Both the position numbers and the translations under genes were made by a program. From a virus, in the IMG/VR virus record IMGVR_UViG_3300036398_002145, positions 1 to 44,666 of that record: a stretch of DNA of 44,666 bases. One strand, 5' to 3'. The notes under the pieces were generated by a model. It searched no databases and was not told the DNA's origin. It saw only the letters and a list, made by a program, of their open reading frames with translations. Of the stretch, positions 1 to 44,666 are shown one piece after another (position 1 is the first letter of the stretch; every line of letters starts with the position of its first letter).

Positions 1-2
1 AA

Positions 3-1466
3 AATGGTCTTCCCGAGAACAAACTTGCTCTTGCAAGATGTGATAATTTCTATTATAATTTCTTCACTTATGAGAACAGCACTTGGGGTGGAACTGTATT
101 CACGAATGTTGAGACCGCATCCAAAACTGATGCTGACTTTTTGAGAGGTCGTTCTTATGAATTTCCTTTCTTTGAAAATGCTGGATGGCACTTCACATTC
201 TTTGGTGGCATCAAACAAATTCAAGATAAGTTAAATTCTTATGCACATCAAGAGTTTAATACCTATGAAGTGAATAATCAACGAAGCATTCGAGATGCAG
301 TTCAATCTCAAACAGATATTCTAAAAAGAACGCACGAGAATAAAAAGTTTCACAGATATAGTTTCACAAATTTCCCAGAAGATTTTAGAAATCTTATCAC
401 TCAAATATTTTCAGAGGAGTTTTATACAATGCCAACCACAGATGAAGTCATTACAAAACCAGAGTATCTTCATAATAATATGCCACCTTTGCTAGAGGCA
501 TCTTTGAATCCTGATGGTACTGGTGGTACAGAGATTATGGGTCGTGCTTGGCAGGATTATGTTCTTCCTGCAGCACCAGACCTTGCTGATTGGCATTGGT
601 GTGTGATTCCTGGCGATAATGTAATTGCCCCTGACAACTCTAATATTGTTTGGTTGCATCCTCATCATATGGAAGAGGGTCTTGAGCAACTGATGGACAA
701 ACAATTCCAGAAACACTTCAAGGCATATGTCTTTGTTTCTGATTGGCAGTATGAAAGATTTATGGAAAGATTCCAACTTCCAATGGAGAAATGTTATGTT
801 CTTAAGAATGCCACTCAACCATTTGAGAAGCACGAAAAACCAAATGGTAAGTTGCAGTTGATGTTCCATCCAAATCCTATTCGTGGTCTAGACCTTCTTC
901 TAGAAGCAATTAAACTGATTCCAGAAGAAGACTTTGACCTTCATATCTTCCACGAACTTGATCCTGATGAACGCAAGAAACAACATCTTGAAGGTATTCA
1001 AACTTATGAATACTCTCACGTTGGACCACAAGAGGAAGCATTTCTTCGTTATTGTTTGAGACTTGCACAAGAAGATAAGAGAGTTGTTCGTCATACACGC
1101 ACGAATAACTCTAAAGTGAGAGAGCAACTGATGAAGACTCATATCTTCGCATATCCATCATACTTTATGGAGACTTCTTGTATCTGTATGATTGAGGCAT
1201 TGTGTGCAGGGTGCTCTGTTCTTTCGAGTAATCTTGCGGCACTTCCTGAAACGGGTCTTGGTTTTGCACATCAGTATGGTTTTATTCCCGACCGACAAAA
1301 GCATATTGAACGGTTTGCAAGAGAACTGAAGAGAACGATTACCGAGTATCGTGAAGGTAAGTTTGATAATACTCAACAAGTTGAAGTGTGCAATAAATAT
1401 TATAGTTGGAACACACGAATTGAACAGTGGGTTCAATTTTCAAAAGAATTATGGAGGAAAAATTAA
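3..1466 (+). CDS. Glycosyltransferase fusion, GT17 C-terminal part + GT4-like domain (5' truncated)
   Basis: The reading frame is open from the left edge, so the true start lies outside the window; 487 residues are visible. The first ~90 residues carry the GT17 (N-acetylglucosaminyltransferase) signature AGWHFTFFGG followed by a KLNSYAHQEF motif. From about residue 170 a second domain begins (GGTEIMGRAW) and continues as a GT-B, GT4-like fold; near residues 390-398 there is an E-x7-E nucleotide-sugar motif (ETSCICMIE) followed by an ALCAG segment. I infer transfer of sugars onto a phage or host glycan; the substrate is unknown. It heads a cluster of sugar-active genes. Its codon use is less AT-rich than that of the genes after it. 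Confidence is high for the GT-B half and good for the GT17 half. Confidence 0.8.
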   Translation, partial: NGLPENKLALARCDNFYYNFFTYENSTWGGTVFTNVETASKTDADFLRGRSYEFPFFENAGWHFTFFGGIKQIQDKLNSYAHQEFNTYEVNNQRSIRDAVQSQTDILKRTHENKKFHRYSFTNFPEDFRNLITQIFSEEFYTMPTTDEVITKPEYLHNNMPPLLEASLNPDGTGGTEIMGRAWQDYVLPAAPDLADWHWCVIPGDNVIAPDNSNIVWLHPHHMEEGLEQLMDKQFQKHFKAYVFVSDWQYERFMERFQLPMEKCYVLKNATQPFEKHEKPNGKLQLMFHPNPIRGLDLLLEAIKLIPEEDFDLHIFHELDPDERKKQHLEGIQTYEYSHVGPQEEAFLRYCLRLAQEDKRVVRHTRTNNSKVREQLMKTHIFAYPSYFMETSCICMIEALCAGCSVLSSNLAALPETGLGFAHQYGFIPDRQKHIERFARELKRTITEYREGKFDNTQQVEVCNKYYSWNTRIEQWVQFSKELWRKN

Positions 1467-1468
1467 AA

Positions 1469-1840
1469 ATGGAAACAAAAACTGTAACCCTTAATTTACC
1501 ATTAATGCATCTTTATCATATGGTTTATGATGGAGCTAATTGTGAATACACGATTGATGATATCAGACAAATGCTTGAAGAATATGGACCAGAACATCAA
1601 ATTGAAGCAACAATTATAGTTCCAGAACCACCTCCATACAGTGTAGAGAATGATATTGCTGCTCATGAAGCAAGAATTACTAACAATCAAAATCAGATCA
1701 CACAACTTCAAGAACATCTAACAACTCTTGAAGTGGACACTGAAGAATACAATCAGATTCAAGAACAAATTACTGCTCTTGATGCAGATATTCAGCAATG
1801 TCAAGATCATATCGCATCATTATCCAATGGTGAAGTATGA
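1469..1840 (+). CDS. Coiled-coil hypothetical protein
   Basis: This 123-aa protein is not assigned to a family. The ATG at 1469 is chosen because GGAGG at 1453-1457 is a strong ribosome binding site about 11 nt upstream and the preceding gene stops at 1466; an in-frame ATG at 1451 is the alternative. The N-terminal ~45 residues are mixed hydrophobic and acidic. The C-terminal ~65 residues are Gln/Glu/Asp-rich with heptad-like hydrophobic spacing, so a coiled coil is likely. The 3' end overlaps the next gene by 14 nt, which suggests translational coupling with the methyltransferase. Confidence 0.6.
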   Translation: METKTVTLNLPLMHLYHMVYDGANCEYTIDDIRQMLEEYGPEHQIEATIIVPEPPPYSVENDIAAHEARITNNQNQITQLQEHLTTLEVDTEEYNQIQEQITALDADIQQCQDHIASLSNGEV

Positions 1841-2447
1841 TCTCTTTCATTTAACTCAAGAGGATAATCAACAAGTTGGTGGACCGATTCAAGATGATGA
1901 AGCTTTATTCTTATACTCATTGATAAAAGGTATGAGAATTAAAACTGTATTTGAAATTGGTGGATTATTCGGATACTCTGCAAAAAACTTTTTAGAAGCA
2001 GTTGGAGAAGATGGTTTTGTATTTACTTGTGATATAAATCCAGTTCCTATACTTGAAAAAAATCACATATTTTTACATAAAAATGCTTTAGATATTACTA
2101 AAGATGACTTTGATGGAAAAACAATAGAACTTATGTTTTTTGATTGCCATGATTATGATGTTCAAATGAAAGTATTTGAAAATTTTTCTGAACATAATAT
2201 TATTAATGATGATACTGTGCTAGTATTTCATGATACAAACACTCATCCTCAAAAGTTTTTTGATTTTGCTTATGAGACTGAAGAGGGTTGGATACATCAA
2301 ACTGCCGAAAGAAGAATGGTAAATACTTTGCATGATCGAGGTTGGAATCCATTTTGCCTTCATACAAAACATTCTAAACATTCCCCAAAATTTCCTTTTA
2401 GACATGGAATTACCGTTATGACAAAGTTTAAAAAATTTATAAATTAA
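1827..2447 (+). CDS. SAM-dependent methyltransferase (Methyltransf_24-like)
   Basis: A 206-aa class I methyltransferase. The ATG at 1827 is chosen because it gives a compact protein overlapping the upstream gene by 14 nt; longer frames run deep into that gene. Motif I is VFEIGGLFGYSAKNF at residues ~42-56, followed by the acidic strand end FTCDINP. A later FFDCHDYD segment and VLVFHDTN match the pattern of the CmcI/Methyltransf_24 group, in which the His-Asp pair lies near the active site. Such enzymes often methylate sugars or small metabolites; its position among glycosyltransferases suggests glycan methylation, which is inference. It is unlike the two FkbM-type genes further on. Confidence 0.7.
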   Translation: MVKYDLFHLTQEDNQQVGGPIQDDEALFLYSLIKGMRIKTVFEIGGLFGYSAKNFLEAVGEDGFVFTCDINPVPILEKNHIFLHKNALDITKDDFDGKTIELMFFDCHDYDVQMKVFENFSEHNIINDDTVLVFHDTNTHPQKFFDFAYETEEGWIHQTAERRMVNTLHDRGWNPFCLHTKHSKHSPKFPFRHGITVMTKFKKFIN

Positions 2448-2457
2448 TGAATATAGA

Positions 2458-2486
2458 TTGACAAATCTGTTCAATGGTGCTAAACT
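2458..2486 (+). promoter_or_regulatory. Sigma70-like early promoter
   Basis: A perfect TTGACA at 2458-2463 is separated by exactly 17 bp from TAAACT at 2481-2486 (4 of 6 matches to TATAAT). It lies just downstream of the methyltransferase stop and would start RNA near 2493, ahead of the small gene at 2513. The same -35 and spacing recur before gp32 and at 35703. Confidence 0.6.
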
Positions 2487-2512
2487 GGATGAATATGAAG
2501 TTTCTTAATTTT

Positions 2513-2686
2513 ATGAAAATTGACCGTGAAATTTTAAATGAATTAACAGGACTTCAAGAAGATGTTGCTTCTTCATTTACTGATGAGAATATGATGAGTG
2601 GAGAAACTTATTGGACAGTTGTTGAAAGTTTGGCGACTGCTAAGTTAGCAGAACTACAAGGAAAAATTGTTTCTGATTTTTCTTGA
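2513..2686 (+). CDS. Small hypothetical protein behind its own promoter
   Basis: A 57-aa acidic, mostly helical protein with no recognised family. The frame is open from ATG 2474, but that start would lie inside the promoter at 2458-2486, so the ATG at 2513 (or 2495) is preferred. A weak GAAG lies upstream of 2513. It stands alone between the methyltransferase and the beta-propeller gene, with a ~40-nt gap on the 3' side. A separate promoter for one tiny gene is typical of phage early genes that act on the host, but no function can be read from the sequence. Confidence 0.5.
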   Translation: MKIDREILNELTGLQEDVASSFTDENMMSGETYWTVVESLATAKLAELQGKIVSDFS

Positions 2687-2725
2687 AAATTTATACACTT
2701 TTAATATTACTTTAATAATAAAAAC

Positions 2726-3709
2726 ATGGTTGATAATTTTGTAAAACTTTCAATAGAAAATGGTGGAAGCATACACCCATTAATAATTTCTAATAAGCAT
2801 TTGAAAGGACCATCCCTAACAAATCCTTCTATTTACAATGATAATGGAAAAATACTTGTAAATTTAAGAAACATTAATTATACTCTTTACCATTCTGAAA
2901 AGAAAAAATTTGAACATCAATGGGGTCCATTAGTATACATTCATCCAGAAAATGATATTCGTCTTAGGACATGGAATATTGTTTGTGAAATGGATGAAAA
3001 TATGCGAATTAAAAAATATAGTCACATTGATACATCTAAACATCCAGATAAAGAATTGTGGGAATTTGTCGGGCTTGAAGATGTTCGTCTATTCAGATGG
3101 GATGGAAAACTTTATACTTGCGGTGTAAGGAGAGACCTTGATACCATAGGGACTGGTAGGATGGAATTATGTGAAATTGAAATTACTGATACTGGTGTAA
3201 AGGAGTTGAGTCAATATCGTATGCCCGCTCCAGGTGATGATAAAGAATATTGTAATAAAAATTGGATGCCTATCTTAGATATGCCATATCATTTTGTGAA
3301 ATGGACGAATGGTACTAATATTGTTTATTATGATATTAAAAATGGAACAACAGAATCAGTAATTCAAAAAGAATGGAAAGATCTTGGATGCATAGATCTT
3401 AGGGGTGGATCTCAAATAATTCCTTTTGGTGATTATAGAATTTGTTTAACACATGAAACATTTTTATATCAAAGTGCTGCTGGAAGAAAGGATGGTGATT
3501 ATAAACATAGATTTATTGTTTGGGATAAAGATTGGAATATTGTAAAAGTTTCAAAAAGATTTTCTTTTATGAATGCAGAGATTGAATTTGCAGTTGGTAT
3601 GTGTGAATATAAAAATGATTATTTAATTACTTTTGGATTTCAAGATAATGCTGCTTATCTATTAAAAGTTCCTAAAAAGTATGTGAAGGATTTTATTTAT
3701 GGTGAATAA
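2726..3709 (+). CDS. GH130-like beta-propeller glycosidase/phosphorylase-related protein
   Basis: A 327-aa protein with the repeated blade pattern of five-bladed beta-propeller glycan enzymes. LTNPSIYNDNGKILVNLRN, then FVGLEDVRLFRWDGKLYTCG, a KNWMPI segment, LRGGSQIIPF and a final blade around IEFAVGMCEY follow the order seen in GH130/GH43-related proteins. The GLEDVR motif resembles the GxEDxR signature of GH130-type mannoside phosphorylases. It sits between a methyltransferase and a GT2 transferase and overlaps the latter by 11 nt, which suggests joint action on one glycan. I infer a sugar-processing or sugar-binding role; catalytic competence cannot be judged by eye. Confidence 0.55.
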   Translation: MVDNFVKLSIENGGSIHPLIISNKHLKGPSLTNPSIYNDNGKILVNLRNINYTLYHSEKKKFEHQWGPLVYIHPENDIRLRTWNIVCEMDENMRIKKYSHIDTSKHPDKELWEFVGLEDVRLFRWDGKLYTCGVRRDLDTIGTGRMELCEIEITDTGVKELSQYRMPAPGDDKEYCNKNWMPILDMPYHFVKWTNGTNIVYYDIKNGTTESVIQKEWKDLGCIDLRGGSQIIPFGDYRICLTHETFLYQSAAGRKDGDYKHRFIVWDKDWNIVKVSKRFSFMNAEIEFAVGMCEYKNDYLITFGFQDNAAYLLKVPKKYVKDFIYGE

Positions 3710-4535
3710 ATTTAGTAAACCAAAAACAAATAATAAGGTATCAATTATATGTGCATGTAAGAATAGATACTCTGCTTTAAAAATTTCTTTAAATTCTTGG
3801 TTAAATTTTGATCAAGTTTTTGAAATTATTATTGTTGATTGGAATTCTTCAAAATCTATCAACGAATTGACATACATTGATAAAAGAATTAAAATTGTGA
3901 GAGTTGAAAATGAAAATTATTTTAATCAACCTCAACCATTAAATCTTGCTTCTAAGATAGCAACTTGTGATTATCTATTAAAGTTAGATACTGATTATAT
4001 TTTAAATCCATATTATAATTTTTTCAATCAATATAAGATAGATGAAAATACTTTTGTGTATGGACCAACAAATATAGAAGATAAGATAATAGAAAGTAGT
4101 CCATATTTTAAATATCTTAGAGGTCTTTTATATATTAAAAGACATATTTTCGAAGAAGTTGGTGGATATAATGAAAATCTTGGAAAATATTATGCTTGGG
4201 AGGATGATGAATTAGTTTCAAGACTTTATATGTATGGATTAAAATCAAAATCTATACAGTATGATCATACAGTCTTTCATATTCCACATTCAGATAAAAA
4301 AAGATTTGAAAATTTTGAAGGTGACAAAGAATATGAAAAAAAAGTCATAGAAGAAATGTCCAAATATTATTCTGGTGATGAATTAAAATATCAATTCGAA
4401 TATATAATTTCTCAGTACCACATATCTAGAAACATGCAAGATTTTCCAAAACCAGATAATTATTTTATTGAATCTAAGGTAAATTGGAAAATAACACAAC
4501 AAAATGATCAATACTATTTTGCAGAAAAATTATGA
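3699..4535 (+). CDS. GT2-family glycosyltransferase
   Basis: A 278-aa GT-A fold glycosyltransferase. The N-terminus reads VSIICACKNR, the usual first strand of GT2 enzymes. The metal/nucleotide-binding DxD is in LLKLDTDYIL (residues ~91-100), and an acceptor-side acidic motif occurs in YAWEDDELVSR (residues ~166-176), as in Glyco_transf_7C-type C-terminal halves. It overlaps the upstream beta-propeller gene by 11 nt and the downstream gene by 4 nt (ATGA), so the three are probably translationally coupled. The donor sugar is unknown. The gene is extremely AT-rich compared with the replication genes. Confidence 0.82.
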   Translation: MVNKFSKPKTNNKVSIICACKNRYSALKISLNSWLNFDQVFEIIIVDWNSSKSINELTYIDKRIKIVRVENENYFNQPQPLNLASKIATCDYLLKLDTDYILNPYYNFFNQYKIDENTFVYGPTNIEDKIIESSPYFKYLRGLLYIKRHIFEEVGGYNENLGKYYAWEDDELVSRLYMYGLKSKSIQYDHTVFHIPHSDKKRFENFEGDKEYEKKVIEEMSKYYSGDELKYQFEYIISQYHISRNMQDFPKPDNYFIESKVNWKITQQNDQYYFAEKL

Positions 4536-6820
4536 ATAAGTTAGAAAATTTTTCATCAGTATATTACATGACACTTGAAGAAAGTGTTGACAGACAAAAA
4601 AATATTCAAACTCAATTTCAGAAATATGATGTTAACCCTATACCAATAGTTTCTAAAAGATATTCTGAAAGTTTAGATATAGTAAAAAGTAATTATCTAG
4701 AGACGATGGATCCTGGCACAATTGGATGTGCTGTATCTCATCTTAAAGCAATTAAAAAATGGTATGAAGAAACTGATGAAACTTATGCTTTCTTTTGTGA
4801 AGATGATTTAAGTTTAGAAACGATTAATTATTGGAATTTTACTTGGGAAGAATTCATTGAGTCTATTCCTGAGGATGCTGATTGTGTTCAATTATTACGT
4901 TTACGTGAAGATGGAAATTTTTCAGATTTTGGATTTAGAAAAAGAGAATGGAATGATTGGTCTGTAACTGCATATATTATTACCAGAGAATACGCTTCAA
5001 AAATTATTTCCAATCATTGTATTAATGATGAATATCATTTAGATATAAAAGGTCAAGATTGTATGCCCCTTGTGGAATACATTATATTTAATTATGGAAT
5101 TACTTATAGTGTACCATTATTTGTTGAAGATACTAATTTTAAAAGTACTTTTTCAAAATCATTAGATCATAATCAAGAGTTACATGCTAGTACACATTTA
5201 ACTTCACATGAAGTTGTGTTGGACTGGTGGAAAAATAATGGAAAAAATTTATCAATAAAAGATCTCTTTGTTTTAAGATCTAGAAATAAAAAAATTGTAG
5301 ATTATTTTCCTTTCTTTGCTCCAACTTGTAGAGAAATGTTAAAGTTAAGACTTAACATGTTAAAAGATTATGTTGATGAATTTATAATTTGTGAATCTAA
5401 TAAAACTCAAAGTGGAATTCCGATTCAGTATGAACTTAGGAGAATATTAAAAGAATTAAATTTAGTTGATTATAATATTAGAATTATAGATTTAGATATA
5501 CCAGATGATGAAAATTTAGAAATTCAAGATATTGATTATAATAATTGTTATGATAATAATTCATCTAACTTAAATTCTGTTAGATCTAGAGTAAGAGAAA
5601 GGATGCAAAAGGATGCTTTACTTAGTGTCATTCATGAATATTCTGATGACACTGTATTCATTCATAGTGATATTGATGAAATTATTTCTCCATCTATTGT
5701 TGATTATATCAGTAGCGTAGCTAGACAAAATTTAGATTCAGTAATTAGAGTACCTTTAATTCATCTAGAAGGTAGAGCTGATATGAGAGTTTATTTAAAG
5801 GATTCGGACGAACCTAAGGAATGGACAGGAATGTTTGTTACTACCAAACTTCATTTAAATAAAGCAACTCCAACACAAATCAGATCAAATGTCTTTAATC
5901 CATTCCCAATTGTATTTTTAACTGAGAATGGTTCTATTCTTAAAGATCTTGGGTGGCATTTTTCTTGGATGGGTAATTCTGATATTAGAAATATAAAATG
6001 CAAATCTTTCACTCACTATGACGATAAATTTTCATATCTGACTGCTTCCAAATATTCTGGAAATGATATGAAAGAATTTCAAAAAAAATTAAAGTTTGAA
6101 GATGGGCAGATTCCACCTTCAGGCGATAAAAACATGGTTCTTAGGTATTATCCTGTTGAAAGGTTGCCAAAAGAAGTTTTTATATTTGATGATGTTAGAG
6201 AGTTTTTATTGCCTAGTGAGTCTGAAAATGAAACATTACAAGATCCACATCAAAAAACAGAAATAGAAAAATTATTAATAAACTATGCTTTGGATACTGA
6301 AAATGCTGAAAATAATTTCAGTTTAGGATTTTGGTATGAAAATCAAGGTCATACAGCTCCTGCTGTTTCATATTATTTGAGATGTGCCGAAAGATCTGAA
6401 GATAAAGATTTAGCTTATGAAGCATTAATCAGAGCTTCTCAATGTTACTCTAAACAAGGAACAAGGGATCTTAGTTCTAAGTGTCTTTTGCAACAGGCAT
6501 TGAGTTTGTGTCCTAAAAGACCAGAATCTTATTTTTTATTAAGTTTGTTTTCTAGAATTAGATCTTGTTGGACTGATTGTTATAATTTTGCAGATATGGG
6601 TTTAATTTTTTCAGATTTTGATTCAAAGCAATTAAGAACTGATGTTGGATATCCTGGAAAATATGGATTATTATATGAAAAAGCAGTTTCTGGATGGTGG
6701 TGGGGTAGAGTAAATGAAACAAAAAATATATTGATAGATATTAAAAATAATCATCATATAGATTATGAATATGATAAAAAAATAAATGAATTCTCAAAAC
6801 AAATAGGAGTAGAAATTTAA
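4532..6820 (+). CDS. Three-domain glycosyltransferase: GT25 + GT17 + TPR-like repeats
   Basis: A 762-aa fusion. Residues 1-~240 match GT25 (LPS-type) transferases: VYYMTLEESVDRQ at the start, then GTIGCAVSHLKAI and the acidic FFCEDDLSLE. Residues ~265-550 match GT17: FPFFAPTCREMLKLRLNML, an IICESN segment, the DxD-type HSDIDEIIS, and LGWHFSWMG before a FTHYDD motif. Residues ~585-760 look like TPR/SEL1-type helical repeats (FSLGFWYENQGHTAPAVSYY, then paired helices), perhaps for acceptor or partner binding. The start ATG overlaps the GT2 stop as ATGA. The GT17 domain is related to the one in the first gene of the window, so the cluster has at least two GT17 copies. Confidence 0.8.
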   Translation: MNKLENFSSVYYMTLEESVDRQKNIQTQFQKYDVNPIPIVSKRYSESLDIVKSNYLETMDPGTIGCAVSHLKAIKKWYEETDETYAFFCEDDLSLETINYWNFTWEEFIESIPEDADCVQLLRLREDGNFSDFGFRKREWNDWSVTAYIITREYASKIISNHCINDEYHLDIKGQDCMPLVEYIIFNYGITYSVPLFVEDTNFKSTFSKSLDHNQELHASTHLTSHEVVLDWWKNNGKNLSIKDLFVLRSRNKKIVDYFPFFAPTCREMLKLRLNMLKDYVDEFIICESNKTQSGIPIQYELRRILKELNLVDYNIRIIDLDIPDDENLEIQDIDYNNCYDNNSSNLNSVRSRVRERMQKDALLSVIHEYSDDTVFIHSDIDEIISPSIVDYISSVARQNLDSVIRVPLIHLEGRADMRVYLKDSDEPKEWTGMFVTTKLHLNKATPTQIRSNVFNPFPIVFLTENGSILKDLGWHFSWMGNSDIRNIKCKSFTHYDDKFSYLTASKYSGNDMKEFQKKLKFEDGQIPPSGDKNMVLRYYPVERLPKEVFIFDDVREFLLPSESENETLQDPHQKTEIEKLLINYALDTENAENNFSLGFWYENQGHTAPAVSYYLRCAERSEDKDLAYEALIRASQCYSKQGTRDLSSKCLLQQALSLCPKRPESYFLLSLFSRIRSCWTDCYNFADMGLIFSDFDSKQLRTDVGYPGKYGLLYEKAVSGWWWGRVNETKNILIDIKNNHHIDYEYDKKINEFSKQIGVEI

Positions 6821-6823
6821 AAA

Positions 6824-7060
6824 ATGAACTTTACAGTATATTCTAAAAATGAATGTCCATATTGCACAAAAATTAAACAAGTGTTAGAATTGGCAGAGTG
6901 TAAATACGTTGTTTATACTTTAGGAGAAGATTTTACCAAAGATGAATTTTATTCTGAATTTGGTGAAGGGTCTACATTCCCTCAAGTCATCTGTAACGAT
7001 AAAAAAATAGGAGGGTGCATTGACACAATTCAATTTCTCAAAGAACAACAAATCATCTAA
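6824..7060 (+). CDS. Glutaredoxin
   Basis: A 78-aa protein with the full glutaredoxin layout: active site CPYC at residues 12-15, the cis-proline motif TFPQV around residues 52-56 and the GGC glutathione-binding turn after it. It should reduce disulfides with glutathione in the host cytoplasm; in T4-like phages such proteins can supply electrons to ribonucleotide reductase. It begins 3 nt after the glycosyltransferase stop. It probably belongs to the nucleotide-metabolism module to its right rather than to the glycan cluster. Confidence 0.9.
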   Translation: MNFTVYSKNECPYCTKIKQVLELAECKYVVYTLGEDFTKDEFYSEFGEGSTFPQVICNDKKIGGCIDTIQFLKEQQII

Positions 7061-7256
7061 TTATTCTATAAATAATAATAACACTCCAGTAACTAATCGG
7101 GGTATTGAATTTATTCTTAATGGAGGTAAAAGAAAGCAAACTCAACCGTTCCACATCATTTTTGAAAAGATAGTTTGCTTTCTAAATCGGGAAGTAACTA
7201 TCTACTTTGAATTTTCCTTTAAATCAAGGAAGAAAAGAGTAGTTTCCCCAAGGTAA
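7020..7256 (+). CDS. Possible small basic protein with a non-AUG start
   Basis: The frame from 7020 to the stop at 7256 has no ATG; the first possible start is TTG 7020, inside glutaredoxin, and an ATA lies at 7068. From about 7090 onward the translation looks like a real protein: NRGIEFILNGGKRK, then FEKIVCFLNREVTIYFEFSF and a basic tail. It fills the otherwise empty gap between glutaredoxin and the membrane-protein gene at 7262. The family is unknown and the start is unresolved. A late-promoter-like TATAAATA at 7067-7074 falls inside the frame, so this may instead be leader RNA for 7262. Confidence 0.35.
   Translation: MTQFNFSKNNKSSNYSINNNNTPVTNRGIEFILNGGKRKQTQPFHIIFEKIVCFLNREVTIYFEFSFKSRKKRVVSPR
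7066..7074 (+). promoter_or_regulatory. T4-type late promoter -10 element
   Basis: CTATAAATA here contains the exact T4 late-promoter octamer TATAAATA (7067-7074). It lies just after the glutaredoxin stop and would serve the 7262/7455/8048 genes. T4-type late promoters need only this -10 element with the phage sigma (gp55), the sliding clamp and gp33; gp33 is encoded in this window. Confidence 0.6.
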
Positions 7257-7261
7257 AAGAA

Positions 7262-7492
7262 ATGTTAGCAGTTAGTTTAGTATTTGGTTCCTTTCTAACA
7301 ATATTATTTCTTATAGTGGGAGTAATGTTTGGTTGGGTGGCGAGAGAATATATGATGAACTATCGGGAAATTCCAAGACCTCACCCCGAAATGTTTGATA
7401 ATCAAGGAAATTTAATTCCAGATGAGGTAATTGCATTTAATTTTGAGAACTACCATGACTACGACGACACAGAAGAAGACGACGAAACCTAA
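7262..7492 (+). CDS. Small membrane protein with acidic tail
   Basis: A 76-aa protein. Residues 2-26 form one long hydrophobic helix (LAVSLVFGSFLTILFLIVGV), followed by a short basic/aromatic stretch and a Pro-rich, then strongly acidic tail (DYDDTEEDDET). The likely topology is a single-pass inner-membrane protein with a cytoplasmic acidic tail; the family is not one I can name, but the layout is typical of cyanophage genomes. An AAGG lies just upstream of the ATG. The 3' end overlaps the next gene by 38 nt in another frame. Confidence 0.65.
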   Translation: MLAVSLVFGSFLTILFLIVGVMFGWVAREYMMNYREIPRPHPEMFDNQGNLIPDEVIAFNFENYHDYDDTEEDDET

Positions 7493-8051
7493 AACAATAT
7501 CAAAATCAACTACAACAAGTGTTGAATTACCTTCAAATCCTTTTGTATTTGAAATTTTTAATTTAGTTTCAAAACAAAGAAGTAATGATAAAAAAATTGA
7601 AGTACTTCAAAAATATAAGCATCCTTGCTTAATAACACTTTTTGTTTGGAACTTTGATGAAACTGTTATTTCTATGCTTCCAGAAGGAGAAGTTCCTTAT
7701 GCAAGTGTTGGGGAACAGAATTCATTCAGTGGAACAATAAGTGAAAAAATAAATGATGCGGTTTACAAGATGTCTGAGATGGGATCTAATTCTTTAGGTT
7801 CTCAAGATCAAGGAAAATCATCTATTCGTAAAGAATACTCTAAATTTTATAATTTTGTTAAAGGTGGAAATGATGGACTAAGTTCTATTCGTAGAGAAAC
7901 AATGTTCATTAATATGCTACAAGGACTTCATCCTCTTGAAGCAGAAATTCTTTGTCTTGTAAAAGATAAAAAACTTCAAACAAAGTATAAAATTACTAAG
8001 GAAATTGTCTCTGGGGCATATCCTGATATTCAATGGGGAGGTCGTTCATGA
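7455..8051 (+). CDS. Conserved T4-like cyanophage protein (DUF6433-like)
   Basis: A 198-aa protein. The ATG at 7455 is chosen because the longer frame starts inside the upstream gene and the protein then begins with a Thr/Lys-rich tail typical of a disordered N-terminus. The core has FVFEIFNLVSKQRSNDKKIEVLQKY-type helices and ends with a well-formed RETMFINMLQGLHPLEAEIL motif and a DIQWGGR tail. I recall this C-terminal pattern from a widespread T4-like family of unknown function (probably DUF6433), but this is memory, not a search. It is coupled to the next gene by an ATGA overlap. The role is unknown. Confidence 0.6.
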   Translation: MTTTTQKKTTKPKTISKSTTTSVELPSNPFVFEIFNLVSKQRSNDKKIEVLQKYKHPCLITLFVWNFDETVISMLPEGEVPYASVGEQNSFSGTISEKINDAVYKMSEMGSNSLGSQDQGKSSIRKEYSKFYNFVKGGNDGLSSIRRETMFINMLQGLHPLEAEILCLVKDKKLQTKYKITKEIVSGAYPDIQWGGRS

Positions 8052-8401
8052 GTAAACTTGGTGATGTAATTGAGAAAGCACAAGATACAGAAAAGCATAT
8101 GGATTCATGGACACCGGTAGAAAAAGAAACTTGTAAGACACGTTATGGATGTGAGATTCTGATTCAAGATGGGTCTTATGCACAGGTATGTACTAAGGAT
8201 GCTCCAAATGATGCTTATATTATCAAGTATATGATTGATAATAAAATCTGTTTTGATCTTACAAGAGGTACAAGAACTCGCTTATTTGATATGTATTGGG
8301 ATAAGTTTCGTGAGAATTTAAAGAGTATTGACTTTGGATATGGAAGAGTCAATCCAAAACTCTGGGGCTATAAGTCACCCGAAAAGAAAAAGCGGAAATA
8401 G
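8048..8401 (+). CDS. Conserved hypothetical phage protein
   Basis: A 117-aa protein with a charged Lys-rich C-terminus (KSPEKKKRK). The start at 8048 is fixed by the strong GGGGAGG at 8035-8041 and by an ATGA overlap with the upstream stop. Aromatic-rich motifs (TRLFDMYWDKFRENL, YGRVNPKLWGY) suggest a small globular protein; I do not recognise a family. It is the last gene before the rho-independent terminator at 8412-8439, so it closes the transcription unit that includes 7262 and 7455. Confidence 0.6.
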   Translation: MSKLGDVIEKAQDTEKHMDSWTPVEKETCKTRYGCEILIQDGSYAQVCTKDAPNDAYIIKYMIDNKICFDLTRGTRTRLFDMYWDKFRENLKSIDFGYGRVNPKLWGYKSPEKKKRK

Positions 8402-8411
8402 TTTCACGGAT

Positions 8412-8439
8412 GCTGGGAAAAAATCCCGGCAATTTTTTT
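8412..8439 (+). terminator. Rho-independent terminator
   Basis: GCTGGGA (8412-8418) pairs with TCCCGGC (8424-8430) around an AAAAA loop, and a run of seven T follows within 8431-8439. It lies 10 nt after the stop of the 8048 gene and separates it from the riboswitch operon. Confidence 0.85.
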
Positions 8440-8485
8440 GCCCATTAAGATTTTACAAAATTGTAACATTTTATACAACTAATTA

Positions 8486-8514
8486 TTGCTAAATATCCCG
8501 AAAGGAGGTATAAT
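8486..8514 (+). promoter_or_regulatory. Overlapping early (sigma70) and late-type promoter elements for the riboswitch operon
   Basis: TTGCTA (8486-8491, 4/6 to TTGACA), a 17-bp spacer and a perfect TATAAT (8509-8514) form a sigma70 promoter. Its predicted start at about 8521 is exactly the first base of the aptamer-like leader. A late-type CTAAATA (8489-8495) overlaps the -35, so the operon could also be read late in infection. Confidence 0.6.
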
Positions 8515-8520
8515 TCCTCT

Positions 8521-8622
8521 ATCGTTCATCTGGAAAACCAGACGGAAGTAAGCCGACTCGGAACGGGATCGTTCATTCGCTATTTGCAAATAGCGAACGC
8601 AAAAGCCGACTGAAGGAACGCT
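8521..8622 (+). promoter_or_regulatory. Tandem glutamine-riboswitch-like (Downstream-peptide/glnA motif) leader
   Basis: Two copies of the same RNA layout follow each other. Copy 1 (8521-8566) has CGTTC (8523-8527) pairing with GAACG (8561-8565), a P2 hairpin TCTGG-AAAA-CCAGA, then GACGGAAGTA, the conserved signature of glnA/Downstream-peptide aptamers. Copy 2 (8568-8622) has CGTTC (8570-8574) pairing with GAACG (8616-8620), a 22-nt palindromic P2 hairpin (8576-8597) and the conserved end GAAGGAACGC. Both keep AGCCGACT before the closing strand. Known members bind L-glutamine in cyanobacteria and cyanophages and precede short peptides, as here. Copy 1 lacks the GAA before GGAACG and copy 2 departs from GGAAGTA, so each copy may be partly degenerate. 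Confidence 0.8.
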
Positions 8623-8653
8623 CTTTAACCTAAAAAACTAAGGAGAAAACCTA

Positions 8654-8791
8654 ATGGCTAAAGTAGTATATCGTGGCATTGAATATGATACTCAGAAGCG
8701 CCTTGAGTATCAACAGCAAATGATGCAACAACCCCAACAATACAACGAAACTTATCGTGGTGTTAAGTTTACTAAGGAGGGTCATAAGTGA
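8654..8791 (+). CDS. YRG-motif micropeptide (DUF4278-like 'downstream peptide')
   Basis: A 45-aa protein too short for usual ORF limits. It starts at ATG 8654 behind AGGAG (8641-8645). It contains two related motifs, VVYRGIEYDT near the N-terminus and TYRGVKFTKEG near the C-terminus, separated by a Gln-rich linker. The YRG-x-x-Y/F pattern is the hallmark of the DUF4278-type peptides found behind Downstream-peptide RNAs; a cyanobacterial relative, PirA, binds the nitrogen regulator PII. I infer that the phage peptide is made under glutamine control and may act on host nitrogen signalling. It overlaps the next gene (TGATG). Confidence 0.75.
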   Translation: MAKVVYRGIEYDTQKRLEYQQQMMQQPQQYNETYRGVKFTKEGHK

Positions 8792-8886
8792 TGAAGAAAC
8801 TCAACGTACTTCAACTCATCAAAGAGCAGAAGCAGAAAGAGAATCGTCGTCATCAAGCACTGCTTGTAAACGCAGGAGCAAAGTGA
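8791..8886 (+). CDS. 31-aa basic micropeptide
   Basis: ATG 8791 overlaps the previous stop (TGATG) and the stop at 8884-8886 overlaps the next ATG in the same way. The ribosome binding site AAGGAGG (8774-8780) lies inside the upstream gene at good spacing. The peptide is helical and highly charged (KEQKQKENRRHQ). Because it has its own Shine-Dalgarno and overlaps both neighbours, it is likely translated. No family is recognised. Confidence 0.55.
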   Translation: MKKLNVLQLIKEQKQKENRRHQALLVNAGAK

Positions 8887-8969
8887 TGCTAGTAATCGCA
8901 CAAATTACAGTTGCGTCTGCTACCTTTATTACTTTACTTTCATTGTATATTCAGTGGTTGTCTAAGTAA
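8886..8969 (+). CDS. 27-aa single-membrane-span micropeptide
   Basis: ATG 8886 overlaps the upstream stop as TGATG. The product is 27 aa and almost wholly hydrophobic (ITVASATFITLLSLYIQW), ending LSK, so one transmembrane helix is predicted. AGGAG at 8874-8878 provides a ribosome binding site. It is the third peptide of the riboswitch operon and is followed by a strong terminator. The function is unknown. Confidence 0.5.
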   Translation: MLVIAQITVASATFITLLSLYIQWLSK

Positions 8970-8980
8970 TCAAAAATTCT

Positions 8981-9006
8981 GGGGGGATTGATTCCCCCCT
9001 TTTTTT
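8981..9006 (+). terminator. Rho-independent terminator
   Basis: GGGGGGA (8981-8987) pairs with TCCCCCC (8993-8999) around a 5-nt loop and is followed by seven T (9000-9006). It ends the riboswitch/micropeptide operon. Confidence 0.9.
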
Positions 9007-9037
9007 ATGCTAAAATTCTGAGAGAGAATGGTATCTT

Positions 9038-9211
9038 ATGGACAAAGAAAAACTAAAACTCATCGTCCGTAATCTTGAACTGTTGGTTGATTCTCTGAAA
9101 GCGGAAGTATATTCTGATGTTTCTGCTTACAAACATATAGAACCAGATGTGAGAAAAAGACCACTTTTAGATTACGACGAAATATTTGAGGATTCTGATT
9201 TAGATGACTGA
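9038..9211 (+). CDS. Small acidic hypothetical protein
   Basis: A 57-aa protein starting at ATG 9038 just after the terminator; GAGAG (9021-9025) is a modest ribosome binding site. The N-terminal half is an amphipathic helix (EKLKLIVRNLELLVDSLKAE) and the C-terminus is strongly acidic (DYDEIFEDSDLDD). It overlaps the next ATG by 8 nt, so it appears to be part of a 9038-9204-9374 chain leading into thyX. The family is not recognised. Confidence 0.55.
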   Translation: MDKEKLKLIVRNLELLVDSLKAEVYSDVSAYKHIEPDVRKRPLLDYDEIFEDSDLDD

Positions 9212-9377
9212 AACATCAAGGGCAAAACAACTTGTAAAACTTCTTGAAAGACTGATCAAGCAGGATCATCTCTATAATGATGACAAAATTCAAGAAATGA
9301 AAGCACAACTTCGTGCTGTAAAAGAACAAATCAAAGAGTTAGAAGCACAAACATCAAAAGGATTTGGAAAGAAATGA
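9204..9377 (+). CDS. Small helical hypothetical protein upstream of thyX
   Basis: A 57-aa Lys/Glu/Gln-rich protein predicted to be nearly all helix with coiled-coil character (KQLVKLLERLIKQD, then MKAQLRAVKEQIKELEAQ). It overlaps the upstream gene by 8 nt and thyX by 4 nt (ATGA), so it is translated with thyX. The layout is familiar from other cyanophage thyX regions, though I cannot name a family. Confidence 0.6.
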   Translation: MTETSRAKQLVKLLERLIKQDHLYNDDKIQEMKAQLRAVKEQIKELEAQTSKGFGKK

Positions 9378-10009
9378 GTGTAAAACTAATTAGTGTAACT
9401 CCTGATGCTGAGCAAACAATGGCATACGTTGCTAGAGTCTCTAATCCTAGCAACCAAGATAATGAAAACTATGCGGGGTTACTGCGTTATTGCATTAAGC
9501 ATAATCATTGGTCTGTTTTTGAGCAGGCATTTATGACATTGGAAATTGAAACGAATCGTGGTATCGCGGCTCAGATTTTACGTCACCGTTCGTTTACATA
9601 TCAAGAATTTTCACAACGGTATGCAGATTCTTCTTTGTTAGCAGATTATATTCCTGTTCCAGATCTTCGTCGCCAGGATACAAAGAATCGTCAAAACTCA
9701 ATTGATGACATTGCAGAATATGAGAAATTGACTCTACAGAGTAAAATTCAGGAGCATTTTGCACACTCTATGCGCCTCTACAAGGAACTTCTTTCTCACG
9801 GAGTGGCAAAGGAGTGTGCAAGGTTTGTATTGCCCTTGGCAACGCCCACACGCATCTATATGAGTGGCTCTTGCAGGTCATGGATACATTATATCAATCT
9901 CCGTTCGGCAAATGGAACTCAGAAAGAGCATATGGATATTGCTTTAGAATGTAAGAGAGTATTTTCCGAACAATTCCCAACCGTAGCAGAAGCACTGGAG
10001 TGGGTCTAA
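9374..10009 (+). CDS. thyX: FAD-dependent thymidylate synthase ThyX
   Basis: A 211-aa protein with the diagnostic ThyX motif RHR-x7-S (RHRSFTYQEFS, near residues 70-80). It converts dUMP to dTMP with methylenetetrahydrofolate, FAD and NADPH in the cytoplasm, supplying thymidine for a very AT-rich phage genome. Length matches the family (about 200-230 aa). Further family features are the SVFEQAFMTLEIET strand and the C-terminal SWIHYINLR segment. It is coupled to the upstream small gene by ATGA. Confidence 0.95.
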   Translation: MSVKLISVTPDAEQTMAYVARVSNPSNQDNENYAGLLRYCIKHNHWSVFEQAFMTLEIETNRGIAAQILRHRSFTYQEFSQRYADSSLLADYIPVPDLRRQDTKNRQNSIDDIAEYEKLTLQSKIQEHFAHSMRLYKELLSHGVAKECARFVLPLATPTRIYMSGSCRSWIHYINLRSANGTQKEHMDIALECKRVFSEQFPTVAEALEWV

Positions 10010-10012
10010 ATA
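10006..10012 (+). promoter_or_regulatory. Late-promoter-like CTAAATA
   Basis: CTAAATA spans the thyX stop and lies 24 nt before the ATG at 10037. It matches the elements before gp54, gp4 and gp26 in this window. Confidence 0.4.
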
Positions 10013-10036
10013 TTTTTATCTTGAATTCGTAACTTT

Positions 10037-10285
10037 ATGCCCGTATATCCTGTAGTCAATACCAAAACTGGTGAACAGAAAGAAGTGGAAATGAGTATCC
10101 ACGACTGGGACCAGTGGAAAACTGATAATCCTGAATGGATTCGTGACTGGTCAGATCCATCAACTTGCCCTTCTCCCGGAGAAGTTGGTGATTGGAGAAA
10201 CAAACTTGTTAGTAAGAATCCCGGATGGAATGAAGTTTTAGATCGTGCAAGCAAAGCACCAAAGTCAACTGTAAAAAAAATCTAA
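10037..10285 (+). CDS. Conserved cyanophage hypothetical protein
   Basis: An 82-aa protein rich in Trp and Pro (HDWDQWKTDNPEWIRDW, then PSPGEVGDWRNKL). The opening MPVYPVVNTKTGEQKEVEM resembles the start of FmdB-like small regulatory proteins, but the cysteine pairs of that family are absent, so this is only a resemblance. It ends 1 nt before phoH and is probably co-transcribed with it. Proteins of this look commonly sit beside phoH in cyanophages; the function is unknown. Confidence 0.6.
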   Translation: MPVYPVVNTKTGEQKEVEMSIHDWDQWKTDNPEWIRDWSDPSTCPSPGEVGDWRNKLVSKNPGWNEVLDRASKAPKSTVKKI

Positions 10286-10286
10286 T

Positions 10287-11039
10287 ATGGCAAGAAGAAA
10301 AAGAGCAGAGCAACCAATAGGGGTTGGTCTTACTACTCGTCAAATGAAGCGCAAAAAACCACTGAGTTCTGAATATCTTGTAGATATTGAACCTCTTACA
10401 GACAATCAAAGAAAGTTATTTGATGCTTATAAAGAGCAAAAGCACTTGGTTGCTTATGGATGCGCTGGAACAGGTAAGACTTTTATTACACTTTATAATG
10501 CCATTCAAGATGTTTTAAACGAAAGAAGTCCATACGAAAGAGTCTATATCGTTCGCTCTTTAGTTGCTACTCGTGAAATTGGATTCTTGCCTGGAAGTCA
10601 CGATGATAAGGCAGATATTTACCAAATTCCATATAAAAATATGGTGAAGTATATGTTTCAGATGCCTTCTGATGCTGACTTTGAGATGCTTTATGGAAAT
10701 CTAAAAGCACAAGAAACAATCAAGTTTTGGTCTACTTCATTCCTTCGTGGTACAACTCTCGATAATGCTATTATTATTGTTGACGAGTTTCAGAATCTAA
10801 ATTTCCACGAATTAGATTCTATCATCACCCGTGTTGGTGAAAATACTAAGATTATGTTTTGTGGTGATGCTACTCAGTCTGATTTACAAAAGACAAATGA
10901 AAGGAACGGTATTGTAGACTTTATGGGAGTCTTGCGTAAAATGCCTTCATTTGATATAATTGAATTTGGTGTAGAAGATATTGTTCGTTCTGGACTTGTT
11001 AAAGAATATATTCTTGCAAAAATGGAAGGGGGATTTTAA
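10287..11039 (+). CDS. phoH: PhoH-like P-loop ATPase
   Basis: A 250-aa protein with Walker A GCAGTGKT (residues ~58-66) and Walker B IIIVDEFQN (residues ~161-169), the typical PhoH pair, plus the conserved FCGDATQSD segment. PhoH-family proteins are NTPases linked to RNA or helicase-type functions; phoH is a standard cyanophage auxiliary gene, once tied to phosphate stress, although its real role in phages is unresolved. It directly follows the 10037 gene and is followed after 3 nt by an AT-rich FkbM gene. Confidence 0.92.
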   Translation: MARRKRAEQPIGVGLTTRQMKRKKPLSSEYLVDIEPLTDNQRKLFDAYKEQKHLVAYGCAGTGKTFITLYNAIQDVLNERSPYERVYIVRSLVATREIGFLPGSHDDKADIYQIPYKNMVKYMFQMPSDADFEMLYGNLKAQETIKFWSTSFLRGTTLDNAIIIVDEFQNLNFHELDSIITRVGENTKIMFCGDATQSDLQKTNERNGIVDFMGVLRKMPSFDIIEFGVEDIVRSGLVKEYILAKMEGGF

Positions 11040-11042
11040 AAA

Positions 11043-11660
11043 ATGAAGACTTTTATCCAGATTGGAACTAACGATGGAAATGATGAATTTAATTCAATTG
11101 TTAAAGTTGAAAATCCAGACTTAATTATTCTTGTAGAACCAAACTCTGAACTCAACAATGATATCAAAAAAAATTATTCCGAATTTATTGATAAAGTTTT
11201 CATAGAAAATGTTGCAATCAACACAAAATCTGGTCCATGTGAAGTTGTTTTATCTAAAAAGTATTTTCCTGAGTTGAATGATTATATGTACACAAATCAT
11301 ACTCTCTATACCTTATTGCCAATGGATTCTTGGGGAGATGATTTTGTTTCTTTAAAAATTGATGGAATTACTTTTAATGAATTATGTGAAAAATACTCAA
11401 TTACAGAAATTGATTTTCTACAAATAGATACAGAAGGATTTGATAGTCAGATTATTCTTTCTATAGATTTTGATAAAATTAAGATAAAAAAATTAAAATA
11501 TGAAATTTGGGGATTTACTCCAGATTGTTATTCTAGATATGGTGAAAAATCAAAAGATTATGGAACTAATGGTATGAAAAATGTAGAGGAAAAACTTATT
11601 TCTTTGGGTTATAAATTAACTCAATGCACTACAGATATAGAAGCAGTTCTTGTAAATTAA
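11043..11660 (+). CDS. FkbM-family methyltransferase
   Basis: A 205-aa protein with the FkbM signature. The SAM-binding start is FIQIGTNDGNDEF (residues 4-16), followed by ILVEPN at the second strand and the characteristic DFLQIDTEGFD (residues ~123-133). FkbM enzymes O-methylate sugars or natural products. It is clearly more AT-rich than phoH before it and the exonuclease after it, and it splits two replication-module genes, so it looks like inserted cargo. A second FkbM gene lies at 14557. Confidence 0.82.
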   Translation: MKTFIQIGTNDGNDEFNSIVKVENPDLIILVEPNSELNNDIKKNYSEFIDKVFIENVAINTKSGPCEVVLSKKYFPELNDYMYTNHTLYTLLPMDSWGDDFVSLKIDGITFNELCEKYSITEIDFLQIDTEGFDSQIILSIDFDKIKIKKLKYEIWGFTPDCYSRYGEKSKDYGTNGMKNVEEKLISLGYKLTQCTTDIEAVLVN

Positions 11661-12341
11661 ATGTTTAATCATATTGATGTGAATCTCCCACAACTTGAAC
11701 GGGAGACTATTGATGGTGTAAGATACTATAAAGTTCCTGATAATGATGAATTAATCAAACTTGTTTCTATTACTTCTGTCACCAGTCATAAAAATCGTCA
11801 CATATTTATTAATTGGCGAAAACGTGTTGGTGAAGAAGAAGCAGATAAGATTACTAGACAATCAACCAGTCGAGGGACGGATATGCACCTTTTGGTTGAG
11901 CATCATCTAAAAAATGAGACTCTTCCAGAAGTCCAACCTTTGTCCGATTTCTTATTTAAGATTTCTAAGTCAACTCTCAATCGTATAAATAATATTTACG
12001 CTCTTGAAGGGTCACTTTACAGTAAGCAACTAGGCATTGCTGGCACTGTTGACTGTATTGCAGAGTTTGATGGTGAATTGTCAATCATAGACTTTAAGAC
12101 TTCTAAAAAACCAAAACCACGAGAGTGGATCGAACACTATTTCGTTCAGTGTATGGCATATGGTTGTATGCTTTACGAACTGACTGGTATTCCAGTTAAA
12201 AAACTTGTAATCATTATGGCTTGCGAAAATGGAGAATGCGTCGTCTATGAAGAAAGAGACAAAACAAAATACATCAAACTCCTCACCGAATACATTAGAG
12301 AGTTTGTTAGAGATAAATTGGAATCATATGGAAAAAAATAA
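11661..12341 (+). CDS. PD-(D/E)XK exonuclease (RecB/Cas4-like)
   Basis: A 226-aa protein with the order of a RecB-type nuclease: RGTDMHLLVEHHL (first conserved helix with His), GTVDCIAEF (catalytic Asp), IIDFKTSKK (the D-x-K core) and FVQCMAYGCML (the QxxxY motif). It is probably a single-strand DNA exonuclease in replication, recombination or host DNA breakdown. It starts directly after the FkbM stop and overlaps gp33 by 14 nt, so it belongs functionally with the replication genes that follow. Confidence 0.85.
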   Translation: MFNHIDVNLPQLERETIDGVRYYKVPDNDELIKLVSITSVTSHKNRHIFINWRKRVGEEEADKITRQSTSRGTDMHLLVEHHLKNETLPEVQPLSDFLFKISKSTLNRINNIYALEGSLYSKQLGIAGTVDCIAEFDGELSIIDFKTSKKPKPREWIEHYFVQCMAYGCMLYELTGIPVKKLVIIMACENGECVVYEERDKTKYIKLLTEYIREFVRDKLESYGKK

Positions 12342-12588
12342 AGAATTAGAAAAAGCAATAGAAAATAAGTTTCTTACACCTTCTAAGTTTGCTCTAGAAA
12401 TAGAGCACATTGTGGCAAGTGAAAATCTCAATTATATAGACGCAATATGTCATTTTTGTGAAATTAATAATCTTGAAGTAGACTCAGTAACGAAACTTAT
12501 TTCAAAACCTCTTAAGGAAAGACTAAAATGGGATGCCATTCGTCTTAACTTTATGAAGAAAACTTCACGCGCAAAACTGCCTCTATGA
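12328..12588 (+). CDS. 33: gp33-like late-transcription co-activator
   Basis: An 86-aa protein. The ATG at 12328 is chosen because it overlaps the exonuclease end by only 14 nt; the longer frame is a shadow of the exonuclease. The sequence (LTPSKFALEIEHIVASENLNYIDAI, then ERLKWDAIRLNFMKK) fits the helical fold and size of T4-like gp33, which links RNA polymerase to the sliding clamp at late promoters. Its position directly before gp59 matches the T4 order 33-59-32. It is shorter than T4 gp33 (112 aa). It overlaps gp59 by 4 nt. Confidence 0.75.
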   Translation: MEKNKELEKAIENKFLTPSKFALEIEHIVASENLNYIDAICHFCEINNLEVDSVTKLISKPLKERLKWDAIRLNFMKKTSRAKLPL

Positions 12589-13181
12589 TTGTGACTCCTT
12601 TTGAAACTTATCAACATTATTTGTCACTTAAAAATCATTTCACAAACCCAAAATACGACTTCTTTAAATACGGTGTGAAGACCCGTGCCAGTATTACTTC
12701 GTTCAATAAACGGCGCGATAAATACTGGTTCGAAAAGACTTCACGCAAGTATGGCAATAAAGAAGTCGTAAATTTTCTTGTATCAAACTTTGTATCTGCA
12801 GACAACCCACAAAACTTATGGATTGGAGAAATTATAAATTCTGGAGAAAGAACATACGCAGAATGGATGCGGAGACAGCAGAGTTTGACTTACTTATTCA
12901 AAGAGCAAAGCAACGAATTGCTCTCGGAGAACAAATTAGAGGATGTTTTCAATTGTTCCAAAGGACATCCAATCATCCTCAAAAAGTTTCTAAGCGGGCA
13001 ATTGTCGCTAGAAACCTTAGTCATCTACGACAAAATATTTGGTTTCTCAAAAACTTTTGATAAGAAACTTGACGATCCTGTGTGGGAAACCGTAAGTTTG
13101 AAGATTAAAAAATACACCCCATTCATAAATACTGACATATTCCAGTTCAAACGCATTTTACGGGACATTCTAAATGAGTAA
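12585..13181 (+). CDS. 59: gp59-like loader of replicative helicase
   Basis: A 198-aa, basic protein. The opening TPFETYQHYLSLKNHFTNPKYDFFKYG and the following RDKYWFEKTSRK are typical of gp59, which loads the gp41 helicase onto gp32-coated forked DNA (T4 gp59 is 217 aa). Position between gp33 and gp32 agrees with T4. It overlaps gp33 by ATGA and the next gene by 8 nt. Confidence 0.85.
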   Translation: MIVTPFETYQHYLSLKNHFTNPKYDFFKYGVKTRASITSFNKRRDKYWFEKTSRKYGNKEVVNFLVSNFVSADNPQNLWIGEIINSGERTYAEWMRRQQSLTYLFKEQSNELLSENKLEDVFNCSKGHPIILKKFLSGQLSLETLVIYDKIFGFSKTFDKKLDDPVWETVSLKIKKYTPFINTDIFQFKRILRDILNE

Positions 13182-13506
13182 CTTTTTTGACTCTGATATT
13201 ATTCAAGACGAACTGAAAGAAATCAATCAGTTACAAGAAAGCATTTATGGAAGCATTCTGACTTTCGGTATGATGGACCGTGAAACCAAACTGGAGCATA
13301 TTGAAAAACTTGAAACCTTGCTAGAAAAGCAAAGAGTGATGTATACTAGATTGTCTCTTTCCGACGACCCTAAGGCGGTTGAGATGAAAGAGACACTAAA
13401 AAAATCAGTTATCCTGATGGGATTTCCTCCAGAAACTGATATGCAAGTCTTATTCAGTAGTATGACCAAGACTATCCAATCCCTCAAGAAATATGTTGAC
13501 AGTTGA
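13174..13506 (+). CDS. DUF1825-family protein
   Basis: A 110-aa helical protein starting SNFFDSDIIQDELKEI, the opening of a family shared by cyanobacteria and their phages (DUF1825). A conserved middle (KLEHIEKLETLLEKQRVMYTR) and LMGFPPETDMQVLF support the call. The function is unknown. It overlaps gp59 by 8 nt, and its 3' end contains the -35 element of the gp32 promoter. Sharing between phage and host points to past exchange with cyanobacteria. Confidence 0.8.
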   Translation: MSNFFDSDIIQDELKEINQLQESIYGSILTFGMMDRETKLEHIEKLETLLEKQRVMYTRLSLSDDPKAVEMKETLKKSVILMGFPPETDMQVLFSSMTKTIQSLKKYVDS

Positions 13507-13524
13507 GGGAATCACTGTTATACT
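13496..13524 (+). promoter_or_regulatory. Strong sigma70-like promoter of gp32
   Basis: TTGACA (13496-13501), exactly 17 bp, then TATACT (13519-13524; 5/6). RNA would start near 13531, ~36 nt before the gp32 ATG. The -35 lies inside the last codons of the upstream gene. It gives the abundant ssDNA-binding protein its own early transcript. Confidence 0.75.
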
Positions 13525-13566
13525 ATCCGAGTAATCCAACAAATCCAATTTATCCGAGGTATCCAA

Positions 13567-14493
13567 ATGGGTTTTTCCGACCTTAAAAAACAATCTAAAC
13601 TTGGTTCTCTCACCGCAAAACTGGTGAAAGAAGTAGAAAAAATGAATACTGGTGGGTCAGGTTCTTCTGACGACCGTGTGTGGAAACTGGACTGTGATAA
13701 GAGCGGCAATGGTTATGCCGTAATCCGTTTCCTGCCTGCCCCTGATGGTGAAGATATTCCTTTTGTGAAGGTTTATAGCCATGCATTTCAAGGCCCTGGT
13801 GGTTGGTTGATTGACACCTGCCTAACGACTACGAATCAGAAGTGTCCTGTTTGTGAGCACAACTCTTCTCTGTGGAACAATGGAACTGATGCTGGTAAAG
13901 AAGTTGCTCGTAAGCAGAAGCGTAAACTGACTTATGTTTCCAACATCTATGTGGTGAAGGATCCTGCCAATCCTGAGAATGAAGGTAAGGTCTTCCTCTT
14001 CAAGTACGGTAAGAAAATCTTCGACAAACTCACCGAAGCAATGCAACCCGAGTTTGAAGATGAGCAAGCAATCGATCCGTTTGATTTTTGGCAAGGTGCT
14101 AACTTCAAACTGAAGGCAAAGAATGTTGCTGGTTATCGTAACTATGATTCCAGTGAGTTTGCTCCTCAGGGCGCTCTCCTTGACGATGATGATGCTCTGG
14201 AAGCAATCTGGAAGAAGCAGTATTCTCTTGCTGATTTTGTTTCTCCCGATCAATTCAAGACTTATGAAGAACTGAAAGCACGACTTCATTCTGTCCTTGG
14301 ATCTAAAGCATCTGTTCGCCTTGATGAAGAAGAAGGTGAAGAGGAAGAATACACTCGTGGGTCTTCCCGTGAGTTGACTGATGACCTTCGTGAGGAAATT
14401 AGCAATCTGAAACCAACCCGTCGTGCTGCTGCGGTTGAGGAAGATGAGGACGATGATGCACTTTCCTACTTCGCTCGCCTTGCTGAAGACTGA
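13567..14493 (+). CDS. 32: gp32-like single-stranded DNA-binding protein
   Basis: A 308-aa protein (T4 gp32 is 301 aa). The N-terminus is basic (GFSDLKKQSKLGSL), as needed for cooperative binding. The core has KLDCDKSGNGYAVIRFLP and a zinc-type cysteine cluster ending KCPVCEH. The C-terminus is strongly acidic (EEEGEEEEY and EEDEDDDALSY), the region that recruits partner proteins such as gp59. It coats ssDNA during replication and recombination. It has its own promoter and its own terminator. It is one of the most GC-rich genes of the window. Confidence 0.93.
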   Translation: MGFSDLKKQSKLGSLTAKLVKEVEKMNTGGSGSSDDRVWKLDCDKSGNGYAVIRFLPAPDGEDIPFVKVYSHAFQGPGGWLIDTCLTTTNQKCPVCEHNSSLWNNGTDAGKEVARKQKRKLTYVSNIYVVKDPANPENEGKVFLFKYGKKIFDKLTEAMQPEFEDEQAIDPFDFWQGANFKLKAKNVAGYRNYDSSEFAPQGALLDDDDALEAIWKKQYSLADFVSPDQFKTYEELKARLHSVLGSKASVRLDEEEGEEEEYTRGSSRELTDDLREEISNLKPTRRAAAVEEDEDDDALSYFARLAED

Positions 14494-14510
14494 TTAAATT
14501 AGAATAACTA

Positions 14511-14539
14511 AAAGAGGAAAAATATTTTTCCTCTTTTTT
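14511..14539 (+). terminator. Rho-independent terminator after gp32
   Basis: AAAGAGGAAAAA (14511-14522) pairs with TTTTTCCTCTTT (14525-14536) and is followed by further T. The stem is AT-rich but 12 bp long. It insulates gp32 from the following FkbM gene. Confidence 0.8.
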
Positions 14540-14556
14540 AATCTCTTATATTAAAA

Positions 14557-15210
14557 ATGAGTATAGATTATAAAAATTGCATCAGTGCAAGTAAACAATA
14601 TTTGCACAAAAATATAACAATGATTGATGTTGGATGTAACATTAATCCAATTGTTGAAATGAATAATGCAGAGTGGATTGAAGGATGGAATGATGATTTT
14701 ACCTTTTTATTTTTAGAATCATTTCCAGAGTCTAAATGCATTGGTATAGAACCATTACATTGGCAAAGATATGAAAATAGATGGTGTAATGATTCTAGAG
14801 TTAATCTTTTAAAAATAGGATTATCTGATGAAGACACGATTGAAAGTATGTTTTTTCCAGGTGAAAGGCATGTTCTTTCCAGTTTCTATATCACAAATGA
14901 TTTTAAAAATGATGACATTAAAGTAGAAAAAGTTCAGTGTAAAAAATTAGATTCTATTTTTATTGATTTAAACTTAGATAAAATTGATTACTTAAAAATT
15001 GATACTGAAGGGTCAGAATACAAGATACTTTGTGGAGCACAAAATCTCTTAATGCAGAAAAAAATAACTTTTATTCAATTTGAATATGGATTGTCAAAAT
15101 TTAATAATAAAATACCCTCTGTAAAAAAAATTTCCGATTTATTAGAAAAATTTGATTATAAAGAAATCTTAACTTCTGGTAGAGAAAAATTATGGAAAGT
15201 AAATGACTAA
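14557..15210 (+). CDS. FkbM-family methyltransferase (second copy of the family)
   Basis: A 217-aa protein with MIDVGCNINPI (residues ~22-32) at the SAM site, GIEPLHW at the second acidic strand and the FkbM hallmark DYLKIDTEGSEYKIL (residues ~145-159). It is related in fold to the gene at 11043, but the two are not close in sequence. It starts 18 nt after the gp32 terminator with no obvious promoter, is much more AT-rich than gp32, and ends 3 nt before the Mom-like gene. Confidence 0.82.
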   Translation: MSIDYKNCISASKQYLHKNITMIDVGCNINPIVEMNNAEWIEGWNDDFTFLFLESFPESKCIGIEPLHWQRYENRWCNDSRVNLLKIGLSDEDTIESMFFPGERHVLSSFYITNDFKNDDIKVEKVQCKKLDSIFIDLNLDKIDYLKIDTEGSEYKILCGAQNLLMQKKITFIQFEYGLSKFNNKIPSVKKISDLLEKFDYKEILTSGREKLWKVND

Positions 15211-15213
15211 TTT

Positions 15214-15801
15214 ATGAAGTCTGATTACTATATTGATAAGATTTCTAAAAAACAAGCAGAAGAACTCTTACTTGAATATCATTATTTGAAAGATTTATCA
15301 AAAGGATTTAAGTCTGGATATAATTACGGATTGTTTCAGGGAAATGAGTTCTCACCTCTAAATATTGGTGGACTAAAAGGGGTTTGTATCTTTACAGGAC
15401 TGCCTGTTCCAGAAATTGCAAAAGGCGCTTTTGGACTTGAACGAAATGAACAACAAGGACTCTTTGAACTCTCACGACTCTGCATTCATCCACAAACTCA
15501 ACAGAGCGAGTATAATATCACTTCTTGGTTTGTTTCAAAAGCGATTAGACAGTTACGAAAAGATACTGAAGTTAAGGCAATCATTTCTTACGCTGATAGT
15601 GATTTTCATTCTGGTACAATCTATCGGGCTTGTAATTTTAAGTATGCAGGTCTCACGGATCCAAAAAAAGATTTCTACTATTCAGATGGAACTAAGCACT
15701 CTCGTGGAAAAGTAAAAGGTGCTGAGGGAGAATGGAAAGAACGCTCCCGCAAGCACCGTTATGTGATGGTTTTTGATAAGAATTTGAAACTCTTATGGTA
15801 A
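15214..15801 (+). CDS. Mom-like DNA adenine modification protein (GNAT-type)
   Basis: A 195-aa protein with the layout of phage Mu Mom relatives. EELLLEYHYLKDLSKGF near the N-terminus is followed by GVCIFTGLPVP, ELSRLCIHP and AIISYADSDFHSGTIY, then YRACNFKYAG. Mom converts adenine in DNA to N6-(methylcarbamoyl)adenine and protects phage DNA from host restriction; the acyl donor and target site here are unknown. The 3' end overlaps the convergent gp53 gene by 9 bp, with no terminator visible between them. Confidence 0.75.
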   Translation: MKSDYYIDKISKKQAEELLLEYHYLKDLSKGFKSGYNYGLFQGNEFSPLNIGGLKGVCIFTGLPVPEIAKGAFGLERNEQQGLFELSRLCIHPQTQQSEYNITSWFVSKAIRQLRKDTEVKAIISYADSDFHSGTIYRACNFKYAGLTDPKKDFYYSDGTKHSRGKVKGAEGEWKERSRKHRYVMVFDKNLKLLW

Positions 15802-16686
15802 GGTATTATAAGTATTTTCTGTTTTAATTGTTGTATCATCAATATATTGTGATGATAAGTCATAGAATAATTCTCTCTTCATATCTTTTATTACTTCACT
15901 TAAATATTCTGGTTTTAGAATATAGATTAATCTTTTATCATTATTTTTCTTAGATTCATATTCATAATTAGTAACTGGTATTATTGGATTTGCAATAGTA
16001 GAAACATTATGTCTATCAAAAGTTAAAATTTGATCTTTAGTAACACTTTGTGTAATTGGTGATTCTAATTCAATACTTTGAAGATTAACTTGTGTAATTT
16101 TTATCTTATTATTTCCATCAAAATAGAAGTCACCGACAATAATATTTGATTTATTTGTTAAAACATAAATTGTATTAGAAGCAATGTTTGAATTCCTTGT
16201 TGCTGTTGCAGTATGTATTTTTAATGAAGTATTATTGGTATAAAGTGCCCCAAAAGAATCATAATATGAAATTTTAAAATTAGAATTTACGATTTTTCCT
16301 GATGGTAAAATAAGTCTACCTTGATCATCTTTTATTTCAATAGTTTCATAATGGTGTATACCGTCCATATCATCATAAATTCTTTGACAATATTCATATA
16401 AATCTTTATTTGATAAAGGCCATTGATCTCTTATATTTGTGATTCCGGAAGTTGTTACTACAACCCAATCATATTCTATACTACCATAAACTTCAAGTGC
16501 CACTAATTCTGGTCTTTGCCCATCTTTAATTTCATACGAATTAAATATGGTAAGAATATTTTGAAGATCATCTCTAATTTTACATCTTCTAAAAATATTT
16601 TTTACAAGTATATAATCTTGAGATGATTGTTTATCAGATAAAAATGATTCGTATTGTATATTTGGTAGTTGTCTAAAGTATCTCAT
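15793..16686 (-). CDS. 53: gp53-like baseplate wedge protein
   Basis: A 297-aa protein (T4 gp53 is 196 aa; cyanophage forms are longer). The N-terminus RYFRQLPNIQYESF and the LysM-like region YEIKDGQRPELVALEVYG, IEYDWVVV and RDQWPLSNKDLYEYC are the usual gp53 signature; gp53 joins wedge sectors around the hub. It follows gp48 on the minus strand with a 1-nt overlap, which indicates coupled translation. The C-terminal extension beyond residue ~110 has no recognised domain. Confidence 0.85.
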   Translation of the reverse strand: MRYFRQLPNIQYESFLSDKQSSQDYILVKNIFRRCKIRDDLQNILTIFNSYEIKDGQRPELVALEVYGSIEYDWVVVTTSGITNIRDQWPLSNKDLYEYCQRIYDDMDGIHHYETIEIKDDQGRLILPSGKIVNSNFKISYYDSFGALYTNNTSLKIHTATATRNSNIASNTIYVLTNKSNIIVGDFYFDGNNKIKITQVNLQSIELESPITQSVTKDQILTFDRHNVSTIANPIIPVTNYEYESKKNNDKRLIYILKPEYLSEVIKDMKRELFYDLSSQYIDDTTIKTENTYNTLP

Positions 16687-17555
16687 TAGTATCCAACTCC
16701 TTCGATTCGTTCGTAATCTTCATTCCAAATTGGAGTTAATTCTTGAAATTGCATGGACATAATCATATGCACTGGTGTAGAATCATTATAAGTTGAATAT
16801 GGACCTGCACCCGTATAATTTATACTCATATTTGTAAGTGCCGAAGTTTTGAATTTATTTAAAAATCTGTGTTCTCTAGGGCCTGTCATATAAGTTACTT
16901 GAAAAACATCTGGAGCTTTTACAAAAAACGCACCTTGAGTTAAACCTGCACCTTTTTTAGGTGCCATTGACTGTTTAAGTGATTTAATAATTAATTTAAT
17001 TTGTTCTCCTTCCGATTGTGTTCTTGGTACTAAATCAAAAGTCATCATATATGGTGTTCTTATGTTTACACCTTGGAATAATAATTCTACATTTGGATTT
17101 ACTACAGAACCAGTTGCCCTTGAAAGTAATTGACCAAATTCAGCATCTTGTCCAGTGAGAGCACCAACCGCTAATTTTGAAAATAATGTTGAAGTTGCCT
17201 GTTGTCCAGTTCCGGTTGTGAATGTATTAATTGCACCTTCAAATAATTTTTTGCCAGCTTCTGCAGTTCCTGTTATAAGATCTCCACTTTCTACTGCCGC
17301 TTTTCCTGCACTTATTCCTGCTGCCAAAGCGGCATTTAATTGTTGTTCTGACCAGTTTGTAGCATTGGAGTCTGCAACTCCTTGAGGCATGGGTAAAAGT
17401 ATGATTTGTTTTACATTTCCACCAGAACCAGTAGCAAGAGAACCAAATCCACCACCAGATGTTAATCCACCTGCTTTATAAGATAAAATTTTGATCATGA
17501 TATAATCATCATTTTTTCCTATTGCTGTATTTGGAAATCTGAGTATAGGAGGCAT
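16686..17555 (-). CDS. 48: gp48-like tail tube cap/baseplate protein
   Basis: A 289-aa protein (T4 gp48 is 364 aa). It opens with ILRFPNTAIGKNDDYIMIKIL, has a Gly/Ala-rich middle and closes with tail-tube-fold strands (NMSINYTGAGPYSTY, THMI-type strands and SMQFQELTPIW). gp48 sits on the hub and, with gp54, starts tail tube growth. It is read from the minus strand between an unknown protein and gp53. A poor-fit ATAAATAG lies only 9 nt upstream of its ATG and is too close to serve as a late promoter. Confidence 0.82.
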   Translation of the reverse strand: MPPILRFPNTAIGKNDDYIMIKILSYKAGGLTSGGGFGSLATGSGGNVKQIILLPMPQGVADSNATNWSEQQLNAALAAGISAGKAAVESGDLITGTAEAGKKLFEGAINTFTTGTGQQATSTLFSKLAVGALTGQDAEFGQLLSRATGSVVNPNVELLFQGVNIRTPYMMTFDLVPRTQSEGEQIKLIIKSLKQSMAPKKGAGLTQGAFFVKAPDVFQVTYMTGPREHRFLNKFKTSALTNMSINYTGAGPYSTYNDSTPVHMIMSMQFQELTPIWNEDYERIEGVGY

Positions 17556-17574
17556 TTTTTTTAACTATTTATTT

Positions 17575-18156
17575 TTAAGTTTGACGAAAATATGCATAAG
17601 GAATAGAACGAAGAGTATTGAATTCACTCATAGATACTTCATAAAATGGAGTTGCAACTTCTTTAAATGTATACTGTCTCATTTTACCCCAATGATAATT
17701 AAATCCAAAGAAACCATAATCCATTGGTTCTGATGCCATAATCAATGGGTATTGGTCGTAAATAATATTAGGAGTTTTAGCATAATATATGTAGGTATAA
17801 TATTTACCACCAGAAGGATAAGTTCTTTCAGTATCTTGCAATTTTTCTATAATCATATTCATCAATTCTGAAGGACTTTCAATACCAATTAAGTCTCTCT
17901 TGATTGATGTAATTCTATTATCTGTTTTTTCTCCGCCTTTCTTTCCACCAGACCTTAATTTTGGATTTGCTCTCTGATAATCTGCATCATATTTAATAAT
18001 GTAAATAAGTTGAGTTTTGTTTAGACGACTATAATTTGTACTAGTTGCACCAGTTTTAGTATATTGGTGAGGGATATAATACTTGGTTGCAATTTCTTTT
18101 AGTTCACTTAATGAATAGTCTTCAAGTTTTGGTTTTTCGTAACCTGTAAGTGCCAT
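17575..18156 (-). CDS. Unknown protein in the baseplate cluster, SAP/Rho-N-like N-terminus
   Basis: A 193-aa protein between gp4 and gp48. Its first ~55 residues (LEDYSLSELKEIATKYYIP, then NKTQLIYIIKYD) have the two-helix pattern of SAP/HeH/Rho-N motifs, which bind nucleic acid or act as small docking modules. The rest is Tyr-rich (GGKYYTYIYYAKTP; FFGFNYHWGKMRQY). I do not recognise a family. Its start overlaps the gp4 stop by 1 nt, so it is translated with the head and baseplate proteins and is probably structural or an assembly factor. Confidence 0.6.
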   Translation of the reverse strand: MALTGYEKPKLEDYSLSELKEIATKYYIPHQYTKTGATSTNYSRLNKTQLIYIIKYDADYQRANPKLRSGGKKGGEKTDNRITSIKRDLIGIESPSELMNMIIEKLQDTERTYPSGGKYYTYIYYAKTPNIIYDQYPLIMASEPMDYGFFGFNYHWGKMRQYTFKEVATPFYEVSMSEFNTLRSIPYAYFRQT

Positions 18157-18593
18157 TATTTGATACCCAAATCTTCTTCGGTGAGAATTTTAAACTTCCA
18201 TCGACGATCTTCACAAAATTCTTCAGCGACTTTCCATTTTGCTTGATTTCTTGCCCATTCAGTAACTTCAAAAATATATCCTTTCGTTTTTCTTTTTTGA
18301 ACTTTTGGTTCTATTGTTTGTTTTTTTGGTTTGATTTCTATAATATACTTTTGAATTGAACCATTATTTTCTTTTACCTTAATATAAAAGTCTGGAAAGT
18401 ATCTGTGGATTTTTCCATCTATAGGTGATCTATATGGGAGGGCAATTTCTTCACTTCCCCACTCCAAAATATTTTCATTCAGATCACAATAAGACATAAA
18501 ACGCCTTTCCCACAATGAACGATAAATGATATTTGTGGGATCACCTTTATATTTTTGGGGATATGATGGTTGGTATTTTCCCTTGTATGACAT
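18156..18593 (-). CDS. 4: gp4-like head completion protein
   Basis: A 145-aa protein (T4 gp4 is 150 aa). NIIYRSLWERRFMSYCDLN is the family signature, followed by DGKIHRYFPDFYI and YIIEIKPKKQT. The PDF plus E-x-K layout is that of a TnsA/Holliday-type nuclease fold, and gp4 relatives act at the head-tail joining step. It is the first gene of the minus-strand unit and starts 40 bp from divergent gp54, under a late-type CTAAATA on the minus strand. Confidence 0.88.
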   Translation of the reverse strand: MSYKGKYQPSYPQKYKGDPTNIIYRSLWERRFMSYCDLNENILEWGSEEIALPYRSPIDGKIHRYFPDFYIKVKENNGSIQKYIIEIKPKKQTIEPKVQKRKTKGYIFEVTEWARNQAKWKVAEEFCEDRRWKFKILTEEDLGIK

Positions 18594-18632
18594 CTAAATA
18601 CTTATAATAAAAGATCAATTATAGGTATTTAG
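18594..18632. promoter_or_regulatory. Symmetric divergent late promoter region (gp4 / gp54)
   Basis: CTAAATAC (18594-18601, plus) and GTATTTAG (18625-18632) are a perfect 8-bp inverted repeat. The plus copy of CTAAATA ends 33 nt before the gp54 start and the minus copy ends 32 nt before the gp4 start. Each element therefore overlies the start of the gene it does not drive. Confidence 0.65.
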
Positions 18633-18633
18633 A

Positions 18634-19410
18634 GTGCCTTTTCCAAGAAGCATATCAAGTGTAAAATCTTTATTTGGTAATGTAGCACAAACTTCACATT
18701 ATGAGGTCAAATTTGGTGGACTACCAAGTCCTTTAACATCATTTTTATTGTCTAAAGGAATTACTCCATTCTTTACTGGTGGAGATTTTGGGTTATTATG
18801 CTTTTCTGCATCTCTACCAACATCTTCATTTGCAATAACCGAATCTTCTCCCTATATAGGTCTTAGAGAAAAAACAGCACATACTAGATTATATGGAAAT
18901 ATAACTTTAGAATTTTATGTTGATAGTGATTACAAATCATTAAAATTATTGGAACATTGGATGGATTATATTTCCAGTGGATCTGGACAAAATCCAACAA
19001 ATAATGATTATTTTATTAGAATGCAATATCCAAGTACATATAAATCAGATCAAACAAAAATAATAAAATTTGATAGAGATTATAGAGTAGAATTTGAATA
19101 TACTTTTAGGGGATTATTTCCAGTTTCTATTTCATCAATACCTGTGGCATACTCAGCTTCAGATGTTTTAAAAGTTGCTGTAACGTTTGAATATGATCGT
19201 TATATTGCAGGAAAAACTGCAAGTTTGGATATATTTTCAAATATAGCATTTAATAATGATAGGACTAGAACACCACCAAGAGTTCCTATGTCTCCTGGGC
19301 AGGCGGGTGCTGGAGGAGTAGTTTTTAGACCCATTAATTTAACTCCAACTGAAGCTATTGTTACGGGAGAATTATATACATCTTTAACTGGTGGACAAAA
19401 AGTTAGATAA
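18634..19410 (+). CDS. 54: gp54-like tail tube initiator
   Basis: A 258-aa protein (T4 gp54 is 320 aa) with the tail-tube fold: HYEVKFGGLPSPLTSFL, LLCFSASLPTSSF, GNITLEFYVDSDY, and FRGLFPVSISSIP before VAVTFEYDRY. It caps the gp48-hub structure and nucleates tube polymerisation. The start is GTG at 18634: an in-frame TAG lies at 18622 and no ATG intervenes. It is transcribed divergently from gp4. Confidence 0.85.
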   Translation: MPFPRSISSVKSLFGNVAQTSHYEVKFGGLPSPLTSFLLSKGITPFFTGGDFGLLCFSASLPTSSFAITESSPYIGLREKTAHTRLYGNITLEFYVDSDYKSLKLLEHWMDYISSGSGQNPTNNDYFIRMQYPSTYKSDQTKIIKFDRDYRVEFEYTFRGLFPVSISSIPVAYSASDVLKVAVTFEYDRYIAGKTASLDIFSNIAFNNDRTRTPPRVPMSPGQAGAGGVVFRPINLTPTEAIVTGELYTSLTGGQKVR

Positions 19411-19428
19411 TATATTTCACAATATCTA

Positions 19429-19435
19429 CTAAATA
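19429..19435 (+). promoter_or_regulatory. Late-promoter-like CTAAATA before gp26
   Basis: CTAAATA lies in the 58-nt gap after gp54, 33 nt before the gp26 ATG, the same spacing as the gp54 element. Confidence 0.55.
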
Positions 19436-19468
19436 TTTTGATTAAATAATTAAAGTTGTTAAGTCGTT

Positions 19469-20188
19469 ATGCCATTACCATCAATATCTACTCCAACATA
19501 TGAGTTGGAAATTCCTTCATTAAAAAAGACAATAAAATATAGACCATTTCTTGTAAAGGAAGAAAAGATTTTAATTATTGCAATGGAAAGTGAAGATCCA
19601 AAGCAAATTGCAGAATCTGTAAAAGAAGTAATTAGTAATTGTATACTTACAAAAAATATTAAAGTTGAAAATTTATCTACTTTTGATATTGAGTATATAT
19701 TTTTAAATATTAGAGGAAAATCAGTTGGGGAAGTTGCAGAAGTATTGATTACTTGTCCAGATGATGGAGTAACTCAAGTTCCTGTTAGTATTAATTTAGA
19801 TGACATTAAAGTTAAAATTAATGAGGAACATTCTAGAGATATTAAATTGGATGACAATTTAACTTTAAGAATGCGCTATCCTTCTATACAAGAATTTATC
19901 AAGAATAATTTTATAAGAACTGATAATATTGGTGTAGATGATACTTTTAATATTATTTGTTCTTGCATAGAACAAATTTACAGTGAAGAAGAATCTTGGT
20001 CTACATCAGATTGTACAAAAAAAGAACTTACTAACTTTTTAGAACAATTAAGTTCTAAACAATTTAAAGAAATTGAAAAGTTTTTTGAAACTATGCCAAA
20101 ATTGAGTCACACTATTGTCGTAAAAAATCCAAATACTAATGTCGAAAGTAGTATAGTTTTGGAGGGATTAACCTCTTTTTTCGCATAG
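19469..20188 (+). CDS. 26: gp26-like baseplate hub / tail assembly chaperone, with -1 frameshift site at its end
   Basis: A 239-aa protein (T4 gp26 is 208 aa). The start LPSISTPTYELEIPSLKKTIKYRPFLVKEEKIL is the common gp26 opening, here given in pieces: TPTYELEIPS, KYRPFLVKEEK. Strands VAEVLITCPDDG and a helical C-terminal half follow. The gene ends with T TTT TTC (20176-20182) in the correct frame for -1 slippage, GGAGGG 9 nt before it, and a TAG at 20186. A -1 shift would fuse it to the gp51-like ORF to give 299 aa. It acts in assembly of the hub with the tape-measure protein. Confidence 0.82.
   Translation: MPLPSISTPTYELEIPSLKKTIKYRPFLVKEEKILIIAMESEDPKQIAESVKEVISNCILTKNIKVENLSTFDIEYIFLNIRGKSVGEVAEVLITCPDDGVTQVPVSINLDDIKVKINEEHSRDIKLDDNLTLRMRYPSIQEFIKNNFIRTDNIGVDDTFNIICSCIEQIYSEEESWSTSDCTKKELTNFLEQLSSKQFKEIEKFFETMPKLSHTIVVKNPNTNVESSIVLEGLTSFFA
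20161..20188 (+). promoter_or_regulatory. Candidate programmed -1 ribosomal frameshift signal
   Basis: A Shine-Dalgarno-like GGAGGG (20161-20166), 9 nt, then the slippery heptamer T TTT TTC (20176-20182) read by gp26 as TTT TTC, then GCA TAG. After -1 slippage the next codons are CGC ATA GCG ATG, entering the gp51-like frame with no stop. The arrangement resembles dnaX. No strong downstream stem-loop is obvious. Confidence 0.65.
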
Positions 20189-20190
20189 CG

Positions 20191-20367
20191 ATGGCGCATG
20201 AAAATCTTGCGTCTTACTATAAAATAAATTTTGCTTTAATTCAACATCATAAATATAGCTTGACAGAGTTAGAAAATATGATGCCTTGGGAAAGAGAAGT
20301 TTATATATCATTGTTGCATCAGTACATTGAAGAAGAAAACTTAAAAAACAATTCAAATAATGGCTGA
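20191..20367 (+). CDS. 51: gp51-like small protein (hub assembly catalyst / T-domain of a chaperone pair)
   Basis: A 58-aa ORF in the -1 frame of gp26. The ATG at 20191 is 2 nt after the gp26 stop, but no good ribosome binding site lies at normal distance (GGAGGG is ~25 nt away). It would be made either by re-initiation or as the C-terminal part of a gp26 frameshift product. The sequence YYKINFALIQHHKYSLTEL, then MPWEREVYISLL, matches the short helical domain seen in gp51 and in the T half of G-GT tail chaperones; T4 gp51 is far longer (249 aa). It overlaps the next gene by 8 nt. Confidence 0.75.
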   Translation: MAHENLASYYKINFALIQHHKYSLTELENMMPWEREVYISLLHQYIEEENLKNNSNNG

Positions 20368-22162
20368 GCAGGTTACTCCACTTATCGGTTCTCCTCTATC
20401 CCAAGAATCTAGGCAGATAATTGCAAGAAGCACCTCTGTGTCTGGACAGACAGTTAGAGGTGCTAATTTATTAACACCATTGCCACCAACTGAAGCAGAG
20501 ATTAAAAATCTTCAAGTTTCTCAAAAAAATCAAGAATCTTTAGTTGAAATAAGAGGCGGATTATTTGGTGTTCAACAAGACATTAATAAGTTAAATACTG
20601 GATTAATTAATATTGCCACTCTTTTACAGCAAGATGCTGTAAATGAAGAAAGACTATTACGTTCTCAGCAAGACAGAGAAAGAAGATATGCTGAAGAGCA
20701 AGTAAGAATTGGTAGAGAAGGTGATATAGAAAGAAAAATAGACAATGCAATAGTTCAACCAGTTCAAAGAATTGCACCAAAAGTTAAAGATATTTTTGGA
20801 AACGTTCTTTCATCTTTAGGGTGGTTATTTGGTGGTTGGTTAACTAATCAAGTTATTGAATATATTAAATCTGAAGGTGAAGAAAATAATGAAAGAATGC
20901 AAGAAATTAAAAATAATATTATAAAAAATCTTAGTATTGCTGGTGGTGTTTTATTAGCAGTTAAAATAGGTATAGGAGCATTAAAAACTACGCTATTAGG
21001 TATTACCAAGTCTTTAGGATCATTGATAGGAAAAGCAGTTACTGCGCCTTTTTCAGGATTAAAAAATACTTTGCAAGGTATTTTACCTGGCGGAAATAAA
21101 CCAAGTGGAGCACCTTCTGGAACAAAACCAGGATCTTCACCAAAACCTGGAGGGGGAATTTTATCAGGATTAAAAAATTTAGGAGGAGGTCTTAAAAATA
21201 CTGCTGGTAATTTTATTAAAGGTATGGGATTTCCATTATTAACTGGATCTTTAGTGACTGGAATTGATATTAAATCAGGAGAAGATCCTGGAAGAGCAGT
21301 TGCTGGAACAGTTGGTGGAATGGTAACATCTGGGGCAGCATTTGCAGTTGGATCTTTACTTCCAATTCCTGGGAGCGGTCTTATCAGTGGTGCTCTTGGT
21401 TATCAACCAGGTGTAGACTTTACAAAAGGAATATATGATAAATTCTTTGGATCACCTAATACTAATACCAATACCAATACTAATACCAATACTAATACTC
21501 AACCAAATCCAACAACCCCATCTCCAGAAGCATTAAAACCATCAGAACCAATAACACCAACAGAAAATTTAATGGGTCAAAAACAACAAAATCCTGTTCA
21601 ATCGGATAATAATTTATTACCAATTCAAAATCAATTGATCTCTGAAATGAAATCTGTTATGCCTTCCGATACTTTAGTTGGACAAACCGCCGAACCTATT
21701 AAATCAAATTTAAACAATTTAGAATCAAAAATAAATTTCCCAGATTATTCTAATATATTTAATTTACAAGTTGATCAAAGTTCCCAACAAATTTTAAATT
21801 CTGTTAGTCAAACAAGTCAACTTCCATTATTGGACGTTAAAAATGTTTTTGGTAATCAAGAAAATACAAATCAATCTAGTATAAACGAAAATTTATTTTT
21901 ACCAAATCAAACTCAAGAAAGTCAAAACACTATCAATTCTATACCGGTAAGAAATTTTAATGTTGGAGAACTTCCAGAACCCAAACCAAATATTGTTTAT
22001 GCTTCAACAAGTTCTTCTTCAGATTCCAATTCTTACAAAACAAGTTCTTCTGGACCAGTAGGATCTTCCTCTGTATTGGCAGATGTTCCTGTAATATTGC
22101 CAAATAATCCAGATAATTTTCATATAATGTTAGCATATTCAATCTATAATGTAACTCTCTAA
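20360..22162 (+). CDS. Tape-measure/hub-like structural protein
   Basis: A 600-aa protein directly after the chaperone pair, the position of the tape measure in long-tailed phages; T4 gp29 is 590 aa. Residues 1-~130 are helical coiled coil (Gln/Glu/Arg-rich). Hydrophobic segments follow near residues 147-163 (FGNVLSSLGWLFGGW) and 190-215, then a Gly/Pro linker, a Gly/Ala-rich hydrophobic stretch (~300-350) and an Asn-Thr repeat (residues ~367-380). The C-terminal third is Gln/Asn/Ser-rich and low in complexity. Its N-terminal hydrophobic motif and Ser-rich C-terminal motif resemble those of the next gene, which suggests paralogy. It could be gp29 or a hub protein. Confidence 0.6.
   Translation: MAEQVTPLIGSPLSQESRQIIARSTSVSGQTVRGANLLTPLPPTEAEIKNLQVSQKNQESLVEIRGGLFGVQQDINKLNTGLINIATLLQQDAVNEERLLRSQQDRERRYAEEQVRIGREGDIERKIDNAIVQPVQRIAPKVKDIFGNVLSSLGWLFGGWLTNQVIEYIKSEGEENNERMQEIKNNIIKNLSIAGGVLLAVKIGIGALKTTLLGITKSLGSLIGKAVTAPFSGLKNTLQGILPGGNKPSGAPSGTKPGSSPKPGGGILSGLKNLGGGLKNTAGNFIKGMGFPLLTGSLVTGIDIKSGEDPGRAVAGTVGGMVTSGAAFAVGSLLPIPGSGLISGALGYQPGVDFTKGIYDKFFGSPNTNTNTNTNTNTNTQPNPTTPSPEALKPSEPITPTENLMGQKQQNPVQSDNNLLPIQNQLISEMKSVMPSDTLVGQTAEPIKSNLNNLESKINFPDYSNIFNLQVDQSSQQILNSVSQTSQLPLLDVKNVFGNQENTNQSSINENLFLPNQTQESQNTINSIPVRNFNVGELPEPKPNIVYASTSSSSDSNSYKTSSSGPVGSSSVLADVPVILPNNPDNFHIMLAYSIYNVTL
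21458..21499 (+). repeat. 6-bp tandem repeat encoding Asn-Thr
   Basis: About seven copies of AATAC(C/T) in a row, coding for alternating Asn-Thr in the linker of the tape-measure-like protein. The unit is a multiple of three, so copy changes keep the frame. Confidence 0.85.
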
Positions 22163-22163
22163 T

Positions 22164-24182
22164 ATGGCAGATCTACTGAAAGAAACGACATCTAGTATTA
22201 ATACAATATCTCAATCAATAAGTTCTACAAGAAGTTCGTTATCATCTTTAAGTAGTTCTGTAAATAGAATATCTCTAATAATTTCAAATAAAACAAAAGT
22301 AAGAACTGACCTGATTCTTAAAAATGTTCAGATAGAAAATAGAAGACGAGAAGCGGCAAAGAGAAAAGAATTAGAAGATCAAATTGAAGCTTCAAAAGTA
22401 TCTACAAATATTAGATCTGGTTTAAATGTTGCTTCTTCAACTGGAAAAGGTCCATTAGGAAGAATATTATCTTTTCTTGGTTATTTGGGTGCTGGATGGA
22501 TTTTAGAGAATCTTCCAACATGGATTGCAATGGGTAAAGAATTCATTGCAAGAATGAGAAAAGCAGGAGAACTTATATATTCTATTCCACAAACAATGTG
22601 GAGAATACTTCAAAATTTTGGAACATTACTTAGTTCAGTTAAACAAAATATTATAAATTTAGATTTTGGAGATTCATCGGGTGAAGTAAGAGATTCTTTC
22701 AAAGAATTGACAAATAGTATGCAACTTCTTGGTGAACAAATATATGGTGGATTTGCATCCTTATTGCAACCAAGTGGTGAAGTTGAAATACCTTCTACCG
22801 CAGAACAGCAACCTGATAGTCAAACACCATCTGCACCATCTGCACCACCTAGTAGTGGTGCAGATCCAACTGATCTTAAAGGTGGTGCTAGTTTATTAGT
22901 ACAAAAAGGATTTCCACCTAAGGGTGCCGCATATTTGGCTGGAAATATACAACAAGAATCTGGATGGAAAGCAAAAAGAAAACCTTGGGTTTTGGGAGAT
23001 GGTGCTGGAACTAATAAAGGTTTAATAAGTTGGAATAGAGGGAGAATTGCAGCAGCAGAAAAATTTTTGGGAAAACCATTAGAAACCGCAAGTGCTTCCG
23101 AACAAATAGATTGGATAAAGAAAGAAATGTCCAATCCATATTATAATAGTGGTTCTGATGGGGTTTTGAAAGTTTTTATGAACCCAAATGCAACTGATGA
23201 TCAACTTAAAGCAGCTTCTTATCGCTATATTGTTTGGGGAGATCTTGGTGGAAGATGGAATTATTCTCAAATTGCCTATGATCATTTGAAAAAACAGGGA
23301 TCTCAACCATCAAAACCAACCGTAACTCCTCAAACACCAACAGTACCACCCCCACCTAAACCTCAAACTGGTAATAAAAATGGATATTTAACAACTGCAG
23401 ATTTAATGAAAGTTAAACCTTTATCATATCCTGCAGATTATCAAGATTGGTATGGCAACAATGCTATGTTAAATCCAAGTGCAGGTAAAGCATTTCTTGC
23501 AGCACAGAAAGAATATGGAAAAGATATTCCTATCAATAGCGCATATAGAAGTTACGAGCACCAAAAACGTGTCAGTGGGTCTGTAAAAGCACCTCCAGGA
23601 TATTCTAAACATGGATTGGGTTTAGCAATTGATTTGGAACCAAATACCCCATATTATAATTGGATGCGACAAAATGGACCAAAATTTGGATGGTATTATT
23701 CAAATATACCTGGAGATCCATTTCATTTTGAATATAAAGGACAAGTACAATCATCACCAACAACAGCAAAACCACAGAGTATTGCAACCACACCATTAGT
23801 TGGTCAAAACGCAACAGAAACTTATACTGCAAACCAACCAACAGAACAACCTTATGTACCAACTGCTCAAGAATTAGAAGTTCAAAAATCTTTTAATCAA
23901 GAATTGCAAAGTATTATACAAGGTACATCATCAACAGATCAACCACAAATTTCTTCTATGCCTACTGGACAATTTGGTGGAATAGAAAAAACAATAGTTC
24001 CCGAAAGAAAAGGGCAAGAAATACTCTTTATCGATGATAGATCTCGCAGTTCTAGTTCTACATCTAAATCAATACCTGGAAGAGGATCATCTAATATTAA
24101 ATCTGCAGTAGCAGATCAACAAGGATCTATGTTAAATATGTATATGAAAAGAAAATTACTTTTAGATCTCAACTACGTATAG
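22164..24182 (+). CDS. Tail murein hydrolase: lysozyme-like + VanY-type peptidase domains on a hub scaffold
   Basis: A 672-aa protein. The N-terminal ~90 residues are Ser-rich coiled coil; a hydrophobic segment GRILSFLGYLGAGW follows (residues ~98-114), like that of the previous gene. Residues ~237-380 resemble a phage tail lysozyme (Phage_lysozyme2-type): GAAYLAGNIQQESGW with the likely catalytic Glu, then LISWNRGR. Residues ~408-525 are a D-Ala-D-Ala carboxypeptidase (VanY/LAS) domain: INSAYRSYEHQ, SKHGLGLAIDLE and HFEY supply the His-Asp-His zinc ligands. The protein should cut both the sugar and peptide parts of the host wall during injection. A Ser-rich C-terminus closes it. Confidence 0.8.
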   Translation: MADLLKETTSSINTISQSISSTRSSLSSLSSSVNRISLIISNKTKVRTDLILKNVQIENRRREAAKRKELEDQIEASKVSTNIRSGLNVASSTGKGPLGRILSFLGYLGAGWILENLPTWIAMGKEFIARMRKAGELIYSIPQTMWRILQNFGTLLSSVKQNIINLDFGDSSGEVRDSFKELTNSMQLLGEQIYGGFASLLQPSGEVEIPSTAEQQPDSQTPSAPSAPPSSGADPTDLKGGASLLVQKGFPPKGAAYLAGNIQQESGWKAKRKPWVLGDGAGTNKGLISWNRGRIAAAEKFLGKPLETASASEQIDWIKKEMSNPYYNSGSDGVLKVFMNPNATDDQLKAASYRYIVWGDLGGRWNYSQIAYDHLKKQGSQPSKPTVTPQTPTVPPPPKPQTGNKNGYLTTADLMKVKPLSYPADYQDWYGNNAMLNPSAGKAFLAAQKEYGKDIPINSAYRSYEHQKRVSGSVKAPPGYSKHGLGLAIDLEPNTPYYNWMRQNGPKFGWYYSNIPGDPFHFEYKGQVQSSPTTAKPQSIATTPLVGQNATETYTANQPTEQPYVPTAQELEVQKSFNQELQSIIQGTSSTDQPQISSMPTGQFGGIEKTIVPERKGQEILFIDDRSRSSSSTSKSIPGRGSSNIKSAVADQQGSMLNMYMKRKLLLDLNYV

Positions 24183-24194
24183 AGTTTAAAATAA

Positions 24195-25517
24195 ATGGAT
24201 TATGCTGCAGTAAGAAAATCTGTATACGATGTATTAAAATTAGAGAAAAATGATTTAAGGACAAAGGTAATTGGACTTGAATATTATGAAGATCTGTTTT
24301 CTCCAATTATTACTATGAAAATAAAAATTGTTAACAGTGGAGACCCTATTCTTCCATTATCTGGAGGTGAAAGATTGGCATTAAAAATTTTAAAAAATAC
24401 GTCAACAAATATAGATCTCGATTTTTCTATAAGTCCAAATGATTACTTTCACGTCATGTCAGTTACAGATATTGTGACAGATGCTGGAAGAGAAAGTTTT
24501 ACTCTACATTTAGCACAAAAAGAGTCCATAGGTAACGAATTATCAAGAGTTGTTAAAAAATACCCAAAAGAAGTACCAATTTATGTAACTGTAAGAAAAA
24601 TACTTACAGATGTTTTAAAAACTACTAAAATTCATAAAATAGATAAAACTTCCAATCAATATGGTTTTATTGGAAATATGAGAAAACCATTTACAGTTTT
24701 GCATTGGTTAGCAACTAAATCTGTTCCAGTAGAATCTGGTGACGCAACAGCAGGATTTTTATTTTATCAAACAAAAGAAGGATTTCAATTTAGATCTATT
24801 GATGCTTTAATAAAGGAAGAATCAAAAGCGGAATATACTTATAGTCAAGGAAATGAATCATATACAAAAGATAATAAAAAAATAAACAATGATTTTAAAA
24901 TTTTAAATTATTTTACTAAAAAAGATCAAAACATAATAGAAAAATTGAGATTGGGAACTTATGCAAGTTTCAGGATGTTTTTTAATCCATTAACTTTCAA
25001 GTTTACAACTCCAGAAAAAGGTTTGTTTAATCAATCTGATTATGATAAGTTGGGTGTAAAAGCTCCAAAAATAAAACCAGATCCATTACCATTAACAAAG
25101 ACACCTTTTGAACCTTTGAAAGTTGTTCAAATAGGTGGCCAAAGTGTTGCTAAAGGTATTTACACGAGAGGTGGAAATCCTGAAATAGATCTTGCCAAAA
25201 TACCAAGTCGTCAAATAGTGCAGATATTAGACATTGGAACTTTAGAAAAAGACGTATCGACAGATAAAAATGCAGATCCAATGAAATATCAATCTCAATC
25301 GTTAATGAGATATAATGTTTTATTTACTAGAGAACTTTTTATTATAGTTCCATTGAATAGCAATTTGTCTGCTGGGAATGTTATTACTTGCAATTTTCCA
25401 AAAGAATCTAAACTTAGTGGACTATATATCATAAGAGAACTATGTCATCATTATGATAGTGAAAATTCTTATACCTCAATGAATTTAACTAAACGAGATC
25501 AAAAACCAGAAAAATGA
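24195..25517 (+). CDS. 27: gp27-like baseplate hub protein
   Basis: A 440-aa protein (T4 gp27 is 391 aa). It has the hub-ring layout: an early strand-rich half (GLEYYEDLFSPIITMKIKIVN, then DYFHVMSVTDI), a middle with FIGNMRKPFTVLHWLATKS and GFLFYQTKEGFQFRSID typical of the gp27/GpD/VgrG N-terminal ring, and a closing domain (NVLFTRELFIIVP, SGLYIIRELCHHY). It forms the trimer that joins the central spike to the tail tube. The C-terminus overlaps gp5 by 4 nt (ATGA). Confidence 0.82.
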   Translation: MDYAAVRKSVYDVLKLEKNDLRTKVIGLEYYEDLFSPIITMKIKIVNSGDPILPLSGGERLALKILKNTSTNIDLDFSISPNDYFHVMSVTDIVTDAGRESFTLHLAQKESIGNELSRVVKKYPKEVPIYVTVRKILTDVLKTTKIHKIDKTSNQYGFIGNMRKPFTVLHWLATKSVPVESGDATAGFLFYQTKEGFQFRSIDALIKEESKAEYTYSQGNESYTKDNKKINNDFKILNYFTKKDQNIIEKLRLGTYASFRMFFNPLTFKFTTPEKGLFNQSDYDKLGVKAPKIKPDPLPLTKTPFEPLKVVQIGGQSVAKGIYTRGGNPEIDLAKIPSRQIVQILDIGTLEKDVSTDKNADPMKYQSQSLMRYNVLFTRELFIIVPLNSNLSAGNVITCNFPKESKLSGLYIIRELCHHYDSENSYTSMNLTKRDQKPEK

Positions 25518-27751
25518 TAGAAGAATCTCTTTACAAAACGGCTTTTTTAGGTAGAGATGGTTTTAGGTGGTGGATAGGACAAATTCCACCAATAGAATCA
25601 CAAAAAGGTCAAGCGAATGGTGCTGGTTGGGGAAATAGAGTTAAGGTTAGAATTTTAGGATATCATCCATATAGCACTGCAGAATTAAAAAATGATGATC
25701 TTCCTTGGGCACAAATATTAATGTCCCCAAATTCTGGAAGTGGAGCATCAAATTATGCAGTAAATCATAAATTAAGGCCTGGAGATACCGTATTTGGATT
25801 TTTCTTAGATGGAGATAATGGACAATTACCTGTAATTACTGGAATATTTGGTAGAACTGATCAAGTTCCTAGTTCTACTTTTAAATCTCCATTTGTACCT
25901 TATACTGGATATACAGAAAGAATTCCTCCACCAAATAAGACTTTATATCCATCAGAAGCAATAGAGGATAAAAAAAATGCTCAAAAATCACCTAGAGATG
26001 TTCCTCCTGAAGTTGCACAAGAATTAAATTCTGAAAGTAAATTTAAAGATGAATTGTATTATTTTTCAGGTGTTGGTAAAAAGATAGTAGTTGGTAATTC
26101 TAGTACAGATACTTTAGCAAAAGGAATTGGTGCAGAAATTGAAAATGTTTTACAAAAAGTTAATGATGTAACTAATAAAGTTACAAATGTTACTGCAGAA
26201 ATTAGTAGAACTGTTGATAAAGTTGTTGGAATTGCAAATGGATTTGTATCGCAGGGAATATATTCATTATACTCTAAATTAGTTCCTCTTCTTCAACAAG
26301 GTTTAGATTTATTATATAAAGGTGTTTATGCTGCGGTTCTTTCTGCAACACAAAATCCAGCTATTGCTCATGTTGCTGGTGTTGCTGCACAAACTGCAAT
26401 GACTATACCCGTAAAAATACTTGAAAATCAAATACCAAAAATTTTTGGTAAAGTTGTCAATAGATTATTTGATACAGTAACTGGTATGGTTACAGATGTT
26501 GTAAAACATTCAAAATATTCGAAAAAGTGTGTTATTGATCAATTTGTTGGATCATTATTGAATGATATAATTAGTAAAATTGAAAGTTTTATTTCAGGTC
26601 CCTTAGAAGGTGTGAGTAAAATATTGTCTGCTGCATTTTCTGTGGGTGATTTTTTGCGTAGTGGTGTAAGTGCATTAAGATCTATTAATGGATTATTTAA
26701 TGCTTTTCAACATAAAAATAAATCAGTTGGAAACTCTGAGGAATGGGTAATTGGTGTTGGAATTGTTGATGGTGGTGATGATAAATCTAAATTTGAAAAT
26801 ATTTTATCATCTATGAATGATGTAGTTGGTAATGCGGGTGAATTTGTTAATAGTGCAGGTCGAGTAATTAATGATGTTAAAGGTAGTTATTCTAATACAA
26901 AAGAGGAGTGGGATATATTTTCATCAAATACTAAAAATAGAAAATCGAAAAGAAAAACTAAATGTTTTTCTAAAATAAAACAAACATGCTCTGTACCAAA
27001 AGTAAAAATATTTGGTGGATCTGGAAAAGGTGCAAAGGCTAAAGTAATTATGGGATCATTTAATAAAAAATCAACAGGTACAACTGGAAGTATAGTTGGT
27101 ATTAAAGTTACTAAAAAAGGAAAAAGGTACAAATATCCACCATTTGTTGAAATATCTGATGAATGTGGACAGGGTTATGGTGCAATCGCCAGGGCTCTAA
27201 TAAATGAAAATGGTGAAATAAGTAATATTTACATTGTTTCTGAGGGAGAAAATTATCCAGTTCCAAATACAAATATTAATATTAATGAAGAAATTGCTGA
27301 AACAGATCCATCAGAATTACCAAAGTATGTAAAAGAAGTTATTATTTTAGAACCTGGTTATGATTACGAACCTAATGATACTGTAACTGATAATTATGGG
27401 AATACTTATAAAATTGGTGTTGATGATGATGGATCCATTGTAAAAGTTTATCCAATATCAGATCCAATAAAAAATGATACTACATTACCTGATGATATTT
27501 GGATAGATCAAATAACAAATATTTCACCACCAGGTACTATACAAGATGATACTGCAATATCTGAAAAGATTAAATCTAAATTACTAAATAAGTATATTAT
27601 AGTTGAAGATTTGCCAATAATCACTATTCAGTCTGAAACAGGTTCTGGTGCTGTTCTTAAACCAATTTTAGATAGATTGCCAATAGAAGAAATTCAAAAA
27701 CTAGAGTCCCAAATAAATGGTTCAAAATACGTAAAGGATTGTATAGAATAA
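25514..27751 (+). CDS. 5: gp5-like baseplate hub protein without lysozyme domain
   Basis: A 745-aa protein. The N-terminal ~115 residues form the gp5 OB-fold: FRWWIGQIPP, GWGNRVKVRILGYHP, WAQILMSPNSGSG and GDTVFGFFLDGDNGQLPVITGIFG. No lysozyme domain follows; instead residues ~175-480 are helical and hydrophobic (repeated Val/Thr heptads, then IVDGGDD). Residues ~497-585 hold a Gly/Tyr module (GSIVGIKVTKKGKRYKYPP, GQGYGAIARALI), with a weaker second copy after it. The wall-cutting domains are on the 22164 gene and the spike helix on the 27753 gene, so T4 gp5 functions are split here. Confidence 0.82.
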   Translation: MIEESLYKTAFLGRDGFRWWIGQIPPIESQKGQANGAGWGNRVKVRILGYHPYSTAELKNDDLPWAQILMSPNSGSGASNYAVNHKLRPGDTVFGFFLDGDNGQLPVITGIFGRTDQVPSSTFKSPFVPYTGYTERIPPPNKTLYPSEAIEDKKNAQKSPRDVPPEVAQELNSESKFKDELYYFSGVGKKIVVGNSSTDTLAKGIGAEIENVLQKVNDVTNKVTNVTAEISRTVDKVVGIANGFVSQGIYSLYSKLVPLLQQGLDLLYKGVYAAVLSATQNPAIAHVAGVAAQTAMTIPVKILENQIPKIFGKVVNRLFDTVTGMVTDVVKHSKYSKKCVIDQFVGSLLNDIISKIESFISGPLEGVSKILSAAFSVGDFLRSGVSALRSINGLFNAFQHKNKSVGNSEEWVIGVGIVDGGDDKSKFENILSSMNDVVGNAGEFVNSAGRVINDVKGSYSNTKEEWDIFSSNTKNRKSKRKTKCFSKIKQTCSVPKVKIFGGSGKGAKAKVIMGSFNKKSTGTTGSIVGIKVTKKGKRYKYPPFVEISDECGQGYGAIARALINENGEISNIYIVSEGENYPVPNTNININEEIAETDPSELPKYVKEVIILEPGYDYEPNDTVTDNYGNTYKIGVDDDGSIVKVYPISDPIKNDTTLPDDIWIDQITNISPPGTIQDDTAISEKIKSKLLNKYIIVEDLPIITIQSETGSGAVLKPILDRLPIEEIQKLESQINGSKYVKDCIE

Positions 27752-27752
27752 A

Positions 27753-28511
27753 ATGTCAAGAAAAGAGAATTGGGAAAAAAGAGATATCTGGAGTCTTGGT
27801 CCTAAATTTCGAATTGATACAAATAATCCACAAATGGGTTCCATGGGAACCAATGTTTATTCTCTTTACGCTGTAACTGATGAAAAAAATGTTAATCTTT
27901 GTGGATTTACAGAATCAGGAAATTATAGAATTTGGAATGATAGAACAATAGAAATTATTGGTGGAAATAAAGATTCCACTGATGGTGTAGACATTGTAAT
28001 GTCTGGATTAAATGGAGATATTACAATTACAGCATGTAGAAATGGTACAGTTAGAATAAAAGGTAAAAATGTAGTAATAGAAGCCGATGAAGATATTGAT
28101 CTAAAAGCAGGAAGAAATATAAATGTTAATGGAAAAGCAAGAGTATTGTTAAAAGGTAATCAATGTGAAGCTGATGGATTATTGGGAAATTTAATCCCTG
28201 ATAGTTTTGGTGCTCTTTCATTTGCAAAGAGTTTTGTTGGTGGTGATATTTTGAGTTCTACATTTTTAGGTGGTATTCCAGATGTAATTGGAACTTCGTT
28301 GGATTTAGCAATTGGAGCAAAGGATGCATTATCTGGTGGTCCTGGATCTCTTATACAGGGTGCAGCAAATCTTGCCACTAGTGCATTAGGATCAAATAAT
28401 CCAATTAGCAATCTTGCAGAACCTGTTTTACACACAATGCAATCTGCTAAAGACTTAAAAGATTCTATAGAATCAATTGAAGGAAATAAATTTTCTTTTG
28501 AATTGGAATGA
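27753..28511 (+). CDS. Central spike-like protein (gp5C/VgrG beta-helix)
   Basis: A 252-aa protein starting 1 nt after gp5. Residues ~60-140 consist of short strands with the period of the gp5 C-terminal/VgrG prism: NDRTIEIIGGN, GDITITACRNGTVRIKG, VVIEADEDIDLKAGRNI and NVNGKARVLLKG. This is the fold that forms the membrane-piercing needle. The C-terminal ~100 residues are Gly/Ala/Leu-rich (DVIGTSLDLAIG, SLIQGAANLATSAL) and might fold back or contact the membrane. It probably docks under the hub in place of the fused gp5C of T4. Confidence 0.75.
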   Translation: MSRKENWEKRDIWSLGPKFRIDTNNPQMGSMGTNVYSLYAVTDEKNVNLCGFTESGNYRIWNDRTIEIIGGNKDSTDGVDIVMSGLNGDITITACRNGTVRIKGKNVVIEADEDIDLKAGRNINVNGKARVLLKGNQCEADGLLGNLIPDSFGALSFAKSFVGGDILSSTFLGGIPDVIGTSLDLAIGAKDALSGGPGSLIQGAANLATSALGSNNPISNLAEPVLHTMQSAKDLKDSIESIEGNKFSFELE

Positions 28512-28520
28512 AATTAAGAT

Positions 28521-31500
28521 ATGGCAGACATTACAGTAACTGGTAACGAATCTTATTTTAATGAAAAAGCTACCTTTTGGAAAGGTTTAAAAATATATGG
28601 AAACATTGAAATTGGTGATGATGTTGAAGGTAGTGGTGGATTTGGCAGACAAGGTATTCAAGGTATTCAAGGTCCACTAAGTAATTTCCAAGGCACTCAA
28701 GGTGTTCAAGGAGTTCAAAGTGTTCAATCTACTCAAGGTGTTCAATCTACTCAAGGTGTTCAAGGAGTTCAAGGTGTTCAAGGTGTTCAAGGAGTTCAAT
28801 CTAATCAAGGTGTTCAAGGACCATTAAGTAATTTTCAAGGAACTCAAGGTGTTCAAGGTGTCCAATCTACTCAAGGTGTTCAAGGAGTTCAAGGAACTCA
28901 AGGTGTTCAAGGAACTCAAGGTGTTCAAGGTGTTCAAAGTGTTCAAGGTGCTCAAGGTCGTCAAGGAACTTTAAGTAATTTCCAAGGTACTCAAGGTCGT
29001 CAAAGCACTCAAGGTGTTCAAGGGCCTTTAAGTAATTTTCAAGGTGTTCAAGGTGTTCAAGGTCGTCAAAGTGCTCAAGGTGTTCAAGGTCTTCAAGGTC
29101 GTCAAAGCACTCAAGGTGTTCAAGGACCATTAAGTAATTTTCAAGGAACTCAAGGTCGTCAAGGTACTCAAGGTCTTCAAGGTAATTATGGTCAACGTAT
29201 TGGAATTCCTTATGAATTTTCTACCACAACATCTGGAGATCCTGGAAATGGAGGTATACTATACAATAATGCAACCATAAGTTCTGTTGATTTTATTAAT
29301 ATTGATATCTTAGATCTTTTAGGTAATAATCAAACTTCTTGGTATGAAACTTGGGATGATACTATTACTACAATTAGAGGTTACTTATACATTATATCGG
29401 GTGATAGTGTTGATTCAACTGTCAATGTCTTTGAAGTAACTGGAGAAGTGATACCTGTGGGATCACCACTCGAATATTATAGAATTCCAGTACAACACGT
29501 ATCTGGTTCTTTACCTTCTAATAATGAAAGATTAGTTATAGAATTTTCAAAAACTGGTCTTCAGGGTGCATTAAGTAATTTTCAAGGAACTCAAGGCCTT
29601 CAAGGTCTTCAAGGAAGATCCGTTCAGGGTGTTCAAGGTCTTCAAGGACTTCAAGGTGTATTAAGTAATTTCCAAGGTACTCAAGGTACTCAATCTGCCC
29701 AAGGTCGTCAAGGTACTCAAGCTGCCCAAGGATCATTAAGTAATTTTCAAGGCACTCAAGGTCGTCAAGGTACTCAAGGTCCTCAAGCTCCTCAAGGAAC
29801 TCAGGGTGTTCAAGGAACTCAGGGTGTTCAAGGTGTTCAAAGTGTTCAAGGTGCTCAAGGTCTTCAAGGTCGCCAAGGAACTCAGAGTGCTCAAGGAACT
29901 CAAGGTCTTCAGAGTGTTCAAGGCGCTCAAGGCACTCAAGGTACTCAAGGTACTCAAGGTTCCCAACACACGCAAGGTGTTCAAGGTACTCAGGGTCGTC
30001 AAGGTGTTCAGGGATCATTAAGTAATTTCCAAGGCACTCAAGGTACTCAAGGAGTTCAGGGTGTCCAATCTACTCAAGGTGTTCAATCTACTCAAGGTGT
30101 TCAAGGAGTTCAAGGAGTTCAAGGTACTCAAGGAGTTCAAGGTCTTCAAGGTATTCAAGGATCAAGTAGAATTGCTGTTGAACCTTATGAACAAAATAAA
30201 CTTACATATCCCCTATATTCTGATATACCATCTGGTTTAATATCAACAGCTTTTACAACTCCAAACAAATTAGTTTTTAATCCTTCGTCAGGAAGTTTGG
30301 GAATTGGAACAAGTGCAATTACAAATACTCTAACTGTAGTTGGTACTGCAACTGCGACAAATTATTATGGAAACGGCGATACTTTAGTTGGTATTGTAAC
30401 TCAATTAGTTCCTGGAATTGGTATAAATTTATCATCAACCCAAAGTTCTGGAAAAGGTCTTGTTAATATTGATTCATATTTTCCGATTGGTAAGACAATA
30501 TTTGTAACTCAAAATGGTAATGATGATAATACTGGATTGACAGAAAATGATTCAAAAAGAACTATTAAAGCGGCAGCTGCAGCGGCATTTTCTGGAGATA
30601 CCATAAAAGTATATCCTGGTGTTTATGTTGAAGAAAATCCAATTTATCTCTCCAAACGAGTTGCAGTTGAAGGTACAGAACTCAGAAACTGTATGGTTAC
30701 ACCAAAATATCCCAATAGAGATTTATTTTATGTGAATAACAGTTGTCACATCACAGATCTAAGTTTCATTGGTCCAGATATGACTGATGGTGCTGCAGTT
30801 GTTGCTTTACAACCTCTTGAAGGTGTATCTTCGGATAGATTTTTTGATGCTGCAAGAATGATTAGATATAATCTTGATTTTATTGCAGGAGAGACAGTTG
30901 GATACTTAACAAGCATTGATTATAAAGGCGGAACTTTTTCAATGGGAATTGGAACAGTTCAAAATTGTGCGGAAGATGTTAAATCAATTTTTAAAGCAGT
31001 TATTCATGATATTACAAGAGGTGGAAACTCTAAATGTGTCGGTGCTGGTAAATCTTATTACAGTTCAAGTGGAGCACTTCAACACATAGTCGGAGTAAAA
31101 ACTGAAACAATTGATGCACTCCATTATGCTGCAGGAATTGCAAAATCTTGTATTAATAATATTTCATGGAATGGAAATTATCAATCGAAATATACACAAA
31201 TTAAAGATCTTTCAATGCAAATAGATTCTGCAACAGGATCTAATAAAGACATTAATTCTTGTGCAAATGTAGTATCGGCAATTTATTCTTGTGTTGGAGT
31301 TGTTACAACAATTTTAGATCAAGGATTAACAATTCTTGGAGTTGGAATTAATACAACGTATCCTGGAAATGCAGGAATAGGTTTTAGTTCCATCATTGGA
31401 ATTACAAGTGCAATATATGATAATGAATCGGGAGAAACTACAATACTTGCTCCAAATTTACCAGTTAAAGTCGGAGATATTGTAGAAATAAGAGATTTAT

Positions 31501-33071
31501 CATTCAGTTGTAACTCTGGAGGTTCTATTGGAACTCAAAGATATCCATCCGGAATATATGGATATGAATTTGATGTTGTTAAAATTAATTCTAATGGTTC
31601 TTTTGTTCTTAATACTGGAGTTTCTACAATTAAACATGATTATGTTGGTGGAGGATTTGTAGTAAATCGTGCAATTGGAATTACATCTGCATTATACAGT
31701 CATACGACAGGAATTACTACAATTACTGCACCTGGAGCTTTAGTAAAAGTTGGTGATTTTGTAAAACTTCATGATTTAGAATTCTCCTGTTCCAGTGGAG
31801 CAGCAACAACTACATTATATCCAACTGGCAATCTTGGATATGAATTTAAAGTTATAGAAGTTATTGGAACTGGAACCACTTTTGTTGTAAACACTGGAAC
31901 TTCTACAATTCCTCACAATTATGTAAGTGGTGGTGTAGCATATCCTCCATATTCTCCTGGAGTAGGTCCAATTACACAAGGTCCTTATGTAAGAAACTGC
32001 ACTAATTTTATTCCTAAAAGTATTGGAATGAAAGTCGATGGATTTGAAGCAGAACCTGGTGATCAAGATGATATTGGTGTAACTGGAACAATGAGTGTTG
32101 ATTCTTATACTCAATATAATCAAGGTGGCATTGGAGTTTCAATTAGTAATGGTGCTTACGCTCAATTAGTTTCAATATTTACAATTTGTAATGATGTTGG
32201 AATTTTTGCACAATCTGGTGGTCAATGTGATATAACAAACTCAAATTGTTCTTTTGGTAATTATGGATTAGTTGCTAATGGTGTGGGAGATTATGAAACA
32301 AAATCAATTTACAGATACACTGGAGAAGTTGTTCAAACTACTGAAGAAGATGACACATCTGTAATAATATCTGGTGTTGGAAATAATAGACCATATGATG
32401 GACAAGCAATATATTTTGGGGAATTATATTATGAAGTTAAATCTATTAATGTACTTAATGGAGGAAGTGGATATAATCCAGATTCTCCCCCCACAATAGA
32501 TATTAGTGATCCAGAGGGACCAAATGGAATTACTGCAGAAGCTATAGCGACTGTAGATCAATCTGGAAAAATAACCTCAATTGATTTGATTAGTAATGGT
32601 AATCAGTATTTAAATCCACCAACTGTAACAATTGAAGGTTCTGGTGGAGCATCTGTAGAAGTGGTTATGTATCCACTATATTATAATATTGAAAGTGCGA
32701 CATTACCAGTTTCTGGAATATCAACTGTTGTTTTAACACAAACTTTAAATAATATAATTGGTGCCGGAACAACTGTTTATTTTTCTAGATTGAGTTTAGA
32801 AATAGCAACATCTATTTCTTTAGAATGGGTTGGATCTGGAACTGATATTAATACAGCTAAACCAGCATTAGGTGGTGTAACTATTCAAGCAAATGAAGTT
32901 GATATGAGAAATGGTGGACAAGTTGTTTATACTAGTACCAATCAATCAGGAAACTTCCAAATTGGTGAGGGTGTGGTTGTTAATCAACTTACCGGTACAA
33001 TTAGTGGTCAAGCGTTCAGTCAAAGTTTGTTAAATACAGTAGCACCTTTAATCATTGCATTAAGTAGATAA
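28521..33071 (+). CDS. Giant Gly-X-Gln collagen-like tail fibre with beta-helix region
   Basis: A 1516-aa protein. Residues 1-45 are a conserved attachment segment. Two blocks of Gly-X-Gln triplets (residues ~45-225 and ~349-550) are broken by LSNF insertions nine times. A globular domain (~226-348) between them is nearly identical to one in the 33448 fibre. From about residue 655 a right-handed beta-helix-like region follows (GKTIFVTQNGNDDNTG, DTIKVYPGVYVEE), then repeated strand motifs (KVGDIVEIRDL / KVGDFVKLHDL), a Gly/Tyr module (GGSGYNPDSPPTIDI) and a conserved tail FQIGEGVVVNQLTGTISG. It is a virion fibre or baseplate-attached appendage; its receptor is unknown. Confidence 0.8.
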   Translation: MADITVTGNESYFNEKATFWKGLKIYGNIEIGDDVEGSGGFGRQGIQGIQGPLSNFQGTQGVQGVQSVQSTQGVQSTQGVQGVQGVQGVQGVQSNQGVQGPLSNFQGTQGVQGVQSTQGVQGVQGTQGVQGTQGVQGVQSVQGAQGRQGTLSNFQGTQGRQSTQGVQGPLSNFQGVQGVQGRQSAQGVQGLQGRQSTQGVQGPLSNFQGTQGRQGTQGLQGNYGQRIGIPYEFSTTTSGDPGNGGILYNNATISSVDFINIDILDLLGNNQTSWYETWDDTITTIRGYLYIISGDSVDSTVNVFEVTGEVIPVGSPLEYYRIPVQHVSGSLPSNNERLVIEFSKTGLQGALSNFQGTQGLQGLQGRSVQGVQGLQGLQGVLSNFQGTQGTQSAQGRQGTQAAQGSLSNFQGTQGRQGTQGPQAPQGTQGVQGTQGVQGVQSVQGAQGLQGRQGTQSAQGTQGLQSVQGAQGTQGTQGTQGSQHTQGVQGTQGRQGVQGSLSNFQGTQGTQGVQGVQSTQGVQSTQGVQGVQGVQGTQGVQGLQGIQGSSRIAVEPYEQNKLTYPLYSDIPSGLISTAFTTPNKLVFNPSSGSLGIGTSAITNTLTVVGTATATNYYGNGDTLVGIVTQLVPGIGINLSSTQSSGKGLVNIDSYFPIGKTIFVTQNGNDDNTGLTENDSKRTIKAAAAAAFSGDTIKVYPGVYVEENPIYLSKRVAVEGTELRNCMVTPKYPNRDLFYVNNSCHITDLSFIGPDMTDGAAVVALQPLEGVSSDRFFDAARMIRYNLDFIAGETVGYLTSIDYKGGTFSMGIGTVQNCAEDVKSIFKAVIHDITRGGNSKCVGAGKSYYSSSGALQHIVGVKTETIDALHYAAGIAKSCINNISWNGNYQSKYTQIKDLSMQIDSATGSNKDINSCANVVSAIYSCVGVVTTILDQGLTILGVGINTTYPGNAGIGFSSIIGITSAIYDNESGETTILAPNLPVKVGDIVEIRDLSFSCNSGGSIGTQRYPSGIYGYEFDVVKINSNGSFVLNTGVSTIKHDYVGGGFVVNRAIGITSALYSHTTGITTITAPGALVKVGDFVKLHDLEFSCSSGAATTTLYPTGNLGYEFKVIEVIGTGTTFVVNTGTSTIPHNYVSGGVAYPPYSPGVGPITQGPYVRNCTNFIPKSIGMKVDGFEAEPGDQDDIGVTGTMSVDSYTQYNQGGIGVSISNGAYAQLVSIFTICNDVGIFAQSGGQCDITNSNCSFGNYGLVANGVGDYETKSIYRYTGEVVQTTEEDDTSVIISGVGNNRPYDGQAIYFGELYYEVKSINVLNGGSGYNPDSPPTIDISDPEGPNGITAEAIATVDQSGKITSIDLISNGNQYLNPPTVTIEGSGGASVEVVMYPLYYNIESATLPVSGISTVVLTQTLNNIIGAGTTVYFSRLSLEIATSISLEWVGSGTDINTAKPALGGVTIQANEVDMRNGGQVVYTSTNQSGNFQIGEGVVVNQLTGTISGQAFSQSLLNTVAPLIIALSR
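28653..29195 (+). repeat. Gly-X-Gln coding repeat block 1 (first fibre)
   Basis: Degenerate 9-bp repeats of the form GGT-NNN-CAA run through the block, with five LSNF interruptions. At many Gly positions the codon is AGT, AGC or TCT (Ser). Confidence 0.9.
29565..30168 (+). repeat. Gly-X-Gln coding repeat block 2 (first fibre)
   Basis: Same 9-bp coding unit as block 1, with four LSNF interruptions. X is mostly Val, Thr, Leu, Arg or Ala; Pro is nearly absent (a GPQAPQ run is the only cluster). Confidence 0.9.
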
Positions 33072-33074
33072 AAC

Positions 33075-33437
33075 ATGGCAGCAGTTGCACTTAATAAGTT
33101 TAGAACAATTCGTGTAGGACTCACTACATCTAATGTAGGAATATATACATGTCCTATAGGTGTTGCTTCTATTGTTATTTTATCACAAGTTACAAATATA
33201 TCATCTGGTATTGCTTTAAGCACATATACTGCTACGGCATATCATTCAAGAACAAAAGAATCTCCGAATATAGATTATAAATTTGCAAATGCGGTTCCAG
33301 TACCACCAAATGATAGTTATAATTTAGTTTCTGATGGTAGATTAGTTTTAGAGACCGGTGATGTTATTAAAGTTGAAAGTAATGCAAATAATGTTTTATC
33401 TTTAATCATAAGTGTTTTAGAAACTGCAAAGTCGTAA
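33075..33437 (+). CDS. Small structural protein between fibres
   Basis: A 120-aa beta-rich protein starting AAVALNKFRTIRVGLTTSN, with CPIGVASIVILSQVTNIS in the middle and GDVIKVESNANNVLSLIISVLE at the end. The pattern fits a small virion beta-sandwich; similar proteins accompany cyanophage fibre genes, but I cannot name the family. It starts 3 nt after the first fibre gene and ends 10 nt before the second. Confidence 0.6.
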   Translation: MAAVALNKFRTIRVGLTTSNVGIYTCPIGVASIVILSQVTNISSGIALSTYTATAYHSRTKESPNIDYKFANAVPVPPNDSYNLVSDGRLVLETGDVIKVESNANNVLSLIISVLETAKS

Positions 33438-33447
33438 TTAAAATATT

Positions 33448-35706
33448 ATGTCAAGATATACTTCTGGGAGAGTAAAAAGATTTCCTCAAACTGGAATTAC
33501 TTCAGATAGATATGAATTCTTAGGTTTAGAGCAAGCAGAACCTGATCTAGGAGATCCGATAATAGGTGTATCTTCAGTTGGTGTAAATACTTATCCATTT
33601 GGTGATCAATATTGTTTAATTGCTGTTGAAGGCAATGTTGGAAAAAGATATTGGATAAGAGCTTCAGAGTTAGATGTAAAAACAGGAAATCAAGGTGTTC
33701 AAGGAACTCAGGGTCTTCAAGGAGATCAAGGAGCACAAGGTCTTCAGGGTCGTCAAGGTGCTTTAAGTAATTTTCAAGGAACGCAAGGAACACAAGGTCT
33801 TCAAGGAACACAAGGTACTCAAGGTCTTCAAGGTCGTCAAGGTACTCAAGGAACTTTAAGTAATTTCCAAGGTACTCAAGGTGTTCAAGGTGTTCAAGGT
33901 CTTCAAGGGCCTTTAAGTAATTTCCAAGGAACTCAGGGTCGTCAAGGTACTCAAAGTGCTCAAGGTGTTCAAGGCACTCAGGGAAGATCAAATCAGGGTG
34001 TTCAAGGACTCCAAGGTGTATTAAGTAATTTTCAAGGAACTCAGGGTCGTCAAGGTATTCAAGGTAATTATGGTAATCGCGGTGGAATTCCTTATAAGTT
34101 TTCTACTACAACATCTGGAGATCCTGGAAATGGAACTATACTATACAATAGTTCAACCATAAGTTCTGTTAATTTTCTTAATATCGATCTCTTAGACTTT
34201 TTAGGTAATAATCAAACTTCTTGGTATGAAACTTGGGATGATACTATTACTACAATTAGAGGTTACTTATACATTGCATCAGGTGATAGTGCCGATTCAA
34301 CTATTAATGTCTTTGAAGTAACTGGAGAAGTGATACCTGTGGGATCACCACTCGAATATTATAGAATTCCGGTACAATATGTGTCAGGTTCTTTACCTTC
34401 CAATAATGAAAGATTAGTTATACAATTTTCAAAAACTGGTCTTCAGGGTGCATTAAGTAATTTTCAAGGAACTCAAGGTGCCCAAGGTCTTCAAGGTCTT
34501 CAAGGAAGATCAAATCAAGGAAATCAAGGTATTCAGGGACCATTAAGTAATTTTCAAGGTACTCAAGGTATTCAAGGTAGTCAAAGCACTCAAGGTGTTC
34601 AAGGAGGATTTAGACAAGGAACCCAAGGAACATTAAGTAATTTCCAAGGTACTCAAGGTCGTCAAGGTCTTCAGGGTCGTCAAGGTCTTCAGGGTCGTCA
34701 AGGTACTCAATCTGCTCAAGGTATTCAAGGTGTTCAAAGTGTTCAAGGAACTCAAGGAAGTACTATTCAAGGCACTCAAGGAATTCAATCTACTCAAGGT
34801 TCTTTAAGTAATTTTCAAGGAACTCAAGGTCATCAAGGTACTCAAGGTCTTCAAGGTCGTCAAAGTACTCAAGGAACTCAAGGAAGCACTACTCAAGGTA
34901 CTCAAGGTGTTCAAGGACCTCAAAGTGCTCAAAGTGCCCAAGGTCTTCAGGGTCGTCAAGGTCGTCAAGGAACATTGAGTAATTATCAGGGTACTCAAGG
35001 TGTTCAAGGTATTCAAAGTCTTCAAGGTCTTCAAGGTATATCTGGCGAATATGCTGGTCAAGGTACTCAAGGTACTCAAGGTATTCAAAATGCTCAAGGT
35101 ACTCAAGGTATTCAAGGTATAGGAGGTCAAGGTACTCAAGGAGTTCAAGGTATAGGAGATCAAGGAGTTCAAGGTACTCAAGGAATTCAAGGTCTTCAAG
35201 GTATATCTGGTGAATATGCTGGTCAAGGTACTCAAGGTACTCAAGGTACTCAAGGTGTCGAAGGACTTCAAGGATCAAATAGTCTTATTATAACTGATGA
35301 TCCAAGTGAAGCGGATGAAACAAGATATGTCGGACTTTTATCATCTACTTCAGGTACAACTGATAAGATACTCATTTATTCAAATAAATTAACTTTTAAT
35401 CCGTCAACTGGTATACTATCCGCAGTTGATTTCTTCTCTTCTTCTGATGAAAACTTAAAATATAATATAAAGGAACTTGAAAATTCTATTGAAAAAGTAT
35501 TACAATTAAAGGCTGTAAGTTTTAATTGGAAAGGAAATAATAATCCATCAATTGGTGTAATTGCACAAAATCTTGAAAAAGTATTACCAGAATTAGTTTC
35601 TAGTGCAGATGGTAAAAAGACTGTCAACTATAGTGGACTGATTGCATTATTGATTTCTTGTATACAAGAATTGAATAGTAAAATAGAAAAAATGGAGGGG
35701 TCTTGA
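33448..35706 (+). CDS. Gly-X-Gln collagen-like tail fibre with S74 self-cleaving chaperone
   Basis: A 752-aa protein. Residues 1-75 are an attachment domain (RYTSGRVKRFPQTGI, YWIRASELDVKTG). Gly-X-Gln blocks lie at ~76-207 and ~331-608, with nine LSNF/LSNY interruptions. The intervening ~208-330 domain is shared with the first fibre. From about residue 660 an intramolecular chaperone of the peptidase S74 type follows: SSDENLKYNI provides the Ser-Lys dyad, then GVIAQNLEKVLPELV and NYSGLIALLISCIQEL. This domain trimerises the fibre and then cuts itself off. The stop overlaps an early promoter (TCTTGACA). Confidence 0.85.
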   Translation: MSRYTSGRVKRFPQTGITSDRYEFLGLEQAEPDLGDPIIGVSSVGVNTYPFGDQYCLIAVEGNVGKRYWIRASELDVKTGNQGVQGTQGLQGDQGAQGLQGRQGALSNFQGTQGTQGLQGTQGTQGLQGRQGTQGTLSNFQGTQGVQGVQGLQGPLSNFQGTQGRQGTQSAQGVQGTQGRSNQGVQGLQGVLSNFQGTQGRQGIQGNYGNRGGIPYKFSTTTSGDPGNGTILYNSSTISSVNFLNIDLLDFLGNNQTSWYETWDDTITTIRGYLYIASGDSADSTINVFEVTGEVIPVGSPLEYYRIPVQYVSGSLPSNNERLVIQFSKTGLQGALSNFQGTQGAQGLQGLQGRSNQGNQGIQGPLSNFQGTQGIQGSQSTQGVQGGFRQGTQGTLSNFQGTQGRQGLQGRQGLQGRQGTQSAQGIQGVQSVQGTQGSTIQGTQGIQSTQGSLSNFQGTQGHQGTQGLQGRQSTQGTQGSTTQGTQGVQGPQSAQSAQGLQGRQGRQGTLSNYQGTQGVQGIQSLQGLQGISGEYAGQGTQGTQGIQNAQGTQGIQGIGGQGTQGVQGIGDQGVQGTQGIQGLQGISGEYAGQGTQGTQGTQGVEGLQGSNSLIITDDPSEADETRYVGLLSSTSGTTDKILIYSNKLTFNPSTGILSAVDFFSSSDENLKYNIKELENSIEKVLQLKAVSFNWKGNNNPSIGVIAQNLEKVLPELVSSADGKKTVNYSGLIALLISCIQELNSKIEKMEGS
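33690..34069 (+). repeat. Gly-X-Gln coding repeat block 1 (second fibre)
   Basis: 9-bp Gly-X-Gln coding repeats with four LSNF interruptions. The unit matches that of the first fibre. Confidence 0.9.
34440..35272 (+). repeat. Gly-X-Gln coding repeat block 2 (second fibre)
   Basis: Same coding unit, with five LSNF/LSNY interruptions. Two copies of an ISGEYAGQGTQ segment (near 35040 and 35206) and two short Ser-Thr-rich breaks (GSTIQG, GSTTQG) also occur. Confidence 0.9.
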
Positions 35707-35731
35707 CAATGGGTTGCTTGGGTGCTATACT
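35703..35731 (+). promoter_or_regulatory. Strong sigma70-like promoter of the early islet
   Basis: TTGACA (35703-35708), 17 bp, TATACT (35726-35731). It overlaps the stop of the fibre gene and would start RNA near 35738, before the ATG at 35755. It has the same hexamers and spacing as the gp32 promoter. Confidence 0.75.
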
Positions 35732-35754
35732 GGGAAAGTAATCGACAAAAACAG

Positions 35755-35946
35755 ATGACCAACAAAACTGAAGAAGTTCTTGTTAAATGTGTAGTTGATA
35801 CCCTATCAAGGAAATTTTACCTGTATTCTAATGAAGGGTCAACTAGGGAAGTTTTTTGTGAGACAGTAGATGAATTTATGAATGTTCTTGAAGTAGTTCG
35901 TTCTCGTCTTCATGAAGATGTAATAGTTTATTCAAATCCTTTTTAA
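35755..35946 (+). CDS. Small hypothetical protein of the early islet
   Basis: A 63-aa protein. The ATG at 35755 is chosen because the longer frame starts inside the promoter's -10 region. The sequence (VLVKCVVDTLSRKFYLYSNEG, then FMNVLEVVRSRL) suggests an alpha/beta fold; I recognise no family. It lies 2 nt before the Phd-like gene and is co-transcribed with it from the 35703 promoter. It does not resemble a known RelE- or Doc-type toxin. Confidence 0.6.
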   Translation: MTNKTEEVLVKCVVDTLSRKFYLYSNEGSTREVFCETVDEFMNVLEVVRSRLHEDVIVYSNPF

Positions 35947-35948
35947 AG

Positions 35949-36122
35949 ATGGAGATCTTTACAGTTAAAGAATTTCAAGAAAATTTTGATGAACTTATCA
36001 AAAGGGTTGAAAATGGAGAAAGAATAGGAATTATTGATGAAAATGGACGATCATCAATTATGATTCCAATTAATGATGATCTTATGCAGATGGATGTAGA
36101 TTTAAAAAACAAAACATCTTGA
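35949..36122 (+). CDS. Phd/YefM-like antitoxin without a recognisable toxin
   Basis: A 57-aa protein with the Phd/YefM N-terminal fold: MEIFTVKEFQENFDELIKRV (helices) then VENGERIGIIDENGRSSIMIP (strands), including the classic ENGE-turn-G-R-strand pattern. In chromosomes such proteins bind their own promoter and neutralise a RelE/YoeB/Doc toxin. Here no toxin gene is adjacent, so it could neutralise a host toxin or act as a regulator; both are inference. Its stop overlaps the -35 of the next promoter. Confidence 0.75.
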   Translation: MEIFTVKEFQENFDELIKRVENGERIGIIDENGRSSIMIPINDDLMQMDVDLKNKTS

Positions 36123-36147
36123 CAAATTATTCCAAATCACATAAAAC
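36119..36147 (+). promoter_or_regulatory. Sigma70-like promoter before the tRNA
   Basis: TTGACA (36119-36124), 17 bp, TAAAAC (36142-36147; 4/6). RNA would start about 9 nt before the tRNA 5' end. Confidence 0.5.
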
Positions 36148-36162
36148 TGATTTGGATTTTAT

Positions 36163-36234
36163 GGTTCTGTCGCCTATTGGTTAAGGCCGACACCTTATAA
36201 GTATCTGAACGGAGTTCAATTCTCCGCAGAACCA
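36163..36234 (+). tRNA. tRNA, anticodon TAT by position (Ile, AUA codons)
   Basis: A 72-nt cloverleaf. The acceptor stem GGTTCTG / CAGAACC pairs perfectly over 7 bp; T8 is present; the D-arm is GCC-loop-GGC with GG at 36179-36180; the anticodon stem GACAC / GTATC has one C-A mismatch; the loop CTTATAA puts TAT at 36196-36198; the T-arm CGGAG-TTCAATT-CTCCG is perfect. The discriminator is A and CCA is not encoded. AUA codons are abundant in the structural genes, so a supplementing role is plausible. The isotype is uncertain. Confidence 0.75.
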
Positions 36235-36248
36235 CTATTAAAGTAAAA

Positions 36249-36255
36249 ATAAATA
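36249..36255 (+). promoter_or_regulatory. Late-promoter-like ATAAATA
   Basis: ATAAATA lies 21 nt before the ATG at 36277, just after the tRNA. Confidence 0.4.
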
Positions 36256-36276
36256 TAAAATATTATACAGATACTA

Positions 36277-36573
36277 ATGTCTTATCGTATAGATCAAGCG
36301 TATTGCTGGTATAATAATGGCACCATGATTGTGAAAATGTATTTCATCAATCATATACCCTTTACTTTTGATGAATTACCAGATGGACATTTATATGATT
36401 TAGATCTTTGTAGAGAAGCGGATAAAAATCGTACATTTGATCCAGAAGATTTATATAAAAATTCATTTTATCTTATTGACGAAGAAGCACATCCAATGCT
36501 ATTTCCTATGGAGTTAGAAAATCCAGAGGATATGCCAGATGATGCTGAATATTTCTACGATGGTGAAGTTTAA
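36277..36573 (+). CDS. Hypothetical acidic protein
   Basis: A 98-aa protein, Tyr/Asp/Glu-rich (PDGHLYDLDLCREADKN; LENPEDMPDDAEYFYDGEV). No family is recognised and no signal peptide or membrane helix is seen. It lies alone between the tRNA and the 2093-aa structural gene, with late-type ATAAATA elements on both sides, so it is probably expressed late. Confidence 0.6.
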   Translation: MSYRIDQAYCWYNNGTMIVKMYFINHIPFTFDELPDGHLYDLDLCREADKNRTFDPEDLYKNSFYLIDEEAHPMLFPMELENPEDMPDDAEYFYDGEV

Positions 36574-36577
36574 CATA

Positions 36578-36584
36578 ATAAATA
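36578..36584 (+). promoter_or_regulatory. Late-promoter-like ATAAATA before the 2093-aa gene
   Basis: AATAAATA (36577-36584) ends 30 nt before the TTG start at 36615, close to the 33-nt spacing seen at gp54 and gp26. Confidence 0.5.
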
Positions 36585-36614
36585 AACCATAGAAGTAATA
36601 ATTGGTGCGGAAAA

Positions 36615-39600
36615 TTGCCATTAAATAAATTAGATAACTTTATAAAAAATACAGAAGGTCGTATTCTGTATGTAAATCCAAGTGATCTAGATTCTACAGA
36701 TTCAATTACGAATGAAGGTAATTCACTTGCTCAACCCTTTAAAACTGTTCAAAGGGCATTATTAGAAGCAGCAAGATTTTCTTATATAAGAGGAAATAAC
36801 AACGATTTAACTGAAAAAACTACAATCTTGTTATTTCCTGGAGAACATATAATTGATAATAGACCAGGATTTGCAATTTATAATAATAATGGTGTTGCCT
36901 ATGCAGTTCCAGAAGTTGGGGGTGTAGGTAATCCAGCTCAAAATGGAGGAGAGACTGGAGGATTATCTTTAGAATTAGATTCTAATTTTGATATAACTCA
37001 AAAAAATAATATTCTCTATAGATTTAATAGTGTAAATGGTGGTGTTGTAGTTCCTAGAGGAACTTCAATTGTTGGATTGGATTTAAGAAAAACTAAAGTA
37101 AGACCAAAATATGTTCCAAATCCAACAGATCCTAATGTTCCAAATTCATCAATATTTAAAATTACTGGTGCTTGTTATTTTTGGCAATTTTCACTTTTCG
37201 ATGGTGATGATACAGGATTAGTATATACAAATCCAAGAGATTTTAGTTCGCAGTTTAGTTCTCAACCAAGATTTAGTCATCATAAATTGACTTGTTTTGA
37301 ATACTGTGATGGTGTAAATTATGTTAATGAAGATGCTTTTGGTGAACTTACTGATCTTGATATGTATTATAGTAAAGTAAGTAATGCTTATAATTCATAT
37401 CGTGAAATTGAAAATTTATCTAAATTTCCACAATCATCATTATCATTTGCAAAAAGAGCACCAGAATGGGAAATTGTTGGATCATTTCAACCAGATCCTA
37501 TTAATATTTCAAAAGTTTTTTCGGGAAATGGTAGTACACCATCAAATAGAGTTACTGTAACCACTAATTTACCACATGGATTAAATTCTGGTACTCCTAT
37601 TAAAATTCAAGACGTTAGAGAATCTGATTATAATATTTCTACTTTTGTTCAAGATATTTTAAGTGATACAGAATTTACTTATTTACTCCCCACATTTAGA
37701 CCAAATTTAAATCCAACTCCTCAATTAGATAATGCAACTGTAACAATTGAAACAGATACTGTTTCTGGAGCTTCACCTTATATTTTTAATATCTCTTTAC
37801 GTTCTGTATGGGGTATGAATGGAATGCACGCTGATGGAAGTAAAGCTTCTGGATTTCGTTCAATGGTTGTTGCACAATTCACTGCAGTATCCTTACAAAA
37901 AGATGACCGTGCATTTGTAAAATATAATCCAACAACTAGAACATATGATTCTGTAAGTTATACACCTGTTTATGGATCGGCATTGACTTCAGGTTCATCT
38001 CAGACTAATTCTGAGAAAGTATATCATTTAGACCAGGATGCTATCTATAGACCTGGATGGGAAACAAGTCATATTAAAATTTCAAACGACTCTTTTATTC
38101 AAATTGTTTCTGTTTTTGCTATTGGTTTTACGTATCATTTTGATGTAAACTCTGGAGGAGATGCATCAATTACAAACTCAAACTCTAATTTTGGACAAAT
38201 CGCTTTAAAATCATCTGGTTATAAGAAAGAAGCATTTGATAAAGATGATCATGGTTATGTAACTTCAATTGTTGCACCAAAAGATATTGATACCTCAATT
38301 GTTGATGATATTGAATGGTTATCATTAGATGTGGTAAAAACTAGAACCATAGCAAATTCACAAAGACTTTACTTATATGGATTTGTAGTAGAAAGTTCCA
38401 CTCCTATTTCTGTTACTCAAGGTTATAAAATTGGTGCAAAAGAAAATGATAAACTTTATATTCCTTTTGCACCTAAAGGAATTGATTATTCTGCAGATAT
38501 TTACATGACTGGTAAAGATGACCAGTTATCTAGACATCAAAAACAATATTTAGTTTCTGGAATTGTTGACACTAGTGCAACAACAGGAGCTGCTAAATTT
38601 AGAATTGGAGAACATAATTTAGAAACTGGAGAAAAAATAATTGTTCAAAGTAAAAAAGGAGATCTTCCAGAAAATTTAACAGAACACGTTGTTTATTATG
38701 CAATTACTAATGATGTTGATACTTCTTTAAATCAACAACAAATTAGAATTGCTGCATCTTATACATATGCATTTCTAAAAGAAGCAGTTCAAAGTTATGG
38801 TGGAGATCCAAATAACGATATTATAATTACAAGTAGAGTATCCGATAAAGAAGCTGGAGATATTGGATCACCAATTCAATGGGATAGTGCGAATAAGCAG
38901 TGGTATATTAATGTAGGAGCAAATAATGAAATATATACATCATTTTTAGATCCTCCTACAGGTGAGGGATATAGTGAGACTGATGAAACAAAATATTCAG
39001 AATCTACAGATTTAGCTTTTGTAAAAAGAATTGCTGATGAAAGAGGATTGGATGAAAAAATTTATAAATTAAGAGTTGTCATACCGAAAGAATCTTTTAA
39101 TGCTAAAACTCCTGATATTGGATTTGTAATTCAAGACTCAAGTTTTACTGGAGAAACAGAGGATGGAGATATTCTTCCCACATTAAAGAGCACTTTATCT
39201 TTAAATGAACCAAGATATAGAAGAAATCAAAGGTTTATTGCTAACTGTAGTATAGTTAATAATTTAATAACTGTTACCACAGAATCTCAACATAAATTAA
39301 AAGTTAACGATATTGTCATTATTCGTGATGTCAAAGATGATATTGAAACTGCAACTGGTGAATTCAATCTTGGTTACAATGGTTCCTTTATTGTTAATGA
39401 AGTTATTAATGATTTAGAATTTACATATTCTAATACAGATATTGCTGGTATTATACACAATCCAGGAAACTTTACAAATAATACTAGTTTAAGAACAGTA
39501 AGTGAGTTACCAAGAGTAGAGAAAAATGATAATAGATCCAACTTATATATTTACAGGAATGATGTAATTTCGGAATATAATTTTGGTGTTAGTGATGGAA

Positions 39601-42600
39601 TATATCATCTTTATGTTTTAAATGCAAATAATTCAAATTCCCTTACCTTCTCAGATTATAAGTATACTCAAAGTCCTGTAGATTTATATCCACAATTAGA
39701 TCGGGATAATATTGATTCTAATCCAAAAGCATCTAGAACATTTGCAAAAAGAGCTCCAGTTGGAGATGTTGTAACTAATGATCTTAAAAAGAGTATTAGC
39801 AGAGAATCTATTGATATTTTTTGTAAAGATTTTGGTTTAGGATTAGAAATTGAATCTGTTTCTACAACACAACAACCTACCGCAACAATAAACTTTAATA
39901 AAAACCATGGATTTGGTTCAGTAGTTGATGGTACATTGGTTGCTGGAACTGGTGGAAGAATTAATGGAACATATTATAATGTTAAATTATTTAATGATTC
40001 TAATCAAACTGTATGGAATGGTGCCACTGCAAAAGTAGTAGTTTCGGGTGGTAGTATAACTTCTTATGAATTCATGTCCAGGGGATCTGGATATGCAGGT
40101 GGAGATACTTTATATTTTGATATTGACAATATTGGAGGATCAGCAAACGCTTATATACAATTATCAACAGTCGGAATAACTACTAATATAGGAGATGTTC
40201 TTCAAATTACTGGAGATGGATTTACTAATGATGGTTATTATAGAATTACATCAGTTAATGATAAAAATACTGTAACAGTAGCAAGACATAGTGGAGATCC
40301 TGCAATTTCTGCTGGACAATATGCCTTTAATTGTGGTCGATCAGTTAGAGTACAATCTACTTCATTTACAGAAACTGAAACTATAATTGATGGTGAAACT
40401 CAAATAACAGTCGGATTAGTATCATTTACAACATATACAGAACATGGATTGAATGTAGGAAATAAATTTAGAGTTACTAGTTCATCCAATCAAAATTTAG
40501 GTGATTATGTTGTTAAAGATATTTTATCACCAACTTTCTTTAATGCAAGTTCACAAACAGATTTACCAGCATCTGCAGTAAATGGATACATTTTAAAACA
40601 CGGATTATCTTCCAATCAAGGAATATCTGATGTAAGATCTGAAAGTTATTCTGCAAGAACCGTTCCTTTTTATGCAGGTGAATCATTTAAACTTTTATCC
40701 ACAGTTAATGCTGGATCAGAGACAACTTTATCGATCGAATGTTTAACTGGAATATCAACATCTAAAAGATTGCAAGTCGGAGACTATTTGCAAGTTAATG
40801 ATGAAATTATGAGAGTTAGATCAACTCCTTCAGATACTTCAGTTCAGGTTCATCGTGGATACATGGGAACTCGTCAAGGTACTCATGCTACTAATAGTAT
40901 TATTAAAAAAATTAATGTAATTCCTTTAGAATTTAGAAGACCATCTATTCTTCGTGCATCTGGTCATACATTTGAATATTTGGGTTATGGACCAGGAAAT
41001 TATTCTACTGCTCTTCCACAAGTACAACTTAAAACTCTTTCTGATAGAGAGGATTTCTTAGTACAAGCACAAGAAAGATCTGCTGGTGCTGTAATTTATA
41101 CTGGAATGAACAGTAAGGGAGATGTTTTTAATGGAAATACCAAAGTATCTGCTTCTAGTGGACAAACTATTTCATATGATATTCCTAAACCCACAATTAC
41201 AGGACAAGATCCATCAAAATTAAGTGTAGTTTTTGACGAAGTAACTGTAAGAGAAAGGATTTTAGTTGAGGGTGGTACATCTGGATATGTACTCTCACAA
41301 TTTGATGGCCCTGTTACATTAACAAAATCACTAAGGGTTAAAGGAAAAACTACATTAAATGGACAACTTAGAATTACTAATAATAATGAAAATTTTGGAA
41401 ATGATAATAGTGGAGCATTAATTGTTAGAGGTGGTGTTGGAATTGGTAAAAATGTTTATATTCGTGGAAGATTAGAAGTTGCAAATGTTATTAGAACAAA
41501 TACTGGTATCGTTCCAGATGAAGATTTTGGTGCTTACATTGGCACACCAGGAGTTGCATATACCAGTGCATATATTGGAAATATAGAAATTTCTCCTATT
41601 GGTTTAGGAAATTCAAACACAATTAAAACAAGAAGTGGTGGTCTTACAATTGATGCCACTAATGGTAACCTAACTCAAACTGCATCAGGAGCAGTTAGTA
41701 TTACCGCTAGTGGTGGTAATCTAACTCAAACTGCATCAGGAGCAGTCAGTGTAACCGCTAGTGGTGGTAACCTAACTCAAACTGCAAGTTCGACAATAAC
41801 ACAAACTGCAAGTTCGGCAATTAACCAAACCGCAACAACAGGAAAAGTTACTATAGTTGCTTCTGCAAATGATGTTGAGGTGAATGCAGGAACTGGAAAA
41901 TCAATTTCACTTAAAAAGACTACTTATGTCACAGGAAATCTAGATGTTAAGGCATTTGATAGCGTTCCTCCAGGTACAAACAGTGGAACAGTAAGTGCAA
42001 ATTATATTGATTCTCCAAATATAACTCCAATTGGTGGTATTGTTCTTTGGTCTGGAGATAGTAATGCTCTTCCAACAATATCAATTGGTGGCAATACGGT
42101 AAATATGTGGACAGTTTGCGATGGAAAAGAAATCAGTAGAACTGCGTATAGTACTTTATTTGGAATTATAGGAACCAGATATGGTAGTGGTAATGGATCT
42201 TCAACATTTAATTTACCAGATTTAAGAAATAGATTTATAGTCGGATCTAATTCGGATAGTGGAAGTAATATTGAAGTAACTGGAACAAATAGAAGTGGTG
42301 GGCAAAAAGATTTAGAATTAGTTACTCATGATCATAGTCCTTTTAGTTTAGCAGGTGGACATGATCATAGTCCATATGCTGTTCTTAATGTTGATGCTCC
42401 TCATACACATCCACATGGACATCCGGATGATATTTCCGCCGATGTTCAACCTGCAAATACAAATCACTCTCATCCATTTTCTACTGGTAGTAATGGAAGT
42501 CATAGTCATGCTAATATAGAAGAAGTGGGATTCGACAATAAAGGAAATAGTAACTCATATAGATTTACTGCAAATGATGGAGCGTCTTGGCCTTATTCTG

Positions 42601-42896
42601 ATCCAGACAAAGAAACAGATACTTCTCTAGTAAGGCAAATGTCAGCGGGATCTGACCACGTTCACACTGGGACTACTAATACTGTTAGTCCCAATCATGT
42701 CCATGATCATCCAGTTTCAATGAGCGGAAGTGTTAAAGGTGTAACTGCAGGAGGAAGTGCTCCTCATAATCATCCAATGACTCTTTCTCCAGTTTCTGAT
42801 CATATCCACCCAATAAGTTCTGCAGGAACTACAGATGGAACAAATAAGAACCTTCCCCCATATTATGCTCTATATTATATTATGAGAATACTTTAA
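36615..42896 (+). CDS. 2093-aa baseplate/short-tail-fibre-like protein with tail collar domain and His-rich tip
   Basis: The start is TTG at 36615; no in-frame ATG lies upstream in the gap and the opening PLNKLDNFIKNTEGRILYV is typical of cyanophage homologues. The N-terminal ~60 residues with the QPFKTVQRAL segment resemble the start of a beta-helix. Many strand-turn modules follow, including a Gly/Tyr module near residue 1155 (SRGSGYAGGDTLYFDI). Near residues 1680-1725 a 17-aa repeat occurs. Residues ~1805-1880 are a phage tail collar domain (GGIVLWSGD, WTVCDGKEISR, FNLPDLRNRFIVG). The C-terminal ~190 residues carry many His-X-His motifs, as in the metal-binding tips of T4 gp12 and gp37. 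I infer a receptor-binding or baseplate fibre role. Confidence 0.82.
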   Translation: MPLNKLDNFIKNTEGRILYVNPSDLDSTDSITNEGNSLAQPFKTVQRALLEAARFSYIRGNNNDLTEKTTILLFPGEHIIDNRPGFAIYNNNGVAYAVPEVGGVGNPAQNGGETGGLSLELDSNFDITQKNNILYRFNSVNGGVVVPRGTSIVGLDLRKTKVRPKYVPNPTDPNVPNSSIFKITGACYFWQFSLFDGDDTGLVYTNPRDFSSQFSSQPRFSHHKLTCFEYCDGVNYVNEDAFGELTDLDMYYSKVSNAYNSYREIENLSKFPQSSLSFAKRAPEWEIVGSFQPDPINISKVFSGNGSTPSNRVTVTTNLPHGLNSGTPIKIQDVRESDYNISTFVQDILSDTEFTYLLPTFRPNLNPTPQLDNATVTIETDTVSGASPYIFNISLRSVWGMNGMHADGSKASGFRSMVVAQFTAVSLQKDDRAFVKYNPTTRTYDSVSYTPVYGSALTSGSSQTNSEKVYHLDQDAIYRPGWETSHIKISNDSFIQIVSVFAIGFTYHFDVNSGGDASITNSNSNFGQIALKSSGYKKEAFDKDDHGYVTSIVAPKDIDTSIVDDIEWLSLDVVKTRTIANSQRLYLYGFVVESSTPISVTQGYKIGAKENDKLYIPFAPKGIDYSADIYMTGKDDQLSRHQKQYLVSGIVDTSATTGAAKFRIGEHNLETGEKIIVQSKKGDLPENLTEHVVYYAITNDVDTSLNQQQIRIAASYTYAFLKEAVQSYGGDPNNDIIITSRVSDKEAGDIGSPIQWDSANKQWYINVGANNEIYTSFLDPPTGEGYSETDETKYSESTDLAFVKRIADERGLDEKIYKLRVVIPKESFNAKTPDIGFVIQDSSFTGETEDGDILPTLKSTLSLNEPRYRRNQRFIANCSIVNNLITVTTESQHKLKVNDIVIIRDVKDDIETATGEFNLGYNGSFIVNEVINDLEFTYSNTDIAGIIHNPGNFTNNTSLRTVSELPRVEKNDNRSNLYIYRNDVISEYNFGVSDGIYHLYVLNANNSNSLTFSDYKYTQSPVDLYPQLDRDNIDSNPKASRTFAKRAPVGDVVTNDLKKSISRESIDIFCKDFGLGLEIESVSTTQQPTATINFNKNHGFGSVVDGTLVAGTGGRINGTYYNVKLFNDSNQTVWNGATAKVVVSGGSITSYEFMSRGSGYAGGDTLYFDIDNIGGSANAYIQLSTVGITTNIGDVLQITGDGFTNDGYYRITSVNDKNTVTVARHSGDPAISAGQYAFNCGRSVRVQSTSFTETETIIDGETQITVGLVSFTTYTEHGLNVGNKFRVTSSSNQNLGDYVVKDILSPTFFNASSQTDLPASAVNGYILKHGLSSNQGISDVRSESYSARTVPFYAGESFKLLSTVNAGSETTLSIECLTGISTSKRLQVGDYLQVNDEIMRVRSTPSDTSVQVHRGYMGTRQGTHATNSIIKKINVIPLEFRRPSILRASGHTFEYLGYGPGNYSTALPQVQLKTLSDREDFLVQAQERSAGAVIYTGMNSKGDVFNGNTKVSASSGQTISYDIPKPTITGQDPSKLSVVFDEVTVRERILVEGGTSGYVLSQFDGPVTLTKSLRVKGKTTLNGQLRITNNNENFGNDNSGALIVRGGVGIGKNVYIRGRLEVANVIRTNTGIVPDEDFGAYIGTPGVAYTSAYIGNIEISPIGLGNSNTIKTRSGGLTIDATNGNLTQTASGAVSITASGGNLTQTASGAVSVTASGGNLTQTASSTITQTASSAINQTATTGKVTIVASANDVEVNAGTGKSISLKKTTYVTGNLDVKAFDSVPPGTNSGTVSANYIDSPNITPIGGIVLWSGDSNALPTISIGGNTVNMWTVCDGKEISRTAYSTLFGIIGTRYGSGNGSSTFNLPDLRNRFIVGSNSDSGSNIEVTGTNRSGGQKDLELVTHDHSPFSLAGGHDHSPYAVLNVDAPHTHPHGHPDDISADVQPANTNHSHPFSTGSNGSHSHANIEEVGFDNKGNSNSYRFTANDGASWPYSDPDKETDTSLVRQMSAGSDHVHTGTTNTVSPNHVHDHPVSMSGSVKGVTAGGSAPHNHPMTLSPVSDHIHPISSAGTTDGTNKNLPPYYALYYIMRIL
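41664..41788 (+). repeat. 51-bp in-frame tandem repeat
   Basis: Two full 51-bp units (41664-41714, 41715-41765) and a partial third, coding for GGNLTQTASGAVS(I/V)TAS-type 17-aa repeats in the 2093-aa protein. The copies differ by a few silent or conservative changes. Confidence 0.85.
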
Positions 42897-42903
42897 CTAA
42901 ATA
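42897..42903 (+). promoter_or_regulatory. Late-promoter-like CTAAATA before the last fibre gene
   Basis: CTAAATA overlaps the stop of the 2093-aa gene and lies 19 nt before the ATG at 42923. Confidence 0.5.
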
Positions 42904-42922
42904 ATTAAAAAGTCTGTATAAG

Positions 42923-44666
42923 ATGGCAAATATTAAAAAGTCATTTAATTTTAGAAATGGTATTCAGGTTGATGATGATAATTTTATTGTAAATTCAAAT
43001 GGATTAGTTGGAATTGGGTCAACAATTCCAACCGAATCTTTAGATGTTCTTGGAAATATAAAATTAAGTGGTACATTATATGCCAAAGAAATTTTAGGAA
43101 ACATAGTAAATACATCTGCAGATGGAACAGGTGCTTTTGTTAGAGTAAATATTGGGATAACTTCTATCAAATCTGGGATAATTTCTGCCACATCTGGAAT
43201 TGTAACTTATTATGGTGATGGATCAAAACTTCAAGGATTACCAACCTCTCAATGGGTGGATATTAATCCAGATATAAATGGGTATGAAAGCATTTATGCT
43301 CAGGGTAGTGTTGGTATTGCAACAACTAATCCATTATATACATTTCAAGTAGGTGGAACAACTAATATAAATTCTTTTGGGAATGGAGTTGGTATTGCAA
43401 GTGAAGGAGATATTATAGCAACAAGAGATGTTACAATAGGTAGAAATTTAAGTGTAACTGGAATTGCTACAATTAGTACTCGTTTAATTGTAAGTGGTAT
43501 TACATCTATTCTCTCCAATTTAACTGTAAGTGGAATTACAACATCATATTCATTTTCTGGATTTGGTACAAATATAAATGGTATCAATGCATCTAATATA
43601 AGTAATGGAATATTACATAATGACAGAATACCCACAAATATAAGTAAACCTTCTGGAATTGCAACTTTTAATTTATTTTATGGTAATTTGGTTGGAATTG
43701 CAACCACTGCAAGAGGATTAACTACAAACGCAAATATTGATATTATTTCGATCACTAGTGATTATTCAGATATTGGTATATCAACAGCGTCTATTTTTAA
43801 TGCAAGTACATTAATTGGAATTGGTACAAATAATACAAATTCAGATTTACACATAAGAAGAATTGGATCTGATGCAGAATTGCAAGTAACTTCAGATTCA
43901 AATACTTCAAAAATTATAATAGGTAAAGATGTTACATTAACTAATAATAATACTATTATACAATTTAACGATACTTCAATATCTGCACATCCACAGAGTG
44001 GTCAAAATTCTTTTGATATTATAAATTATGCTCCAGGAAATTTCAATAGTTTTATTCGTCCTGGATTAATTCCGAATTTAAAATTTAATTGGATTAATCA
44101 TTCTACTAATGCCATTTTAATGTCATTAACACCTGATGGAAATCTTGGATTAGGAAAAACAAATCCAAGTCAAACTTTTGAAGTTGTTGGAACTTCAACA
44201 ATTACTTCAAATTCATTTGTTGGTGGAAATTTCAGTGTATCAGGTAGTGTAACTAGTGGTTCTTTAAATATTACTGGATCTACAACTTTAAAATCAGCAA
44301 CAATTAATGGTTCAGTTGGTGTTTTTGCAAATTCACCTAATTATACTTTACAAATTGGAAGTAGTTTAAATGCACTTGGAACTAGTGGAATAGGAGTTGG
44401 TATTAGTTCAAGTGGTAATATTGTGGCAAGTGGTATTATAACTGCGTCTAAGTTTGTTGGTATTGGATCTGATATAACTTCAATTAATCCTACAAATATA
44501 TCTTCTGGAACTATTTCTAATATTAATATAAACTCATCGTCCGGTGTCATAACTACAGGTATTTTAAATGCTACTACAATATCTGGAAGTGGATCTAATA
44601 TAACTTCAATTAATCCTACAAATATATCTTCTGGAACTATTTCTAATATTAATATAAACTCATTAT
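42923..44666 (+). CDS. Tail fibre-like protein (3' truncated by window edge)
   Basis: The frame from ATG 42923 is open to the window end (581 codons). It starts ANIKKSFNFRNGIQVDDDNF and then repeats the phage-fibre motif G-x-(V/L)-G-(I/L/V)-x-x-x-x-P-x-x-x-(L/F)-x-V-x-G: LVGIGSTIPTESLDVLGN, VGIATTNPLYTFQVGG, LGLGKTNPSQTFEVVG and VGVFANSPNYTLQIGS. Low-complexity Ile/Ser/Thr/Gly stretches lie between. This is typical of beta-helical shaft segments. The C-terminus, which may hold a chaperone or receptor domain, lies outside the window. A 73-bp direct repeat occurs near the right edge. Confidence 0.75.
   Translation, partial: MANIKKSFNFRNGIQVDDDNFIVNSNGLVGIGSTIPTESLDVLGNIKLSGTLYAKEILGNIVNTSADGTGAFVRVNIGITSIKSGIISATSGIVTYYGDGSKLQGLPTSQWVDINPDINGYESIYAQGSVGIATTNPLYTFQVGGTTNINSFGNGVGIASEGDIIATRDVTIGRNLSVTGIATISTRLIVSGITSILSNLTVSGITTSYSFSGFGTNINGINASNISNGILHNDRIPTNISKPSGIATFNLFYGNLVGIATTARGLTTNANIDIISITSDYSDIGISTASIFNASTLIGIGTNNTNSDLHIRRIGSDAELQVTSDSNTSKIIIGKDVTLTNNNTIIQFNDTSISAHPQSGQNSFDIINYAPGNFNSFIRPGLIPNLKFNWINHSTNAILMSLTPDGNLGLGKTNPSQTFEVVGTSTITSNSFVGGNFSVSGSVTSGSLNITGSTTLKSATINGSVGVFANSPNYTLQIGSSLNALGTSGIGVGISSSGNIVASGIITASKFVGIGSDITSINPTNISSGTISNININSSSGVITTGILNATTISGSGSNITSINPTNISSGTISNININSL
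44465..44663 (+). repeat. 73-bp near-perfect direct repeat pair in the last fibre gene
   Basis: 44465-44537 and 44591-44663 are identical except for one base (G at 44471, A at 44597). The offset is 126 bp (42 codons), so the protein repeat stays in frame. More copies may follow outside the window. Confidence 0.9.

Follow-up and report, generated by a model that had tools for sequence, protein, structure and literature searches.

A probable −1 ribosomal frameshift at the end of gene 26 of a T4-like cyanophage, giving short and long forms of a putative tail-assembly chaperone

Introduction

In phage lambda, a short protein (gpG) and a frameshifted long form (gpGT) are made just before the tape-measure gene, with G_GGA_AAG as the slippery heptamer, and neither product is present in the virion. 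A three-part signal is known from E. coli dnaX, where a Shine-Dalgarno (SD) sequence lies about 10 nt upstream of the heptamer A_AAA_AAG and a hairpin lies downstream, the frameshift product being the shorter one. Closer to the locus studied here, an abstract by Vladimirov, Gautam and Davidson reportedly describes frameshifting in several groups of T4-like phages and names genes 26 and 51. Where that study (2022, Virology 566:9-15) is cited in the PRFect paper (PMC10885494), it is for the short and long chaperone genes that T4-like phages carry, and where it is cited in a 2025 paper (PMC12846349), for the poly-T slippery sites that TAC-N genes of T4-like phages contain. Sullivan et al. 2010 (PMC3037559) described the gp51 of cyanophages and of marine vibriophages as devoid of the first ~200 residues and Aeromonas phage Aeh1 as devoid of gp51, with no mention of frameshifting.

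Here we analyse a stretch of viral DNA (hereafter the window; 44,666 bases, positions 1-44,666 of virus record IMGVR_UViG_3300036398_002145) in which gene 26 ends in a similar arrangement. A preliminary description, made from the letters of the window, presented it as the G/GT design well known from siphophages now appearing in a T4-like phage. The design can indeed be read in the sequence, but it is not new to these phages: short and long forms and a poly-T site, as in the window, are already published for T4-like tail chaperones, according to the citing passages above, so that the locus is a well-supported further case of a known kind.

Results

The window shows the gene order of a T4-like cyanophage, with genes for a gp32-like protein, baseplate wedge, tail tube cap, gp2/gp4-like protein, tail tube, gp26, 'gp51', two more tail proteins and hub proteins. 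In the same window, a methyltransferase-like gene (14557-15801) adjoins a Mom-like DNA modification gene. The gp26 ORF (19469-20188, plus strand), downstream of the tail tube gene (phrog_45), encodes 239 aa, matches PF12322 (E 5e-74) and phrog_150, and represents the short, 'G'-like form (TAC-N). To compare it with other phages we used 163 Kyanoviridae-type loci (162 relatives plus the window), of which 102 remain once redundancy is removed at 90% nucleotide identity, and a set of 80 loci from a distant search with a divergent alignment, which partly overlaps the first set. The TAG that closes the short form in the window (20186-20188, plus strand) is the stop in 58 of the 102 non-redundant relatives, the others having TAA (29) or TGA (15).

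Overlapping the end of gene 26, the −1 frame (20182-20367, plus strand) extends for 61 codons and a stop and encodes a C-terminal, 'T'-like domain (TAC-C, phrog_634) that goes by the name of gp51 in other cyanophages. The preliminary description had this frame running without a stop through CGC ATA GCG ATG into a 58-aa ORF (20191-20367, plus strand), the gp51 of an annotator, and we confirm both this and the predicted fusion of 238 + 61 = 299 aa. In each of the 160 loci whose length allows the test, the −1 frame runs for 50 codons or more without a stop; the other two frames do so in 3/204. The protein encoded in the −1 frame is conserved among relatives.

The end of gp26 reads TCT TTT TTC GCA TAG and contains, in the gp26 phase, the heptamer T_TTT_TTC (20176-20182, plus strand). 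The preliminary description recognized its suitability for −1 slippage and placed it two codons before the TAG; the location is right and the count is loose, harmlessly, given that a single sense codon (GCA) intervenes. In one genome, a heptamer near a stop is weak evidence, because in-frame sites of the form X_XXY_YYZ (Y = A/T) are common in this AT-rich window (0.87% of 11,736 codon positions in its genes), T_TTT_TTY itself occurring in-frame twice. Among relatives the picture is clear. We looked for loss of the heptamer or of its phase and found none: the exact heptamer is in phase in 163/163 loci, or 102/102 non-redundant ones, and is therefore no chance event. The codon that gives the heptamer its first base is TCT, AGT, GCT, AAT or GAT (four amino acids) and ends in T in every relative; where it is fourfold-degenerate, T occupies the third position in 58/58 cases against a background of 0.49, and TTC serves as the second Phe codon in 102/102, where the background is 0.28. 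Since counts over relatives are not independent, counts of changes on the tree are the fairer measure, and here the codon before the heptamer changed at least 24 times and never lost its third-base T, while codons −5 and −1 changed at least 44 times each.

The site extends well beyond the cyanophages of the first set. T_TTT_TTC is found in 68 of the 80 distant loci and T_TTT_TTT or T_TTT_TTA in the rest, and the −1 domain that follows belongs in each to the same family, with the exception of one locus too short to show it (L195). Phages with the site include Aeromonas Aeh1, Vibrio XZ1, Desulfovibrio 7757, Sinorhizobium phiN3, Pelagibacter Mosig, Methylophilales Melnitz, S-PM2, P-SSM2, S-CAM1 and BUCT-ZZ01. 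Little came of scanning viral contigs with the proteins from Desulfovibrio and phiMAM1.

Upstream of the heptamer and inside gp26 (codons GAG GGA) lies the SD-like sequence GGAGGG (20161-20166, plus strand), separated from it by a 9-nt gap (20167-20175), as the preliminary description had it. GGAG or GAGG occurs 5-16 nt upstream of the heptamer in 78/102 relatives, and the gap after GAGG is always exactly 10 nt. When synonymous codons were redrawn, such an element was expected in 28.5 ± 4.4 of the 102, with a maximum of 43. It is missing in about a quarter of the relatives and in Aeh1 and XZ1.

The preliminary description spoke of a dual signal, and the SD-like element and the heptamer are borne out; the number two is not, since a covarying hairpin downstream makes a third signal. 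Its 5' arm (20191-20197, plus strand) begins 8 nt 3' of the heptamer and covers the would-be gp51 ATG, and its 3' arm lies at 20209-20215 (plus strand). Folding energy in this region is below that of synonymous-codon shuffles (mean z −2.9; 79/99 sequences below −2; window z = −2.86). Among 60 sequences of the clade to which the window belongs, 96.9% of the cells of the stem are paired, and 28 cells have changed on both sides; the covariation score was reached by none of 500 shuffles and is abolished when the partner is slid along. One pair switches between UA (30), GC (24) and AU (2), with 14 or more changes on the tree; the switch links a synonymous position in one codon (GCG/GCT) with a position in another (GCG/GAG) where the change alters the amino acid. 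In the window, the second pair is a T-T mismatch. When covariation was tested on independent pairs, three were supported; each went in the expected direction, but the number is too small for significance. In the S-PM2-type clade an unrelated, longer stem of 13 bp occupies the same place, its covariation weak by shuffles (11 sequences); in the distant set the folding signal is weaker (mean z −1.5), and no strong hairpin is predicted in three loci (L034, L045 and L160). Neither stimulator, SD-like element or hairpin, is thus universal.

Judged by sequence, the locus has the features of a −1 frameshift site: an in-phase heptamer in an overlap, constraint beyond coding, a conserved open −1 frame, and SD and structure elements. 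The three parts of the dnaX signal are all here, with a U-rich heptamer, a shorter hairpin and a frameshift product that would be longer instead of shorter. The likeness to lambda lies in the proposed pair of forms just before a tape-measure gene, here a putative one, while the heptamer differs and the SD and hairpin stimulators are features of the window.

Profile comparisons relate this gene to two genes of T4. With hhalign, the short-form family matches T4 gp26 (probability 99.2%) and the N-terminal part of T4 gp51 (92.9%), and the −1 domain matches the last 40 residues of T4 gp51 (74%, E 3e-5). Homology of both domains indicates that T4 gp26 is the counterpart of the short form and T4 gp51 that of the long form; T4 has two separate, divergently transcribed genes and no frameshift, whereas the window phage has one gene with a putative frameshift. 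The suggestion that gp26 and gp51 are G and GT partners is thus supported in its short/long logic, in agreement with the published chaperones, and has to be amended in that 'gp51' is here the C-terminal domain only. This also accounts for the 'truncated' gp51 of cyanophages and the 'missing' gp51 of Aeh1, because the domain would be a −1 extension of gp26; in Aeh1 we find it in the −1 frame, unannotated. The AlphaFold2 model of gp26 (pLDDT 88) gave no significant solved relative in Foldseek (HK97 chaperone 2ob9 at E 4.5, TMt 0.41 over 62 columns), and a search of the PDB with the gp26 profile gave no significant match.

A G/GT-like reading of the short and long forms of gp26 is supported by these comparisons, and from it we infer a role as tail chaperones. 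The strongest competitor accepts the frameshift and assigns it another function, for example in assembly of the baseplate hub, given that PMC3004832 places T4 gp26 and gp51 (the 'hub assembly catalyst') among the chaperones of hub assembly and that the gene after the chaperone pair is not always a tape measure. In the window, the preliminary description had a tape-measure-like gene in this place, and the 600-aa ORF found there (20360-22162, plus strand) fits by its position and its predicted long helix (AlphaFold2: helix at about residues 45-241, remainder disordered, pLDDT 55), but neither the ORF nor its relatives have detectable similarity to T4 gp29. We consider a function other than tape-measure chaperoning unlikely: the short/long design and its position fit the tail chaperones of other phages, and the two descriptions overlap, because the tape measure of T4, gp29, is itself a hub protein. 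The N-terminal segment of the 600-aa ORF is homologous to that of the ORF after it (22164-24182; hhalign 98%, E 2.5e-13), in which Phage_lysozyme2 and VanY domains are found as well.

A second possibility is that gp51 is a small gene of its own, translated by coupling or re-initiation at the ATG at 20191, the heptamer being incidental. The window and 80/102 relatives do have this ATG, 2 nt past the gp26 stop, and GenBank records often annotate a gene at this place. Nevertheless, the ATG is absent in 22/102 relatives (some have CTC or CTA instead) and was lost or gained at least five times on the tree, and among 70 distant loci it is found at the usual place in 32 and absent in 38, with no ATG, GTG or TTG within the first five codons in 30. 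In the phages without it, the −1 domain would most simply be made by frameshifting only. Further, the nearest SD lies 24 nt before the ATG at 20191, the ATG is inside the conserved hairpin, and synonymous constraint on the heptamer is extreme. We therefore find a separate gp51 very improbable, and the 58-aa ORF is not needed as a gene, although phages that have the ATG, the window's included, may make some free 58-aa product besides the fusion. In S-CAM1 (L259:2007-2192), the −1 domain lacks the usual-place ATG, and the deposited record has no annotation for it in the space between gp26 and the following gene.

Last, slippage of the polymerase instead of the ribosome, which the homopolymeric run of six T (seven in a few relatives) might invite, is hardly credible as the source of the −1 product, because polymerase slippage needs no fixed phase and the codon phase of the run is fixed, with exactly six T and then C in 102/102 relatives and in 68/80 distant loci, and because it is ribosomes that respond to an SD at a fixed distance and to a covarying hairpin.

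Discussion

Our results point to very probable −1 slippage of the ribosome where gene 26 ends, giving a short and a long tail-assembly helper. From the signals described above we infer that slippage would be limited to a minority of ribosomes, by tandem re-pairing of tRNA-Phe at T_TTT_TTC, aided by GGAGGG 9-10 nt upstream and by the hairpin 8 nt downstream. Ribosomes that slipped would miss the stop of gp26 and go on to translate the 61-residue C-terminal domain, yielding the 299-aa long form. The short and long forms would then act on the tape-measure protein and the tail tube during tail assembly in the manner of lambda gpG and gpGT, and their T4 equivalents would be the short and long proteins made from the separate genes 26 and 51. 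We hold this explanation as a whole, from the frameshift and its stimulators to the long form, the G/GT-like role and the T4 equivalence, with high confidence.

Other phages show variations on this arrangement. In the gp26 homologues of Ackermannviridae and of Vibrio phages D532 and Kuja (L089, L085, L261-L267), the same C-terminal domain is found in the −1 frame, mostly unannotated, with A_ATT_TTC, G_GTT_TTC, A_CTT_TTC or C_CTT_TTT at the site in place of T_TTT_TTC; in several the two frames overlap by no more than 10-22 nt, and any slippage would therefore be non-canonical. Vibrio phage phiKT1024 (L258:811-2153) has a short chaperone-like gene and, head to tail behind it, a long one that includes the C-terminal domain, possibly a two-gene arrangement like that of T4, but collinear. 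In Pelagibacter phage Mosig (L255:1297-2028) the heptamer is 10 codons before the gp26 stop, and the tail of the 0 frame thus overlaps the −1 domain. In Synechococcus phage BUCT-ZZ01 (L260) the heptamer and the −1 domain are followed by a late sigma factor gene, not a tape measure.

On balance, we lean towards a broader proposal, in which marine T4-like phages would obtain the C-terminal chaperone domain solely by frameshifting, the hairpin would both stimulate slippage and hide the leftover ATG, the 'short gp51' of cyanophages would be an artefact of annotation in hundreds of genomes, and the two-gene layout of T4 would have arisen by duplication and fusion from a frameshifting gene, or would have given rise to it. 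Many cyanophage records split the gp26/gp51 locus into two genes or omit its second part. With the frameshift, the 'truncated' gp51 reported in 2010 for cyanophages and marine vibriophages and the 'missing' gp51 of Aeh1 would be explained as a single gene product, and a short reporter could be used to test the ratio of short to long form in a T4-type tail chaperone.
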